Positions 1-64,000 of a stretch of 64,000 nt of DNA are shown here, piece after piece (position 1 is the first letter of the stretch; every line of letters begins with the position of its first letter). The notes beneath the pieces are model-generated. The model was given only the letters and a program-made list of their open reading frames with translations. It ran no database searches and was not told the origin of the DNA. Where the stretch lies: positions 1 through 64,000 of the forward strand of contig JAAYJT010000029.1 of the NCBI GenBank assembly GCA_012522795.1. Direction: 5' to 3'. A program made the position numbers and the translations under genes. The stretch is from Bacteroidales bacterium. GTDB lineage: Bacteria > Bacteroidota > Bacteroidia > Bacteroidales > JAAYJT01.

Positions 1-75
1 CTGTTCGCCAGCCTCTTTAATGATTTGAAGCTTCTCGTCTTTACTGAATTTTCTCTTTTCCATTTCTGAGTACAT
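1..75 (-). CDS. IS3-family transposase OrfA-like protein, N-terminal fragment
   Basis: Only the first ~25 codons are inside the window; the gene continues past the left edge. The translation begins MYSEMEKRKFSKDEKLQII, which resembles the basic start of IS3/IS911-type OrfA helix-turn-helix proteins that bind the element's ends. Translation could start at 75 or at the second ATG at 63. I could not identify a terminal inverted repeat in the upstream sequence (76-188), so neither the element's boundary nor its intactness can be judged. The assignment rests on a short N-terminus only. Confidence 0.5.
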   Translation of the reverse strand, partial: MYSEMEKRKFSKDEKLQIIKEAGEQ

Positions 76-188
76 AATTACTGATTTTTATTGGTAATCA
101 TGTCCGATTTTATAAGGGGCCAAGACACAAAGTTCTTCAACCGCAATTAAAATCCTGATTTGCGATTAAAAAAAACAAGCAAAGGATA

Positions 189-368
189 TTATTTACTGAT
201 CTCGTAATAACACACTTTAGGAGAACTGATCTTTTCTTCTTTTTTCAGTTTTTTAATTGCTTTATCAATATCAGCCTTATCCACACCTGATTGTGCAGCA
301 ATTTCACCGGCTTTCATAGGTTTACCAGTCTCGCGTAAAGTTTTCAAAACTACTTCTGTTGCTTCCAT
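189..368 (-). CDS. Small winged-helix DNA-binding protein, 59 aa
   Basis: This 59-residue ORF encodes a single predicted winged-helix domain: a helix (residues 2-12), the stretch GKPMKAGEIAAQSGVDK (about 15-31) typical of a helix-turn-helix, a lysine-rich helix KAIKKLKKEEK, and a short SPKVCYYEI wing. Similar one-domain proteins in bacteria and archaea are annotated as MarR-like regulators. It lies 109 bp downstream of the DUF1015 gene on the same strand and could be the last gene of that transcript. The target is unknown. The ATG is preceded by an A/T-rich leader without a clear Shine-Dalgarno sequence, which is usual in this phylum. Confidence 0.7.
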   Translation of the reverse strand: MEATEVVLKTLRETGKPMKAGEIAAQSGVDKADIDKAIKKLKKEEKISSPKVCYYEISK

Positions 369-477
369 GTTATGTTTATTTTAAATGTTATAATTCTGAT
401 TTTCAATCAAATAGCTATACCATTAATCAGAGTATTTAAATTAAAACCTGATAATTACATTAAAAAATCCTGATTTA

Positions 478-1725
478 TTAATCCAATAGGTGTACTACCA
501 GTCCGCTTCTAAGTTTAGGTTCGAACCATGTAGTTTTCGGCGGCATAATATTTCCGGTATCGGCAATATCAATCAGTTGCTTCATTGAAACAGGATATAA
601 TGCAAATGCCACTTTCATTTCTCCGCTATCAACACGTTTTTCAAGCTCCTCCAATCCACGGATGCCTCCAACAAAATCAATTCTGTTACTGGTTCTAAGA
701 TCCTTGATATCAAGCATTTCGTCTAAAACTTTTTGTGATAAAATCGTAACATCAAGTACGCCTACAGGATCATTATTGTTGTAAGTACCTTGTTTTGCCG
801 TCAAAGAATACCACTCCCCATCGAGGTACATGCCAAAATTATGTAATCTATCTGGTTTATAGATATCCTTTCCTTTAGGTTCGATCACAAAAACATCTTT
901 CAATTTGTTAATAAATGTTTCTTTATCCAAACCATTTAAATCCTGTACAACCCTGTTATAGTCAATAATAGTAAGCTGATCATCAGGGAAAAGTACTGCA
1001 AGAAAATAATTATATTCTTCATCGCCACGATGATTTGGATTTTTTGTTCTTTTTTCATTTCCTACCAGTGCAGCCGCCGCTGTACGATGATGACCATCAG
1101 CCACATAAAAATAAGAGATCCTGGCAAACAGCTCTGTAAGTTTATCATTTATGTTTTTATCGGCAATTACCCAAAAATGATGTCCAACACCATCAACAGC
1201 AACAAAATCATATACAGGCTTTTGTGTTGACACTATCTTAGCAACTATTTCATCAATTTCTGCTTCAGCAGGATAACTAAAAAACACTGGTTCCATGTTA
1301 GCATTTGTAATACGTACATGATTCATACGGTCTTCTTCTTTATCCTTGCGGGTAAGCTCATGCTTTTTTATTATCCCGTTCATATAGTCATCCACCGAAG
1401 CGCAGCCTACAATACCATATTGGGTTTTTCCGAACATAGTCTGAGCATAAATATACAAATGCTCTTCCTTATCCGGGATCAGATAACCTTTGTTCTTAAA
1501 AAGCTCAAAATTTTCTTTTGCCTTGTCATATACTGGTTGTGAATGAATATCAACCGATTCAGGCAAATCAATTTCAGGTTTAATAATATGTAAAAGGGAA
1601 TATTCATTGCCTTTGGCTTCCAATCTTGCTTCTTCGGAGTTTAATACGTCATACGGGCGTGATGCCACATCTTTTGTTATTTCTACCGGAGGTCTCAGTC
1701 CTTTGAATGCTTTTAATATAGCCAT
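478..1725 (-). CDS. DUF1015 family protein, 415 aa
   Basis: This full-length DUF1015 protein is recognised by the motif ADGHHR at residues 209-214 followed by TAAAAL. It is likely cytoplasmic, with no signal peptide or membrane segment. The family has no function that I can assert. In Bacteroidota it commonly sits beside serA and serC, as here, which suggests a role around serine or phosphoserine. The DGHHR box recalls the short His/Arg motif of ParB-like folds, a superfamily that includes ADP-dependent serine kinases; that resemblance is inference. The gene lies 364 bp downstream of the four-helix-bundle gene and has its own -7-like element at 1784-1777, so it may be transcribed separately. 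Confidence 0.85.
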   Translation of the reverse strand: MAILKAFKGLRPPVEITKDVASRPYDVLNSEEARLEAKGNEYSLLHIIKPEIDLPESVDIHSQPVYDKAKENFELFKNKGYLIPDKEEHLYIYAQTMFGKTQYGIVGCASVDDYMNGIIKKHELTRKDKEEDRMNHVRITNANMEPVFFSYPAEAEIDEIVAKIVSTQKPVYDFVAVDGVGHHFWVIADKNINDKLTELFARISYFYVADGHHRTAAAALVGNEKRTKNPNHRGDEEYNYFLAVLFPDDQLTIIDYNRVVQDLNGLDKETFINKLKDVFVIEPKGKDIYKPDRLHNFGMYLDGEWYSLTAKQGTYNNNDPVGVLDVTILSQKVLDEMLDIKDLRTSNRIDFVGGIRGLEELEKRVDSGEMKVAFALYPVSMKQLIDIADTGNIMPPKTTWFEPKLRSGLVVHLLD

Positions 1726-1776
1726 ATTAATTAGTTTTAATGATTATGAATATTTTGATTTTTAAAAATTTGGGGG

Positions 1777-1784
1777 CAAAGATA
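1777..1784 (-). promoter_or_regulatory. Predicted -7 promoter element for the DUF1015 gene
   Basis: On the minus strand the octamer TATCTTTG matches the Bacteroidota -7 consensus TAnnTTTG. It lies about 50 bp upstream of the DUF1015 start codon. No convincing TTTG -33 box is found 19-21 bp upstream, so only the -7 half is supported. Confidence 0.45.
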
Positions 1785-2055
1785 CTAATTCAAGAGGAAC
1801 GGGAGGCTAATAGTAAGCCTCGAAAAAAGAATCGTTTTGGTATTTATAACGTGACAACGCTTTAAATACAGTTTCGCTTATTAATCAGGCAAATGATATT
1901 GCTGTTATTTTCTTCGCAATCAGAAGATAATAACACTTTTCCAAAACCGGAAAACAATAGGTTCAAATATCCGGGAAAATATTAAAAGATTAAAAAGTTT
2001 TATTGATTCTGAAAAGAAATGATGGCAGCTACCAGATAAATTGATTTGTTTAAAT

Positions 2056-2083
2056 GAAGAAGCCACTAAAAAGCAGCTTCTTC
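2056..2083 (-). terminator. Hairpin downstream of the four-helix-bundle gene
   Basis: Eight perfect pairs form between GAAGAAGC (2056-2063) and GCTTCTTC (2076-2083), with a 12-nt loop. It starts 7 bp past the stop codon of the minus-strand gene at 2090. The U-rich tail is better on the plus strand (ATTATTATTTTTC), so termination may be weak or bidirectional. Confidence 0.4.
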
Positions 2084-2089
2084 TCATTA

Positions 2090-2494
2090 TTATTTTTCTT
2101 CATCAAATCTTTCGGCTCTCTGCAAAGAGCCAATAAGAGCACCTATCATTTTAGTAAGCTCCATTAGCTGATTGCGGGAATAATCTTCGTCTTCATTACT
2201 TAAATAATCAAGTTGCCTGGCTATTGAAGTGTAAACCAAACAACTACGCACCATGCTCTTGGCAATTTTCAAATGGTTAATAAACTGACTCCTATTCAGT
2301 GCAGAACCCTCAGCTATATTCAATGCAATTTTTTGTGCTGAGGAATTAAATCTTTTCGATAGCAAACCATATTCTTTTTCATAAAGCGGTAGTGTGTGTT
2401 TGATTACCCAAGTTGAGTAATCCAGTGCTTTCCGGTATACCCTTAATTCTTCAAACCTGAAAAATGTAAAAGTTCTTTCGAGTTCTGCATCCAT
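2090..2494 (-). CDS. Four-helix-bundle protein (S23 / 23S rRNA intervening-sequence family), 134 aa
   Basis: The sequence FRFEELRVYRKALDYSTWV at the start, the central SAQKIALNIAEGSALN and the later ...FINHLKIAKSMVRSCL match the small all-alpha family first seen encoded inside 23S rRNA intervening sequences and related to the Avd accessory protein of diversity-generating retroelements. The family forms oligomeric helical bundles; its cellular job is unclear. I chose the ATG at 2494 because the family begins at this point; an upstream in-frame ATG at 2563 would add 23 unrelated hydrophobic residues. Here the gene is free-standing, inserted between serA (89 bp upstream) and the DUF1015 gene, with no rRNA or reverse transcriptase nearby. 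Confidence 0.85.
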   Translation of the reverse strand: MDAELERTFTFFRFEELRVYRKALDYSTWVIKHTLPLYEKEYGLLSKRFNSSAQKIALNIAEGSALNRSQFINHLKIAKSMVRSCLVYTSIARQLDYLSNEDEDYSRNQLMELTKMIGALIGSLQRAERFDEEK

Positions 2495-2583
2495 TTTCAA
2501 AGGTATTTTGTGATAATAGTAAAAATAAAAAGTAATAAATGTAAATCGAGTACAAATATACAAATACCTTGCTGAGAAAACAA

Positions 2584-3504
2584 TTAATTTACTTTGAAAG
2601 TGTCGTCGCCATGTAGTATAAAATTCACAATTTGAGTAGCAGCAGCAAGGCCTGCATTAATATTAGCCTCTGCTGTTTGAGCGCCCATCTTCTTAGGAGT
2701 AAAGAAAAATCTGCCTGCAAATTCTTCTTCTATCTTACTCTTACAATCCGGAGCAATATCTGACAGATAACCAAAATCTTTGCGTTCAGCAAACATTTTC
2801 AATAATCCATCTTCATCAATAACTTCCTTACGAGCTGTATTAATAAGTGTAGCTCCTTCCGGCATTCTTGAAAGCAGCTCGTAATTAATAGATTTAATCG
2901 TTTTGGCATTTGCCGGAATACTCGCAGAAATAAACTGGCATGTAGAATATAATTCTTCAAGATTCCCAATATAGTTAATTCCATCATCTTCAATAACTTT
3001 TCTGGGTTTTGAAGGAGAATAGGCATATACTTTCATACCAAAGCCTTTTCCAATTCTTGCAACATTTTTGCCTATGTTTCCATATGAATGTATACCAAGG
3101 ATTTTACCCTTTAATTCAGTTCCTGCTGAGCCGCTAAATCCCTTGCGAATATAATATACCATCATACCTATGGCTAATTCAGCAACTGCATTTGAATTCT
3201 GTCCCGGAGTGTTCATGGCAACAATTTTATTCTCGGTTGCAGCAACAGTGTCAATATTATCATAACCGGCACCAGCACGAACGACTATCTTTAAATCTTT
3301 GGCTGCCTCAATAACCTGTCTGTTAACGTTGTCGCTTCTGATAATAAGAGCATTCACGTCCTGAACGGCTTTAATAAGATCATTGTGATAAGTGTATTTC
3401 TCAAGCGTTACAAGTTCAAAACCTGCATCTTCTATAATTTTTTTAATTCCTTTCACTGCAACTGAAGCAAAAGGTTTCTCTGTGGCTAACAAAACTTTGA
3501 TCAT
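2584..3504 (-). CDS. serA: D-3-phosphoglycerate dehydrogenase, short lysine-type (type IIIK-like)
   Basis: It oxidises 3-phosphoglycerate to 3-phosphohydroxypyruvate with NAD, the first step of serine synthesis. At 306 aa it has only the substrate- and nucleotide-binding domains and lacks the ASB and ACT regulatory domains of long SerA. The dinucleotide site reads GIHSYGNIGKNVA (about 138-150), and the catalytic arginine region is VVRAGAGYDN. Where longer enzymes carry the catalytic histidine (PHxGAxT), this protein has TPKKMGAQT (residues 269-277), so lysine 271 or 272 probably takes the role. That is the hallmark of the short type IIIK enzymes known from Entamoeba and Bacteroides. It lies 48 bp downstream of serC and is almost certainly co-transcribed with it. 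Confidence 0.93.
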   Translation of the reverse strand: MIKVLLATEKPFASVAVKGIKKIIEDAGFELVTLEKYTYHNDLIKAVQDVNALIIRSDNVNRQVIEAAKDLKIVVRAGAGYDNIDTVAATENKIVAMNTPGQNSNAVAELAIGMMVYYIRKGFSGSAGTELKGKILGIHSYGNIGKNVARIGKGFGMKVYAYSPSKPRKVIEDDGINYIGNLEELYSTCQFISASIPANAKTIKSINYELLSRMPEGATLINTARKEVIDEDGLLKMFAERKDFGYLSDIAPDCKSKIEEEFAGRFFFTPKKMGAQTAEANINAGLAAATQIVNFILHGDDTFKVN

Positions 3505-3552
3505 AATATTTCTTTTTGTTTTAAATTTAATTAAATTACATTAACCTGAATA

Positions 3553-4623
3553 TCATGCATTTAACTTTTCATATTCTTTAATAACATCAATCAATGCAAG
3601 AACGCTTTCCTTTGGTAAAGCATTATAAATTGATGCGCGGAAGCCACCTACTGAGCGGTGTCCTTTCAGGCCTACCATTCCTTTTGATTGAGCAAAACTA
3701 ATAAAATCGGCTTCTTTATCTTTGTATTGTTCTTTCATAACAAAACATACGTTCATTACCGAACGGGAATTTTTTTCAGCAGTTCCAACAAACATTCTGC
3801 TATTATCAATAGTTTCATAAAGCAAATTTGCTTTTTCATGATTAATTTCTCTCATTTTTACAACACCACCCATTTCTTTAACCCATTTTAAAGTTTCTTT
3901 CACCGCAAAAATTGGAAGACAGGGAGGAGTATTGAACATAGAGCCACTAGCAATGTGGGTTTTATAGTCAAGCATGCTTGGAATAACTCTTTCAACTTTT
4001 CCAAGAATATCTTCTTTAATTATTATAAAAGTAACACCAGCCGGACCAGTATTCTTCTGTGCACCACCATATATCAATGCGTATTTTGAAATATCAATTG
4101 GGCGACTCAGAATATCTGACGACATATCGCAAATCATTGGAACCGAACTTACAGGATCCTCATGGATTTCAGTGCCATAGATAGTATTGTTAGACGTAAA
4201 ATGGAAGTAATCAGCATCTTCAGGGATTTTATAATCTTTTGGTATATAGCTGAAATTTTTATCTGCTGATGAACCAATAATAGCTACTTCACCAAATAAT
4301 TTAGCTTCTTTTATTGCTTTCTTTGCCCAAACCCCTGTTTCGAGATATGCTGCTTTTTTACTCATCAGATTGTAAGGAACCATGCAAAACTGCATACTTG
4401 CTCCTCCTCCAAGGAAAAGAACATGATATCCTTCGGGAATATTCAGAAGTTCTTTGAACAGTGCTACAGCTTCGTCAATAATAGCCTGAAAATCTTTACT
4501 TCTGTGAGAAATCTCCAGAATTGACAATCCGCTGTTATTTAGATCGAGTATTGCTTTTGCAGTATTTTCAATAGCAATTCGAGGTAGGATTGAAGGTCCT
4601 GCATTAAAATTGTGTTTCTTCAT
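3553..4623 (-). CDS. serC: Phosphoserine aminotransferase
   Basis: This PLP enzyme transfers the amino group of glutamate to 3-phosphohydroxypyruvate, giving O-phosphoserine. It also acts on the analogous pyridoxal-pathway intermediate in many bacteria, which is relevant because pdxH is in this window. The 356 residues span the whole class V aminotransferase fold. The N-terminus [12 protein letters not shown] is typical of SerC, and the PLP lysine lies in [13 protein letters not shown] (about 185-197). It is the first gene of the minus-strand serine operon and has a consensus promoter at 4713-4681. No serB phosphatase is seen in the window. Confidence 0.95.
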
Positions 4624-4680
4624 AATTAAATAATTTAGGTTTATAGATCAATTAGAATTATGTGTGTTTTTTTGTTTTAG

Positions 4681-4713
4681 CAAAAATAAGGATTTTCCCA
4701 ATACTAAATCAAA
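4681..4713 (-). promoter_or_regulatory. Consensus Bacteroidota promoter for serC-serA
   Basis: On the minus strand a TTTG -33 box (4713-4710) is followed after 21 bp by TATTTTTG (4688-4681), a full match to TTTG-N19..21-TAnnTTTG. It lies 58 bp upstream of the serC start codon and is one of the best promoter matches in the window. Confidence 0.7.
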
Positions 4714-4758
4714 ACATTAAAATAATAGCTAAAAATTAATAAGGATTCTAAAAAATAA

Positions 4759-4766
4759 TAAGTTTG
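4759..4766 (+). promoter_or_regulatory. Predicted -7 element for the TerB/DnaJ gene
   Basis: TAAGTTTG matches TAnnTTTG and ends 16 bp before the start codon at 4783, so the transcript would have a very short leader. No clear -33 box is visible. Confidence 0.4.
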
Positions 4767-4782
4767 CAAAAAAAGTCAATTC

Positions 4783-5517
4783 ATGGCAAAATACGGTAAA
4801 TGGATAGGCGGAGGGCTGGGTTGGGCTTTGGGCGGACCAATCGGTGCTCTGCTTGGTTTCATTTTTGGCTCTATGTTCGACAGCATGCAATCGGGTGAGT
4901 TTGAATACAAGCCTACTGAAAAGCACCCACGTACACAAATAGGGGACTTTAGTATTTCGCTTCTGATACTTACAGCAGCTGTAATGAAAGCCGATGGCAA
5001 AGTGATGAGATCAGAACTCGATTATGTAAAAAAGTTTTTTGTTCATAACTTTGGTGAGACCGAAACCGCAAATAAAATGTTGCTACTGCGGGAGTTACTC
5101 AAACAAGATCTGGATTTAAAGGGTATCTCAACCCAGATAAAACAATTTATGGCTTATCCTGAAAAACTACAGCTGCTTCATTATCTTTTTGGAATATCGC
5201 TGGCTGATGAACGCGCTAACAATCAGGAAATCAATGTTATTCAGCAGATCTCAGTATTAATTGGAATTAGCAGCGTTGATTTTCAGTCAATTAAGTCAAT
5301 GTTTATAAAAGACACTGATTCAGTTTATCGTGTTCTTGAAATATCACCAAATGCAACCGACGAAGAAGTAAAAAAGGCATATAGAAAAATGGCTTTGAAA
5401 TATCACCCTGATAAGGTAAGTCATTTAGGTGAAGATATTCAGAAAGCTGCTAAAGAGAAATTTCAGGAACTAAATGCCGCTTATTCCGAAATTAAAAAGC
5501 AAAGGGGTATTACCTGA
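4783..5517 (+). CDS. Membrane-anchored TerB / DnaJ-domain co-chaperone (DjlA-like)
   Basis: It probably recruits Hsp70 (DnaK) at the inner membrane. Residues 8-32 are a glycine-rich hydrophobic segment ([19 protein letters not shown]) that could insert in the membrane. Residues ~55-165 form a TerB-like helical domain ([19 protein letters not shown]). Residues ~178-244 are a C-terminal J domain with the HPD tripeptide at 208-210. This order (membrane segment, TerB, J domain) is that of E. coli DjlA, and 244 aa is near its length. It is transcribed alone between divergent serC and convergent rlmD, 32 bp from the rlmD stop. The client is unknown. Confidence 0.85.
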
Positions 5518-5549
5518 AAACATTTCTACAGAAATATCAGATTTAAATT

Positions 5550-6950
5550 TCAGCGCTTCTCCAGAAGTGCAATATTCTCAATATGATAGGTATGCGGGAA
5601 CATATCTACCGGTTGAACCCTTAACACTTTGTATTCATTAGCTATAAGAGCTATGTCCCTTGCCTGAGTTGCCGGATTACAACTTACATATACAATTCGT
5701 TCAGGGTTTATTTCCAGTAATGCTTTCACAACATTTCCGTGCATACCAGCCCTTGGCGGGTCAGTAATAACAACTTCAGGACTTCCGTGCAATGCCACAA
5801 AATCAGAATTCAGAACCTTTGCTATATCTCCCGATATAAATTTCACATTCTTTAAATTATTAAGAATGGCATTTTCGCGGGCATCAGCTACTGCTGATCC
5901 AGAATATTCAATCCCAACCACCTCTTTTGCCTGTCGGGCAATAAATGCTGCGATAGTACCTGTGCCCGAATAAAGGTCGTAAACCAGCTCATTTCCGGCA
6001 AGGGCTGCCATTTCAACAGTTATCTGATAAAGTCGTAAAGCTTGTGTAGTGTTGGTTTGAAAAAACGACAGAGGTCTTATCCTGAATTTCAAATCATCCA
6101 TAACCTCGGTGATATATGGATTCCCACTATAAAGAACTACCTTCTGATCGTCAAGACTGTCATTGAGCTTAGTATTAACAATATACATCAGCGAGGTAAT
6201 CTGTGAAAAACTTTCTGCCAAATAATCAAGCAAAGCATGAATTTTTTCCTGATCATTTTGACTAACAACTAATATCACCATTACTTCACCGTTACTGGAA
6301 TTCCGTATTACAAGATTTCTTAGAAATCCCGTATGTTTCCGATGATCATAAAATGAATAATTATGCTGCTGTGCATATTCTTTTACAGCCAGTCTGATAC
6401 TGTTTGATGGCTCAGGCTGGAGATGGCATGTTTTTATGTCCAAAACTTTATCAAAAAGACGGGGAATATGAAATCCAAGCCCATTAAGATCTTTCTGATC
6501 CAAATCTGACATATCATTATCAGTAAGCCACCTCCGGTTTGAAAAGGTATATTCAAGTTTATTACGATAATGCGTGATATTAGCTGAACTCACTGGTTCA
6601 GACAAAGTAGGGAATTCAAATTTACCTATTCGCTGAAAGTTATCTGCAATATTCTGTTTTTTGAATTCCAGTTGATACTGATAATTTACATGCTGCCACG
6701 AACATCCGCCACAAATACCAAAGTGTTCGCAAAAAGAGTTCACACGAAAAGGAGAATATTTATGAAACCTTATTATTTTCCCTTCGCTAAAGGATTTCTT
6801 TTTGCTTACTATCTGAATATCAACAATATCTCCGGGTGCTGCAAATGGAACAAAAATAACCATTCCATCATATTTGGCAACAGCTTTACCATCGTTTCCA
6901 ACACTAATTATTTCTGCTTTTTCAATAAGAGGAAGCTTTTTTTTTGCCAT
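5550..6950 (-). CDS. rlmD: 23S rRNA (uracil-5-)-methyltransferase, RlmD/RumA family
   Basis: It is a SAM-dependent RNA m5U methyltransferase. An N-terminal TRAM domain (residues ~8-65) is followed by an iron-sulfur motif with Cys74, Cys80 and Cys83 (CEHFGICGGC) and a probable fourth ligand, Cys175 in KTCHLQ. The SAM-binding region is VYDLYSGTGTIAAFIA, then DPPRAGMHG. The catalytic nucleophile is probably Cys424 in YVSCNPATQ. All functional residues are present, and 466 aa is the normal length. Which uridine it targets (U1939 or U747 equivalent, or tRNA) cannot be told from sequence. It starts 10 bp downstream of the hydE stop on the same strand, so the two are probably co-transcribed. Confidence 0.9.
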   Translation of the reverse strand: MAKKKLPLIEKAEIISVGNDGKAVAKYDGMVIFVPFAAPGDIVDIQIVSKKKSFSEGKIIRFHKYSPFRVNSFCEHFGICGGCSWQHVNYQYQLEFKKQNIADNFQRIGKFEFPTLSEPVSSANITHYRNKLEYTFSNRRWLTDNDMSDLDQKDLNGLGFHIPRLFDKVLDIKTCHLQPEPSNSIRLAVKEYAQQHNYSFYDHRKHTGFLRNLVIRNSSNGEVMVILVVSQNDQEKIHALLDYLAESFSQITSLMYIVNTKLNDSLDDQKVVLYSGNPYITEVMDDLKFRIRPLSFFQTNTTQALRLYQITVEMAALAGNELVYDLYSGTGTIAAFIARQAKEVVGIEYSGSAVADARENAILNNLKNVKFISGDIAKVLNSDFVALHGSPEVVITDPPRAGMHGNVVKALLEINPERIVYVSCNPATQARDIALIANEYKVLRVQPVDMFPHTYHIENIALLEKR

Positions 6951-6960
6951 TTTACGGATT

Positions 6961-8061
6961 TTAATCAGTATGATTTATATTTCTTGCAGCAAAATGTTTT
7001 GAATCACCCCATTCATTGTAACCAATTGTTTCACCAATCATTTTAATCCGGGATTCCAGGTAAGACCGGCTGTCTTCAGGATCTTCAGTAATACCGGGTT
7101 TATCAGCATACAGCATATAATCTTCACGGTATTTTAGCGATGTAAGATTAGGCATGATGACATTAGCACCATACAGTATTGCTTTTTCCCGCCCCTGTGG
7201 ATCAAGGGTCTGCATTGCAGTAGTTGCTGCAATATTTATATCTTTCATAATAATCCTGAGCAGGGCAACCATTTTCATACTGAGATTAAAACGTTCAGTG
7301 CGGGACAAAAGCTGATCACTATATTTATATAAAGGAGTTTGTTCATGCTCAATATATGGTCCCATCCCTACCATATCAATATCAAAATTTTTAAAAAACA
7401 TCAGATCTTCAGCAAGGTTCTCAATTGTCTGGAAAGGCAGTCCTATCATTACTCCCGTACCAACCTGATATCCCGATTTTTTCAAACTGTGCAAAGCTTC
7501 AAGCCTTCGGTCGTAGCAGTGTAAAGCATTATGCGGATGTAGTTTTTCAAAAAGTTTACGGCTTGATGTTTCAATCCTCAACAAATAACGATGGGCACCA
7601 CAATCATACCAATAACGGTAGGTTTCCTCAGTTTGCTCACCCATTGACAAGGTAATTCCTAATTTACCCCCCGACAGTTGTTTAATACTTTGCAACAAAC
7701 CTCCAATCCTTTTTATAAAAGCCTTGTCATTTCTTTCGCCCGATTGAATAACAAGTGAAGCATACTTATTTTCCCAGGCAAATTTAGCAGCTTCAAGTAC
7801 TTCATCATCAGTTAATTCGTATCTACCAGTTTGTGTATTTCCAGCCCTTACTCCACAGTAAAAACAATTTTTCTTACAACGATTTGAATATTCAATCAAT
7901 CCACGAAAATAAACCTTACGTCCTACATATTTAGCTTTGATCTCAGCAGCCTTTTTAAAAACAACAGCACTCTCTTCTTCTGAAGAACTCAATAACCTGA
8001 CAAGGTCTTCTTTGGTCAGGATTTCTTTATTTATTATAGCGTCAATAGAAGTTTCCAACAT
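6961..8061 (-). CDS. hydE: [FeFe]-hydrogenase H-cluster radical SAM maturase
   Basis: HydE is a radical SAM enzyme that, with HydG and HydF, builds the diiron subcluster of [FeFe]-hydrogenase. The radical SAM cluster motif CX3CX2C is at Cys62, Cys66 and Cys69 (CKKNCFYCGVR), preceded by YFRGLIEYSN, which fits HydE better than BioB. The length of 366 aa is normal for HydE. Its presence implies an anaerobic, hydrogen-metabolising cell. No hydF, hydG or hydrogenase gene is in the window, so the maturation genes are scattered here. A TATTTTTG -7 box lies 21 bp upstream, and the four-iteron array begins 63 bp upstream. Confidence 0.85.
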   Translation of the reverse strand: MLETSIDAIINKEILTKEDLVRLLSSSEEESAVVFKKAAEIKAKYVGRKVYFRGLIEYSNRCKKNCFYCGVRAGNTQTGRYELTDDEVLEAAKFAWENKYASLVIQSGERNDKAFIKRIGGLLQSIKQLSGGKLGITLSMGEQTEETYRYWYDCGAHRYLLRIETSSRKLFEKLHPHNALHCYDRRLEALHSLKKSGYQVGTGVMIGLPFQTIENLAEDLMFFKNFDIDMVGMGPYIEHEQTPLYKYSDQLLSRTERFNLSMKMVALLRIIMKDINIAATTAMQTLDPQGREKAILYGANVIMPNLTSLKYREDYMLYADKPGITEDPEDSRSYLESRIKMIGETIGYNEWGDSKHFAARNINHTD

Positions 8062-8081
8062 TTTAAAAGATCATTATTCTG

Positions 8082-8089
8082 CAAAAATA
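8082..8089 (-). promoter_or_regulatory. Predicted -7 element for hydE
   Basis: The minus-strand octamer TATTTTTG matches TAnnTTTG and lies 20 bp upstream of the hydE ATG. The nearest TTTG on that strand (8118-8115) is 25 bp away, longer than the usual 19-21 bp spacing, so the promoter may need an activator. Confidence 0.45.
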
Positions 8090-8124
8090 CACTAAATGCT
8101 CTAATTATTAACATCAAATCAGAC

Positions 8125-8192
8125 ACGTTCACCACATAAACCTGCACGTTTATTAAATAAACACCAACGTTCACATAAACCAGCTACACGTT
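8125..8192 (+). repeat. Four ACGTT iterons in exact 21-bp register
   Basis: ACGTT occurs at 8125, 8146, 8167 and 8188, every start exactly 21 bp from the last. Three copies extend to ACGTTCA and three are preceded by C. Twenty-one bp is two helical turns, so the boxes face the same side of the DNA. Units 1 and 2 also share ATAAAC at offset 12-17. The array lies between divergent hydE and the thrS leader; its last box ends 15 bp before a TATATTTG -7 element, where a -33 box would be expected. It looks like an operator for a regulator binding direct repeats. The regulator and the controlled gene are unknown. Confidence 0.65.
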
Positions 8193-8207
8193 CAGATTTG
8201 TTATCTT

Positions 8208-8215
8208 TATATTTG
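8208..8215 (+). promoter_or_regulatory. Predicted -7 element for the thrS leader transcript
   Basis: TATATTTG fits TAnnTTTG. No TTTG lies 19-21 bp upstream; instead the fourth ACGTT iteron (8188-8192) occupies the -33 position. This fits a promoter that depends on an activator bound to the iterons. Transcription would start near 8222. Confidence 0.5.
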
Positions 8216-8221
8216 TACTGG

Positions 8222-8350
8222 GATTTTGGTAAAAACTTTGTTTGAGTGATGTCGAACAAGTTTTTTTGTTACAAAGTTCATTCCATCCTTCCCTTCCCCC
8301 TTCCTAAAACAACATCACACAAAACCCGCACACACTGCGGGTTTTGCTTT
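8222..8350 (+). ncRNA. Candidate thrS leader RNA / attenuator or small RNA
   Basis: A roughly 130-nt transcript is predicted between the -7 element at 8208 and a strong terminator. It contains an upstream stem, AACTTTGT (8235-8242) pairing with ACAAAGTT (8271-8278), and an alternative nested hairpin around 8237-8260 followed by seven U's. It ends in the 10-bp terminator at 8321-8345. An ORF at 8249-8353 runs through it with four Thr codons just before and inside the terminator stem. This suggests a ribosome-mediated attenuator for thrS, but a free small RNA is also possible. I do not recognise a known Rfam family. Confidence 0.45.
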
Positions 8351-8353
8351 TAA
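8249..8353 (+). CDS. Possible threonine-containing leader peptide, 34 aa
   Basis: The ORF starts ATG TCG AAC AAG and ends TAA immediately after the terminator hairpin. Residues 21-28 read TTSHKTRT, four threonines in eight positions, overlapping the 5' arm of the terminator. A ribosome slowed there by scarce Thr-tRNA would cover the terminator stem and let transcription reach thrS. There is no Shine-Dalgarno sequence, and the ATG lies in the loop of a predicted hairpin, so translation is uncertain. The only support is position, the threonine cluster and the overlap with the terminator. Confidence 0.35.
   Translation: MSNKFFCYKVHSILPFPLPKTTSHKTRTHCGFCF
8321..8350 (+). terminator. Strong intrinsic terminator upstream of thrS
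   Basis: AAAACCCGCA (8321-8330) pairs perfectly with TGCGGGTTTT (8336-8345) around the loop CACAC, then GCTTTTAAG. It lies about 115 bp upstream of the thrS start codon and ends the leader transcript. Being symmetrical, it could also stop transcription on the minus strand. Confidence 0.8.
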
Positions 8354-8411
8354 GTATTTATATTTTTAGAAAACATGAGATCACATTAGCGATTTGAAGT
8401 ATGTAAAAACA

Positions 8412-8440
8412 TTTGCACACAGAAATTTTGTTTATTTTTG
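8412..8440 (+). promoter_or_regulatory. Predicted proximal promoter of thrS
   Basis: TTTG (8412-8415) and TATTTTTG (8433-8440) are separated by 17 bp, slightly short of the usual 19-21. This promoter lies downstream of the terminator and would give thrS a leader of about 18 nt, independent of the attenuator transcript. Confidence 0.5.
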
Positions 8441-8464
8441 CAAATTCTTTTGAAAAGACAATTA

Positions 8465-10411
8465 ATGACCAAGATAAATATAACATTACCTGATAATTCA
8501 GTTAAACAATTCCCCAAGGGAATAACTTCTCTTGAAATTGCCGGCACCATCAGTGAAGGGCTGGCACGCAATGTATTAGCTGCAAAAGTAAACAATGAGG
8601 TTCAGGATGCAACACTTCCAATAAATACTGATGCCACTCTGCAATTGTTAACCTGGAACGATGAGGAAGGTAAAGCTACAATGTGGCATTCATCAGCACA
8701 TCTGATGGCTGAAGCTATTGAGCTACTTTATCCGGGTGTAAAATTTGGAATAGGTCCTGATATTGAAAACGGATTTTATTATGATATTGATTTCATGGAT
8801 TATTCAATATCTTCCGATGATTTTGAAAAAATAGAGCAGAAAATGCTTGAGCTTGCCCGTGAAAAACAAACTTTTAAACGACGTGAAGTCTCTAAAGCAG
8901 AGGCATTGGAATATTTCACACGCAAGAATGATGAATATAAGGTAGAACTTATAAACGAACTGGAAGACGGGCATATTAGCTTTTATGAATCAGGTTATTT
9001 CACTGATTTATGTCGCGGTCCACATCTTCCGGATACCAACCCGATAAAAGCAGTGAAATTGTTAAATATTGCCGGCGCATACTGGCGTGGCGATATTAGC
9101 CGAAAACAATTAACCAGAATTTACGGTATAACATTTCCAAAACAAAAAGAGCTTAACGATTATCTTGAATTACTTGAAGAAGCCAAAAAGCGTGATCACC
9201 GTAAATTGGGCAAAGAACTTGAATTATTCACCTTCTCACAAAGGGTTGGTCAGGGGCTACCTTTATGGCTTCCAAAGGGTGCAATTTTACGTGATAAACT
9301 TGAGCAGTTCCTGAAGAGGGTTCAACACAAAGCAGGGTATGAGCAAGTTATAAGTCCGCATATTGGGCATGTAGATCTTTATAAAACATCAGGGCATTAC
9401 GATAAATACGGAGAAGATTCATTTAAACCGATAAAAACTCCAGTTCCTGATGAAGAGTTTTTCCTAAAACCAATGAACTGCCCTCATCATTGCGAAATCT
9501 ACAGAAGTAAGCCCCGGTCATACAAAGACCTTCCCATACGTCTTGCAGAATTCGGGACAGTATATCGTTACGAACAAAGTGGGGAGCTGCATGGATTAAC
9601 ACGCGTTCGAGGGTTTACTCAGGATGATGCACATATTTTCTGCCGACCTAATCAGGTAAAGGACGAATTCAAGGGTGTAATGGATATTGTGATGAGAATT
9701 TTTAAAGCACTTGATTTTGAAAACTTTACCGTTCAAATATCTTTACGTGACCCCGAAAATCCACAAAAATATTTAGGAACTTCTGAAAATTGGGAAAAAG
9801 CTGAACAGGCAATCATTGAAGTTGCAGAAGAGCGTGGGCTTAAAAACACTGTTATAAAATATGGTGAAGCTGCTTTTTATGGACCCAAAATGGACTTTAT
9901 GGTTAAGGATGCACTTGGAAGAAGCTGGCAATTAGGTACTATTCAGGTAGATTATAATCTTCCAGAAAGATTTGATCTGGAATATACCGGAAGCGATGAC
10001 GAAAAACACCGTCCTGTAATGATACATCGTGCACCTTTTGGCAGTATGGAACGTTTTGTAGCTGTACTGATTGAACATTGTGCCGGAAGGTTCCCGTTAT
10101 GGCTGGCTCCCGAACAGGTTATTATATTGCCTATCAGTGAAAAATATCAGGAATATGCCGAAAAAGTATTGGAGTTTCTGAATAATTCCGATATTCGCGC
10201 CCAAATTGATGACCGGAATGAAAAAACCGGAAAAAAGATCAGAGATGCCGAATTGAGCAAGATCTCATACATGGTTATAGTAGGTGAGAAAGAGGAAAGC
10301 TCTCAAACATTATCAGTACGTAAACATGGTTTTGGTGATATGGGAACATTTGGCATACAAGATTTTATAGATTTGCTGACTGATGAAATTGATAATGCAA
10401 TGAATCAATAA
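8465..10411 (+). CDS. thrS: Threonyl-tRNA synthetase
   Basis: It charges tRNA-Thr. The 648-residue protein has the expected order: an N-terminal TGS domain (about 1-62), the editing/SAD domain with [10 protein letters not shown], the class II catalytic core with NCPHHCEIY (zinc-binding region) and [16 protein letters not shown], and a C-terminal anticodon-binding domain. I start it at the ATG at 8465, in line with MTKINITLP; an in-frame start at 8438 would overlap the predicted -7 element. It leads the thrS-infC-rpmI-rplT operon, a gene order conserved across bacteria. Upstream are a leader transcript with a terminator and four iterons, so expression is probably regulated. Confidence 0.95.
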
Positions 10412-10416
10412 AATTT

Positions 10417-10428
10417 ATGTTTAACTAA
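10417..10428 (+). repeat. Intercistronic motif copy 1 (ATGTTTAAC)
   Basis: ATGTTTAACTAA begins 6 bp after the thrS stop. It is also a complete ATG-TTT-AAC-TAA mini-ORF. The same nine bases recur after infC and rpmI. Confidence 0.5.
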
Positions 10429-10444
10429 TACGGAGGACAAAGTT

Positions 10445-11005
10445 ATAGCAACACCATTTAAGCGCCCTCGTGGTAGAGGATACATACCCAGAAAAAAACA
10501 GGAAGACCCTCACAGGATAAATCAGGAAATTACAACACCTGTTGTTAGAGTTGTTGGAGACAATGTGGAGCAAGGTATTTTTAATCTTCGGGAAGCTCTT
10601 GAAATAGCACGAAGTCAGAATCTTGATCTGGTAGAAATATCACCTACTGCAAACCCACCGGTTTGCAAAGTAATTGATTACCGCAAGTTTCTTTACGACT
10701 TGAAAAAGAAACAAAAAGAGATTAAAGCTAAATCGGCAAAAGTTATAGTGAAAGAAATAAGAATGGGACCTAATACCGATGAGCACGACTTTAATTTCAA
10801 ATTAAAACATGCGGAAAATTTCCTTAAGGAAGGTGCTAAAGTCAAAGTTGAAGTGTTTTTCAGGGGTCGCACAATAGTATATAAAGATAAAGGTGAGTTG
10901 ATACTGTTACGTTTTGCTCAGGAACTGGAAGAAGTTGGAAAAGTTGAGCAATTACCCAGGCTCGAAGGAAAACGAATGTTTATGATAATTACTCCTAAAA
11001 AATAA
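10445..11005 (+). CDS. infC: Translation initiation factor IF-3, apparent AUA start
   Basis: IF-3 binds the 30S subunit and checks the initiation codon. The reading frame is open upstream of the first GTG (10565), and the extra 40 codons encode the expected basic N-terminus [22 protein letters not shown]. No ATG, GTG or TTG precedes it. A strong GGAGG (10432-10436) lies 8 bp before an AUA codon at 10445, which is therefore the likely start, giving 186 aa, a normal IF-3 length. In E. coli infC starts with AUU and IF-3 represses its own translation by rejecting that codon; AUA here would allow the same control. It is the second gene of the operon, 33 bp after thrS. Confidence 0.92.
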
Positions 11006-11023
11006 AACCTTTTGACAATATTA

Positions 11024-11035
11024 ATGTTTAACTAA
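11024..11035 (+). repeat. Intercistronic motif copy 2 (ATGTTTAAC)
   Basis: ATGTTTAACTAA begins 19 bp after the infC stop and is identical over 12 bases to copy 1, including the tiny four-codon ORF. Confidence 0.5.
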
Positions 11036-11054
11036 ACCTAATAATCGATTTGTA

Positions 11055-11252
11055 ATGCCAAAAATGAAGACAAAATCCGCTGCTAAAAAAAGGTTTACTT
11101 TAACTGGTAGTGGTAAAGTAAAGAGAAAGCATGCTTACAAAAGTCATATTCTAACCAAAAAGTCGACTAAGCGTAAGAGAAATCTTACTTATTCGGCAAC
11201 TGTTCATCCGGCTGATGAGAAGAATATAAAACTCATGCTTAATAGTAAATAA
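11055..11252 (+). CDS. rpmI: Ribosomal protein bL35
   Basis: The 65-residue, very basic protein starts [21 protein letters not shown], the standard bL35 opening, and is full length. It is a structural component of the large ribosomal subunit. It lies between infC and rplT in the conserved order, with 49 bp before it and 72 bp after it. Both gaps carry the ATGTTTAAC motif. Confidence 0.97.
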
Positions 11253-11255
11253 TTT

Positions 11256-11267
11256 ATGTTTAACTTA
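11256..11267 (+). repeat. Intercistronic motif copy 3 (ATGTTTAAC)
   Basis: ATGTTTAACTTA begins 4 bp after the rpmI stop. It matches copies 1 and 2 in the first ten bases, but the frame stays open for 12 codons (to TAA at 11292). Confidence 0.45.
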
Positions 11268-11324
11268 CTTGTAGCCAGTAAAGTTCTCTGTTAAAAAGAG
11301 ACGCTCAAGTGAAAAATTCTAAAA

Positions 11325-11672
11325 ATGCCAAGATCAATCAATAAAGTTGCCTCAAAGGCACGTAAAAAAAAGATTCTTAAACAAACAAAGGGACAATTTG
11401 GTCGTCGTAAAAATGCAATTTCCATTGCAAAAAACTCTCTTGAAAAAGGATTGTTGTACGCTTATCGCGACAGACGTAATAAGAAAAGATCATTCCGCGG
11501 TTTATGGATTAGCCGTATCAATGCCGCTGTTCGTGAATATGGAATGAGCTATTCAGAATTCATGGGTTATCTGAAAAAGAATAATATTGATTTAAACCGT
11601 AAAGTATTAGCTGATTTAGCTATGAATAATCCCGAAGCATTCAAAAGTATTGTGGAACAAGTTAAACAATAA
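11325..11672 (+). CDS. rplT: Ribosomal protein bL20
   Basis: The 115-residue basic protein starts [30 protein letters not shown], typical of bL20, which is an early 23S rRNA assembly protein. In several bacteria bL20 represses translation of its own operon by binding an mRNA structure upstream of rpmI; whether that happens here is not visible. It is the last gene of the operon and is followed by a strong terminator. Confidence 0.97.
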
Positions 11673-11695
11673 ACTCTCTCCCAATAGATGAAAAG

Positions 11696-11731
11696 AAGCT
11701 GTCTCAGTATAATGCTGGGACAGCTTATTTT
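11696..11731 (+). terminator. Terminator of the thrS-infC-rpmI-rplT operon
   Basis: AAGCTGTCTCA (11696-11706) pairs with TGGGACAGCTT (11716-11726): 11 pairs with one G-U, a 9-nt loop, then ATTTTAATT. It starts 23 bp after the rplT stop. Confidence 0.8.
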
Positions 11732-11828
11732 AATTACTGAAGCTCAACATTTTAACAAAAGCCTTGTTGTTTTATTAAACAGACTTATGTGAAGATTCAG
11801 GCTCTAAAATTATATATACATCCAAATT

Positions 11829-12464
11829 ATGACTTTTATGAAGCAGTTCAGAAAAGAATTCAAGCGATTTTCACTTTCTGAACCAAATACTTATATTAAT
11901 CCTTTCGATCAATTTAATAAATGGTTTCAGGAAGCAGCCGGTTTTAATATTTCAGAACCAAACGCCATGGCACTTGCAACAGCAGGAGTTAACGGAATGC
12001 CCACAATAAGAATTGTTTTGCTCAAAGAAATTGAGAATGATGGTTTCATATTTTTTACTAATTACAATAGCCGTAAAGCAAAACAAATTTCAGAAAATAA
12101 TCAGGCTGCTCTTTTATTTTTCTGGGAAGCACTTGAGCGCCAAATAAGGATTGAAGGCATGATTGAAAAAGCCAATGAAATAACATCTGATGATTATTTT
12201 CATAGTCGAACCCGCGAAAGCCAGGCTGGTAGCATTGTTTCAAAACAAAGTGAAATAATTGAAGGCAGAGAATCGCTTGAGGATGAATTTAAGAACCTTT
12301 TAGACTCTGAAATCCAACAATTTAAGCGTCCCGAATATTGGGGAGGTTATAAATTATATCCTAAGTTATTTGAATTCTGGCAGGGACGTGAGCATCGCCT
12401 TCACGATCGCATACAATATCGCCTTGATGATGGCAAATGGATAAGAGAAAGATTAGCACCATAA
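11829..12464 (+). CDS. pdxH: Pyridoxamine 5'-phosphate oxidase
   Basis: This FMN enzyme oxidises pyridoxine or pyridoxamine phosphate to pyridoxal phosphate. The 211 residues cover the split-barrel fold. FMN/substrate motifs include RIVLLKEIENDGFIFFTNYNSRKA (about 61-84) and the C-terminal PEYWGGYKLYPKLFEFWQG and DRIQYRL-type sequence ending ERLAP, all standard for PdxH. It appears monocistronic. The PLP it makes is used by SerC and IlvA encoded in this window. Confidence 0.95.
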   Translation: MTFMKQFRKEFKRFSLSEPNTYINPFDQFNKWFQEAAGFNISEPNAMALATAGVNGMPTIRIVLLKEIENDGFIFFTNYNSRKAKQISENNQAALLFFWEALERQIRIEGMIEKANEITSDDYFHSRTRESQAGSIVSKQSEIIEGRESLEDEFKNLLDSEIQQFKRPEYWGGYKLYPKLFEFWQGREHRLHDRIQYRLDDGKWIRERLAP

Positions 12465-12576
12465 AAATTCCATGATTTTAGCTGATTCAGCATTATCTAC
12501 ATAATTGAATTTAAACCATTTAGGATCTCACTATCGAGCCAAAAGAAATACTATTTATAAACTGTACAACAGGATA

Positions 12577-13527
12577 TTATCTAAGCCTCAGCCTTTGTCC
12601 TGCTTTGGGTTCTTCACCCTGAATCATGCTGTTCATCCGGTAAAGACTTTTAAGTTTTACTCCATAGTTTTGTGCAATATCATGCATAGTTTCTCCGGCT
12701 TGAGCAAAATGAACATTAGTTTTTGAACGTCTTCGTTTTGTTTCAATAAAAACAGGCTCTCCCCGAGTTAATTCCGAACCCGGTTCTACATCATTAAAGT
12801 AACAGAGCCTGGTCATAGGAATGTTGAAATCATTGGCTATTTTAAAATATGTATCGTCCGCACGGGCAAATATGAACAAACGCCGATTCATTAACAATAA
12901 TGTTCGATGTGAAGGGCCGGGTCCAACTTCTGTAAAAACTACAGGCTCATTCTCTAAAATTTCAGTTGTACTTTCAAATGCCTGTACCACAACAGCCCCG
13001 TGCAAAGCTTCCGTATCAATTTCATACAAACGATTTTCTTCAATCATTTTAATCAACAACTGAGGATACTGAGGATTGGTGGCATAGCCGGCTTTTTGAA
13101 GCCCAAAAGCCCAGGCTTTGTAGTCTGTGATCTCAAGCTCAAATAATGAAGAATATCTGGGTCGGCTTGTCAGGAATAAAGAATGATCGTAAAATGATTC
13201 TTCAACTGATGAGTATTTGCGGAAACATTCCTGTTTTTTATCGTCATCCCAATTAAATGTTTCACCTGTCCATTCATGGCATTTAATACCGAAATGGTTA
13301 TTTGAATTTCTGGCTAACTCACTATTTCCATTGCCCGATTCTATCATTGCCTGCGCCATTGCAATACTGGCGGGAATTCTAAATTCACGCATCTTCTCCA
13401 CTACCAGAGGTTTATACATTTTAATATATTCCTCTCTCGAGATATTTTTATAATTATCCTGAGAGTATAGGGTATTGAAAACAAGTATTAATAAAATACT
13501 CAAGGAGCCTTTAATTACTTTGAGCAT
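12577..13527 (-). CDS. Secreted N-acetylglucosaminidase with LysM domains
   Basis: It is probably a periplasmic peptidoglycan hydrolase. Residues 1-22 form a signal peptide (MLKVIKGSLSILLILVFNTL). The glucosaminidase (GH73/FlgJ-like) domain spans ~30-175 with the likely catalytic glutamate in AMIESGNGNSELA and the GIKCHEW and YDHSLFL motifs of the family. Two C-terminal LysM modules (about 205-260 and 270-316) should bind glycan chains. I chose the ATG at 13527 because it gives a clean signal peptide; the ORF is open for 27 more codons upstream, which would bury the signal. It is convergent with pdxH and divergent from the next gene. Confidence 0.85.
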   Translation of the reverse strand: MLKVIKGSLSILLILVFNTLYSQDNYKNISREEYIKMYKPLVVEKMREFRIPASIAMAQAMIESGNGNSELARNSNNHFGIKCHEWTGETFNWDDDKKQECFRKYSSVEESFYDHSLFLTSRPRYSSLFELEITDYKAWAFGLQKAGYATNPQYPQLLIKMIEENRLYEIDTEALHGAVVVQAFESTTEILENEPVVFTEVGPGPSHRTLLLMNRRLFIFARADDTYFKIANDFNIPMTRLCYFNDVEPGSELTRGEPVFIETKRRRSKTNVHFAQAGETMHDIAQNYGVKLKSLYRMNSMIQGEEPKAGQRLRLR

Positions 13528-13645
13528 CAGAATTCTTAATAATAAAAAGATATTGATAAATTTTAATATCATTGAAACGGACAAGATAATGCAAATAGTA
13601 TAATACAAACTGTGGAGCAGAAAATGTTAAATAAATTCACTTTTA

Positions 13646-13674
13646 TTGCTCATTTGAATATTTGTGTACTTTTG
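13646..13674 (+). promoter_or_regulatory. Predicted promoter inside the open frame of the next gene
   Basis: TTG (13646-13648) and TACTTTTG (13667-13674) are 18 bp apart, close to the consensus. The element falls inside the long open frame that begins at 13612, so the true start of the winged-helix gene should be downstream, at GTG 13696. Confidence 0.5.
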
Positions 13675-13695
13675 TTACTCAAAAATAACCAAGCG

Positions 13696-14232
13696 GTGCT
13701 TCAAACGCTAATTAAATCAAAAACACGAATTAACCTGTTGCTGAAGTTTTTTCTGAATAGCAACAATCGTTCCTGGCTTCGGGATATGGAAACGGAGTTT
13801 GGCGAATCAACAAATGCTATTCGTCAGGAATTGATACATCTTGAAAAAGCCGGCATGCTTAAATCCGAAATGCACGGTAATAAAAAAATGTATCGTGCTA
13901 ATACAAATCACCCGCTTTTTGAAGAGATACACAAACTTTTACTAAAGCATACGGGGATTGACCATGTTATAGAACGCATTGTAATTCAGATAGGTGGGTT
14001 GCACAGCGCATATCTTACAGGAGCTTTTGCAAAAGGCAATGATAGTCCGCTAATTGATATATTATTGATTGGTGATGGTATTGAACGCACTTATCTTGCT
14101 CAGCTTATTGACAAAGTAGAGGGTCTTATAAATCGCAAAATAAGATATATAATTGCTAAACCTGAAGAAGAAAAAATTTATTTAATGAATAGCCCGGAAG
14201 CATTCTTGCTATGGGAAAAAACTGCCGGGTAA
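13696..14232 (+). CDS. Winged-helix protein with degenerate nucleotidyltransferase-like C-terminus
   Basis: Residues ~1-70 are a winged helix (LLLKFFLNSNNRSWLRDMETEFG, then IRQELIHLEKAGMLKSE), as in ArsR/MarR-type repressors. The rest (about 85-178) resembles a minimal nucleotidyltransferase fold, but the expected catalytic GSxxxG..D motif is reduced to LTGAFAKGNDSPLIDILLIG, so catalysis is doubtful. The open frame extends up to 13612, but a promoter lies inside it, so the GTG at 13696 is preferred (178 aa). The gene sits directly before the polysaccharide locus and in the same direction, so it may regulate that locus; this is inference. Confidence 0.65.
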   Translation: MLQTLIKSKTRINLLLKFFLNSNNRSWLRDMETEFGESTNAIRQELIHLEKAGMLKSEMHGNKKMYRANTNHPLFEEIHKLLLKHTGIDHVIERIVIQIGGLHSAYLTGAFAKGNDSPLIDILLIGDGIERTYLAQLIDKVEGLINRKIRYIIAKPEEEKIYLMNSPEAFLLWEKTAG

Positions 14233-14325
14233 TTCCGGCTAACATATTGGCTTACACGTACTTCTTGCTCATTTAATGTGAGTGAGAAGGCGAAGCTGTA
14301 AGAAACATTCAGACTAGCAAAAGAG

Positions 14326-14333
14326 TAGTTTTG
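14326..14333 (+). promoter_or_regulatory. Candidate -7 element for the polysaccharide locus
   Basis: TAGTTTTG matches TAnnTTTG and lies about 97 bp upstream of capE. No -33 box is convincing. It is the only promoter-like element I can support before the run of same-strand genes to 37283. Confidence 0.35.
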
Positions 14334-14429
14334 CAAAATATTAAATAAATAAAGACTTCAGGACTTAACATCATAAGCACAAAAATCTAAAGTCTCTAAC
14401 TTTTACATTACATTTAAAACAACAAATAA

Positions 14430-15470
14430 ATGTCAGTAAAAAGAACACTTCTCATTACCGGAGGAACAGGCTCATTTGGGAATGCTGTATTACAGCGCTT
14501 TATAAATTATGAACGTTTCAGTGAAATAAGAATTTTCTCGCGTGACGAAAAGAAACAGGATGATATGCGTAAGCGCATTAATAACCAGAAAGTTAAATTC
14601 TACATTGGTGATGTTAGAAATCAAAGCTCAGTGGATACAGTTGTTAAGGGAGTTGACTTTATTTTTCATGCTGCAGCCTTAAAGCAAGTACCTTCCTGTG
14701 AGTTTTTTCCGGTTGAAGCTGTTAAAACCAATATTCTTGGAACTGACAATGTTTTAGCCGCTGCTGAACGGCATGAGGTCAAAAAAGCAGTGGTTCTGAG
14801 TACCGACAAAGCTGCCTATCCTATTAATGCAATGGGAATGTCAAAAGCATTAATGGAAAAAGTTATGATAGCCAAATCAAGGAATCTTGATGAAAAAATA
14901 ACCGTTTTTTGTGGAACCCGCTATGGAAATGTAATGGCATCAAGAGGTTCGGTAATACCTCTTTTTATTGAACAAATCAAGGCAAATAAGCCTATTACCA
15001 TTACTGATCCGAATATGACCCGTTTCATGATGACCCTTGAAGATGCTGTTGACCTTGTATTATATGCTTTTGAACACGGACATAATGGTGATATATTCGT
15101 TCAAAAGGCACCGGCAGTTACTATAGAAACACTGGCAAATGCTCTTCAACAGCTCTATAAAACGAATCTGCCGGTTCGTATTATTGGCACCAGGCATGGC
15201 GAAAAATTGTACGAAACACTGGTTAATCGTGAAGATATGGTAAAAGCTGAGGATCTTGGTAATTATTACAGAATTCCTGCCGATAACCGGGATCTTAACT
15301 ACGAAAGATATTTCAGTGAAGGCATAAAGGATGTTACAAAATATAGTGAATATCATTCTCACAACACACATCAGCTTAATATTGAAGAGATGAAGCAATT
15401 ATTACTAAAACTTCCGATTATACGCCGTGATATTCTTGGAGACATGAATGCGATTCAGTATCCTGATTAA
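14430..15470 (+). CDS. capE: UDP-GlcNAc 4,6-dehydratase/5-epimerase (CapE/FlaA1 family)
   Basis: It converts UDP-GlcNAc to UDP-2-acetamido-2,6-dideoxy-beta-L-arabino-4-hexulose, the first step to UDP-L-FucNAc. The NADP-binding motif is GGTGSFG (about 11-17), and the catalytic region is STDKAAYPINAMGMSK, where the usual SDR tyrosine is replaced by methionine as in the FlaA1/CapE/PseB family. Length is 346 aa, as in CapE. Assignment to CapE rather than PseB rests on CapF and CapG following in order. It opens the polysaccharide operon. Confidence 0.88.
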   Translation: MSVKRTLLITGGTGSFGNAVLQRFINYERFSEIRIFSRDEKKQDDMRKRINNQKVKFYIGDVRNQSSVDTVVKGVDFIFHAAALKQVPSCEFFPVEAVKTNILGTDNVLAAAERHEVKKAVVLSTDKAAYPINAMGMSKALMEKVMIAKSRNLDEKITVFCGTRYGNVMASRGSVIPLFIEQIKANKPITITDPNMTRFMMTLEDAVDLVLYAFEHGHNGDIFVQKAPAVTIETLANALQQLYKTNLPVRIIGTRHGEKLYETLVNREDMVKAEDLGNYYRIPADNRDLNYERYFSEGIKDVTKYSEYHSHNTHQLNIEEMKQLLLKLPIIRRDILGDMNAIQYPD

Positions 15471-15549
15471 CAATTATTCATAATTTAAGGCAATATTTCA
15501 GGATGCCAAATGATCAAAAAAACATCTGTAATCATTCTTATAAAGGACT

Positions 15550-15981
15550 ATGATGGAAAACGATAATATAATTAAAGGCAATTCTTACACTGACCATCGC
15601 GGAAGCTTCCGTTTTGTCAACGATTTTAAATTTGAAGACATCAAACGATTTTATTCAATAAAAAATGCTGACACTAGTATTATCCGAGCCTGGCAGGGGC
15701 ATAAAATTGAAACAAAATGTTTTTATGTTTCCAAAGGGAGTTTCCTTATTAACTGGATCAAAATAGATGATTGGGATAATCCCTCGAAAGATTTAAAGAA
15801 AAACAAGCATGTTCTATCAGACCAAAAAAGTGAAATCCTAATTATCCCGCCTGGCCATGTAAACGGACTTAAAGCACTTGAGCCGGATTCAATATTGATA
15901 AGTTTTTCAAATATGAGCCTGGAAGAGTCAAAAAATGATGAATATCGCTTTCCGCAAGACTACTGGTTATTAGAGCAATAG
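15550..15981 (+). CDS. Small cupin, RmlC/WxcM-like sugar epimerase or isomerase
   Basis: The 143-residue protein has a single cupin barrel with YTDHRGSFRFVNDF at the N-terminus (like the opening of RmlC-type epimerases), RAWQGHKIETKCFYVSKGSF and IIPPGHVNGLKAL. It resembles dTDP-sugar 3,5-epimerases and 3,4-ketoisomerases but is shorter than RmlC. It sits between capE and capF; CapF already carries its own cupin, so this extra one may act on another keto-sugar or assist the 3-epimerisation. The substrate cannot be told. ATG at 15550 or 15553 are both possible. Confidence 0.6.
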   Translation: MMENDNIIKGNSYTDHRGSFRFVNDFKFEDIKRFYSIKNADTSIIRAWQGHKIETKCFYVSKGSFLINWIKIDDWDNPSKDLKKNKHVLSDQKSEILIIPPGHVNGLKALEPDSILISFSNMSLEESKNDEYRFPQDYWLLEQ

Positions 15982-16036
15982 CCAATTTTATGTGAACATT
16001 TAGTAAAGCCTTATCTTACATAAACAAACAAAATAA

Positions 16037-17176
16037 ATGATAAAAGTAGGAATCACCGGTCAGGCCGGCTTTATTGGTACTCATTTATATAATACTTTAG
16101 GATTGTTCCCTGAGGAATTCAAGCGCATCCCTTTTGAGGATAATTTCTTTGACGATGAGAATAGACTGAATGAATTTGTAAAGAGCTGCGATTCAATCGT
16201 TCATCTTGCAGCGATGAACAGGCATGAGAATCCCGACATTATCTATGAAACAAATATCAGGCTTGTTAAGCAACTAATTGCAGCCTGTGAAAACACAAAA
16301 GCCAGACCTCATATTCTTTTCTCATCTTCAACACAGGAAGAACGCGATAATTTATACGGAAAATCAAAAAGAGAAGGCCGCAAGCTATTAAGTGACTGGG
16401 CTTTAGAGAATAATGGATGTTTTACCGGATTCATAATTCCGAACGTATTCGGACCTTTTGGCTTGCCATTTTACAATTCAGTAGTTGCTACTTTCTGCCA
16501 TCAACTTAGTCATAACGAAGCTCCCAAAATTGATGTTGATGGGAATCTGAAACTGATATACGTAAGTGAACTAATTAATGAAATAATTGAACATATCAGA
16601 GCAATGTCAGATAGTGATGATTATTCCGGCATTGCTGATGAAGTATATGTTAATCACACCGCTGAAATAAGTGTATCAAATCTGTTAAAGCAATTAACTG
16701 AGTACAAGGAGCTGTATTTTGAAAACGGTATTATGCCGGATTTGACAAATCCATTCAATCGCAATCTTTTTAACACTTTTGTATGTTATATTGATCATGC
16801 TTCATTTTTTCCGTTTAATCTGAAGTTTCATACTGATAATCGTGGTGTTTTTGTAGAAACCATCAAATTAAACAGCGGAGGTCAGGTATCTTTTTCAACC
16901 ACCAAACCGGGCATTACCCGAGGTAATCACTTTCATACCCGAAAAGCCGAAAGGTTTGCAGTAATCAAGGGTAAAGCAAGAATTGAACTTCGGCGTATAG
17001 GAACCAATAAAATTCTAAGTTTTGAACTTGATGGCAGCCAACCTTCATTTGTTGATATGCCTATATGGTTTACCCACAATATAACAAATATCGGAGATGA
17101 AGATGTTTATACCATATTTTGGATAAGTGAGCATTATGATGCAAAGAATGCAGATACCTTTTTTGAGGTTGTTTAG
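16037..17176 (+). CDS. capF: UDP-L-FucNAc pathway bifunctional epimerase/reductase
   Basis: CapF (WbjC) epimerises C3 of the CapE product and reduces C4, giving UDP-2-acetamido-2,6-dideoxy-L-talose. Residues 1-~245 are an NADPH-dependent SDR domain (GITGQAGFIGTHLY at 4-17, YGKSK at about 111-115). Residues ~260-379 are a cupin domain with FHTDNRGVFVET and the metal-binding GNHFHTRKAERF. Both domains are complete, as in Staphylococcus CapF. The order CapE - cupin - CapF - CapG supports the pathway. It is separated from capG by 174 bp with no gene. Confidence 0.9.
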   Translation: MIKVGITGQAGFIGTHLYNTLGLFPEEFKRIPFEDNFFDDENRLNEFVKSCDSIVHLAAMNRHENPDIIYETNIRLVKQLIAACENTKARPHILFSSSTQEERDNLYGKSKREGRKLLSDWALENNGCFTGFIIPNVFGPFGLPFYNSVVATFCHQLSHNEAPKIDVDGNLKLIYVSELINEIIEHIRAMSDSDDYSGIADEVYVNHTAEISVSNLLKQLTEYKELYFENGIMPDLTNPFNRNLFNTFVCYIDHASFFPFNLKFHTDNRGVFVETIKLNSGGQVSFSTTKPGITRGNHFHTRKAERFAVIKGKARIELRRIGTNKILSFELDGSQPSFVDMPIWFTHNITNIGDEDVYTIFWISEHYDAKNADTFFEVV

Positions 17177-17350
17177 TTATGAACCCGAAGATTATTCTGA
17201 TTTATTCCATAAAAATCCCAAGCGCATATCAGAGTCTTACCTCTCCTTTGCGATAATTATGAATACCACTTTTTTAAACCGGTTTAAACCAATAAGCTTA
17301 TTAACACTGTAACTGAAGTTGATCTCAAAACAAAAAAACAAATCAGCATA

Positions 17351-18529
17351 ATGAAAAAACTGAAACTTATAACCGTTGTGGGCACACGCCCGGAAATAAT
17401 ACGACTTTCGAGGGTGATGGCTAAACTTGATGAGTCTGAAGCAATTCATCATATTACAGTTCACACCGGTCAGAACTATGATTATGAATTAAACCAGGTT
17501 TTTTATGATGACCTTGGGATCCGCAAACCCGATTATTTTCTGAATGCTGCAGGTGCTAATGCCTCTGAAACTATCGGACAGGTAATAATAAAAATAGATC
17601 CAATACTGGAGAAAGAAAAACCGGATGCCTTTTTGGTTCTTGGCGATACAAACAGTTGTCTTTGTGCAATACCGGCAAAAAAACGTCATATACCCATTTT
17701 CCATATGGAAGCCGGGAACCGTTGTTTTGACCAGCGTGTTCCTGAAGAAACCAACCGTAAAATAGTAGATCATATTGCTGATATAAATTTAACATATAGC
17801 AGTATAGCCAGAGAATATCTTCTGCAGGAAGGATTACCGCCGGATCGTATCATTAAAACAGGCAGCCCTATGTTTGAGGTTTTAAACCATTATATGCCAA
17901 AAATTAAATCTTCAGATATACTCTCACGACTTAATCTTCAAAAAGACAAGTATTTCGTTGTGTCAGCTCATCGCCAGGAGAATATCAATAACGATAGAAA
18001 CTTTTTTGGCTTAATAAACTCTTTGAACCTTATTGCCGATAAGTATGGATATCCCATCATAGTAAGTACTCATCCACGAACCCGTAAAAGGTTGGATCAA
18101 TTCACCCATCCGGAGACAGGAAATGGAAACCAATCGTCAATTACCATTCATCCACTTATAGAATGGATGAAACCGCTTGGATTCAGTGATTACAACGCCC
18201 TTCAGATCAATGCTTTTGCTGTACTTTCCGATAGCGGGACAATAAGTGAAGAATCCTCTATCATGAATTTTAAAGCATTGAATATACGCGAAGCACACGA
18301 AAGACCGGAGGCAATGGAAGAAGCATCGGTGATGATGACAGGGCTAAATCCTGAACGCATCATGCAGGGATTAGTGCAGTTGCAATATCAGCATGCCGGC
18401 ATGGAGAATCAAAAACGAAATTTCAGATTGGCTGAAGATTACAATATTCCAAATGTCAGCGACAAAGTGGTTCGAATTATTTTAAGTTATACCGATTACA
18501 TTAAACGAACTGTTTGGAATGAATTTTAG
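17351..18529 (+). CDS. capG: UDP-N-acetyl-L-talosamine 2-epimerase (WecB-like)
   Basis: CapG (WbjD) is a non-hydrolysing 2-epimerase that produces UDP-N-acetyl-L-fucosamine. The 392-aa protein has the WecB/MnaA signature sequences VVGTRPEIIRLSRVM, LVLGDTNS, HMEAGNRCFD and VPEETNRKIVDH, and the C-terminal substrate site LSDSGTISEE. The role as CapG rather than WecB (UDP-GlcNAc) comes from its position after capE and capF. It completes a three-enzyme route to L-FucNAc. Confidence 0.88.
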   Translation: MKKLKLITVVGTRPEIIRLSRVMAKLDESEAIHHITVHTGQNYDYELNQVFYDDLGIRKPDYFLNAAGANASETIGQVIIKIDPILEKEKPDAFLVLGDTNSCLCAIPAKKRHIPIFHMEAGNRCFDQRVPEETNRKIVDHIADINLTYSSIAREYLLQEGLPPDRIIKTGSPMFEVLNHYMPKIKSSDILSRLNLQKDKYFVVSAHRQENINNDRNFFGLINSLNLIADKYGYPIIVSTHPRTRKRLDQFTHPETGNGNQSSITIHPLIEWMKPLGFSDYNALQINAFAVLSDSGTISEESSIMNFKALNIREAHERPEAMEEASVMMTGLNPERIMQGLVQLQYQHAGMENQKRNFRLAEDYNIPNVSDKVVRIILSYTDYIKRTVWNEF

Positions 18530-18613
18530 TTTAACTATTGGAGCACTTATCTGTGATTCAAGCAGTTGCGACAAACATGAATTGTGGTTAAATGCAAAAC
18601 AAAACTACTTGTG

Positions 18614-18703
18614 ATGATAAAAAAAGCAATTAAGTCTATAAAAACAGGCTTTTGGTTAAGGAGAATAAATGTTGTACTGAAGCGCTCTGAACTAATGCCA
18701 TAA
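18614..18703 (+). CDS. Short ORF, 29 aa, possible gene remnant
   Basis: ATG at 18614 opens MIKKAIKSIKTGFWLRRI and runs to TAA at 18701. It is basic and amphipathic. It lies in the 191-bp gap between capG and the first glycosyltransferase. It could be a tiny real gene, the tail of a decayed transferase, or chance. No family is recognised. Confidence 0.2.
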   Translation: MIKKAIKSIKTGFWLRRINVVLKRSELMP

Positions 18704-18720
18704 TTTGAAAAAACATCACA

Positions 18721-19920
18721 ATGCAGGAAAAAGAGCTTAAAAAAGAAAAAAAAGATATTGCTTTCATAATAGGTAAGATGAATCAGGGTGGACCGTCAAG
18801 AGTTTTTTTAAATATTTGCTCGTTACTTGATCGTAACAAATACAGTATCACCCTGATACAAATTCAAAAAGGTGGGCAACTGCAAAATGAAATTCCTGCT
18901 GATGTCAGAATAAAATATGCTAAGCCCGAATCATTATTTAATAATGAGAAAGACAAAAACAGGTTAAATATAATATTTTGGAGAGCAATTAAACTGTTAA
19001 TCAGAATTTTATCAAAAATCATAAAGACTATTACTGGTGAAAAAGATGAGGTGAACTGGGCTTTAACTGAATTATTCATTAAAAAAGATACTGAAAGTTA
19101 TGATCTGACAATGTCCCTGATTGAAGGCACTTCAAACTATTATTTGGCAAAGTTTGTAAACGCCAGAATAAAAATCGGAAGGATTCCTACAGATTACAGG
19201 GTTTTAACTGACAGAGCCGGATTTGACAAGAAGTATTTCAAACTATTAGACTATATAGTAACAAACTCATTGATAAATCATAATTATTTATGCGAAGTAT
19301 TTCCAGACATTAAGAACAGATTCCTTTATGTTGACACTATTGTTATTCCGGAACAACTGCATAAATTAGCAGACCAGCATGACGGATTTCAGGATGATTA
19401 TAAAGGTAAAAGGCTCACAACATTAGCAAGACTTGATGACACAAAAGGGGTTGATCTGATAATTGAATCAGTCAATATTCTGAGAAACAAAGGAAAATCA
19501 AATTTTAGGTGGTTTATCTTCGGCAGAGGAGATAAAACGAAATACCTGAAAATGATTGACGAATACAAAATAGATAAATTTATATGTTTCATGGATCCGG
19601 TTCATAACCCCTATCCTTTTTTAAAACAAAGCGATATTTATGTTCAGCCATCAAGATACGAAGGCAAGTCAAACGCAGTGAAGGAAGCAAAGGCATTGTT
19701 TAAGCCTGTAATTATTACCAGCTTTAATACTGCAAATGAGCATGTTACTCATATGAAAGACGGCATAATTTCAAAAGAAATAAGCGCTAATGCACTTGCT
19801 GAAAGTATTTTATTACTTTTTGAGAATCCGGAAATAGGAAAAGCAATTGCAGAATATTTACAAATGAATTTCAAAGGAAATTCTTATGAGTTTGATAAAA
19901 TTCTTGCATTAATTAAATAA
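18721..19920 (+). CDS. Glycosyltransferase, GT-B fold (GT4-like)
   Basis: The 399-residue protein has an N-terminal acceptor domain starting IAFIIGKMNQGGPSRVFLNI (glycine-rich loop near residues 21-26) and a C-terminal nucleotide-sugar domain from about residue 227 (RLTTLARLDDTKG). The GT4 donor-site motif appears as SRYEGKSNAVKEA, with the E-x7-E spacing retained (E..KSNAVKE). It has no membrane segment and would act on the cytoplasmic face on a lipid-linked acceptor. The sugar is unknown. It is 3 bp from the next gene. Confidence 0.85.
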   Translation: MQEKELKKEKKDIAFIIGKMNQGGPSRVFLNICSLLDRNKYSITLIQIQKGGQLQNEIPADVRIKYAKPESLFNNEKDKNRLNIIFWRAIKLLIRILSKIIKTITGEKDEVNWALTELFIKKDTESYDLTMSLIEGTSNYYLAKFVNARIKIGRIPTDYRVLTDRAGFDKKYFKLLDYIVTNSLINHNYLCEVFPDIKNRFLYVDTIVIPEQLHKLADQHDGFQDDYKGKRLTTLARLDDTKGVDLIIESVNILRNKGKSNFRWFIFGRGDKTKYLKMIDEYKIDKFICFMDPVHNPYPFLKQSDIYVQPSRYEGKSNAVKEAKALFKPVIITSFNTANEHVTHMKDGIISKEISANALAESILLLFENPEIGKAIAEYLQMNFKGNSYEFDKILALIK

Positions 19921-19923
19921 TAA

Positions 19924-21054
19924 ATGAAAGTAGAGGTTTGCAACTACTATAATGATCATAAAACTGCCTGTTCATTGATGATTGATGATCTGGTTCCGGT
20001 TGCAGTAAGTAAAGATGGAGAATTCAAATCGTGCAATGACTGGGGGTATCTGACTGACAAACCAAGTTCTTTATATGCTTATTTTACCGAGTTTTTACTG
20101 CGTAAATATCCGGAAATAAAGGGGACTATTTTTTTGCCAATTGATTCTCAATTATATATCCCGGAAAACCAAGGGTATAAAGTAATCAAAAGTGGCTTTG
20201 ATCAGGAATTCCTCGAATTTCTTAAAAGGATCTATTCAAGATTTGAGTTTGCATTTCATGGAATAAAACATGCCTGGGAAAATGCAGAGAATCATACCAT
20301 CCACGAGTTTAACAATATAACAAGTACTGAAATACAGGAAATCAAACAAAGACTGAGCGATTTCTCAGGTTCAAAAGGTATAGTTTTTAATGGTGGAAAA
20401 TTTCCGGGTTACAAGTATAATGATATAGCTTTAAATTTTATTAAAGATGTAAAATATAACTGGTGGGCTCTAAGTAAAGATATGCTGAATAAAAAAAGCA
20501 ATAAAAATCTGCCTTTGTTTAATTCAGAACTTAATATTGTAGAAATACCAACAAATATTACCGGAGATATTTTTAAGAATTTCTACTGGAGAAATTCAAA
20601 AAGAAGGATACTTTCCAATTTACTGAAACTTAACACATTATCACATCCGATAGATCTGTTACGATATTTTTATGAAAATGGAATCCCGATTACTATCCAG
20701 GAACATTTTCAAAATCAGACTACTAAAGGCACCCGTCAACCAATCAATATCTACGATGATATTTGGTCGTTGGATCAAATATTTGGCTTATTAAGGGGAC
20801 TGGATATCTGGTACACAACCTGCGGTGAGATTGCTGATTACTATTTTAACTACATAAATACAAGCATTAAGAAAACGGATAATGATTCATTTGATATAAT
20901 TTCCAACAAGCCATTCAGGTCAATAAATATTACGATCAGAACAGCATCTGCCCGTTTACATTTTTTAGATGAAAACATTTTCATACAAGGCATTAGAAAG
21001 AAAGACGGATGGGTGTTTAACAATCTAAAATCAGGAAGTTACCGCGCATTATAA
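19924..21054 (+). CDS. NodB-fold polysaccharide deacetylase-like protein
   Basis: The 376-residue protein shows features of a NodB/CE4-like fold: an early acidic motif CSLMIDDLVP (residues 16-25) and a histidine motif FAFHGIKHAWEN (about 110-121), the positions that in CE4 enzymes bind the metal. Overall similarity is distant and the remaining CE4 motifs are not clear. It may remove an acyl group from a sugar or lipid-linked intermediate. It has no signal peptide, so action is cytoplasmic unless exported otherwise. It abuts the following GNAT gene with no spacing. Confidence 0.6.
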   Translation: MKVEVCNYYNDHKTACSLMIDDLVPVAVSKDGEFKSCNDWGYLTDKPSSLYAYFTEFLLRKYPEIKGTIFLPIDSQLYIPENQGYKVIKSGFDQEFLEFLKRIYSRFEFAFHGIKHAWENAENHTIHEFNNITSTEIQEIKQRLSDFSGSKGIVFNGGKFPGYKYNDIALNFIKDVKYNWWALSKDMLNKKSNKNLPLFNSELNIVEIPTNITGDIFKNFYWRNSKRRILSNLLKLNTLSHPIDLLRYFYENGIPITIQEHFQNQTTKGTRQPINIYDDIWSLDQIFGLLRGLDIWYTTCGEIADYYFNYINTSIKKTDNDSFDIISNKPFRSINITIRTASARLHFLDENIFIQGIRKKDGWVFNNLKSGSYRAL

Positions 21055-22125
21055 ATGGAATATAAAATCATTACAACTATTGAGGATTTCACTGCGTTAA
21101 AAACTGACTGGCAACGCATGGAAAATCAATCACATGATGTTACTATATTTTCAACATTTGATTATTGCTATACGTGGTGGGAAGTATATCAGCATAAGCC
21201 TGAACTGAAACTTTGGATTATAATAGTACTTCATAATAATCAAATTGCAGGGATTGCCCCATTCATAATAGAAAGACGTAATTACAGATTAGGTTTGAAA
21301 ATAGATGTTCTCCGTTTTATTGCCGACGGTGATTATCATGACATCCTGATAAACATAGATTTAAACATTAACCCCGATTCAATTTTCAAGGATATTTTTT
21401 CTATCATCGAAGAAAATGGCTCATCCTGGGATTACTTGCATCTATCTCATATTAATTACAAATCACCCTTTTCCAATTTCCTTTTCAAATCGAAATACAA
21501 TAAGCATTTCACTTATCTCATTGAAAGTCCTTATATAAACCTTAGTTTATATGACTCATTTGATTCATTCAGTAAAATAAATGCGCCGTCAAAGGCTAAA
21601 CAATATGTTAGCAGATTAAGGAATAAAATCAACTATGAATTAGAGCTGAATAGCACTGATATTGAGTTATTTAGCCAAATTCATAAAAAAGAGAGAGATT
21701 TTTTACAAAATAAAGGAAATTTATATCGTCATTCACTATATGAGGATAAGAACAAAGTTGCGTTTATAAATGAATTGGCATCGCTAAATAAAATCACTTC
21801 TTTCTCTTTAATCTCAAAAGAGGATAACAAACTTTTAATATACAACTGGGGTTTCATAAAAGACAATATTTACTATTCTGTTAATACTGCTTTTGATCCT
21901 TCATATTCTGAATTTTCTTTAGGAAGAGTGATGTATTATGAAATGCTGAAACTGGCTAAGGACAAAAATTTATTCAGTGTTATGGATACCGGTACAGGTC
22001 GTTATCCATGGAAATTTGAATGGACATCTGATTTTAACATACTATATCAGATCCAGATAAAAAAGCCACGTTCATTCATTCATAAGTCTATACTAAATAT
22101 AAAGGCTATTTTCTTCAACAAATGA
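21055..22125 (+). CDS. CelD/FemAB-like GNAT acyltransferase
   Basis: The 356-residue protein resembles the CelD/BcsL group of GNAT-fold acyltransferases found in exopolysaccharide loci. It opens YKIITTIEDFTALKTDWQRM, has the region DYCYTWWEVYQH and AGIAPFII typical of that group, and a late SLGRVMYYEMLKLAKDKNL...FDTGTG-like segment. The acyl group and acceptor are unknown; such proteins may add acetyl or aminoacyl groups to sugars. The start codon follows directly on the preceding stop, and the end overlaps the next gene by 4 bp (ATGA), indicating translational coupling. Confidence 0.7.
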   Translation: MEYKIITTIEDFTALKTDWQRMENQSHDVTIFSTFDYCYTWWEVYQHKPELKLWIIIVLHNNQIAGIAPFIIERRNYRLGLKIDVLRFIADGDYHDILINIDLNINPDSIFKDIFSIIEENGSSWDYLHLSHINYKSPFSNFLFKSKYNKHFTYLIESPYINLSLYDSFDSFSKINAPSKAKQYVSRLRNKINYELELNSTDIELFSQIHKKERDFLQNKGNLYRHSLYEDKNKVAFINELASLNKITSFSLISKEDNKLLIYNWGFIKDNIYYSVNTAFDPSYSEFSLGRVMYYEMLKLAKDKNLFSVMDTGTGRYPWKFEWTSDFNILYQIQIKKPRSFIHKSILNIKAIFFNK

Positions 22126-22706
22126 AAACACTATTCATAAGATTTTACAATAAATATTTTAGATCTGTTTTTGATTGTAGTCGTTTGTATAAATTAGATC
22201 TTCAAAAAGCTAAAGTGAATAGTTATGAATCTAAATCGGAAAGGTTTGAGTTTATGATTGCTGATGTTGGCACAATGGGCTTACACGAAACGCTTTATGA
22301 AAATAATACAGAAAAAATTAATATTATAAGAAATCGCTATACTGAAGGTAATTATCAATGTTTCGCCTATTTCGACAAGCTAAACGGAAGGTTTGCTTAT
22401 ACGCGTTGGGTTTGTAAGAACCAGTTTTACAGCGAGGCAATGAAACAACAAATCTTGCTAAAACCGGATGAATTACTGACCCTTGATAGTTATACTTCTC
22501 CACAATACAGAAAACAAGGATTGCACAAGACTATGAATTATCAAATGCTTGATTGGTTAAAACAGAATACGGACTACCGCTACATATATATGATAATAAT
22601 GTGTTTTATGCCTCATCTGGAAAAGATAGTACGTAAAATTGGTTACAAGCCTGTGAAAACTGTTTTCTCAAAGAAAATAAACCAACCTAACAATCAGCAT
22701 TGCTAA
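22122..22706 (+). CDS. GNAT-like N-acyltransferase, 194 aa
   Basis: This is a small GNAT-fold protein. Residues ~60-115 read like the central beta-strands, followed by LDSYTSPQYRKQGLHKTMNYQML (about 124-146), which contains the Q/R-x-x-G-x acetyl-CoA loop (RKQGLH). It probably acylates an amino sugar of the polysaccharide. It overlaps the preceding gene by 4 bp and the following wzx gene by 7 bp, so the three are tightly coupled. Confidence 0.65.
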   Translation: MKTLFIRFYNKYFRSVFDCSRLYKLDLQKAKVNSYESKSERFEFMIADVGTMGLHETLYENNTEKINIIRNRYTEGNYQCFAYFDKLNGRFAYTRWVCKNQFYSEAMKQQILLKPDELLTLDSYTSPQYRKQGLHKTMNYQMLDWLKQNTDYRYIYMIIMCFMPHLEKIVRKIGYKPVKTVFSKKINQPNNQHC

Positions 22707-24148
22707 AGTTATTTAAAGATATTTCGGTATATACTATCGGAAGTATTTTAACTACCAGTGTATCTTTTTTATTGCTTCCAGTTTATACAAGGGTTTTACA
22801 ACCCGCTGATTATGGCCAGCTTGAGTTGGTTTATCTGGTAGCAGCGATACTTAGCATATTATACGGTTTAAAAGTTGAACTTGGCTATACAAGAATTTAT
22901 TTTTTAAAAGATGACAAAGAATTCAGGAAGACCTTATTTTTTACCGGGCAAGGATTCAATTTTTCATGTTCAATAATTTTCATAGCTCTAATATTCAGCA
23001 ATATTGATAGAGTATCAGGCTTAATTTTAAATTTTGAAAATGGTAGCTTTTTCATGAAGCTTATCTGCATTTCAACAATGATTGAAGTGCTTACATATAT
23101 TCCTTACAATAATTTAAGGTTACGTTTCAAGTCTGTTCAATATGTCGGTGTTAGTTTATTAAATCTTCTGGCAACGGTAAGCAGCACTATTATATTTGTG
23201 GTGTTCCTCAGATATGGAGTTGCCGGCGTTCTTTACGGGAAAATCATAGGAAGCTCTGTCATGTTATTACGCCTATACTTCCTAACATGGAATGAATTTC
23301 ATTTGCGCTTTTCATTGAAGCAACTTTGGCCTATGCTTGCATTCTCCGTGTTTCTAATACCTTCAAATCTATCGTCGCTTATATTAAATATGAGTAATCG
23401 TTATTTCTTAAGTGAATATCAGAACCTGTCAGACGTAGGACTATTCTCACTGGGGGCAAAAATAGCTGCAGTAATACCATTATTGGTTACTGAGCCAGTT
23501 AAAAAAGCTTTCTCACCTTATATTTTTAATTTGTCAAATGAGCCGGATAAATGTAAATCAGTCCTTTCTGATTTCATCCGGTATTTTTTTTTAGGTCTTT
23601 CGTTTTTCGTTCTTGCAATTTCAGTTTTTGCTAACGACCTGATCTATATTATGGCAGATAAAAGTTACCACGGTAGTGGTAATATAGTTTTTGTACTGGG
23701 TATTTCAAACTTATTACTTGGATTGGCATCAATTATAGTTTTAGCTATCCACATTACCCGTAAAACCTGGATAATCACCTTAACCTGGGTAATATCTTCC
23801 ATAGCAAATATTTTTTTAAATATCTGGCTGATACCATTATATGGAAGAATTGGTGCTGCTTATGCAACAATGTTTTCTGTAGGGTTCATTCTTATATTGT
23901 ACATAGTAGCAGCTATTAGAATATTTCCGTTCAAACTACCTTATTTTAGTTTTATCAAAGTTTTCATATTACTTATCTTATTTAATCAGATTGCTTTAAG
24001 TATTAATTATAGTCTAATTCTAAGTATTACTATAAAACTGGTTTTATTGTTTGTTTATCTGGTTATTCTCTATTTTCTGCCAGGCATTATATCAGCGCAA
24101 GATAAAGTCAGATTTACTGAAGCCTTGAGAAAATATTTTGCTAAATAA
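22700..24148 (+). CDS. wzx: Wzx-type polysaccharide flippase
   Basis: The 482-residue protein is almost entirely hydrophobic, with about 12-14 predicted membrane helices starting ISVYTIGSILTTSVSFLLLPVYTRVL, the classic opening of the MATE/PST superfamily flippases. It would move the undecaprenyl-linked repeat unit across the inner membrane. Translation appears to start at TTG 22700, overlapping the preceding stop; no ATG is available nearby. It is followed 16 bp later by the polymerase gene. The low sequence conservation of the family means substrate cannot be predicted. Confidence 0.88.
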   Translation: MLKLFKDISVYTIGSILTTSVSFLLLPVYTRVLQPADYGQLELVYLVAAILSILYGLKVELGYTRIYFLKDDKEFRKTLFFTGQGFNFSCSIIFIALIFSNIDRVSGLILNFENGSFFMKLICISTMIEVLTYIPYNNLRLRFKSVQYVGVSLLNLLATVSSTIIFVVFLRYGVAGVLYGKIIGSSVMLLRLYFLTWNEFHLRFSLKQLWPMLAFSVFLIPSNLSSLILNMSNRYFLSEYQNLSDVGLFSLGAKIAAVIPLLVTEPVKKAFSPYIFNLSNEPDKCKSVLSDFIRYFFLGLSFFVLAISVFANDLIYIMADKSYHGSGNIVFVLGISNLLLGLASIIVLAIHITRKTWIITLTWVISSIANIFLNIWLIPLYGRIGAAYATMFSVGFILILYIVAAIRIFPFKLPYFSFIKVFILLILFNQIALSINYSLILSITIKLVLLFVYLVILYFLPGIISAQDKVRFTEALRKYFAK

Positions 24149-24164
24149 TTATCAAAATATATAA

Positions 24165-25526
24165 ATGATAAATTATATTGTTTTCGGTTTTGGGTTAATA
24201 TTTTTAGTATTACCCTACCTTTCAAATGATAAGAGTATTGGATTTGTTGATTACTATTTACTTTTCTGCCTATACTTTGACATCACGGACGTGTTAATTG
24301 ACAGTGAAAAGACAAGCTTCATTTTTTCACAATACATTATAATACTTGGGTTTGGAGTAGTATATATACTAAATAATTATAGTTCCATCAAAAAAGCTGA
24401 GGGTTGGTTGTTTAATTATTTCCTACTATTTCTTTTTATATCTTTCACTTTACCAATATTTCATGGTACAGAACTAAAAGCTTCTATTGTTGAAACTACC
24501 AGAATATTTGCATCATTTTCAATTTTGCCAATTGCATTTTATCATTATGCAACACGCGGAAATATTAGGAATTTATTTGTAAATGCATTAAGGTTCACCT
24601 ATATCTTTGTATTATCAATTATAATTTTCACAATCTATAAAATTGATTCAAACTATGAACTTGCCTCTGGTGAAATATGGATGAGCTCCAAAGCAATGGG
24701 TGGACTTTTATACTTTGGGAATATTGGAGTCAGAGGTGGATTTACTTACATTGGATACCTAGTTCCTCTCTTTCCTCTTTTCTTTTTACTTAAATTACAA
24801 TTAAGACATTTTCTTTTCATTGTATTAGGATTTGTTATAATTATTATGGTTCTTTCATTTAAGCGATTTGCTTTTGTTATAGTACTATTGGGTTTAATCG
24901 CTTATTTATTCAGTACGTTATCAAGCTTCTCAACAAAAATAAAAATTGCTCTCAGCTCTGCAATAGTATTATTTATTCTGGTACTTATTACCAATCTGGG
25001 AGACCTGGCCATTGAACGTTATATTGCTCGCGGAGGTGCAAAGGGGGTTGGACTTGAGTCAGTTGAAAATGACATACGACTTTTTGAAATAAGTTATGCA
25101 TTTAATGAAATTAAAAACTCCCCTCAGGATTTATTAATAGGCAATAAATCAGAAAGCACATTAAGTGTTAGTAGTATGAGACATTCTATTGATAAATGGA
25201 GGGTTCACAACCAATATGCTCACTATCTTTTAACTCTTGGATTTTTAGGACTTTCTGTATATCTGTTATACCTTATTAATATTTATCGTGTGAGCAAGCG
25301 CCGATTTTCAATAATTAACAAATCGCAGTTTGGAAGCAACATAAACAGATATTACTGGCTATTATTCAGTTCATATATCTTTATATTTATGATCGCCGGT
25401 TTCATTGGAGGACTGGATAAAATAACAATTCGAGGAATAGTATTTATTTTTATTGGTGGAATATCAGGTCATTTTTATAAAACATATATGTCGCTCATAT
25501 ATTCAAATGCTAAAAAAGACAATTAA
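24165..25526 (+). CDS. O-antigen/exopolysaccharide polymerase (Wzy-like)
   Basis: The 453-residue integral membrane protein has around 11-12 predicted helices and a large periplasmic loop (about 275-335) that contains RHSIDKWRVHNQYAHYLLTLG, typical of O-antigen ligase/polymerase proteins with a conserved histidine in this region. It would join repeat units outside the inner membrane. The gene is among the most AT-rich in the window, as is common for wzy. It overlaps the next gene by 20 bp. WaaL-type ligase is the alternative. Confidence 0.8.
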   Translation: MINYIVFGFGLIFLVLPYLSNDKSIGFVDYYLLFCLYFDITDVLIDSEKTSFIFSQYIIILGFGVVYILNNYSSIKKAEGWLFNYFLLFLFISFTLPIFHGTELKASIVETTRIFASFSILPIAFYHYATRGNIRNLFVNALRFTYIFVLSIIIFTIYKIDSNYELASGEIWMSSKAMGGLLYFGNIGVRGGFTYIGYLVPLFPLFFLLKLQLRHFLFIVLGFVIIIMVLSFKRFAFVIVLLGLIAYLFSTLSSFSTKIKIALSSAIVLFILVLITNLGDLAIERYIARGGAKGVGLESVENDIRLFEISYAFNEIKNSPQDLLIGNKSESTLSVSSMRHSIDKWRVHNQYAHYLLTLGFLGLSVYLLYLINIYRVSKRRFSIINKSQFGSNINRYYWLLFSSYIFIFMIAGFIGGLDKITIRGIVFIFIGGISGHFYKTYMSLIYSNAKKDN

Positions 25527-26727
25527 AATCATTATCTCAGAAAATCCTTTTGCTCATTCATCTGCCACCTCTAACCGTTGGAGAACACTTATTGAGGGAT
25601 TAAGTGAATCAGGCGTTGCAATAGAAATTTATATTATTTCTGGATTTAACTCATTGAAGGAAAAGGAAATCTTTAATATTTCAGGAACATTTAAAAATAT
25701 AAAATATCTATACTTAATTAATAAAGTGGTAAGTGGATATTTTTATACTAGATATTACAATTATTTAGGATATCATTTTTATTATAAGAATCTCAAATCC
25801 AAAATATTAGCAATCAATGGTCTGAATCAATCCATTATTTGGACTGATAGCACCGAAACTAGTTTTAAAATTGCAACTGAAATAAGAAAACATATACCTG
25901 AGGCAAAACTTTTCCTGGAAATGAGTGAGTTTCTGGACATTCATAAATACAATAAGGGGAATTTTCTTCAAAGATGGAAAGCCGATTCCAAACAAAAATA
26001 TTTTGAGAAGAAAGCTTTTCACAAATATGACGGGCTTGCTTTAATGACAAAAACATTAATAAAACATTACAATACTTTTTCCGAACCTTCACCAAAACTG
26101 CTTCATCTACCTATGACTGTTGATCTTGATAGGTTTAAAAACGCCGAGGCTCCTTTACAGGATTTTCAAAAGCCTTACATAGCTTTTATAGGTGTGATGA
26201 ACGACAATAAAGACGGAGTAAATATATTGATTCAGGCATTTTCAATTATTGCCAAAGATTTCCCGGACTACAACCTGTATCTTATAGGAGGCTGGAATTA
26301 TGACACACCCAGTCATCTGAAGCTGATAAAAAACTTAAAACTGGAAGACAGGATCTTCTGGAAAGGTGTCTATAATAGAGATCAAATTCCCACCATAATA
26401 AAGAACGCATCATTATTAGCTCTTCCTCGTCCTGATTCTAAACAGGCTCAGGGTGGTTTTCCCACCAAACTTGGTGAATATCTGGCAACAGGAAATCCCG
26501 TTTGTGTTACAACTGTTGGCGAGATACCTGATTACCTGACAGATGGGAAATCAGCTTATTTTGCTGAACCCGGCAATGTTGATTCCTTTGCCAAAGCGAT
26601 GAGACGTGCATTGAATAATCCGGAAGAAGCAAAAGAAATCGGTGGTAATGGGCTTAAAGTTGCTGAAACTTATTTCAATCAAGAAATTCAGGCAAAAACC
26701 CTATACAATTTTTTATTGAGTTTGTAA
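25507..26727 (+). CDS. Glycosyltransferase, GT4-like
   Basis: The 406-residue GT-B protein has a C-terminal GT1-type domain from about residue 220 (KPYIAFIGVMNDNKDGVNILIQAF). The donor-site region GGFPTKLGEYLATGNPVCVTTVGEIPDY corresponds to the EX7E segment but with KLGEYLA as in many GT4 enzymes from capsule loci. I take the ATG at 25507 because the protein then starts with the expected first strand (TIKIIISENP); an upstream start at 25453 lies deep in the previous gene. The acceptor is unknown. A 75-bp gap follows. Confidence 0.85.
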   Translation: MLKKTIKIIISENPFAHSSATSNRWRTLIEGLSESGVAIEIYIISGFNSLKEKEIFNISGTFKNIKYLYLINKVVSGYFYTRYYNYLGYHFYYKNLKSKILAINGLNQSIIWTDSTETSFKIATEIRKHIPEAKLFLEMSEFLDIHKYNKGNFLQRWKADSKQKYFEKKAFHKYDGLALMTKTLIKHYNTFSEPSPKLLHLPMTVDLDRFKNAEAPLQDFQKPYIAFIGVMNDNKDGVNILIQAFSIIAKDFPDYNLYLIGGWNYDTPSHLKLIKNLKLEDRIFWKGVYNRDQIPTIIKNASLLALPRPDSKQAQGGFPTKLGEYLATGNPVCVTTVGEIPDYLTDGKSAYFAEPGNVDSFAKAMRRALNNPEEAKEIGGNGLKVAETYFNQEIQAKTLYNFLLSL

Positions 26728-26802
26728 AGTCCTAATCTCCTGGCTATATACTCCTTTCCATACAATAGGAAGAACTTAACTATTAAAAACAAAGCATTCA
26801 GT

Positions 26803-27933
26803 TTGATCAACAACATCAAACAAATACTCACTTCTCATTATAACAACTTTCGTGGATGGCGTACAAATCGGAAGCTTATCGTAATCGAAAGCGATGACTG
26901 GGGAAGCATACGAATGCCATCACGAGAAGTATTTGAAAAATATTCAAATTTAGGTTATGATTTGAGTTCCGATCCATATAATCGTTTTGACACCTTAGCA
27001 AACTCAACTGACTTAAATGCTTTATATGAAGTATTAAAGAAATATAAAGACCGGTCAGGGAATCATCCGATAATAACTTTTAATACAGTGGTGGCAAATC
27101 CGGATTTTAGTCGGATAAAGGCAACCGATTATACTGAATATTATTATGAACCTTTTACTGAAACCTTAAAACGTTATTATCCTGATGAAAATGTGTTTGC
27201 TCTCTGGCAACAAGGAATGAACGAAAGTTTGATATATCCGCAGTTTCACGGCCGTGAACATGTAAATGTGCCTGTATGGTTAGAATTGCTCCGTAACGGA
27301 AACAAACCATTGTTAGATGCTTTTGAACTTGGCTTTTGGGGGATTCCTCAAACACTCTATTCGCCTACAAGATCAATTCAGGCATCTTTCAACTCAGCCA
27401 AACCTGAGCATCTGGCAGAATATAAAACCACGATAAAAGAGGGATTAAGATTGTTTGAACAACTGTTTGGTTATAAATCCCAAACATTTATTGCCAATAA
27501 TTTCATCTGGTCATTAGAACTGAATGAAATCCTTTCTGAAATGAAAGTTAAAGGACTTCAGGGTATGCATTACCATATTTTTCCAAAAAATAACAGGGAA
27601 ATCGGCTTAAACAGGGCTTTTACCGGGAAACGAAATGCATATAAGCAAATTTATACGATCAGGAACTGTCATTTCGAACCCTCTCAGACCAATAGTAAAT
27701 ATGATGACATAAACAATTGTTTGAGGGGTATTCTAAGAGCTTTTTTCTGGAAAAAACCAGCAATAATTTCATCTCACAGAATAAATTTCATAGGCTCCCT
27801 AAACGAAAACAACAGAAAACACAATTTAGTGGGATTGAATACTTTACTGAAAGAGATTTTAAGAAAGTGGCCTGATGTTGAATTTGTGAATAGTGCCGAT
27901 TTATTGGGAATTATTAATGAGAATGATTATTAG
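26803..27933 (+). CDS. NodB-like deacetylase family protein, paralogue A
   Basis: The 376-residue protein carries motifs matching metal sites of NodB/CE4 folds: SDDWGSIR (residues ~29-37, acidic pair), PQFHGREHVN (about 146-155, HxxxH) and ISSHRINF near residue 323. It shares these and much of its length with the protein at 31592-32713, so the two are paralogues. The family is not assigned a function that I recognise. There is no signal peptide. Translation seems to start at TTG 26803; no ATG is available in frame before the conserved region. It sits after a glycosyltransferase and before three more. Confidence 0.6.
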   Translation: MINNIKQILTSHYNNFRGWRTNRKLIVIESDDWGSIRMPSREVFEKYSNLGYDLSSDPYNRFDTLANSTDLNALYEVLKKYKDRSGNHPIITFNTVVANPDFSRIKATDYTEYYYEPFTETLKRYYPDENVFALWQQGMNESLIYPQFHGREHVNVPVWLELLRNGNKPLLDAFELGFWGIPQTLYSPTRSIQASFNSAKPEHLAEYKTTIKEGLRLFEQLFGYKSQTFIANNFIWSLELNEILSEMKVKGLQGMHYHIFPKNNREIGLNRAFTGKRNAYKQIYTIRNCHFEPSQTNSKYDDINNCLRGILRAFFWKKPAIISSHRINFIGSLNENNRKHNLVGLNTLLKEILRKWPDVEFVNSADLLGIINENDY

Positions 27934-28075
27934 GTTTTTGTAGTAACAACATTTAACTCAATAAATTCTTAGCTCATTTTTCCCAACAATAAAAAGACTT
28001 GATAAAACAGGTAAGTAATGGTATAAAAGAAAAAAGACTGGTTCTACAAAATAATTTTGTGGAAAACATATCGAA

Positions 28076-29170
28076 ATGACAGAGAGTAGAGTAAAAAAAA
28101 TTTGTTTTATAAGTCATGGGCTTGAAGGAGGAGGTATGGAGCGTGCTTTGATTTCACTGGCCAACTATTTTGCTGAAAAAAACCATCAGATAGCTATAAT
28201 TAATATTTACCGTACAGGTGTGTTTTTTGATCTAAATCCCTCAATAAAATTGATATGGCCACAATTTAAGAGAAACAATAAGCTCTTTTATGTTATTAGA
28301 CTGATTCCCTATTTAAGAAGAGAGATAGTTAATTTCAAACCGGATTCGATTCTGAGCTTTGGTGAGACTTTCAACGCTTATTCCGTTTTAGCAACCCGGT
28401 TTTTAAAGACCAGGGTGATTCTGACAAACAGAATGTGGCCAACATTAAGGCTAAGAATTTCTCAAACCGTTGCTAATTGGATACTTTATAGATTTGCTGA
28501 TGGAGTTATTGCACAAACGCAGGCAGCAAAGGAAATAATTAAGAAAAAAAGCCCTAATAAGTATATCACTGTAATACCAAATGCTGTTCAACCTATTAAT
28601 GCTAAAACAAGGACATCAAAAAATCGAATAGTGAGTGTTGGGCGGCTATCGGAAGCAAAAGGACATATCATTCTGATCAAATCATTTGTACTTCTAAAAA
28701 ATAATGACTGGACCCTTCACCTTGTTGGTGATGGACCTCAAAAACAAAACCTGCATGAAGAAACTATAAAATCAGGTATTTCAGATAAGGTGGTTTTCCA
28801 TGGTCATTTAAAAGATTTCAGCAATATTTTATCCGAATCCGATATTTTCGTTCTCCCTTCCTTTAATGAAGGTTTCCCCAATGCTTTACTCGAAGCAATG
28901 TCAGTACCACTTGCCTGCGTGAGCAGCAATTGTGTTGCAGGTCCCTCTGATATAATAGAACATGGCAGAAATGGTTTGTTGTTCGAACCGGGTAATATAA
29001 ACGAACTTGCTGGCATTCTGGAGCAACTGATAAATGACAGTAACCTCAGAAAAGAAATGGCTGCAGAAGCTTTCAAAGTGAGGGACACCTTTAGTTTTAA
29101 CAAGATTGCAGAAAAATATCTTTATTTCATCCTTGGAGACCAGATAAACAATGAAGCTTCTTCAAATTAA
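28076..29170 (+). CDS. Glycosyltransferase, GT4
   Basis: This 364-residue GT4 enzyme has the glycine-rich N-terminal loop GLEGGGMERALISLANY (about 15-31), IIPNAV-type linker (VIPNAVQPIN), GRLSEAKGH donor-domain start near residue 188, and the classic SFNEGFPNALLEAM (EX7E) at about 261-274. The ending CVAGPSDII is typical of PglH/WbnE-like retaining transferases. Donor and linkage are unknown. It overlaps the next gene by 20 bp. Confidence 0.9.
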   Translation: MTESRVKKICFISHGLEGGGMERALISLANYFAEKNHQIAIINIYRTGVFFDLNPSIKLIWPQFKRNNKLFYVIRLIPYLRREIVNFKPDSILSFGETFNAYSVLATRFLKTRVILTNRMWPTLRLRISQTVANWILYRFADGVIAQTQAAKEIIKKKSPNKYITVIPNAVQPINAKTRTSKNRIVSVGRLSEAKGHIILIKSFVLLKNNDWTLHLVGDGPQKQNLHEETIKSGISDKVVFHGHLKDFSNILSESDIFVLPSFNEGFPNALLEAMSVPLACVSSNCVAGPSDIIEHGRNGLLFEPGNINELAGILEQLINDSNLRKEMAAEAFKVRDTFSFNKIAEKYLYFILGDQINNEASSN

Positions 29171-30377
29171 CTCTGTAATAAATACTAGCTCAACCGGCAG
29201 AATAGCTGAAGAAATAGGTCAAAAAGCACTGGCTTTGGGATGGGAGAGCTTCATAGCCTATGGCCGTGAACACAATAGACCGAGTGACTCTAAAAAAATC
29301 AGGATTGGAAATGATCTGGATATAAAACTTCATGGTGTGCGTACCCGCATTTTTGATAACCACTCACTTGGTCAGTCATCACGACTTGCCACCAAAAAAC
29401 TGATTAGCGAAATTGAAAAGATTAGTCCAGATATTATTCATCTGCATAATTTACATGGCTATTATCTCAATATTGAAGTTTTGTTTAACTTTTTAAAAAC
29501 AAGCTCTACACCGGCAGTCTGGACATTGCACGATTGCTGGGCTTTCACAGGGCATTGCACATATTTTGAATTAGCCAGTTGTAACAAATGGCAAACACAT
29601 TGTCACCACTGCCCGATTAGCAACAAATATCCGGCAAGTTATCTGATAGATCGTTCAAAAAAGAATTTTTCTGAAAAAAAAGAGATTTTTACTTCTTTAA
29701 AAAACCTAACTTTAATCCCTGTTTCTCATTGGCTTAAAAATTTAATTCAAAAGTCCTTTCTGAAATCAATTCCCACCAGTGTTATTTACAATGGAATTGA
29801 CACTAAAATATTCAAACCTTATTTTGAACAGGTTTTACGAAAAAAATATAATTTAAACGATAAGTTCATTCTTTTGGGTGTTGCCAGCGAATGGTCGGTT
29901 CGCAAAGGATTAGAGGATTATATAAAATTAAGCAAAGAACTCGACAACGACCACCAAATCGTATTGATTGGATTAAGTCAGAAACAAATAAGGGAGTTGC
30001 CTGAAAATATTATTGGCATAGAGAAAACAGAAAATGTCGTTGAATTGGCTCAATATTATAGTGACGCAGATTTGATACTAAATATTTCATATGTGGAATC
30101 ATTTGGTTTAACCACTGTTGAGGGTTTTGCCTGTGGTACTCCGGGTATTGTATACAACGCCACTGCAAGTCCGGAATTAATTGATAAATCCACAGGAATG
30201 ATCGTTGAAAAAGGCAATATAGCAGAATTGGTTTCAGCAATCAAACAAATGAAAGATACTGGCAAATCGCATTTCAGTGAAGCCTGTATTAATCGCGTTA
30301 AAAAATATTTTGACAAGGAAAAACAATATCAGGATTATTTTGATTTATACAATCGTCTGATTAATAACCGTAATTAA
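29151..30377 (+). CDS. Glycosyltransferase, WcaC-like GT4
   Basis: The 408-residue protein starts MKLLQINSVINTSSTGRIAEEIG and has the HLHNLHGYYLN and LHDCWAFTGHCTYFE motifs (around residues 99-132) followed by a cysteine-rich stretch (CNKWQTHCHHCP) seen in colanic-acid WcaC-type transferases; the cysteines may bind a metal. The donor domain includes ESFGLTTVEGFACGTP (EX7E). It overlaps the upstream gene by 20 bp and is followed by the WbuB-like gene after 27 bp. Confidence 0.87.
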   Translation: MKLLQINSVINTSSTGRIAEEIGQKALALGWESFIAYGREHNRPSDSKKIRIGNDLDIKLHGVRTRIFDNHSLGQSSRLATKKLISEIEKISPDIIHLHNLHGYYLNIEVLFNFLKTSSTPAVWTLHDCWAFTGHCTYFELASCNKWQTHCHHCPISNKYPASYLIDRSKKNFSEKKEIFTSLKNLTLIPVSHWLKNLIQKSFLKSIPTSVIYNGIDTKIFKPYFEQVLRKKYNLNDKFILLGVASEWSVRKGLEDYIKLSKELDNDHQIVLIGLSQKQIRELPENIIGIEKTENVVELAQYYSDADLILNISYVESFGLTTVEGFACGTPGIVYNATASPELIDKSTGMIVEKGNIAELVSAIKQMKDTGKSHFSEACINRVKKYFDKEKQYQDYFDLYNRLINNRN

Positions 30378-30404
30378 AGTCCCAAACAAACCACCCCACT
30401 GAAA

Positions 30405-31595
30405 ATGAGAGTTTTATTTCTCATGTTTGTATTTCCTGACATGAATAAATCATTCAACATGTACACTACGCTTGTTGAAGAATTTGTGAACCACAGGCAT
30501 GATGTAGTGGTGCTTGCCCCGGGGAATACAAAAACCTTTGTTAGTGTTGAGAAAAACATAGAAGTATTAAGAGTGCAAACTCTGCCTATTAAGAATGTTC
30601 CAAACTATTTAAAAGGGATTTCAAACCTGATATTGCCTTATCAGTACGCTACAGCGTTAAATAAATTTTATAAAGAAAAAAGCTTTGATCTTATCATAAT
30701 CCCCACGCCACCAATTACTTTAGTAGACCTTGCTGCTAAATTAAAAAAGAAATTCAATGCAAGTTTATATCTGGTTTTAAGAGACATGTTCCCTCAAAAC
30801 GCTGTTGATCTGGGGTTTATGAAAAAAGGTGGCATTTTGTATAATTATTTTAGACGTAAAGAAAAGAAACTTTACAAAGAAGCTGATTTCATAGGTTGCA
30901 TGTCGGAAGGTAATATTGATTATGTGCTTCAGCACAACAATTTTGTTAATTCAGGCAAGCTCCATGAATTAAAAAATTTTCAGAAACCTTATAAAAGCAC
31001 CAACAATTCCAGGCAATTCCTGAAGGAAAAATACAAGATAAACAATAAATTTGTTGTTGTTTTCGGCGGAAATATGGGTAAACCCCAGCAATTGGAAAAT
31101 GTTTTAACTTTAGCTCAAGCTGCAATGGCATATCCTGATATTGTTTTTCTTCTGCTGGGTGAAGGAGTACAGATGAACCGGATTTCAGGTTTAGTAGAAA
31201 AACAAAACATCTCCAATATATATCTGAACATCACCATTCCAAAACAGGAATATCAGGATTTAATAAGTATTTGTGACATAGGGCTGATAAGTCTTCATCA
31301 GGATTTCACAATTCCAAATATTCCAAGCAAAGCACTTGATTATCTCAATGTAGGGCTACCAATACTGGCGAGCCTTGACAAAGCAACAGATTTTGGAAGC
31401 ATCCTGGACAGGTATAATCTTGGATTATGGGTATATGCAACTCAACCAAAGGAATTGATTGAGAAGCTGTTAGACTTATATCACAACAGAGAATTAAGAG
31501 AAACAATGGGAAAAAATGGCAAAGCATATTTTAATAAATATTTGTTGCCCGACATTGCATATAACACTATAATACAACAAGTAAGCAAAAAATGA
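30405..31595 (+). CDS. wbuB: WbuB-like glycosyltransferase, candidate L-fucosamine transferase
   Basis: The 396-residue protein matches the WbuB group: MRVLFLMFVFPDMN at the start, LIIIPTPPITLVDLAAKLKK, LRDMFPQNAVDLGFMKKG (about 126-143) and IGCMSEGNIDYV. WbuB in E. coli O26 is a proposed L-FucNAc transferase, which fits the CapE/F/G set upstream. It lacks the clean EX7E motif of the neighbouring GT4 enzymes. It overlaps the next gene by 4 bp. The gene symbol reflects group similarity; the specificity is inference from context. Confidence 0.75.
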   Translation: MRVLFLMFVFPDMNKSFNMYTTLVEEFVNHRHDVVVLAPGNTKTFVSVEKNIEVLRVQTLPIKNVPNYLKGISNLILPYQYATALNKFYKEKSFDLIIIPTPPITLVDLAAKLKKKFNASLYLVLRDMFPQNAVDLGFMKKGGILYNYFRRKEKKLYKEADFIGCMSEGNIDYVLQHNNFVNSGKLHELKNFQKPYKSTNNSRQFLKEKYKINNKFVVVFGGNMGKPQQLENVLTLAQAAMAYPDIVFLLLGEGVQMNRISGLVEKQNISNIYLNITIPKQEYQDLISICDIGLISLHQDFTIPNIPSKALDYLNVGLPILASLDKATDFGSILDRYNLGLWVYATQPKELIEKLLDLYHNRELRETMGKNGKAYFNKYLLPDIAYNTIIQQVSKK

Positions 31596-32713
31596 ACTGG
31601 AGATATACTCTTGTTTCCCACCTAAAAAATATTCCGGGCTGGAAAACCGGAAGAAAGCTTATTGTATTCTCGGTTGATGATTACGGAAATGTTCGTATTG
31701 CATCCCGCAAAGCATCAGATGAACTTATAAAAGCAGGAATAAAACCAGCTTCTCATTTCGACCGTTTCGACTCACTGGAAACCCATGAAGACCTGGAAGC
31801 ATTATTTGAAGTATTAAGTTCAGTGAAAGATAAGCATGGTAATCCGGCTGTTTTCACGCCATACGCAATACCATGCAACATCAGCTTTGAAGCAATGGCT
31901 GATATGGGAAACAGCATATATATCAATGAATTACTTCCCGTAACTTTTGAGAAATTATCTGCAGAAGATCCTGGTGCTTATGAAGGAACATGGGCATTAT
32001 GGAAGGAAGGGATTGAAAAAGGATTGATGCGCCCGCAGTTTCACGGACGGGAGCATTTCAACTTGTATGTTTTTAATGATTTGCTTAGTAAGCAAAATAA
32101 AAATCTGCTGACTGCTCTGCAGCATCACTCCTATGTTTCACTACCGGAACATAAAAACTACCGTCAGGGATGGACTTCAGCTTTTGATTTTGAAACTATT
32201 GACGAAATAGAGCCAATGGCTGATATAATCCGGGATGGAATAAGTAAGTTTGAACAGGTATATGGTTATATGCCTAACAGTTTTACACCACCCGCACGAA
32301 ATTTTCCTGTAAGTATAGAACAGAAACTGAGCTCATTTGGTCTGGATTATTTTGATATGCCGGTATATCAGAACCGAATGCTGGAGAATGGAAAATACCG
32401 GAGAGAGATATATAAATTAGGTGACAGGAAACCACTGCCTGTCATTATCAGGAATATCCCTTTTGAACCAACTACCAAAAATTTAACATCAGATTGGGTT
32501 AATTTTACTTTAAAACAAATCAGAACTGCATTTTTTTGGGGCAAACCGGCACACATCAGTTCACACCGGGTTAATTTCAGCGGGCATATTGATCTCAACA
32601 ACCGAAAAGAAGGTTTGGATATGCTGAAAATTTTATTGCAAAAAATAGTCAGAACCTGGCCGGATGTAGAATTTATATCTGTTGAACAACTGGGCAGGAT
32701 TGTATACGAATAA
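31592..32713 (+). CDS. NodB-like deacetylase family protein, paralogue B
   Basis: This paralogue of 26803-27933 (373 aa) has the same landmarks: GRKLIVFSVDDYGNVRIASRK (about 20-40), ALWKEGIEKGL followed by PQFHGREHFN (about 148-157), and ISSHRVNFSGHIDLNNRK (about 329-346). The acidic pair and the two histidine motifs suggest a metal-dependent deacetylase-type active site, but the family is uncharacterised to my knowledge. It overlaps the WbuB-like gene by 4 bp and is followed 12 bp later by the AMP-ligase gene. Divergence from paralogue A is considerable, so the duplication is old. Confidence 0.6.
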   Translation: MNWRYTLVSHLKNIPGWKTGRKLIVFSVDDYGNVRIASRKASDELIKAGIKPASHFDRFDSLETHEDLEALFEVLSSVKDKHGNPAVFTPYAIPCNISFEAMADMGNSIYINELLPVTFEKLSAEDPGAYEGTWALWKEGIEKGLMRPQFHGREHFNLYVFNDLLSKQNKNLLTALQHHSYVSLPEHKNYRQGWTSAFDFETIDEIEPMADIIRDGISKFEQVYGYMPNSFTPPARNFPVSIEQKLSSFGLDYFDMPVYQNRMLENGKYRREIYKLGDRKPLPVIIRNIPFEPTTKNLTSDWVNFTLKQIRTAFFWGKPAHISSHRVNFSGHIDLNNRKEGLDMLKILLQKIVRTWPDVEFISVEQLGRIVYE

Positions 32714-32725
32714 TTAACCGCAGGA

Positions 32726-34003
32726 ATGAATTTTCGAGATTTTTTATTTATCGGGAAAGATGCTTTGAATGGTTTTAAAATTCACAGGCATATAAAAGAG
32801 ATTGAAAAATCGCTTAAAACCGGTGAGAACGCTCATAAAGTCAAACAAATACTCGAATATTCAAATGAAAACGTTCCGTTCTATAAAAAACTGAACATTA
32901 AAGAATTTCGAGATCTTCCTGTTGTGGATAAAGTGATAATTAAATCGAACATAAATGATTTTATATCATACAAATACAAAAGGAAAAAGCTGAAAAAAAT
33001 AACAACAAGTGGTTCTACGGGGACTCCATTTACCGTTTATCAGAATAAAAATAAAAAATTACGAAACCTTGCTGATACTCTGGTATTTGAAAGAAATGCC
33101 GGCTACCGGTTAGGGGACCGAATGCTGTATGTTAAAATATGGACAAAAGAAAAAATGTCTCATCCCCTGATTTATTGGGCTCAGAATATGATCCCGATTG
33201 ATGCTATTAAGCTTGACGATAATCAGATTTCCAACATTCTTAACGACATAAAAAGGAACAAAAACAAAACACATTGCGTAATTGGTTATGTTTCAGCATT
33301 AGAGCAGGTTATAAGGTTTTGTGATAAAAATAATATCACTGATCTCGAAGCAAAATTTTCTACAGTAATCACAATGTCTGAATCTTTAGATACAGGAACA
33401 AAAGACAAACTTGGAGAACTTTTTAAATGTCCGGTAGTTGCCAGATATAGTAATTTGGAAAATGGAATTTTAGCCCAGCAACTTTCTGATGGCGGCAATT
33501 CTTTTGTTTTTAATTCTGCAAGCTATTTTATTGAAATACTTGACCTTAACAATGATACCTCATTAAAGGAAGGGGAAAAAGGCAGGATAGTAATTACTGA
33601 CTTATATAACTACGCAATGCCAATGCTAAGATATGATACCGGTGATATCGGGAGTATTGAACATAGCAGTAATGGTGTTTTATTACTAAAAACCATAGAA
33701 GGCAGAAAACTTGATGTGCTTTTTGACAGTAAGGGCAATATTGTGTCGTCATATATTATGTATAAGAATATGTGGAAGTATCCTGAGATCATGCAGTATC
33801 AATTAATTCAGACCGGGCAAAAGGATTACTTATTTAAAATTAATTGCAAGCGTCCTTTTGAAAAAGAAGAACAGCTCACGTCAGAATTCAAGGAGTATCT
33901 GGGTTCAGACAGTAATTTCAAGATTGAATATGTTGATGAAATAGTGCTCCTGGATTCGGGAAAGAGAAGGAAAACAGTAAACTTATATAAAAACACCATT
34001 TAG
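32726..34003 (+). CDS. CapK/PaaK-like AMP-ligase (adenylate-forming) family protein
   Basis: The 425-residue protein resembles the CapK group of phenylacetate-CoA ligase-like proteins of capsule loci. The nucleotide-binding loop is TTSGSTGTPFTVYQN (about 92-106), and the C-terminal adenylation motifs are seen as LRYDTGDIGSI and GRKLD. It is about 425 aa, as in CapK. Such enzymes activate a carboxylate with ATP; here it might supply an acyl or aminoacyl group for decoration of the glycan by the nearby GNAT proteins. No acyl carrier protein is seen. Confidence 0.8.
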   Translation: MNFRDFLFIGKDALNGFKIHRHIKEIEKSLKTGENAHKVKQILEYSNENVPFYKKLNIKEFRDLPVVDKVIIKSNINDFISYKYKRKKLKKITTSGSTGTPFTVYQNKNKKLRNLADTLVFERNAGYRLGDRMLYVKIWTKEKMSHPLIYWAQNMIPIDAIKLDDNQISNILNDIKRNKNKTHCVIGYVSALEQVIRFCDKNNITDLEAKFSTVITMSESLDTGTKDKLGELFKCPVVARYSNLENGILAQQLSDGGNSFVFNSASYFIEILDLNNDTSLKEGEKGRIVITDLYNYAMPMLRYDTGDIGSIEHSSNGVLLLKTIEGRKLDVLFDSKGNIVSSYIMYKNMWKYPEIMQYQLIQTGQKDYLFKINCKRPFEKEEQLTSEFKEYLGSDSNFKIEYVDEIVLLDSGKRRKTVNLYKNTI

Positions 34004-34124
34004 AAGCTTTTCAACGGATTTTTAAACGGTTCATAAGGAATAATTGACCAGAATAATTTAGCACAGTTCAATCCAATTCCGATTAACAAAAAATCAAAGA
34101 GTTTTTTAAATATTTTCTTTAATA

Positions 34125-34730
34125 ATGTACAAAAGCTGTATAAAGCGTTTTCTCGATATAATTGTAGCATTGTCGGGCCTGTTGGCATTATCGCCGCTAT
34201 TTATATTGATTACCATTATACTGTATTTCAACAATAAAGGCAATCCGTTTTTTATTCAGGAAAGACCTGGCAAAAATGAAAATCTGTTCAGGATCATCAA
34301 ATTTAAAACCATGAATGATAAAACAGATGAAAACGGCAAATTACTTCCTGATGCTGAACGTCTGACAAGCTTTGGAAAGTTTGTTCGCAAGGCATCGCTG
34401 GATGAAATACCACAATTAATCAATGTGCTAAAAGGCGACATGAGTATAGTGGGACCAAGGCCTCTGAGAACATATTATTTACCTCTTTACAATGAAACAC
34501 AAAAGCGTCGTCACGAAATACGACCCGGTATTACCGGCTGGGCTCAAGTAAACGGACGTAATGCTATTTCGTGGGCAAAAAAATTTGAATATGATGTGTG
34601 GTACGTTGATAATGTATCCTTTATGCTGGATACTAAAATAATAGTAATGACTGTTCAAAAGGTTTTTAAACGTGAAGGTATATCGAAAGAGGGTCACGCA
34701 ACTACTGAAGCTTTTAATGGCAATAATTAA
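34125..34730 (+). CDS. Phosphoglycosyltransferase, PglC-like initiating enzyme
   Basis: It transfers a sugar-1-phosphate to undecaprenyl phosphate and so starts the repeat unit. The 201-residue protein is a one-domain monotopic PGT: an N-terminal reentrant helix (about 10-32), RFKTMN-like [12 protein letters not shown], the catalytic DE dyad in [25 protein letters not shown] and the C-terminal [14 protein letters not shown]. It is followed 9 bp later by a PglD-like acetyltransferase; the PglC-PglD pairing suggests a diacetylated or N-acylated 4-amino sugar as the first residue, although no PglE/PglF-type aminotransferase is in the window. Confidence 0.9.
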
Positions 34731-34739
34731 CTTTATATT

Positions 34740-35378
34740 ATGGACTTATATATAATAGGTGCAGGGAATGTAGGCGGTTTTCTGGCTTACCATGCAAACC
34801 AGTTTGGCAAATATATTCTTAAAGGATTTATTGATGACGATGAAAGTAAACATGGAAAGTATATTTACGACTTACCTGTCATAGGCAAGGTGGATATTCT
34901 GTTAAACATTGACAAACCATTTGCTGTTGCTGTTGCAATAGGAAATCCGATCAATAAAAAAAATATAGTAGAGCTGCTTAAGCAAAACAAGCAGGTGGTT
35001 TTTCCTAGTTTCATTCATCCTTCTGTATGGATCGGACAAAAAGTGATAATTAAAAAAGGCTGTATAATTTATCCGGGTGTAACTATAAATTATGAAACCG
35101 AGATTGATGATTTCGTAACTATCAACATGAATGCATCAGTAGGACATAACTGTAGATTAAACGATTTTTCAACACTTTCGCCGGGAGTCAATTGTGGAGG
35201 TTTTACAGTTATCGGAGAAGAAAGCTTTCTTGGAATAGGTTCTTCTACGATCCAGTCAATAAAAATTGGTAATAAGTCAATTGTCGGGGCTGGTGCGATA
35301 GTGATACGGAATATTCCGGATAATGTGGTTGTAGCCGGAGTTCCAGCAAAAATCATCAAATCAGGCTTAAATGATTAA
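34740..35378 (+). CDS. PglD-like sugar O/N-acetyltransferase
   Basis: The 212-residue protein has an N-terminal Rossmann-like nucleotide-sugar domain (IGAGNVGGFLAYHA, residues 4-17) and a C-terminal left-handed beta-helix of hexapeptide repeats (about 90-205) with the catalytic histidine in ASVGHNCRLNDFS. This is the architecture of PglD/NeuD/PerB. It acetylates a UDP-4-amino sugar or similar in the cytoplasm. It overlaps the next gene by 8 bp. Confidence 0.85.
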   Translation: MDLYIIGAGNVGGFLAYHANQFGKYILKGFIDDDESKHGKYIYDLPVIGKVDILLNIDKPFAVAVAIGNPINKKNIVELLKQNKQVVFPSFIHPSVWIGQKVIIKKGCIIYPGVTINYETEIDDFVTINMNASVGHNCRLNDFSTLSPGVNCGGFTVIGEESFLGIGSSTIQSIKIGNKSIVGAGAIVIRNIPDNVVVAGVPAKIIKSGLND

Positions 35379-36012
35379 AAAAAGGAGCAGGCGTTGGTTC
35401 ATTGCGGGTTTGTTACTCGCAATTTTCATTTTAATACTCTTTTTATTTCGCCATGCGGGAAACTATCTGGTCAAAACCGACCATTTGCAAAGTTCTGACG
35501 CCATAGTCATTTTAATGGGAAGCACTGTGGATAGGGTACTTGAAGCTAATGATGTATATAAAGCCGGTATGGCTGAAAAAATTTTAATTATAAACAACAT
35601 ACAGCTTGGAAGAGAAGAACTTGAAGCTCAAGGCATTTTTGTTCCCACTCAGGCACAACTGGCTATAAAAGCATTATCAAAAATGCATATTCCTGACAGC
35701 CTGATGTTTATTCTTCCGGGAAGCGCAGTCAGAACACGCGACGAAGCTGATACGCTTGCTAAAGCTATTGCACGGAACGAATTTGACATAAAATCTGTGA
35801 TACTTGTATCTTCTCCGGCACATATGCGCCGAAGTTCAATGATTTTTAAAAATTCTTTCAAAAAACACAATCTGGATGTTAAAGTAATAAGCGCACCAAG
35901 CAAATATTCTGATTTTCACCCCGAACAATGGTGGAAATACAGAGAAAATGCTAAATATGTATTCCTTGAGTACATAAAGATCATATTCTATCTGCTTTTT
36001 GAACAATGGTGA
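35371..36012 (+). CDS. YdcF/ElyC/SanA family (DUF218) membrane protein
   Basis: Residues 7-29 are one transmembrane helix, followed by a DUF218 domain (about 44-205). Family motifs are seen as SDAIVILMGS, KILIINN, VRTRDEADTLAKAI and VSSPAHMRRSSMIFK. Members act at the periplasmic face and are linked with envelope polysaccharide metabolism (for example ElyC and enterobacterial common antigen). Its place between a PglD-like gene and a second phosphoglycosyltransferase suggests a role in lipid-carrier or glycan handling. The biochemical activity is unknown. Confidence 0.8.
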   Translation: MIKKRSRRWFIAGLLLAIFILILFLFRHAGNYLVKTDHLQSSDAIVILMGSTVDRVLEANDVYKAGMAEKILIINNIQLGREELEAQGIFVPTQAQLAIKALSKMHIPDSLMFILPGSAVRTRDEADTLAKAIARNEFDIKSVILVSSPAHMRRSSMIFKNSFKKHNLDVKVISAPSKYSDFHPEQWWKYRENAKYVFLEYIKIIFYLLFEQW

Positions 36013-36027
36013 AATACACTATCAGGC

Positions 36028-36621
36028 ATGATCATAAAACGAATCTTTGATATAATCTTTTCTTTTGCAGGTTTAATTCTGCTTTTGCCGGTTTTTATAT
36101 TGGTTGCCCTAATAATAAAAACAACTACGCCGGGACCGGTATTTTTTCGTCAGATCCGTATTGGTTATAATGCACAGCCATTTACCATATATAAATTTCG
36201 TTCAATGCGTGTGAACACTTCAAATGTTTCAATAACACTTAGCAATGATGAACGCATTACGCCATTTGGCAGATTTTTAAGGCAAACAAAACTGGATGAA
36301 CTGCCTCAGTTATTTAATATTATAAAGGGAGATATGAGTGTTGTTGGTCCCCGTCCTGATGTTCCGGGATACTCTGATAAACTAAGTGGCGAAGATCAGT
36401 TAATATGGACGGTAAAACCAGGGCTTACAGGGCTCGACTCCCTCACCTACCCCGATGAACAAATCATCCTCGATAAACAGGAAGATCCTCAGCAATATTA
36501 CGATGAAGTATTGTGGCCTGCAAAAGTTGCGATAAATGTTGAATATGTTAAAAATCATACAATGATGCTTGATTTTAAGATAATCTTCCGAACCATTTTC
36601 AGAAAATGGGAAAATCCATGA
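36028..36621 (+). CDS. Second phosphoglycosyltransferase (sugar transferase)
   Basis: Another single-domain monotopic PGT (197 aa): reentrant helix at ~8-30, FRQIRIGYNAQPFTIYKFRS, the DE catalytic pair in TKLDELPQLFNIIKGDMSVVGPRPD and PGLTGLDSLTYPDE. The last motif differs from the [11 protein letters not shown] of the first PGT, so the two probably use different sugars or act on different glycans. Two initiating enzymes in one locus are uncommon. It starts 15 bp after the YdcF-like gene and ends 75 bp before the exosortase gene. Confidence 0.88.
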   Translation: MIIKRIFDIIFSFAGLILLLPVFILVALIIKTTTPGPVFFRQIRIGYNAQPFTIYKFRSMRVNTSNVSITLSNDERITPFGRFLRQTKLDELPQLFNIIKGDMSVVGPRPDVPGYSDKLSGEDQLIWTVKPGLTGLDSLTYPDEQIILDKQEDPQQYYDEVLWPAKVAINVEYVKNHTMMLDFKIIFRTIFRKWENP

Positions 36622-36695
36622 TCATCCGTAAATACTTTTAAAAGCCTTACCTGTTTCTGAACAGCAATAAAGTAGTTTAACTTAAAATTTTTAAA

Positions 36696-37283
36696 ATGCT
36701 GAAAAAATTCTGGCTGCAATTTAAGACGTTCTATTCAGGCAGATATGGATTTGCAATTGACATTCTGTTGTTTTCAGTAATAACCATTTTTTTTCACAAT
36801 ATATGGTGGAGCTTTGAATCTTTCATCAAATCATTTTCAGCAGTAAACCAAACTGCCGACTGGCTTGCAAAACAGGTGTTCTTGTCCAGTCTGTGGATCA
36901 ATCGGAATTTACTGGGACTGCAAATCTCCATTGAGGAGGTTAATATCATGTGGTTCAGTAATGGAGGCTTTGTTCAGGTGGTAGAAAGCTGCTCAGGACT
37001 TAAACAATTTTATCAGATCCTTGTATTGTTCATTTTATTCCCGGGACCATGGAAGCATAAACTATGGTTTATTCCTGTGAGTATTATAATTATGCATGGC
37101 GTCAATATTTTGCGCATAGTTATCCTATCGGTTTTAGTAGTTTGGAAACCTCAATATTGGGATTTGGTTCATGTATGGGTTTTGCGTCCCTTCTTTTATG
37201 TTGTAATATTTATGCTTTGGGTTTGGTGGGTTGAAAAATTCAAAAACCGAAAAACAAGTAAAGCCGCAGCTACAACATCTTAG
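36696..37283 (+). CDS. Exosortase/archaeosortase family protein
   Basis: This 195-residue membrane protein has about five predicted helices. It contains the Cys-Arg-His set of the exosortase family: Cys99 in VVESCSGLKQF, Arg140 in GVNILRIVIL and His159 in WDLVHVWVLRP. Exosortases are proposed to cleave C-terminal sorting signals (PEP-CTERM and relatives) and join the protein to a glycolipid. It is short compared with XrtA but similar to Bacteroidota Xrt variants. Its stop codon overlaps that of the convergent deacetylase gene. No protein with a recognisable exosortase sorting tail is found in the window, so the target is unknown. Confidence 0.82.
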   Translation: MLKKFWLQFKTFYSGRYGFAIDILLFSVITIFFHNIWWSFESFIKSFSAVNQTADWLAKQVFLSSLWINRNLLGLQISIEEVNIMWFSNGGFVQVVESCSGLKQFYQILVLFILFPGPWKHKLWFIPVSIIIMHGVNILRIVILSVLVVWKPQYWDLVHVWVLRPFFYVVIFMLWVWWVEKFKNRKTSKAAATTS

Positions 37284-38134
37284 CCTAATTTAATTATAGG
37301 AAGTTCTTCGGATTTTTCAAGATAATATCCGGCTGCTTCTCCAACAGGAATAAATCTCTGACTTGCCATAAGATTTGACAACTTAGGAATTGTAGTACTA
37401 TTGCCAAGCCTTCCCATAATATTCCGATAAAATGGCAGCTTTGAAGTCATGGGTACGGCAGTATCAAAATCGCGGGGATGGAAATACGCCATATTATACT
37501 CATGCTTTTTGTAAAGATGATCTATTAATCTGAAAGGTAGCACACGGAAATACCCGCTTCCAGTGTATACCCATTTCAGTCCCATGCTAGACACCTGGTT
37601 CAGAGGAAGTTCCAGGATTTTTTTTGCCTTGTACTCAAAATGAAATGGTGTCTGAGGTATTTTCTCCGAACCTATTTTTCGTAATGATTTTGATGAGCTA
37701 CTTATTGTAATACCATGCTTTAACAATATTGGGATACACCAGCCATTATTCTGGTTAAATGAGAATCGCGGCGCACGGTATTGCACAATTTCTTTTCCGG
37801 TAATTTTTTGCAATAATTCCAGACCCTTTGCCAGATCTTTTTCAAACTCAAGTGGACCCTGCCTCTCTGGTAAATGGTGATAATAAGAATGATAACCAAT
37901 TTCATGACCCTCATCGGCAATACGTTTGATTACTTCCGGATATTGCTCAACTATCCATCCCAAAACATAAAATGTACCGATCGTATTGTTCGTGGCAAGG
38001 AACCTCAGGATAATATCAAGATTATTCTCAATCCGGCTTTCCATCTGAGACCATTGTGAAATATCAATCTGAGAAGATTCATAACTCAAAAACCAACTCT
38101 CAATATCAAAACTTAAAATATTAACCCTCGTCAT
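37280..38134 (-). CDS. Polysaccharide deacetylase with DUF3473-like C-terminus
   Basis: The 284-residue CE4 protein has the metal motifs LSFDIESWF (residues 7-15) and GHEIGYHSYYHH (HxxxH, about 76-87), YRAPRFSF (about 118-125) and FHPRDFD near the end. The C-terminal half (from ~160) resembles DUF3473, which is found in the deacetylases of XrtA/PEP-CTERM exopolysaccharide loci. Its position tail-to-tail with an exosortase gene and directly downstream of a FemAB-like gene (14-bp gap) supports that link. No signal peptide is evident. Confidence 0.85.
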   Translation of the reverse strand: MTRVNILSFDIESWFLSYESSQIDISQWSQMESRIENNLDIILRFLATNNTIGTFYVLGWIVEQYPEVIKRIADEGHEIGYHSYYHHLPERQGPLEFEKDLAKGLELLQKITGKEIVQYRAPRFSFNQNNGWCIPILLKHGITISSSSKSLRKIGSEKIPQTPFHFEYKAKKILELPLNQVSSMGLKWVYTGSGYFRVLPFRLIDHLYKKHEYNMAYFHPRDFDTAVPMTSKLPFYRNIMGRLGNSTTIPKLSNLMASQRFIPVGEAAGYYLEKSEELPIIKLG

Positions 38135-38148
38135 CCAAATATTCTATC

Positions 38149-39528
38149 TTAATAAACCCATTTAGCTATATAATTCCCAAATTTATTTCCTAAAGGATAA
38201 GGTAAATATTTCCATATTTTTCGTATCCAATCATATTTTCTAAGACTAACCCTTGGCTGGGGATGAACCATCCAGCGTAAAGCAACATCATAAGTTTTCC
38301 ATTGTTGTTTAAACTTATGTACTCCGCTTTCGCGGGTACTTTGTCCAAAACTGTATGTATGGCAACCAAGTTCAATGGCATGAGTAATCATTTCACTATG
38401 CAGCAGATATGATGGATATAAACGCTGCCAGGGCTTAAGTGTTGCGAACCACCCATTTTCATAAAAACCCTGATAGGCATTGTTAAAAGCACCGCCTATA
38501 ACCTCTCCCTTATACTTCACAAGAAATATTCCTGCCCAGGCATTATCGTATTCTGCAAGCATTATTTCAAAGAAACGCCGTGGCAATGCTCCTGAGCCAA
38601 TGCTCCTGATATGACGGGAATATACTTTATAAAAATCATCCAGCAAGTCCACTCCTCCTCTTTCCACTGTTAATCCGTTACGCCCGGCTTTATTGATTTT
38701 ATGACGAAGATTTGTTGAAAAGATCTGTAATTGTTCTGTCGGATTTGATCTTAATTTCAGCCAGGAAACCACCTTTATTGCCTTCTCATCCTGATTCAAT
38801 AACGGATAGCGGTACTCAAAACCATTAAATCTTTTTTCAAGATGTAGTTTGTGTAAACAGGAAACAATTTTCCGGTTCGGATCTTCATCTCCATTACGCA
38901 CAAACAAAGCACCATAGCTGAAATGTGGCAGGGAAACTAGGTTATTTCCTGTGCAAACCAGCGCCAGTTGCAAATCGTTATCTGTTTTTATTAATATTGA
39001 TTTCCAGCCAAAAGCTTTTGAAATAATTTCAGGTATACGCGGATGATGTGTTATAAGTGCAGGAACGCCGGGTATTCCCGTGAAGGGCTTGAAATTATCA
39101 GATAAACCACTGTTCTCCAATGAGTTAAAGTTAAGATTACAATTACATTTCAGACCGGAATGTTTAAGACTTATCAGAATGCCTGCAAAGCCACCGGCGC
39201 CGGCACAAATAACCATCCAGTAATGAACTTTGGCAGAAACAATAAAAGAGTTTATCAGAAACTCCATCAAATACGCATGAGTAAGCAATATTATCAAAGT
39301 CCACAATAAAAGTTTACGCTTTTGCAGCAGACAATTACCGGTAATTAGGACAATAAAAAATGCAACAAAAAAATAAACCACAATGACTAAAAAACCGGAA
39401 AGCCATAAACGATCCTCAAAAAACCCAGCCGAGCTCATGAAAAAGCGAATAAAGCCAGCAATAACCAGCATAGCTGTGATCCAGACAAAATCCTTGATTA
39501 TAGTTCGCTGAGTATTCAAGAAATCCAA
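38149..39528 (-). CDS. Membrane-anchored FemAB/GNAT-like protein
   Basis: The 459-residue protein has four predicted transmembrane helices in residues ~10-120 and a large cytoplasmic GNAT/FemAB-type domain (about 150-445). Motifs include HKINKAGRNGLTVERGGVD, IGSGALPRRFFEIML, GGAFNNAYQGFYENGWFATLKP and TYSFGQSTRESGVHKFKQQW, the last two being characteristic of the FemAB-like proteins of XrtA/PEP-CTERM loci. It may transfer an aminoacyl or acyl group to the glycan or its lipid carrier. The membrane-bound N-terminal region is an addition to the usual soluble form. It is probably co-transcribed with the deacetylase downstream. Confidence 0.8.
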   Translation of the reverse strand: MDFLNTQRTIIKDFVWITAMLVIAGFIRFFMSSAGFFEDRLWLSGFLVIVVYFFVAFFIVLITGNCLLQKRKLLLWTLIILLTHAYLMEFLINSFIVSAKVHYWMVICAGAGGFAGILISLKHSGLKCNCNLNFNSLENSGLSDNFKPFTGIPGVPALITHHPRIPEIISKAFGWKSILIKTDNDLQLALVCTGNNLVSLPHFSYGALFVRNGDEDPNRKIVSCLHKLHLEKRFNGFEYRYPLLNQDEKAIKVVSWLKLRSNPTEQLQIFSTNLRHKINKAGRNGLTVERGGVDLLDDFYKVYSRHIRSIGSGALPRRFFEIMLAEYDNAWAGIFLVKYKGEVIGGAFNNAYQGFYENGWFATLKPWQRLYPSYLLHSEMITHAIELGCHTYSFGQSTRESGVHKFKQQWKTYDVALRWMVHPQPRVSLRKYDWIRKIWKYLPYPLGNKFGNYIAKWVY

Positions 39529-39735
39529 TTTTTATGCAAAATTAATGAAAAGACATTATAAATTGTCAAATGGTTCTTTCGACACACTGCAGCAAATATC
39601 AGATATATTTCGGATTTTAAATAAATATGTTTTCTGTTATCTGAGTATTGTTTGATAAATGAATTATCAGGTTTTAAACCCATGTTTACAAACCGTATCC
39701 TTAATAAAGTATTTCGCCATATTAATAGTCTAATA

Positions 39736-39765
39736 TTGTTTGCCTTAAAGCTTTTCATAACTTTG
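39736..39765 (+). promoter_or_regulatory. Predicted ilvA promoter
   Basis: TTG (39736-39738), 19 bp, then TAACTTTG (39758-39765): a good match to the Bacteroidota consensus. Transcription would start near 39772, giving a leader of about 14 nt before the ATG at 39786. Confidence 0.6.
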
Positions 39766-39785
39766 CACGCTTAAAAGAGAACAAT

Positions 39786-41021
39786 ATGTCAATAACTGAA
39801 ACCAATCAATCTCTACCGAAATTTTCGGATTTAATAAATGCTCAGTCCTTGCTTAGCAAAGTTGTAAAGCACACACCGCTGGAACGAAGCAAATCATTTT
39901 CGGTAATGTCTGGTGCTGATGTTCACCTTAAACTTGAGAATTTTCAAACTACCGGTTCATTTAAAGTTAGGGGTGCATATTATAAAATCGCAAATCTCAC
40001 TCCGGAAGAATCTTCAAAAGGTGTTCTGTGTGCTTCGGCAGGTAATCATGCTCAGGGTGTTGCGTATGCCGCCACCAGTCTTGGTGTAAAAAGTACAGTT
40101 TTCATGCCTGTATTTGCTCCGCCTCTAAAAGTTATTGCTACCCGCTCATACGGAGCAGAAGTAATACTTACCGGCGAAACTTTCGACGATGCCTTTAAAG
40201 CGGCTTTAGAATTCCAGAAGCAAACAGGTGCAACTTTTGTTCATCCGTTTAATGACCCTCATATTATTGCCGGACAAGGAACTGTTGGTCTTGAGATTTT
40301 TGAACAATTACGTGAAGTTGATAAAGTTTTGGTTCCTATTGGAGGCGGTGGTCTGATTTCAGGTATTGCCATTGCACTTAAGCAGCTTAATCCGGCAATT
40401 CGTATCATTGGCGTTGAAGCCGATGGCGCGCAATCAATGAAAACATCAATTGAAAACGGGAAACATTCTACTTTAAATTCTGTGAACACCATAGCTGACG
40501 GAATAGCTGTCAAATCTCCCGGCAATCTCACTTTTGAAGCTGCCAGGAAACTTGTTGATGAATTTGTAGTAGTTAATGATACCGAAATGGCTCATACTGC
40601 TTATCTGCTCATGCAGCGCTCAAAAATCCTGGCTGAACCATCAGGTGTTGCTGCTATGGCTGCAGTTCTTTATCAAAAGACTGATATAAAAGGACGAAAA
40701 GTGGTTCCAATAGTCAGCGGTGGTAATATAAACATGAGCATTCTAGAACAGATACTTGAGAAAGGAGTTATGGAAGAAGGGCTGAGGGCAAGATTACAAG
40801 TGCTTATTCCTGATCAGGCCGGTATGTTGAAATCCATTCTTTCAATTCTTGAAAAAATGAAAGCCAATATACATGATATTGAACATGAACGTTCAGCCGC
40901 AAGTGTTCCGGTCGGGCATGTTCAGGTTACCTTAACCTTTAACTTACAGGATACAACTCAGTTGCCTGCAATAACAAATGAACTTGAAATGAAAGGAATG
41001 AAGTATCAGGTACTTAATTAG
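39786..41021 (+). CDS. ilvA: Threonine ammonia-lyase with ACT domain
   Basis: This PLP enzyme deaminates threonine to 2-oxobutyrate, the first step of isoleucine synthesis. PLP is bound by Lys60 in TTGSFKVRGAYY; other motifs are SAGNHAQGVA (about 85-94), the PLP-phosphate loop PIGGGGLISG (about 182-191) and the C-terminal SGGNIN. Residues ~335-411 form one ACT-like regulatory domain (LIPDQAGMLKSILSILEKM). The 411-residue one-ACT form is shorter than E. coli IlvA and common in this phylum. Isoleucine feedback is likely but cannot be told from sequence. It is monocistronic with its own promoter. Confidence 0.92.
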   Translation: MSITETNQSLPKFSDLINAQSLLSKVVKHTPLERSKSFSVMSGADVHLKLENFQTTGSFKVRGAYYKIANLTPEESSKGVLCASAGNHAQGVAYAATSLGVKSTVFMPVFAPPLKVIATRSYGAEVILTGETFDDAFKAALEFQKQTGATFVHPFNDPHIIAGQGTVGLEIFEQLREVDKVLVPIGGGGLISGIAIALKQLNPAIRIIGVEADGAQSMKTSIENGKHSTLNSVNTIADGIAVKSPGNLTFEAARKLVDEFVVVNDTEMAHTAYLLMQRSKILAEPSGVAAMAAVLYQKTDIKGRKVVPIVSGGNINMSILEQILEKGVMEEGLRARLQVLIPDQAGMLKSILSILEKMKANIHDIEHERSAASVPVGHVQVTLTFNLQDTTQLPAITNELEMKGMKYQVLN

Positions 41022-41303
41022 GTTAATACTCAAAGATATTTTAACTGACGGTGTCCCGTTTGACAGCTATATATCCAAGGATCAGTTTATTTCGCACAAA
41101 TTGTAATAGGATCAGCAACCATTGTTACCATATCGGTATGTAAAAACATGTCTTGTTAATTCAGAATCATATTAGCCTTGAACGATAGAACTTTAAATCA
41201 TTGCCTTTTATACCATATTACAATAAACAAGACCGTTTTTATGTTATAAATAATTATAATGTTAGATAGTTATTAGCCATTTAAATCAGTCAATCACCTT
41301 TCA

Positions 41304-42152
41304 ATGAATTTGTTGAGGTTTCTTTTTAGTAAAGTATTTTTAAGACATCTAGGTATAGCCATTGGTATTGCGCTGATATTATTATTGTTAGCATATAAAG
41401 GGCTAGCAATTTATACCCGTCATGGTAATAACTATATTGTTCCTGAGTACATGGGAATAACCCTAAATGACATTAAACTATATAATTTAGCCCGTGATTT
41501 TGAATTCGTTGTGCTTGATTCGGTTTACGACAACAATCTGGAACCCGGCACTATTGTAATGCAGGATCCTTTGCCAAACTCGCTTGTGAAAAAAAATCGA
41601 AAGATATATTTTACTATTGTTGCCTCCTTACCTGAATGTGTCAGCATGCCCGATCTTGTGGACCTTACATACAGGCAGGCTTTATCAACTCTTGAAACAT
41701 ACGGACTTGGCATAGGAAAAATTGATTATAAACCTGATATTGCTAAAAATGCTGTACTTAAGCAAAATTTTGAAGGAGAAGAGATATTACCTGGCACTCA
41801 AATAATCAAAGGTTCAACAATTGATCTGGTTCTGGGGCAAGGTCTGGGAAGCACAAAAATCCCAATTCCTTTGCTGCTTGGATTGACACAGGAAGAAGCC
41901 CATCAACTTATCAGGGACCACCTGCTTAATATAGGAGCCAATATCATTGAAGATGAAGATGAAACTGACCCTGACCAAAGAGTTTACAGGCAACATCCAG
42001 CATATAGTCCTGAAACATATATAAACCCCGGACAACAAATTGACCTTTGGTATTGCTCAGCAAAAACATTTAATTTTGATTCGTTGCTTAACATAAATAA
42101 ACCAGACACACTGTTTTTTGAAGATAATTTTGATTTTGAACAGAATTTCTAA
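41304..42152 (+). CDS. PASTA-domain membrane protein
   Basis: The 282-residue protein has a short cytoplasmic N-terminus, one transmembrane helix (about 15-36) and three periplasmic PASTA repeats: NYIVPEYMGITLNDI..., SLPECVSMPDLVDLTYRQAL..., and TKIPIPLLLGLTQEEAH... . No kinase or transpeptidase domain is attached. PASTA modules bind peptidoglycan fragments or act as spacers in cell-wall proteins. Only 2 bp separate it from the type IX-sorted protein downstream, and rluD follows, so the three form an operon. Confidence 0.87.
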   Translation: MNLLRFLFSKVFLRHLGIAIGIALILLLLAYKGLAIYTRHGNNYIVPEYMGITLNDIKLYNLARDFEFVVLDSVYDNNLEPGTIVMQDPLPNSLVKKNRKIYFTIVASLPECVSMPDLVDLTYRQALSTLETYGLGIGKIDYKPDIAKNAVLKQNFEGEEILPGTQIIKGSTIDLVLGQGLGSTKIPIPLLLGLTQEEAHQLIRDHLLNIGANIIEDEDETDPDQRVYRQHPAYSPETYINPGQQIDLWYCSAKTFNFDSLLNINKPDTLFFEDNFDFEQNF

Positions 42153-42154
42153 TT

Positions 42155-44092
42155 ATGATCCGATATATCACCATTCTCATAATAATATTAACAAGCATTG
42201 TTATACAGGCTCAGGAGATTTTGACAGGTCTTGAGTCGAATCCGCAAATCCTGAAAGCTATTAAAGAAGGTCGAAAACCAGATTTAAAAAACTCTCAGGT
42301 TCTCACACTACCATTTTTTGATGACTTTTCAGGTTCTGATATTTTCCCTGATAGCAAAAACTGGGCTAACAATGATGTATTCATTAACAACGACTACCCT
42401 GTTTTCCCAGTAACAGCCGGTGTTGCTACTTTTGATGCTCTTGATGAAAATGGAAAACTACATTCTGATGCAGGCAAAAACAGTTTTATTGCTGATTATC
42501 TGATCTCTCATACCATACGCCTCGATTCAGTTCTCTCTCCTGAACCAAAAGCACTCACTCCAAAGGATTCAATTTATTTAAGTTTTTACTATCAACCAGA
42601 AGGACTGGGGTTTGCACCTTCAGAAGGTGATTCATTAGTACTTGAGTTTTTTTACAACCATCCTGTTGATTCATTAAAAACCTGGGTTAAAGTATGGTCT
42701 GCAGCAGGCATGACACTTAATGAGTTTTTGGCTTTACACAAGACGTATTTTAAAAGAGTGATGATACCCATTACTGACGAAAAATTCCTTAATGAGGGGT
42801 TCAGGTTCAGGTTTTACAATATTGCCAGTATCCGTTATCCTAATGCTCCAAGCCATCAGAGCAACCGCGACCAGTGGAATATTGATTATGTTTATTTGAA
42901 TTATAATCGTACTATTAATGATATCTATTATAATGATCTTGCTTTTGTAAATAAACATGGAAGCTTTTTAAAAAACTTTAATTCAATGCCATACAAACAA
43001 TACAAACAGAATTTCGTTAATGAAATGGCTGAATATCTTAATGTTATGGTGAGCAACTTAAATAACACTGAAGCATCTGGTTCTTATAAATATATAGTCA
43101 GCCGTCCGAATGGTACCGAGCTGAAAAGATACGAGAGTGGCACATATTTAATTGCTCCTTTTTCACAATCGGGGTATGTAACTGAAGCAGCAATAGCAAA
43201 ACCACCTGTTGAATTTGCTTTTCCAATTGATCTGCAGGAAAACTCTGCTTCCTTTCTTATAACCCATATTTTAACAGGGGATACATTTATACCTGGAACA
43301 AATGACACGTTGAAATACGCTCAGTCATTTTCTGATTATTATGCCTACGACGATGGCACAGCCGAAGCCGGTTACGGACTAACAAATGCCGGTGGCAAAA
43401 TGGCATATCGCTTCCGGTTGAATACCCCTGACACTTTAACAGCAGTTGATATATTTTTCAACCGGGCACTTAACAACGAAAATCAAAAATTTTTCCATAT
43501 CCAGTTGTGGAATGATTATAACGGTAAACCCAAAAATCTGATTCATGAAGAAAAGGATTTCAGGGTTGAATATGGAAATGACGGGCTGAACGATTTTCAC
43601 CGTTATTTCCTTGATGAACCTCAGGTAATTTCAACTTCCAGATTCGGAGAATTAAGATATTATATTGGACTTGAACAAACTACCAGCTCTTTGCTGAATG
43701 TAGGTTTCGACCGCAATAACAATAAAAAGCAAAATACTTTCTATTATTTCTATTCTGATACAGCCAATATGTGGAGAAACACAATGTATGACGGTGCTTT
43801 AATGATAAGACCAGTATTTGGCAATGCAAAAAGCATACAGCCGAAAGATGAAAAAAGCGTACGCCTGAATGTTTTTCCAAATCCGGTTAATGGTAATGTG
43901 ATCCGCCTGCAGACTGATGAGGATATGATGAACGACAGCCGTTTTCAGATTTTCAATGTGTCAGGAATTATTATTCAGGAGGGAAAAACCATCGATAATA
44001 TCAATATATCACAATTGCCGTCAGGAGTTTATGTATTACGGCTAACCGGCAAAAACAAAACTGAATATACCCGGTTTATAGTGCACCGGTAA
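42155..44092 (+). CDS. Type IX-secreted protein with C-terminal sorting domain
   Basis: The 645-residue protein begins with a signal peptide (RYITILIIILTSIVIQAQ, residues 2-19) and ends with a type A T9SS sorting domain (about 570-645) with VFPNPVNGNVI, FQIFNVSGIIIQEGK and LPSGVYVLRLTGKN. The central part has jelly-roll-like beta segments (FDDFSG.., YDDGTAEAGYG near 400) and no catalytic motif I recognise. It should cross the outer membrane and be displayed or released. Similar proteins are found between the PASTA gene and rluD in other Bacteroidota. Confidence 0.88.
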   Translation: MIRYITILIIILTSIVIQAQEILTGLESNPQILKAIKEGRKPDLKNSQVLTLPFFDDFSGSDIFPDSKNWANNDVFINNDYPVFPVTAGVATFDALDENGKLHSDAGKNSFIADYLISHTIRLDSVLSPEPKALTPKDSIYLSFYYQPEGLGFAPSEGDSLVLEFFYNHPVDSLKTWVKVWSAAGMTLNEFLALHKTYFKRVMIPITDEKFLNEGFRFRFYNIASIRYPNAPSHQSNRDQWNIDYVYLNYNRTINDIYYNDLAFVNKHGSFLKNFNSMPYKQYKQNFVNEMAEYLNVMVSNLNNTEASGSYKYIVSRPNGTELKRYESGTYLIAPFSQSGYVTEAAIAKPPVEFAFPIDLQENSASFLITHILTGDTFIPGTNDTLKYAQSFSDYYAYDDGTAEAGYGLTNAGGKMAYRFRLNTPDTLTAVDIFFNRALNNENQKFFHIQLWNDYNGKPKNLIHEEKDFRVEYGNDGLNDFHRYFLDEPQVISTSRFGELRYYIGLEQTTSSLLNVGFDRNNNKKQNTFYYFYSDTANMWRNTMYDGALMIRPVFGNAKSIQPKDEKSVRLNVFPNPVNGNVIRLQTDEDMMNDSRFQIFNVSGIIIQEGKTIDNINISQLPSGVYVLRLTGKNKTEYTRFIVHR

Positions 44093-44105
44093 AATCAAGT
44101 TTTCA

Positions 44106-45140
44106 ATGATTGATTTTCCAGAACCTTTACAAGAAGAAACTGATCTTTATGAGCATCACCGGGTGGTTGTAGACAAAGGTCAGAGTTTACTTCGTATTGA
44201 TAAATTCCTGATCGGGCGGCTTGAGAATGTTACGCGCAATCGTGTACAAATCGCTCTTCGTGCCGGCAATATTCTTGTAAACGGTAAAAATGCAAAACCT
44301 AACTATAAGGTTAAGCCCAATGATATTATCACTATTGTTCTGGCACAGCCACCACGTGAATTTGAGCTCATACCCGAAAATATACCTTTTAATCAGGTTT
44401 ACGAAGATGATGATATAATTATCATTAATAAAAATGCTGGTATGGTAGTTCATCCGGGGTATGGAAATTTCACGGGAACTCTTGTTAATGCACTTCTTTA
44501 CTATTTTCAGGAAAAAGACTCAAAGGATTACCCTTATCTTGTCCATCGTATTGACAAGGATACTTCCGGACTCTTAATTGTAGCCAAGAATGAATTTGCT
44601 CAAACCAGTCTGGCAAATGCGTTTTTTAAACACGATGTTGACCGCCGCTATATTGCTCTGGTGTGGGGTGATATTGCTGATGATGAGGGAACCATTGAAG
44701 GTAATATAGGGCGCAGTGCAAAAGACAGGCGCGTAATGTACGTATATAAGAATGGCGAACATGGGAAACCTGCCATAACACATTATAAGGTAATTAAACG
44801 CTTTGGTTATGTTACTTTGATAGAATGTAAGCTTGAAACAGGCAGAACCCACCAGATCAGGGCGCATTTACGTTTTATAGGGCATCCGCTTTTTAACGAC
44901 GAAAAATATGGCGGGAATCAGATACTGAAAGGAACTACCTTTTCAAAATACAAACAATTTATTCAAAACTGCTTCTCGACTATCAACCGACAGGCATTAC
45001 ATGCCAAATCTATTGGGTTCAGCCATCCTGTCACAAATAAATATATGTTTTTTGATTCTCCTTTGCCTGATGATATGGCTGCAGTACTTGAAAAGTGGGA
45101 ACGCTATACTCACAATGATAGAAAGATCAATCAAGTTTGA
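44106..45140 (+). CDS. rluD: Large-subunit pseudouridine synthase, RluD family
   Basis: The 344-residue enzyme isomerises uridines in 23S rRNA helix 69. An S4 RNA-binding domain (about 25-85; [27 protein letters not shown]) is followed by the catalytic domain with the aspartate Asp150 in [15 protein letters not shown] and the end motif [17 protein letters not shown]. Length and motif order are normal. The last 14 bp overlap the 3' end of lepA on the opposite strand, so transcripts are convergent without a terminator between them. Confidence 0.93.
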
Positions 45141-46914
45141 GTACGGCAAGAAATGCAGTTTGCGGGACTTCAACATTTCCAACCTGGCGCATACGTTTTT
45201 TACCTTTTTTCTGTTTTTCAAGAAGTTTACGTTTACGACTTATATCACCACCATAACATTTGGCAGTAACGTCTTTGCGCAATGGTCTTATAGTTTCGCG
45301 GGCAATAATTTTAGCCCCTATTGCAGCCTGTATAGCGATTTCAAATTGCTGACGCGGGATCAGCTCTTTTAGTTTTTCACATATACGACGACCAAAACTA
45401 TAAGCATTATCACGATGAATTAAAGTTGACAATGCATCCACCATTTCACCATTCAGCAAAATATCAAGTCTTACCAGATCGGCTTTTCTATAGCCGGTTA
45501 TCTGATAATCAAATGAAGCATAACCTTTTGAGATACTTTTCAGCTTGTCATAAAAGTCAAAAACAATTTCAGCCAGAGGTAATTCAAATGTAACCTCTAC
45601 CCTGTTGCTGGTAAGATAAATCTGATTTTTAAGAATACCACGCTTGTCAATACAAAGTTTCATAATTCCACCAACAAATTCTGTTTTAGATATAATCTGA
45701 GCAGTGATTATTGGTTCTTCAATATAATCTATATAGTTGACAGGGGGTAATCCACTCGGATTATGTACCTCAATGATCTCGTCTTTAGTAGTATAAACAT
45801 TATAAGATACGTTTGGAACCGTTGTGATCACATCCATATCGAATTCTCTGTCAAGACGTTCCTGGATAATCTCCATATGAAGCAGCCCAAGGAATCCGCA
45901 ACGAAATCCAAAACCAAGTGCCATTGATGATTCAGGTTCGAAGGATAAGGACGCATCATTCAGCTGCAGTTTCTCAATTGAAACACGTAATTCCTCATAA
46001 TCATCGGCATCAACCGGATAAATACCTGCAAAAACCATTGGTTTCACATGTTTAAAACCTTCAATTGGTGAGTTGCAGGGGTTCTCAACATGAGTAATCG
46101 TATCACCCACCTTTACTTCTGACGAGCTTTTAATACCGGAGATAATATATCCAACGTCTCCGGCTCGTAATTCTTTTCTTGGATGCCTTTCCAGACGCAG
46201 GATCCCGATTTCATCAGCATGGTAATCATGATCAGTTGAAAAAAACTTTACATGATCCTGATGTCGTAAAGTGCCATTCATTATTCGAAAAGTGGCAATA
46301 ATTCCGCGGTAGGAATTGAACATTGAATCGAAGATCAATGCCTGTAACGGTGCATTGGGATCGCCTTTGGGAGGCGGAATACGATGTATTATAGCTTCAA
46401 GGATATCATCTATTCCCAGGCCTGTACGACCGCTTGCCCGGATAATATCTTCTCTATCGCAGCCTAATAAATCAATGATCTGATCTTCAACTTCATCGGG
46501 CATGGCACTTTCCATATCCATTTTGTTCATCACCGGAATTATTTCCAGATTATGCTCTATAGCCTGATAAAGCACTGAAATAGTCTGTGCCTGAATTCCC
46601 TGTGTGGCATCGATCATAAGCAGCGCGCCTTCGCAGGCTGCTATAGAACGGGATACCTCGTACGAGAAATCAACATGTCCGGGAGTATCAATAAGGTTAA
46701 GAAGAAATTTTTTGTCTTCTCTTTTATATTCCATCTGGATTACATGGCTTTTGATAGTAATGCCGCGTTCACGTTCAAGGTCCATATTATCCAGGGTCTG
46801 CTCCTGTAATTCCTTTTCTGATACCGTTCCTGTAATCTGAAGCAGGCGATCGGCAAGAGTACTCTTTCCGTGATCAATATGGGCTATAATACAAAAATTT
46901 CTAATATATTTCAT
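45127..46914 (-). CDS. lepA: Elongation factor 4 (LepA) GTPase
   Basis: LepA binds ribosomes and back-translocates or remodels stalled complexes. The GTPase motifs are [15 protein letters not shown] (about 9-23), [11 protein letters not shown] and NKMDM. The C-terminal LepA-specific domain ends [17 protein letters not shown] with the basic KRMRQVG stretch. The 595-residue length is standard. It is transcribed alone on the minus strand; the dikinase-like gene upstream (47057) is on the same strand with 142 bp between. Confidence 0.96.
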
Positions 46915-47056
46915 TCATCAAAACTCAGGTTTTCAGATTCTTAAGATAATCTAAAATTATTATTTTGTTTAACAATCCGGTAATATAATTTTTTTCAAAC
47001 AATCATAGCAGCTTAAGAAATGCGATGCAAAATTAAATAAATTATTCGCTGTTTTA

Positions 47057-50000
47057 TCAAACTGTTGGCTGATAGGTAGTAGTCTCAATGGGATAATGTC
47101 CAAGATAAACATTGCCAAAACGACCGTCAATGGCTATTTTATCTCCCGGCTTCAACGTAACACCATTAATAATACATTCTTTCCGCGAATCATACACCAG
47201 CAGATCGCTACAATTTACTATACAGGTTTTTCCAAGTCTAACAGCCGTAACTGCTGCGTGAGATGTTGCTCCACCCTTTGCTGTAAGTAAACCCTGACAT
47301 TCAAAAATCATCGCTATATCGTCAGGAACAGTATCTGGACGGGCAAGAATGATGGGATGGCCAGGGAATTTCTGTTGTAAAAAATTCAGATCATCCATAT
47401 CAATAGCAAGAAGTCCATTCATTGCACCTCCACCTATACCTATTCCCCGACCAAGAAGTTTCATCTGCTCCGGCGAACTTCTGAACATATTAACCTTTGC
47501 AGGCTGTTGCATATCCTGGTCACGGGTTTGAAGGATGTATAAATCATCAGGATCTTCTGACTCAAAGGTAAATTCAATCTCCTGAGGGGCATAACCCAGT
47601 TCTTCAGTTAATTGGGTAGCAATCTGATAAATACGCTTATAAATTTCAGGATGACTGGTTTGAAGTGAGCCTCCCTCAAGATCAAGCTGTTTGCGCTGAG
47701 TTTCACCAACGGGCAAAGGTTTGACCAGTCCGCCCACTATATCCTCACCCTGGCTGCATAAAGTAAAATCACCGTAAAGATGTACTCCGGGTCGGTTGAT
47801 CAGTGGATTTTGAGTAAATACAACTCCAGTACCTGAAGTATAATTAAGATTACCAAGTATCATTTTCTGAACAATGACCGCTGTTCCCCATTCATCGGCA
47901 ATCTGCATATGCTTACGATAAACTTTTGCACGTTCTGAATCCCAGGAATCAAAAACATAATTTATTGTGGTATTAAGTTGCTTGAACAAATCCTGCTCAA
48001 AATACACATTATGATCTGCTATAGCCTGCCTGTATGATTTTGCAATCTGCTTCATGTGATCCGGCAGGAAATACATTTTCAGATCTATTCCATAGCGGTT
48101 CTTGTAATCCTGAATTATTCCATCAAACACATCGCGATGAATGCCATGCGCCATACCCCAGCTTTGAAGAAAACGCCTGTAGCAATCCCATGATGTCCAT
48201 GCATAATTTGGCTGTTTGCTCAAACCTTCAACCAACTGGTCATTCATACCAACATTAAGAAAAGTATCCATAGCGCCAGGCATGGAAATAGCTGTTCCTG
48301 AACGAACTGACAACAGTAAAGGGTTAGATGGTTTTCCAAACTGCCTCCTAGTTACCTGTTCAAGCTTTCTAAGATTACGTCTGATAAGATTATCAAATTC
48401 CTTTTTTATTTCATGATGGTTTGAAATGGCATAGCGCCTGCGAAACACCTCAGTAGTAAGCACAAAACCGGGTGGAACAGCAATATGAGCCAAACTGAGC
48501 TTTTTAAGGAAAAATGCTTTGGAGCCAAGAAAGATCTGATTATCAACCTGAAGTGTTGCTTCATACAAAGGGCTTATTACAAGGTCGGAATTATACGACA
48601 TTACATCACTTATAAGTTCTGCAGGATATTTATCAACCATATTGCGCAAAGAATTTAAAATGCGCGATACAAGATTGTCAAGTGGTTGTATTAAGAATGC
48701 TGCACTGATTATATCACGGAAAAACTCTTCGGACTTGCGTGTGACAAGCTGATCTTTTTCCTTTTCAGTACCTCTGATATCGCGCTCATAAAGCTGTGGA
48801 ATAACAACTTTTAGCGGATACTCATAAGAAAGCAGAAAATAATTGTCAATGGTTATTTTAACGTTTTCAGCAATAAACTGAAATATATTAATATGCTGAT
48901 GCAGTGAAAAGCTTCGCGATGCCAATGAATAGCGAAGCATATCCAGGTTTGAATTAAAGCCCTGATTTGAAACACCATCGAGTTCAAGACCATAACGAAA
49001 AAACTCCAGAACCTGATAAACCCTGTCCAGGGTTTTTGCCGATATATAATCTAAATTAATATTATCAACTATTTTTTCCATTAAACGGGTAGCAATTTTC
49101 TCCAGCCTGAAAGTAAGTCCCAGCGCCTCGAATTTCGATTCCCTATAAGTCCCGTACATCGAAGGTATGCCAATGGCGATATGTCGTTTATGATAAATAT
49201 TTTCCCAACTCTGGCTATGTTCAGGATTGAAAATGATCTTTTTCAATCGTTCCATGAAACTATATATCAGCTTTAATGCCTCATCGAAGTATTCTTTTTG
49301 CATAGCTTCTTCAAAGCGGTCAATCTCAATAGCTTCAATAAAAGCATAGCGCCTAAGGATTGAAACTATATTCAAAGTCTCAAACGAATATTTTTCTTTA
49401 AGCAAAGCATAAAGTGCATGAATACAGGTGAGCCGGTGTATATCTTTTTCATGCTCGCCGGGTAGTTTCTTAAGTAAACGCTCAAAATGATCATTATCCA
49501 GCTCAAGCAACTGGTCAAAACTAAGCTCCGAATCCTCAATCAACTGGTTAACAAGCGAATGCACCACTGTAAAATATTCGCTTTCAAGGTCAATTGATTT
49601 GAACACGTCATCCGGCAATATGGGTTCAAGTGCATCAACATTACCGTTATACCAGAATTTAAAAATTCGGTAAGTCAAATCAATAAGTGTGTTATTACTC
49701 TCAGTATGAACCTGTTTACGAAGGAAATGAACCAAACGGTCATGTCTTCCATTCACCTCGTCCATATTGGTAGTTACATTCCGTATTTCTCCTTCAGCAC
49801 CTATTTCATGAAAATAAACCGGAAAAATACGTGTAAGCTGTTTTACCTTTTTATAATATGGCGCAATATTTGAATTTAAAATCTTTGTGATCTCACGCTG
49901 AAAAAGATCGGTATCGCTGATGAATATTCCACCAAGCCTTAGATTAACGATAAGCGCCGACAGCAGCTTTTCCATGCCTGAATGCGAATACTCGATTAAT

Positions 50001-51175
50001 TCAAGCCATACCCTGATATTTTTAATATGGTTTGGATTAACATTAACCTGCCAGTCCTTATTCACATATACTATTCCCGGGGTTTCGAACCCAAAATCAA
50101 TCAGTGTTCTTTCAAAATAATTGACATATTGCTGTTCCTCGGTGTCATCACGGTCAACTATCTTTTTTCCAAGGGTAAGAATACAATCAAGGACAGCCGA
50201 CATATGCTCCTTGCGCAATTCTTCGCAGAGTTCAAAAATATTATCAATAAACCCTCCAAGATTTTCGGTTTTAAGCTCATCAACGGCATTTCGCAACACT
50301 TTATTAACACTCCATACCAGCCGGTATTTCTTACTTTGCATGCCCGGAAGATGAAGCAGATAAAAGATATAAAAGAACTTATCAACAAAACTCGGCAACT
50401 CATCAGTAATTGAACTGAAGCGTTCAGCAATATCATCAAAAACAGGAATATTGGTACTAAGCATTTCCCAGTTTGTAAGGTTCTCAGCCTCCATTTTTAT
50501 TTTTTTGAACCAGGGGCTGCCTACCTTATTAAATATTCCGTATTGATCGTCGCTTAAAAATTCTTTTTTCTCTTCAAACCAATTTTCAATATCAGTAGTT
50601 TCTTCCCAAAAATCAATATTACGGAGTAAAATATTTTTAAACAATGAGACAATTTTATCGCTGAATTCCGACATTTTCGATATCCCATCAAGCCGTCTGA
50701 CAAAAAACTTTGAGCTATTTATAAAAGCTCTGATATTTTCATCCAGATTATCTGCCAATACATTTAAGCATAGATCAATCACAGGGAAAAGAGCTTCATT
50801 ATTGTCTTTTTTTATTTGCTCAATAAGCTCAAGCAATGTTTTTACTATTTGCTCCCCAAGTTCATCTTTTATATCTTCTTCAAGCAGTTTACCGTAAAGC
50901 ATGACTGGTTCGCGAAAAGCATTAACAGCATTTGGGGTTGAAGCATAAAACCAGAAATCCGACAGTAATATCTTTCTTGCTTCTTCCACTACAAAAAGCC
51001 GGTTACTGAAAGGATGTAAGTACTCAATAATACATTCCTGCGCTCTCTTGTTAATTCCGTAATACTCTTTTGACAGGTCAATGAACGCCTGCAAATGTTC
51101 AGGAATAACAATGTTTTTATATCGTGTTTCAGCTAAGTTGGCCTCCAGTGCTTTAGAATAAAATTTCTCGGTCAT
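47057..51175 (-). CDS. Large PPDK-like dikinase without PEP/pyruvate barrel
   Basis: The 1372-residue protein has a ~870-residue N-terminal region, mostly helical by eye, that I do not recognise. Residues ~879-1225 match the ATP-grasp domain of pyruvate phosphate dikinase (SVRSGTAISMPGAMDTFL near 956-973; LCSQGEDIVGGLVKP). Residues ~1250-1360 form the swivelling phosphohistidine domain, with the likely phospho-acceptor His1306 in AKGGATSHAAVTAV. The protein ends there; the C-terminal TIM barrel that binds PEP/pyruvate in PPDK and PEP synthase is absent. It may therefore move a phosphate from ATP to an unknown acceptor, as glucan-water dikinases do with starch. No signal peptide is present. 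Confidence 0.85.
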   Translation of the reverse strand: MTEKFYSKALEANLAETRYKNIVIPEHLQAFIDLSKEYYGINKRAQECIIEYLHPFSNRLFVVEEARKILLSDFWFYASTPNAVNAFREPVMLYGKLLEEDIKDELGEQIVKTLLELIEQIKKDNNEALFPVIDLCLNVLADNLDENIRAFINSSKFFVRRLDGISKMSEFSDKIVSLFKNILLRNIDFWEETTDIENWFEEKKEFLSDDQYGIFNKVGSPWFKKIKMEAENLTNWEMLSTNIPVFDDIAERFSSITDELPSFVDKFFYIFYLLHLPGMQSKKYRLVWSVNKVLRNAVDELKTENLGGFIDNIFELCEELRKEHMSAVLDCILTLGKKIVDRDDTEEQQYVNYFERTLIDFGFETPGIVYVNKDWQVNVNPNHIKNIRVWLELIEYSHSGMEKLLSALIVNLRLGGIFISDTDLFQREITKILNSNIAPYYKKVKQLTRIFPVYFHEIGAEGEIRNVTTNMDEVNGRHDRLVHFLRKQVHTESNNTLIDLTYRIFKFWYNGNVDALEPILPDDVFKSIDLESEYFTVVHSLVNQLIEDSELSFDQLLELDNDHFERLLKKLPGEHEKDIHRLTCIHALYALLKEKYSFETLNIVSILRRYAFIEAIEIDRFEEAMQKEYFDEALKLIYSFMERLKKIIFNPEHSQSWENIYHKRHIAIGIPSMYGTYRESKFEALGLTFRLEKIATRLMEKIVDNINLDYISAKTLDRVYQVLEFFRYGLELDGVSNQGFNSNLDMLRYSLASRSFSLHQHINIFQFIAENVKITIDNYFLLSYEYPLKVVIPQLYERDIRGTEKEKDQLVTRKSEEFFRDIISAAFLIQPLDNLVSRILNSLRNMVDKYPAELISDVMSYNSDLVISPLYEATLQVDNQIFLGSKAFFLKKLSLAHIAVPPGFVLTTEVFRRRYAISNHHEIKKEFDNLIRRNLRKLEQVTRRQFGKPSNPLLLSVRSGTAISMPGAMDTFLNVGMNDQLVEGLSKQPNYAWTSWDCYRRFLQSWGMAHGIHRDVFDGIIQDYKNRYGIDLKMYFLPDHMKQIAKSYRQAIADHNVYFEQDLFKQLNTTINYVFDSWDSERAKVYRKHMQIADEWGTAVIVQKMILGNLNYTSGTGVVFTQNPLINRPGVHLYGDFTLCSQGEDIVGGLVKPLPVGETQRKQLDLEGGSLQTSHPEIYKRIYQIATQLTEELGYAPQEIEFTFESEDPDDLYILQTRDQDMQQPAKVNMFRSSPEQMKLLGRGIGIGGGAMNGLLAIDMDDLNFLQQKFPGHPIILARPDTVPDDIAMIFECQGLLTAKGGATSHAAVTAVRLGKTCIVNCSDLLVYDSRKECIINGVTLKPGDKIAIDGRFGNVYLGHYPIETTTYQPTV

Positions 51176-51324
51176 GATCTAACTCAGATTTTTTACAAAA
51201 TTAAGAATTATCCGGTCATAAGGTTGCGTTCAAATAATCTGTTTGTTTAATATTAAATGAACAAAACAAAGATTCTAACGTTTGGAAATTGGGGTAAATT
51301 ACAACAGTTTTAAATTAACAAAAT

Positions 51325-53370
51325 ATGTCATTACAACAATCTTATAGTCTGCTTACCACTGATAAGGAAACTTTGAAGAAATGGTACAGTCTTATGGCTT
51401 TAGGCCGCAAAATTGATGACCGCGCGCCAAATTATCTTCGCCAGGCTCTTGGATGGTCGTATCACGCTCCCTATGCAGGTCACGACGGGATTCAACTGGC
51501 AATAGGTCAGGTGTTTGACCGCAAAACTGATCATCTTTTTCCTTATTACCGCGATATGCTCACAGTAATATCAGCTGGGCTAAATACCGAAGAAATATTA
51601 CTCAACGGGCTATCAAAAAAGGATGATCTTGCAAGCGGAGGCCGCCACATGAGTAATCATTTTGCAAAACCTGAATGGAATATTCATAATGTTTCGTCAG
51701 TAACAGGCAATCATACTTTGCATGCTGTTGGAGTTGCAAGAGCTATGAAAAGATATAATCATAAAGGTGTGGCTATCAGTTCTCAGGGCGAATCATCAGT
51801 ATCCGAAGGCTTTGTTTATGAAGCCATTAATGGCGCAAGCAGAGAAAAATTACCTGTGATCTTTGTTTTTCAAGATAACAAATATGGAATTTCTGTTCCA
51901 AAAAGAGATCAGACAGCCAATTATATGGTAGCCGAGAATTTCTCAGGATTGATGAACCTTCGCATAATTTATTGTGATGGAAAAAGTGTATTCGACTCGA
52001 TGAATGCTATGGTTGAAGCCAAGCGCCATGCACTTGAAAAGCAGGAACCAGTGATCGTACACGCAAGTACAGTTCGCATACACAGCCACTCCAACTCTGA
52101 TCGCCATGAGTTGTATCGTGACGAAACTGAAAGACATTGTGTAAAAATATCTGATCCTTTTGATCGTTTGCGCACTGTTTTAATCCGTTCAGGAAGATTT
52201 TCAGAAGCCGAACTGCTTGAAATTGAAGAAGAAGCCCAGAAAGAAGTGATGGCGGCTCATAAAAAAGTTATCAGAGCTGCTAATCCTTCACCGGAATCAA
52301 TCTTCAATTTTGTTAGCCCGGAACCTTATAAATCAAAAAAATATCCTGATGGAATCCATGACGAGAAAAGTGGTGAGAAAATGAAACTCATCACTGCCCT
52401 TAACGAAACTCTCAAAGCTGAATTCCGCCATAATCCTGATACTTTTATCTGGGGGCAGGATATTGCTTATCGTGACAAAGGAGGAATATTCAATGTTACA
52501 AAAGGTATGCAGCAGGAATTTGGTATCGAAAGAGTTTTCAACGCACCTATAGCCGAAGATTTTATAATGGGAACCGCCAATGGTATGAGCCGTTTCAATC
52601 CTAAAATACGTATTGTCATTGAAGGAGCAGAATTTGCTGACTATTTCTGGCCTGCAATGGAACAGGCAGTTGAAATGAGCCACGATTACTGGCGCAGCAA
52701 CGGCGCTTTCTCTCCTAATGTTACAATAAGGCTTGCTTCGGGCGGATATATTGGCGGAGGATTGTATCACTCCCAAACTATTGAAGGTGCACTTGCAACA
52801 TTACCTGGGTTCAGGATCGTATATCCGTCTTTTGCCGATGATGCTGCAGGGTTGTTAAGAACCTCAATGCGTTCAGAAGGACCTACCATATTTATGGAAC
52901 CCAAGGCATTATACAACGATCCGGTAGCCGAAACCATAGTACCTGACGATTACGAAGTTCCCTTTGGGAAAGCCAGGATAAGAAGAAAAGGAAGCGATAT
53001 GAGCATTATTACTTATGGTAATACTACACATATGAGCCTTCAGGTAGCAGAAAGAATACAGAAAGAGAAAGGCAAAAGCATTGAGGTAGTAGATATCCGT
53101 TCATTAATCCCTCTTGATAAAGAAAGTATTATTGAATCAGTGAAGAAAACCGGCAAAGTGCTTGTTGTGCATGAAGATAAAGTATTTGCCGGATTTGGAG
53201 CTGAGCTTGCTGCCACCATTGCTGCGGAAGCTTTTGAATATCTTGATGCACCCATAAAACGAGTAGGATCTACATTTACTCCGGTTGGGTTTAACACAAT
53301 ACTTGAAAAAGCTATACTACCTAATGCCGATAAAATCTATGATGCAGTAGTTGAATTGCTTGAGTTCTAA
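51325..53370 (+). CDS. Branched-chain 2-oxoacid dehydrogenase E1, fused alpha-beta
   Basis: This thiamine-diphosphate enzyme decarboxylates branched-chain 2-oxoacids and passes the acyl group to the E2 lipoyl domain. Residues 1-~330 are the alpha subunit (SGGRHMSNHF, ISSQGESSVSEGFVYEAINGA, FVFQDNKYGISVP). Residues ~345-681 are the beta subunit (GQDIAYRDKGGIFNVTKGM, GEFADY-like GAEFADYFWPA, VDIRSLIPLDKESI). The subunits are separate genes in most bacteria but often fused in this phylum. No E2 or E3 gene is adjacent. A strong terminator follows. Confidence 0.9.
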   Translation: MSLQQSYSLLTTDKETLKKWYSLMALGRKIDDRAPNYLRQALGWSYHAPYAGHDGIQLAIGQVFDRKTDHLFPYYRDMLTVISAGLNTEEILLNGLSKKDDLASGGRHMSNHFAKPEWNIHNVSSVTGNHTLHAVGVARAMKRYNHKGVAISSQGESSVSEGFVYEAINGASREKLPVIFVFQDNKYGISVPKRDQTANYMVAENFSGLMNLRIIYCDGKSVFDSMNAMVEAKRHALEKQEPVIVHASTVRIHSHSNSDRHELYRDETERHCVKISDPFDRLRTVLIRSGRFSEAELLEIEEEAQKEVMAAHKKVIRAANPSPESIFNFVSPEPYKSKKYPDGIHDEKSGEKMKLITALNETLKAEFRHNPDTFIWGQDIAYRDKGGIFNVTKGMQQEFGIERVFNAPIAEDFIMGTANGMSRFNPKIRIVIEGAEFADYFWPAMEQAVEMSHDYWRSNGAFSPNVTIRLASGGYIGGGLYHSQTIEGALATLPGFRIVYPSFADDAAGLLRTSMRSEGPTIFMEPKALYNDPVAETIVPDDYEVPFGKARIRRKGSDMSIITYGNTTHMSLQVAERIQKEKGKSIEVVDIRSLIPLDKESIIESVKKTGKVLVVHEDKVFAGFGAELAATIAAEAFEYLDAPIKRVGSTFTPVGFNTILEKAILPNADKIYDAVVELLEF

Positions 53371-53461
53371 TCCAAATCCCGGAATTTATCTGATTATGGT
53401 TTTAAAATCGACATATCGTCGGTAACAACAGCATCAGATAAAAATCAAATTTGTATAAATT

Positions 53462-53488
53462 AAAAACGCCCGTAAACCGGGCGTTTTT
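53462..53488 (+). terminator. Bidirectional intrinsic terminator between E1 and secDF genes
   Basis: AAAAACGCCCG (53462-53472) pairs perfectly with CGGGCGTTTTT (53478-53488) over a TAAAC loop: 11 pairs, flanked by A's and T's, so it can stop both the plus-strand E1 gene and the minus-strand secDF gene. Confidence 0.85.
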
Positions 53489-53527
53489 AATTTATGAGCA
53501 ACAAAATTCATCTCACTATTAAAACAA

Positions 53528-56500
53528 TTATTTCTTTACAGGTTGTTTTGGTGTTTTTTTACGCATCATCATATCATAGGCTATTGGAGTAGCAATAAAC
53601 CATGACGAATAGGTTCCAACCATAATACCAACAAGTAGTGCAAAAGAGAATCCACGTATAACTTCACCTCCGAATATAAATATGGCTAACAACACCGCTA
53701 TTGTTGTGCCCGCAGTATTAATGGTACGACCCAGAGTGTTACTGATCGCATCATTTATGGTCAGTTTCATTTCCCACTTTGGATGCAGAGTCATATTTTC
53801 ACGGATACGGTCAAAAATAACCACGGTATTGTTTACTGAATACCCAATTATAGTAAGGATAGCGGCTATAAATGATTGATCCACCTCGAGGCTAAATGGC
53901 AATATACCATAAAAGATTGAATAGAGTGATATAATTATCATTGAGTCATGGAACAGCCCTGAAACAGCACCCAGCCCAAACTGCCAGCGTTTGAAACGGA
54001 AAGCTATATAGGCAAAAATTATGATCAAGGCAAATATAACAGCTACTACTGCAGCCTGTTTAATATCGCGGGCAATGGTAGGTCCAACTTTTTGAGAACT
54101 GAGACGCCCTATTATCTTATTGTCATCATCAGAAATAAATTCTTCAAATGATATAGGATTGTCAAAAAACTGGCTTACTCCGGCATAAATTTTTTCTTCG
54201 ATGATATCATCGGTCTCTTGAGTATCCTGATCAATCAAATATTTTGTTGTAATCTTCACCTGATTATTTGGTCCGAAAGTCTTTACTTCAGGAGCTTCAC
54301 CAAATTCGCTGGTTAATGCACTTCGAACATCAGTGGTTTTAACATCCTGATCAAAACGAATCACATAAGTACGACCTCCTGAAAAATCAACACCATAATT
54401 TAATCCTCTGACAACAAGAGAAATAATACCCAAAGCAATTACAATACCAGATAACACATAGGATATTCTCTTGAAATTAATAAAATTATACTTACTACCT
54501 ACAAATAAATCACGGGTATATTTATTGTCGAATGAAAGCTGAAGATTACGATTAAGCTGCCAGTTAAAGATCAGGCGTGAAATAAATATTGCAGTGAAAA
54601 GCGAAGAAACAATACCTATGATAAGGGTAGTAGCAAATCCCTGAACAGGTCCGGTTCCAAAAATGAAAAGAACAATACCGGTAAGAAGTGTTGTAACGTT
54701 ACCGTCAATAATTGCAGAATATGAGTTCTTATAACCATCGGCAAGGGCAAGTTTCATACCTTTACCATTTCGCAATTCTTCACGAATTCTTTCATAAATA
54801 ATAACATTAGCGTCAACCGCCATACCAATTGTAAGCAGAATACCAGCTATACCCGGCAGGGTAAGAATTGCGCCAAGAGATGCAAGTACCCCGAAGATGA
54901 AGAAAATATTCGCAACAAGAGCCAGAGCTGCAACACGACCAGCTTTGTTGTAATATATATTCATATATATAATAACCAGCAAAAAAGCTATCACAAATGA
55001 GATCAGCCCTGCTCTTATAGCTTCACTTCCCAATGAAGGACCAACTATTTCTTCCTGAATAATTCGGGCAGGTGCCGGCATTTTACCTGATTTAAGGATA
55101 TTGGCAAGGTCCTGACCTTCCTGAATTGTGAAATTACCAGTAATTGAAGAACGTCCGCTGGGGATCTCATCATTAACACGTGGTGCTGAATAAACATAAT
55201 CGTCAAGTACAATAGCTATCTGTCTTCCAATATTATCACCTGTAAGCCTTCTCCATATCCTTGCACCTTCGGCATTCATGGTCATGCTTACTTCTACCTG
55301 ATTCATCTGACTGTAATCCTGACGGGCATCAATAATAACCTCTCCTGTAAGAGGAGCATCACCTTCGCGGGTAGTGATTTTCAAAGCAACCAATTCCAAC
55401 ACATTGGGTGCATAACTTTCAGGTTTAACAGTCCAGGCAAGTTTTAGATTTTTGGGAAACGATTCGCTAACAAGTCTTAACATACGATTCACCCTTGTAG
55501 TATCTTTAATTGCTGCGTAACCAACTGTAGCACCTTCACGCGGGTATATATTTCCATCGTCAGCCTGATAGAATGCAGGTTGTAAATACACGAACAAAGG
55601 ATTCTCTTTTTCCCATTCACTGCGCGAAATATCTTCATCAATTGAAATGCCGGTAGTATCAGTAGCCAAAATATCTTCCAAAGTTTTTAAGGTGTCAGCA
55701 GTATCAGTTTCAACTGTTTCCAGTATTTCCTTTATTTCTTCCTGATCCTGTTCAAAAATAGTTTCAGCCTGTTTCTCTGAAATTGTATCAAACAAAAATG
55801 ATTCACGCTCCTGCAAAACGCGAAGCTTATTATTTGCTTCAGTGAAATATTGTGCTATTTCGTTAAACTGATATGTTTCCCAAAACTCAAGCTGAGCGGT
55901 TCCCTGTAAAAGTTTTCTTACTCGTTCCGGTTCTTTGATACCTGGTAACTCTACAAGAATTCTGCCCGAAGCAGGCAATTTCTGAATATTGGGCTGTGCT
56001 ACACCAAAACGGTCAATACGTGTTCGTAAAATATTAAACGAACGATCAATGGCGCCATCAACCTCGGAGCGAATCAGACTGACAACTTCTGAATTTGTTG
56101 AATTATAACGTATCCTATCCTTGAACTCAGGTGCATTGATAAAAATAGCGGCAAGGCTTGCATTGGGATCAATCTCATTAAAGGATTCAGCAAAAAGAGT
56201 CAGAAAATCAGTCTGACTTGTTCTTTCTTTTTCTGCCGCTTTTTCGAGTGCCTGAACAAAAACAGGATTACGACTATTACCGGATAGAGCTTTGATAATA
56301 TCAGCACTTGAAATTTCAAGCGTAACGTTCATCCCGCCTTTGAGGTCGAGTCCAAGGTTAAGTTCACGTTCTTTTGTTTCACGGTAAGTGTATTTTCTGA
56401 CCAGAATATTATAAACAGTCTGATTTGACATTGAATCAAGGAAATATCTTTCGCGTGACTTTGAAATAGAGTCAAACAGAAATGTTTCCAGCAGGGCATC

Positions 56501-56662
56501 TCCTGCCGAGAGTCTTTGTGCCTGTTCATGGGCTTCTTCATTATTAGCGTAATTGCGCGCTTTGCTCTCAACCCTTTTGGTTACAAATGTGAAAGATAAT
56601 TGATAAAGACATACTAGCGCAAAAGCGATGGCAAAAAATTTAATAGCTCCTTTACTTTGCAT
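53528..56662 (-). CDS. secDF: SecD-SecF fused protein-translocase subunit
   Basis: SecDF uses the proton gradient to help preproteins across the inner membrane. The 1044-residue protein has a first transmembrane helix (about 7-25), a large periplasmic region with NLGLDLKGGMNVTLEIS (about 102-118), and the SecD membrane domain with AVDANVIIYERIREELRNGK. SecF follows from about residue 725 (NYGVDFSGGRTYVIRF; NNTVVIFDRIRENM). The fusion is normal for Bacteroidota. The periplasmic region includes an acidic insert (about 285-350) typical of these longer versions. It feeds the type IX substrates seen in this window. Confidence 0.95.
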   Translation of the reverse strand: MQSKGAIKFFAIAFALVCLYQLSFTFVTKRVESKARNYANNEEAHEQAQRLSAGDALLETFLFDSISKSRERYFLDSMSNQTVYNILVRKYTYRETKERELNLGLDLKGGMNVTLEISSADIIKALSGNSRNPVFVQALEKAAEKERTSQTDFLTLFAESFNEIDPNASLAAIFINAPEFKDRIRYNSTNSEVVSLIRSEVDGAIDRSFNILRTRIDRFGVAQPNIQKLPASGRILVELPGIKEPERVRKLLQGTAQLEFWETYQFNEIAQYFTEANNKLRVLQERESFLFDTISEKQAETIFEQDQEEIKEILETVETDTADTLKTLEDILATDTTGISIDEDISRSEWEKENPLFVYLQPAFYQADDGNIYPREGATVGYAAIKDTTRVNRMLRLVSESFPKNLKLAWTVKPESYAPNVLELVALKITTREGDAPLTGEVIIDARQDYSQMNQVEVSMTMNAEGARIWRRLTGDNIGRQIAIVLDDYVYSAPRVNDEIPSGRSSITGNFTIQEGQDLANILKSGKMPAPARIIQEEIVGPSLGSEAIRAGLISFVIAFLLVIIYMNIYYNKAGRVAALALVANIFFIFGVLASLGAILTLPGIAGILLTIGMAVDANVIIYERIREELRNGKGMKLALADGYKNSYSAIIDGNVTTLLTGIVLFIFGTGPVQGFATTLIIGIVSSLFTAIFISRLIFNWQLNRNLQLSFDNKYTRDLFVGSKYNFINFKRISYVLSGIVIALGIISLVVRGLNYGVDFSGGRTYVIRFDQDVKTTDVRSALTSEFGEAPEVKTFGPNNQVKITTKYLIDQDTQETDDIIEEKIYAGVSQFFDNPISFEEFISDDDNKIIGRLSSQKVGPTIARDIKQAAVVAVIFALIIIFAYIAFRFKRWQFGLGAVSGLFHDSMIIISLYSIFYGILPFSLEVDQSFIAAILTIIGYSVNNTVVIFDRIRENMTLHPKWEMKLTINDAISNTLGRTINTAGTTIAVLLAIFIFGGEVIRGFSFALLVGIMVGTYSSWFIATPIAYDMMMRKKTPKQPVKK

Positions 56663-56715
56663 TTGAAAATTGGTTTAAAATATCTAAAATAACTACTTTT
56701 GTTTTTTTGAGGGTG

Positions 56716-56723
56716 CAAAGATA
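56716..56723 (-). promoter_or_regulatory. Predicted -7 element for secDF
   Basis: On the minus strand TATCTTTG, followed by GCACCC, lies about 54 bp upstream of the secDF start. A TGTG sits at roughly the -33 position, an imperfect match. Confidence 0.5.
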
Positions 56724-56822
56724 GAATTATAGCCGTTAATAACACACTTATTATTATCTAAAATTTTTCAAATTCTTTTAATCACTATTCTTTAAACCCT
56801 TTTACTATTAGCTTTTACAACA

Positions 56823-59156
56823 ATGATACGATTTACCAAAGCATTGAAAAAATTTACCGCAATCTTACAAAAAAGATTTCATTTTATCATTTTAATAACT
56901 TATCTGATTTCAGGATTACCTTCAAGAAGTCAGACATATTATGAATTTGGCTTTGTACTGAAACACGACATTTTGGTTTTTGACACGAGCAATAACTTGT
57001 TGGATCTTGCATGGATTGGCGGGTTAAACACCTGTCAGTTCCACAAATTCGATCTGAATTCTGATCAAATTGAAGATCTTATAATTTTCGACAGACATGG
57101 AAACAGGTTATTGACTTTCGTTAACGATGGTTCTGACAGCGAATATGCATACAGTTTTGCGCCTGAATATATTGATAAATTTCCTAAAACAGAGCAATGG
57201 ATACAGTTTGTTGATTATGATAACGATGGAAAAAAAGACATTTTCACCTATGTAACCGGTGGTATGAAAGTTTATAAAAACATATCGGATACAAGCATCA
57301 GGTTCAAAAAAATAACTGATCCTTACCTTTACACACAACTAAGCAATAATCAGTTCATTAATCTTTTTGTTACAAGTGTTGATTATCCGGCAATTGTAGA
57401 TATTGACAACGACAGCGATGTTGACATACTTACTTTCTGGGGTCTGGGAACTTTTCTTGAGAAACACAGCAATCAGTCGGTAGAGTTGTATGGGCATAGC
57501 GATTCACTAATATTCAAAAAGACAGAATATTGCTGGGGCTATTTTGCCGAAAGTGAAGAGTCAAATATAATAACTCTTGACACCTGCATAGATGTAAAAA
57601 ACATGAGCTTTTTACCTGAAGTACTGAAAAACAGGGAAGAGAGACATACCGGCTCTACTTTACTTATGCTTGATATGACAGGAAATGAGCTTTATGATCT
57701 CATCCTGGGAGATATTGACTTCCCGGGACTATTTCTGCTAAAAAATGGAGGCACAGCTGATTCGGCTTATATTGTTGATTGCGATACACTTTTCCCTTCA
57801 AATACACGTCCGGTAAATCTTTTTTCTTTCCCGCTGCCTTGTTTTATTGATATTGACAACGATGGGATTAACGACTTGGTAGTTTCACCGTTTGAACCGG
57901 GTATGAAACGGGCAAAACATCATAATTGCGTTTGGTATTATAAAAATACCGGTACTAACAGTCATCCGGTTTTTGAATTTGAAAGAGAAGATCTGTTTCA
58001 GCACAGAATGATTGATGTTGGTGCCAATGCTATGCCTGTTCTTTATGATATTAATGGAGACGGTCTTCCTGATCTTTTTGTTGGCAACTTTGGATATAAC
58101 GACACCTGCTATTATGATCAGTTTTATATTATGAGATGTAAGTACGGTTCAAAATTGGCTTATTTCAAAAATACAGGAACTCCGGGCAATCCCTCTTTTA
58201 AACTGATGACTGACGATTTTGCGGATCTTTCTGCTTATAATCTGCGGGGAATCTATCCTGCTTTTGGTGATATTGATAATGATGGCAAAATTGAAATGTT
58301 AATTGGAAATGAAGATGGGAACCTTTTACTTTTTAAGAATACAGCAGCACATAATGAACCTTTTGAGTTCGAACTCATTGATGACAACTATCAGCAAATA
58401 AAGGTAAATGCTTTTAGTGTACCACAACTTATTGACCTGAATAACAATGGATTACCTGACCTTGTATTAGGTCAGCAGAATGGTAGGCTAAGTTACTATG
58501 AAAATCAGGGAGATGCCTATAATCCTTTATTTGTGAAGATAACTGATACCCTTGGCGGGATAAATGTTACTGATGAGCAGATGTCGTATACAGGGCATAG
58601 CATACCTTGTTTTTTTCGGGATTCAAAACAGGAACTGAAACTATTTGTTGGTTCGGAATCAGGAAGGGTTTTTTATTTCAAGGATATTGAGAATAATCTG
58701 ACGGGTAATTTCACTCTTGTTGACGAAAGGCTCACTTCGCTTAATGAGGGAATAAGAACAGCCCCGGCAGTTGCATATTTAACTGACAGTATTTACCCTG
58801 ATATGATCATTGGCAATTATGGAGGTGGCTTAACCTACCACAAAGGCGTAACGCCTGAAGCTCATGGCATTTCTGCCCCACATAAAAACAATCACTATGG
58901 ATTTGATTTTTATCCGAACCCATCATCAGATTATTTAATATTGTTGTTCGACTATGAAATAAACATACATAAAGCACAGGTTCAAATCTTTGATATTTTA
59001 GGCAGAGCTGTTTATAATTCAAATAATTTAACAAAACCTTACAATCATATTTCTGTGTCCAACTGGAATAATGGAACATATATAATTTCAGTAAAATTTG
59101 AAGACAGCTATGGCAATATATGGTGGAGCCGAAAAAAAGCAATGGTTCTGCGTTGA
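56823..59156 (+). CDS. Secreted FG-GAP/VCBS-repeat protein with type IX sorting domain
   Basis: The 777-residue protein has an N-terminal hydrophobic signal (residues ~18-37; FHFIILITYLISGLPSRSQ) preceded by a basic stretch. It has repeated calcium-binding beta-propeller motifs such as DYDNDGKKDIF, DIDNDGINDLV, DINGDGLPDLFVG, DIDNDGKIEMLIG and DLNNNGLPDLVLG (between about 135 and 560). The C-terminal T9SS type A domain starts near residue 695 (FDFYPNPSSDYLIL, VQIFDILGRAVY, WNNGTYIISVKF). It is likely a surface or released binding protein; the ligand is unknown. It is transcribed alone, divergently from secDF. Confidence 0.88.
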   Translation: MIRFTKALKKFTAILQKRFHFIILITYLISGLPSRSQTYYEFGFVLKHDILVFDTSNNLLDLAWIGGLNTCQFHKFDLNSDQIEDLIIFDRHGNRLLTFVNDGSDSEYAYSFAPEYIDKFPKTEQWIQFVDYDNDGKKDIFTYVTGGMKVYKNISDTSIRFKKITDPYLYTQLSNNQFINLFVTSVDYPAIVDIDNDSDVDILTFWGLGTFLEKHSNQSVELYGHSDSLIFKKTEYCWGYFAESEESNIITLDTCIDVKNMSFLPEVLKNREERHTGSTLLMLDMTGNELYDLILGDIDFPGLFLLKNGGTADSAYIVDCDTLFPSNTRPVNLFSFPLPCFIDIDNDGINDLVVSPFEPGMKRAKHHNCVWYYKNTGTNSHPVFEFEREDLFQHRMIDVGANAMPVLYDINGDGLPDLFVGNFGYNDTCYYDQFYIMRCKYGSKLAYFKNTGTPGNPSFKLMTDDFADLSAYNLRGIYPAFGDIDNDGKIEMLIGNEDGNLLLFKNTAAHNEPFEFELIDDNYQQIKVNAFSVPQLIDLNNNGLPDLVLGQQNGRLSYYENQGDAYNPLFVKITDTLGGINVTDEQMSYTGHSIPCFFRDSKQELKLFVGSESGRVFYFKDIENNLTGNFTLVDERLTSLNEGIRTAPAVAYLTDSIYPDMIIGNYGGGLTYHKGVTPEAHGISAPHKNNHYGFDFYPNPSSDYLILLFDYEINIHKAQVQIFDILGRAVYNSNNLTKPYNHISVSNWNNGTYIISVKFEDSYGNIWWSRKKAMVLR

Positions 59157-59413
59157 TTCGCTGGCAGCAGTTGATTGTCAAATTATCATGAATAGAACCG
59201 AGCTTTAGCCCGTTTAGTGAATATTAAATCCCCTACCCCGCCAGCTTTAGCTGCAATATATTGGATATGAATATTGAACTGCACCTTTACGACCGGCTAT
59301 TTCATTTTTACCACGTTCATTTTTGCAACACCTTTTTAATAACTGTTTGAAATATAAACTTTAAATTTGCGCTAACAACAACAATTATTTCTAACCATTA
59401 AAAACCTACCGCA
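59157..59413. repeat. Intergenic region with two GCTTTAGC boxes
   Basis: AGCTTTAGC occurs twice, in GAGCTTTAGCCCG (59199-59211) and CAGCTTTAGCTGC (59241-59253), about 42 bp apart in a G/C-richer island. Boxes of this type resemble REP-like intergenic repeats of Bacteroidota, here probably decayed. The rest holds the fumarase -7 element. Confidence 0.3.
59362..59369 (+). promoter_or_regulatory. Predicted -7 element for the fumarase gene
   Basis: TAAATTTG matches TAnnTTTG and lies 44 bp upstream of the ATG. A TTTG at 59346-59349 is only 12 bp upstream, too close for a standard -33 box. Confidence 0.45.
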
Positions 59414-61018
59414 ATGAAAGATTTTTTTTATCAAGATCCTTATCCGGTACAAAAAGACACGACAAAGTACCGCCTGCTTACCAGAGATCACATTACCGTA
59501 ACAGAAGCCGATGGGCGCAAGATTGTCAGGGTAGCTCCTGAAGCTCTTGAATTACTTGCCCGTACAGCATTTACTGATGTTTCATTCTTTTTACGAGCAT
59601 CGCATCTTAACCAGTTGACCCAAATTTTAAACGACCCTGAAGCCAGCGGTAATGAACGATTTGTGGCTCATACCATGCTTATGAACCAGGTAGTTGCCGC
59701 TGACGGCGAATTACCCACCTGTCAGGATACAGGTACTGCTATTCTAATAGGATGGAAAGGAGAAGATATCTATACCGGCGTAAATGATGCCGAATTTCTA
59801 ACAAAAGGAATTTTCGATACCTGGCAGCAAAACAACCTTCGTTATTCTATTATTGCTCCCCTGAGCATGACCGAAGAAAAAAACACAGGTACAAACCTGC
59901 CTGCTCAAATTGATATTTTTGCCGTTCCGGGAAACTCTTACGAATTTCTTATTATCACTAAAGGAGGCGGTTCGGCAAATAAAAGCCTGCTGTTTCAGCA
60001 AACCAAATCATTGCTTACTGAAGAAAATCTCACAAAGTTCTTCAGGGAAAAAGTAAAAGAACTGGGAGCAGCAGCGTGCCCGCCTTATCACCTTGCAATA
60101 GTCATTGGCGGTAGCAGTGCCGAAGCCAACCTCACAGCCGTGAAAAAAGCTTCTGCCGGTTATTATGACCATCTGCCAACTGAGGGAAATGCTTATGGAC
60201 AAGCTTTCCGCGATCTGGAATGGGAAAAACGTATTTTTGAGATCTGTGAAGACAGTGGTATTGGCGCTCAGTTTGGCGGAAAACATTTTGTGCATGATGT
60301 GCGCGTAATCCGTTTACCACGCCATGCTGCTTCCTGTCCGGTAGGTATGGGGGTAAGTTGTAGTGCCGACCGCAATATCAGGGCTAAGATCATCGAAGAA
60401 GGTATTTTCATCGAAGAACTTGAGAAAAACCCTTCACGTTTTCTGCCTAAAGCCGCTCCTGAAATGGCACCTGCTGTAAACATCAACCTCGACCGCCCAA
60501 TTAAGGAAGTACTTGCCGAACTTAGCAAATATCCGGTAAAAACCAGGCTTAATCTTAACGGAACACTTATAGTTGCCCGCGATGCTGCCCATGCACGTAT
60601 CAGTAAAATGATCGAAGAAGAGAAACCCATGCCTGAATATTTCAAAAACCATCCAATTTATTATGCCGGTCCTGCCAAAACCCCAAAAGGATTGGCATCA
60701 GGAAGCTTCGGACCTACTACTGCCGGACGCATGGATGTGTATGTTGACAGATTCCAGAGCCTTGGAGGATCAATGATAATGCTTGCAAAAGGTAACCGCA
60801 GTCAGCAAGTGACTGATGCATGTAAAAAATACGGAGGGTTTTATCTGGGTTCAATAGGTGGTCCTGCTGCCATTCTTGCCAAAGATAGTATCAGATCAGT
60901 TGAAATTGTTGATTTTGAAGAATTGGGTATGGAAGCGGTTCGGAAAATAAAGGTCGAAAACTTCCCCGCTTTCATTATTGTTGACGACAAAGGTAACGAT
61001 CTGTATCAGCAATTATAA
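59414..61018 (+). CDS. Fumarate hydratase, class I (iron-sulfur)
   Basis: It interconverts fumarate and malate using a [4Fe-4S] cluster. The 534-residue one-chain form joins the alpha part (cluster ligand Cys103 in [28 protein letters not shown]) and the beta part (from about 360; PLGxLAxY-type sequence replaced by [25 protein letters not shown], and GPTTAGRMD). Other candidate ligands are Cys308 and Cys316 in [11 protein letters not shown]. The class is oxygen-sensitive and common in anaerobes, which agrees with HydE. It stands alone with its own -7 element. Confidence 0.92.
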
Positions 61019-61099
61019 AAAAACAGATTACAGTTTAGGATTATTACATATAAGCCGGATCAGAACAATACGGGTTAATACTGAAAAACACAGGATACA

Positions 61100-63148
61100 A
61101 TGGATAAAACCACAGTTAGGGCAAGGGTCAGTGAGCTGATCAGCGAAATCAATGAACATAATTACAGATATTATATATTGAATTCGCCTGTTATTGACGA
61201 TGTCCGCTACGACATGCTTGTAAAGGAACTCGAAGCGCTTGAAACTCAATATCCCGATCTGGTTCAGCCCGATTCACCCACACAAAGGGTAGGCAGCGAT
61301 CTGATAAAGGAGTTTGTCAGCGTAGTTCACAAATACCCAATGCTTTCATTGTCAAACACCTATTCAAAAGAGGAGTTATTTGACTTTCATAACCGGGTTC
61401 AAAAAGCAATTTCCGGAAACGTAGAATTTGTATCGGAGCTTAAATTCGACGGAGTAGCAATTAGCCTTACCTATACGAATGGCAGGCTGATAAGGGCTGT
61501 AACCCGTGGCGATGGAATACAGGGCGATGATGTTACTGCGAACGCAAAGACAATCCGCAGCATTCCGCTTCAATTGCGCGGAAACAACTATCCGGTAGAG
61601 TTCGAAATAAGAGGAGAGGTTTTTTTAACCCGAAATCAGTTTGAGATACTTAATAAACTTCGGAAAGAAGAAGGAGATCAGCCTTTTGCAAACCCCCGTA
61701 ACGCAGCAGCAGGCAGTCTTAAAATGCAGGACCCGGCAGCAGTGGACAAACGGGGACTCGATTGCTATTTTTACGATATCCTTGGCGACAATCTGCCATA
61801 TAACACTCATTATGAGAACCTTCAGGCAGCAAAAGAATGGGGATTACATATACCTGAATATATGGTACGTTGTAAAACCATTGAAGATGTCTGGGGTTAC
61901 ATTGCTGAATGGGAAACTCAACGCACCTTGTTGCCTTTTGATATTGATGGTGTGGTAGTAAAGGTGAATTCGTATGAACAACGGCAGGCACTTGGTTTTA
62001 CAGCCAAATCTCCCCGTTGGGCTATTGCGTATAAATATCAGGCACAGCAGGCAGCAACGATCTTACAGACTGTTGATTTTCAGGTAGGACGAACAGGGAT
62101 TATAACCCCGGTCGCCAATCTTAAACCTGTATTACTTGCCGGCACTGTTGTAAAAAGAGCCTCGCTCCATAATGCTGATATTATTTCAAAACTCGATGTA
62201 AGGATTGGCGATACCGTTTTTGTAGAAAAAGGCGGCGAGATTATCCCAAAAATAACCGGCGTGGATCATTCGCTCCGCCACGCTAATTCTGAACCTCTTG
62301 AGTTTATCAGTCATTGTCCTGAATGTGGAACTGCTCTAATAAGAAATGAAGGAGAAGCTGGGCATTTTTGTCCAAATGAAGACGGCTGTCCTCCTCAGAT
62401 AAAAGGAAGGCTGGAACACTTCATCAGCAGGCGCGCCATGAACATTGAAAGTCTTGGCGAAGGTAAGATCGAACTTCTGTACGAAAAAGGATTGGTTAAA
62501 AATGCTGCCGATTTGTATGACCTTAAGTATGATGATCTTTTAGGGCTGGAAAAAACCATTATCCCGGAAGAAGGTGGAAAAGAAAGGAAAGTCAGCTTCA
62601 GGGAAAAAACTGTTGAAAACATTCTTGATGCTCTCGCAGCTTCCCGTTCCGTTCCTTTTCACAGTGTACTATATGCCTTGGGCATCAGACATGTAGGTGA
62701 AACAATTGCTAAAAAACTATGTATCAGTTTTGGTAATCTTGATGCACTCATAGCAGCCGGGACTGAGCAATTAACTCAAATCCCCGATATTGGAGACCGC
62801 ATTGCTAACTCAATCAAGGATTATTTTTCAAAACCTGAACATCTGCAAATGATATCAAGATTGAAGGAGCATGGTTTGCAATTTAAAACCAATATAGAGC
62901 AGGAAGCTGTTTCAACACTTCTTGATGGTAGGACTTTTGTTGTTAGCGGAGTTTTTTCAGGTTATTCCCGAGATGGTTTAAAACAGGCTATTGTAAAAAA
63001 TGGCGGAAGGGTCGTTGGTTCTATTTCTTCGAAAACCAATTTCGTAATTGCCGGTGAAAACATGGGACCTGAGAAAAAGAAAAAGGCCGAAAAACTTGGA
63101 ATACCAATAATTGACGAAGCTCAGTTCAATGCAATGATAAATGCATAG
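61100..63148 (+). CDS. ligA: NAD-dependent DNA ligase
   Basis: It seals nicks during replication using NAD. The 682-residue protein has all parts: Ia domain (NYRYYILNSPVIDDVRYD), adenylation domain with Lys115 in ELKFDGVAI, OB fold, a four-cysteine zinc finger (CPECGTALIRNEGEAGHFC then CPPQ, about 412-434), helix-hairpin-helix repeats (about 500-590) and a C-terminal BRCT domain (about 605-682). Length and order are standard. dnaE follows in the same direction after a probable terminator. Confidence 0.97.
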   Translation: MDKTTVRARVSELISEINEHNYRYYILNSPVIDDVRYDMLVKELEALETQYPDLVQPDSPTQRVGSDLIKEFVSVVHKYPMLSLSNTYSKEELFDFHNRVQKAISGNVEFVSELKFDGVAISLTYTNGRLIRAVTRGDGIQGDDVTANAKTIRSIPLQLRGNNYPVEFEIRGEVFLTRNQFEILNKLRKEEGDQPFANPRNAAAGSLKMQDPAAVDKRGLDCYFYDILGDNLPYNTHYENLQAAKEWGLHIPEYMVRCKTIEDVWGYIAEWETQRTLLPFDIDGVVVKVNSYEQRQALGFTAKSPRWAIAYKYQAQQAATILQTVDFQVGRTGIITPVANLKPVLLAGTVVKRASLHNADIISKLDVRIGDTVFVEKGGEIIPKITGVDHSLRHANSEPLEFISHCPECGTALIRNEGEAGHFCPNEDGCPPQIKGRLEHFISRRAMNIESLGEGKIELLYEKGLVKNAADLYDLKYDDLLGLEKTIIPEEGGKERKVSFREKTVENILDALAASRSVPFHSVLYALGIRHVGETIAKKLCISFGNLDALIAAGTEQLTQIPDIGDRIANSIKDYFSKPEHLQMISRLKEHGLQFKTNIEQEAVSTLLDGRTFVVSGVFSGYSRDGLKQAIVKNGGRVVGSISSKTNFVIAGENMGPEKKKKAEKLGIPIIDEAQFNAMINA

Positions 63149-63210
63149 GTCTGCATTAGTCATAAAATAGGAACTTTTTATCAATTATTTGAAACTAAGG
63201 CTGTGATTCT

Positions 63211-63241
63211 GAGCCCTCAGGAATGCAGAAGGCTCTGTTTT
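63211..63241 (+). terminator. Probable terminator downstream of ligA
   Basis: GAGCC (63211-63215) pairs with GGCTC (63231-63235) around a 15-nt loop, followed by TGTTTTTCTC. The stem is short, so efficiency is uncertain. Confidence 0.45.
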
Positions 63242-63341
63242 TCTCTCACTTCATTTTAAAAACTTATTAACAATGCCTCCCAATACGTTGTGAATGCCTA
63301 TTTTTACAAAGCATATTAACACTGTTCAAAACACACTGATC

Positions 63342-64000
63342 ATGCCTGAATTTGCTCATTTACACGTACATACACAGTATTCAATATTAGATGGGGCTGC
63401 AATGATCCCCGCACTGCTGAAACGTACAGCAGAACTGGGTATGAATGCATTAGCCATCACCGATCATGGAAACATGTTTGGTGCAATTGATTTTTTTGTT
63501 TCTGCCCGGAAACAAAATATAAAACCAATTATTGGCTGTGAGGTTTATGTTTCAAGAACAAAACATACCGATAAAAGAGGACGACAGGACCGCAGTGGTC
63601 ACCACCTTATTTTACTTGCCAAAAACACCGAAGGCTATCATAATCTTTCAAAGCTTTCCACAATAGCTTATCTTGAAGGTTTCTACTACACGCCACGTGT
63701 TGATAAAAGCCTACTTCGCCGCTATTCAAAAGGACTGATTGCCAGTACAGCCTGTCTGGGTGGAGAAATACCTCAGGCAATTCTTAGAAACGATCTTTCA
63801 ACAGCTCTTGAACTGATCAATGAATTCAAAGATATTTTTGGTGAAGATTTTTATCTTGAACTTATGGACCACGGGCTGGAAGAACAAAAAGTTGTTAACA
63901 GCGAACTGATAAGGCTCTCAAAAGAAACCGGCATAAAGCTGATCGCTACCAACGATGTTCATTTCATTAATGCAGATGAATACGAGGCTCATAAAATACT
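63342..64000 (+). CDS. dnaE: DNA polymerase III alpha subunit, N-terminal part (PHP domain)
   Basis: The ORF starts at ATG 63342 and runs off the right edge after ~219 codons. The translation begins MPEFAHLHVHTQYSILDGAA, the start of the PHP domain of DnaE, with further PHP residues in AITDHGNMFGAIDFF, IGCEVYV, GHHLILLAKNTEGYHNL and ACLGGEIPQAI. It is the catalytic subunit of the replicative polymerase; the polymerase domain lies outside the window. The metal-binding His residues of the PHP domain are present. No frame break is seen in the visible part. Confidence 0.95.
   Translation, partial: MPEFAHLHVHTQYSILDGAAMIPALLKRTAELGMNALAITDHGNMFGAIDFFVSARKQNIKPIIGCEVYVSRTKHTDKRGRQDRSGHHLILLAKNTEGYHNLSKLSTIAYLEGFYYTPRVDKSLLRRYSKGLIASTACLGGEIPQAILRNDLSTALELINEFKDIFGEDFYLELMDHGLEEQKVVNSELIRLSKETGIKLIATNDVHFINADEYEAHKI

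Follow-up and report, generated by a model that had tools for sequence, protein, structure and literature searches.

At the end of a polysaccharide biosynthesis locus in a Bacteroidales genome, an exosortase gene is accompanied by genes for a DUF3473-type polysaccharide deacetylase and a FemAB-like protein. The stretch of DNA analysed (64,000 nucleotides; the window) raises the question of what such an exosortase sorts in an organism that also has the type IX secretion system (T9SS), and what its two companions contribute. We know of no established substrate or role for the exosortases of Bacteroidota, and of no substrate for XrtF in particular. The sole genetic study found, on xrtF of Flavobacterium johnsoniae, describes T9SS-like phenotypes without explaining them (PMC10936215).

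The exosortase and its locus

The exosortase is a protein of 195 residues encoded at 36696-37283 on the (+) strand. It passed the superfamily cut-off of TIGR04178 (56.8 bits; cut-off 23) and that of Pfam PF09721 (38.9 bits; cut-off 25.7). The nearest named subfamily is XrtX (NF046081), at 91 bits far below the cut-off of 170, and the scores against the XrtF model TIGR04128 (53 bits; cut-off 90) and the EpsH subfamily TIGR02602 (31.6 bits; cut-off 105.6) were also insufficient. By the curated cut-offs, this enzyme is not XrtX, XrtY, XrtF or XrtA; its subfamily, referred to here as the Bacteroidales EPS-cassette subfamily, has no model with a passing score. No other exosortase was found in the genome (2.88 Mb, 97% complete). 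In the exosortase tree, it falls in a clade in which nearly all members carry the EPS cassette described below, separate from the clade of the PID-CTERM-adjacent exosortases (support 100/99). No report of the EPS-cassette clade was found in the literature searched. A Bacteroidales-type exosortase also occurs on a contig labelled Candidatus Nealsonbacteria (L246), probably owing to a binning error.

The sequence-only reading placed the catalytic residues at Cys99, Arg140 and His159. All three are at these positions and are invariant in 51/51 aligned homologues; the loss of a catalytic residue in orthologues, which that reading had named as evidence against itself, was never seen. The AlphaFold model (pLDDT 94) depicts a helical membrane protein in which a short beta segment precedes Cys99. 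Among the solved structures, no exosortase was found by sequence, and a fold search with this confident model gave no significant match; therefore, no structural family could be assigned. From its sequence, the enzyme is considered to be a member of the C-R-H superfamily, predicted to cleave a tripartite C-terminal tail and transfer the product.

As had been proposed, the trio closes a polysaccharide locus. Pfam and NCBIfam scans delimit this locus at 14430-36621 on the (+) strand. It encodes FnlA, epimerases including a UDP-GlcNAc 2-epimerase, a Wzx-type flippase, a Wzy-like ligase/polymerase and glycosyltransferases, together with two sugar-phosphate transferases and NeuD. A polyprenyl sugar-phosphate transferase (36028-36621, +; TIGR03025/TIGR03023/TIGR03013) lies directly upstream of the exosortase with a gap of 74 bp, and a DUF218 membrane protein (35371-36012, +; PF02698, 52.7 bits) belongs to the same gene run. 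A second GNAT/FemAB-like acetyltransferase (PF13480) is encoded inside the locus at 21055-22125. The genome encodes SprA, and T9SS type A tails are present in the window at 42155-44092 and 56823-59156; this means that the organism is a T9SS organism, in agreement with the earlier reading.

To follow how often the arrangement recurs, we examined 40 relatives among 393 genomes of this order, as well as 80 named contigs from Bacteroidales, Lentimicrobium and others. Because of contig ends, the neighbour counts at the 80 loci are minimum values: a FemAB gene is no more than 5 kb away from the exosortase in at least 50, the deacetylase is near it in at least 35, a Wzi-type outer-membrane protein in at least 29, an MraY-type glycosyltransferase in at least 17 and VanZ in at least 16. 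The cassette of exosortase, FemAB, deacetylase, MraY, Wzi and VanZ is conserved, whereas gene order and strand vary. With dozens of Bacteroidales contigs showing the arrangement, it is more than a chance association: the trio is a real unit, a recurrent Bacteroidales EPS cassette. One such cassette contains a tandem pair of exosortase genes (L229:1583-2831). In addition, 10 of the 80 loci have, directly beside the exosortase, a membrane protein of about 430-500 aa with a long basic N-terminus (cluster C4), for which no Pfam or NCBIfam match was found. The C4 genes are divergent from the exosortase gene and occur in other clades (L062, L064, L218, L220, L231, L238 and others).

The deacetylase and FemAB-like companions

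Both companion genes are on the (-) strand, opposite to the exosortase, as was noted previously. They are spaced by 14 bp and are convergent with the exosortase gene, whose stop codon overlaps that of the deacetylase gene. The deacetylase (37280-38134) is above the cut-offs of PF11959 and PF01522 (Polysacc_deac_1). Its best match is the XrtA-system deacetylase model TIGR03006, at 177 bits under the equivalog cut-off of 276. Asp10, His86, Arg120, Pro122 and His219 are kept in 7/7 aligned homologues from the neighbourhoods.

The FemAB/GNAT-like protein (38149-39528; 459 aa, TTG start) is above the cut-offs of PF13480 and PF02388. It, too, has its best match in an XrtA-system model, TIGR03019, at 100 bits under the equivalog cut-off of 260. 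Its nearest solved relatives are FemX structures. Hydropathy analysis predicts four membrane segments in the N-terminal region (about residues 9-119), which probably anchor the protein in the inner membrane. FemAB relatives of like length (458-474 aa) are seen only in some genomes, G022 and G231; the others have about 310-375 aa.

At a presence threshold of E 1e-10, FemAB was found in 20/393 genomes, a distribution that depends on the threshold, so that a distant VimA could be missed. Nineteen of the 20 are exosortase-positive (p = 9e-8), whereas SprA of the T9SS is present in 371/393. The companions therefore track the exosortase and not the T9SS as such. This bears out the view that the deacetylase and FemAB are genuine partners of the exosortase. 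Since most exosortase genomes are without FemAB of this type, FemAB is an accessory of the exosortase system.

PID-CTERM microproteins and their T9SS cargo

The sequence-only reading had found no protein with an exosortase sorting tail in the window, and a scan of the window for tails of the form P[ILVM]x[GSN][GN] likewise gave none. A tail scan of the loci of the 40 relatives gave one true case, a 99-aa ORF in L062 matching the PID-CTERM model NF046080. This model finds one protein in the genome under study, an 81-aa microprotein encoded at about 114697-114942 of contig C62, a different contig from that of the exosortase. Its sequence is MKKTIRQLILVISIISAAAFVNTLYAQPKPGDPGVGGGPGGGSYPIGGSAPIGSGLVILLTMGLGYGAKKVYDARKDLSKD. 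It consists of a signal peptide, a Gly/Pro-rich segment of about 25 residues, an API-GSG motif, a transmembrane helix and a basic end. The score against NF046080, 22.1-22.6 bits, is slightly below the curated cut-off of 26. With a refined order-level model it was 60.5 bits (E 5e-16); it should be mentioned that this model was built from 39 tails of the same order, the C62 microprotein among them. No second copy was found in the genome with the refined model. A same-genus genome (G001; L163) has a tail near-identical to that of the C62 microprotein; this related copy scores 26.3 with its neighbours. The search of the genome with PID-CTERM models, in line with the earlier suggestion to look for a C-terminal motif followed by a helix and a basic end, gave this microprotein as the one candidate, and it is most likely the substrate of the exosortase in this genome. 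The idea that a surface protein is the substrate holds in part: a candidate for a sorted protein exists, but it is a microprotein of a class of about 60-100 aa and not a large surface protein.

Among the 393 genomes, PID-CTERM was found in 106 (refined model) and the exosortase in 152. Ninety-five of the 106 PID-CTERM genomes are exosortase-positive (Fisher p = 7e-38, which overstates independence because the genomes are related; roughly 50 families, of about 120, contain positives). PID-CTERM thus occurs in 95/152 exosortase genomes versus 11/241 others. Exosortase presence was judged by a single-sequence search, which divergent members may escape, and many of the genomes are incomplete MAGs. 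In two further PID-CTERM genomes an exosortase was detected via TIGR04178; in 9/106, several of them incomplete, none was detected even with this model. Of the 50 genomes with the closest exosortases, 45 carry PID-CTERM. The other situation named as adverse, a family occurring regularly without candidate sorted proteins, corresponds to 5/50 genomes in the close subfamily and to 57/152 exosortase genomes overall in which no PID-CTERM was recognised; G084, for example, has the cassette and no recognised PID-CTERM. The exosortase is the gene directly downstream of the PID-CTERM gene in 14/75 cases. Nearly every genome of the order has SprA, so that the joint distribution of the T9SS and PID-CTERM carries no information.

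The genomic surroundings of the PID-CTERM genes, at sites drawn from the best-scoring matches, revealed a second association. Genes upstream of PID-CTERM match TIGR04183 in 57/80 cases, whereas among the downstream genes (75 controls) this model is outside the 25 commonest and can therefore have at most four matches. A partner-tail model, built from PID-paired cargos, most of them matching TIGR04183, but without the pairs of the genome under study and of the same-genus L163, matched 60/81 upstream genes and one downstream gene, which is the cargo gene of the pair that follows. Sixty-seven of the 81 upstream genes are on the same strand within 250 bp, and 60 of these 67 match the model; for five of the seven that do not, the PID-CTERM copy is exosortase-adjacent. 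The median gap between cargo and PID-CTERM genes is 36 bp, and the PID-CTERM precursors have 61-98 aa. The PNP motif was present in 1/60 paired cargo tails and in 5/5 ordinary T9SS cargos, the latter examined in the genome under study only. T9SS type A cargo is thereby divided in two: ordinary cargo with PNP, and a PNP-less class paired with microproteins. In G207 (L090), the genes of the cargo, the PID-CTERM protein and the exosortase directly adjoin one another.

The pair in the genome under study fits this general pattern. The C62 microprotein gene lies 52 bp behind the gene of a 685-aa cargo (L165:17587-19644) on the same strand. The C-terminal domain of this cargo is without the PNP motif; it falls short of E 0.01 with TIGR04183 and gives E = 3.8e-21 with the partner-tail model. 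A cargo-tail search of 17 genomes gave 116 bits for this cargo and, among the matches listed, down to 62 bits, no other from the same genome. The search also gave further cargos outside the model, mostly with a PID-like microprotein 26-81 bp downstream, including the motif variants PAGSG, AVGKG and PIGDG, which are missed by the PID model. Three cargos in this set (in G084, in G147 and one in G172) are without a downstream microprotein. The exosortase had been supposed to act in parallel with the T9SS. Its presence in a T9SS organism agrees with this, but the two seem not to be merely parallel, because the microprotein gene is directly behind the gene of a special cargo class.

The combination of exosortase and PID-CTERM is already known as a kind from NCBIfam. 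No paper naming PID-CTERM was found in the literature searched, and neither was a report of its pairing with T9SS genes (most subscription journals were outside the search); the pairing appears to be new. With a candidate substrate gene that follows T9SS cargo of a class that can be recognised, named test pairs are available in many genomes, and it can be tested in them whether two sorting systems thought to be separate cooperate.

Comparison with known systems and proposed mechanism

The XrtA/PEP-CTERM (EpsH) system of Proteobacteria (Haft 2006, PMC1569441) resembles the present one in several points: its EPS locus encodes a membrane transpeptidase of the C-R-H type together with a polysaccharide deacetylase and (in later models) a FemAB-like protein, and the targets, whose genes lie elsewhere in the genome, carry a tripartite C-terminal tail. 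In contrast, the window enzyme, at about 195 aa, is short compared with the EpsH type, and its companions are below the XrtA-system cut-offs (TIGR03006, TIGR03019). The proposed targets here are microproteins with a PI[D/G][G/S]G motif instead of PEP, and their genes follow T9SS cargo genes, whereas those of the XrtA system are mostly in single-gene operons. The XrtX/XrtY systems with PID-CTERM (NF046081, NF046083, NF046080) are closer, in that XrtX is the nearest subfamily and NF046080 found the candidate substrate. However, the window protein and nine relatives are all below the XrtX cut-off; PID-CTERM-adjacent exosortase relatives score 77-131 bits with NF046081.

XrtF of F. johnsoniae (Fjoh_1448; PMC10936215) is likewise a Bacteroidota exosortase in a T9SS organism. 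It is adjoined by an XrtF-associated gene and not by a FemAB/deacetylase pair. Deletion of xrtF is reported to cause defects in sand colonisation, biofilm and zorb formation resembling those of T9SS mutants; these are compatible with a coupling of exosortase and T9SS but do not demonstrate it. In the Wbp/Vim pathway of the Porphyromonas gingivalis T9SS (PMC7468200), a deacetylase and a FemAB-like protein, VimE and VimA, are proposed to modify the linking sugar, which is joined to the protein C-terminus by a sortase; its authors drew the parallel to PEP-CTERM loci. That sortase is PorU, whereas the pair described here goes with the exosortase both in its distribution and in its position.

Based on these results, we favour, with fair confidence, a model in which the exosortase processes microproteins that are each dedicated to one T9SS cargo, and the deacetylase and FemAB-like protein probably prepare the acceptor. 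The signal peptide of the microprotein points to export, via Sec, and the tail helix would keep the peptide in the inner membrane. From here on we infer the steps. Cys99 would cut near the PI[D/G][G/S]G motif, and the exosortase would pass the short peptide to an acceptor, which may be the glycan of this locus, as was suggested earlier. By analogy with VimE and VimA, the deacetylase might de-N-acetylate a lipid-linked amino sugar of this acceptor, and the membrane-anchored FemAB-like protein might add an amino acid to it. The recurrence of the one-cargo-each pairing across Bacteroidales suggests that the processed peptide helps to display or anchor its paired cargo. A bolder form of the model, put forward tentatively as less likely than not, is that exosortase and T9SS make up one bipartite display system in Bacteroidales: one microprotein for each PNP-less cargo would be attached to the sugar prepared by the deacetylase and FemAB, and its peptide would be the receptor or anchor of the cargo.

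Three other explanations should be considered. The companion pair could be the local VimE/VimA, which make the linking sugar for PorU and lie beside the exosortase only through the shared polysaccharide. The published pathway (PMC7468200) includes VimE as a deacetylase and a VimA that matches TIGR03019, and the present T9SS-positive genome has no other TIGR03019 match. However, the near-universal SprA and the 20 FemAB genomes, with their 19 exosortases, weaken this explanation (compared by distribution, at E 1e-10), and the scans of the window gave sugar genes of the FnlA type, with no Wbp set; we regard it as unlikely. The PID-CTERM microproteins, in turn, could be membrane-tethered escorts or chaperones of T9SS cargo, with the exosortase target elsewhere. 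This would suit the tight, operon-like one-to-one pairing, the distance of the C62 pair from the exosortase and the size of the precursors, which are so short that little is left after cleavage. Against it, the genome-wide co-occurrence with the exosortase is strong, and the cases of direct adjacency and the tripartite tail fit a sorting signal, which makes an escort function improbable.

It might also be that this is an ordinary EPS-locus exosortase whose true substrate bears a different tail that was not recognised, and that PID-CTERM co-occurs with it through shared lifestyle or ancestry. The 57 exosortase genomes without recognised PID-CTERM, the separate clade of PID-CTERM-adjacent exosortases and the motif variants that escape the model would be in line with this. 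On the other hand, PID-CTERM is present in nine-tenths of the close-subfamily genomes, and the genome under study has exactly one exosortase and one PID-CTERM protein; an unrecognised tail thus seems to be a rather improbable answer.

As for the cargo itself, the PNP-less T9SS type A-like C-terminal domains form a recognisable subtype, located after a conserved Y-x-F...RF-x-L-x-F segment. Just upstream of the C62 pair, at L165:10363-17557, lies a cluster of genes for secreted proteins, several of which have cohesin-like domains or T9SS tails.
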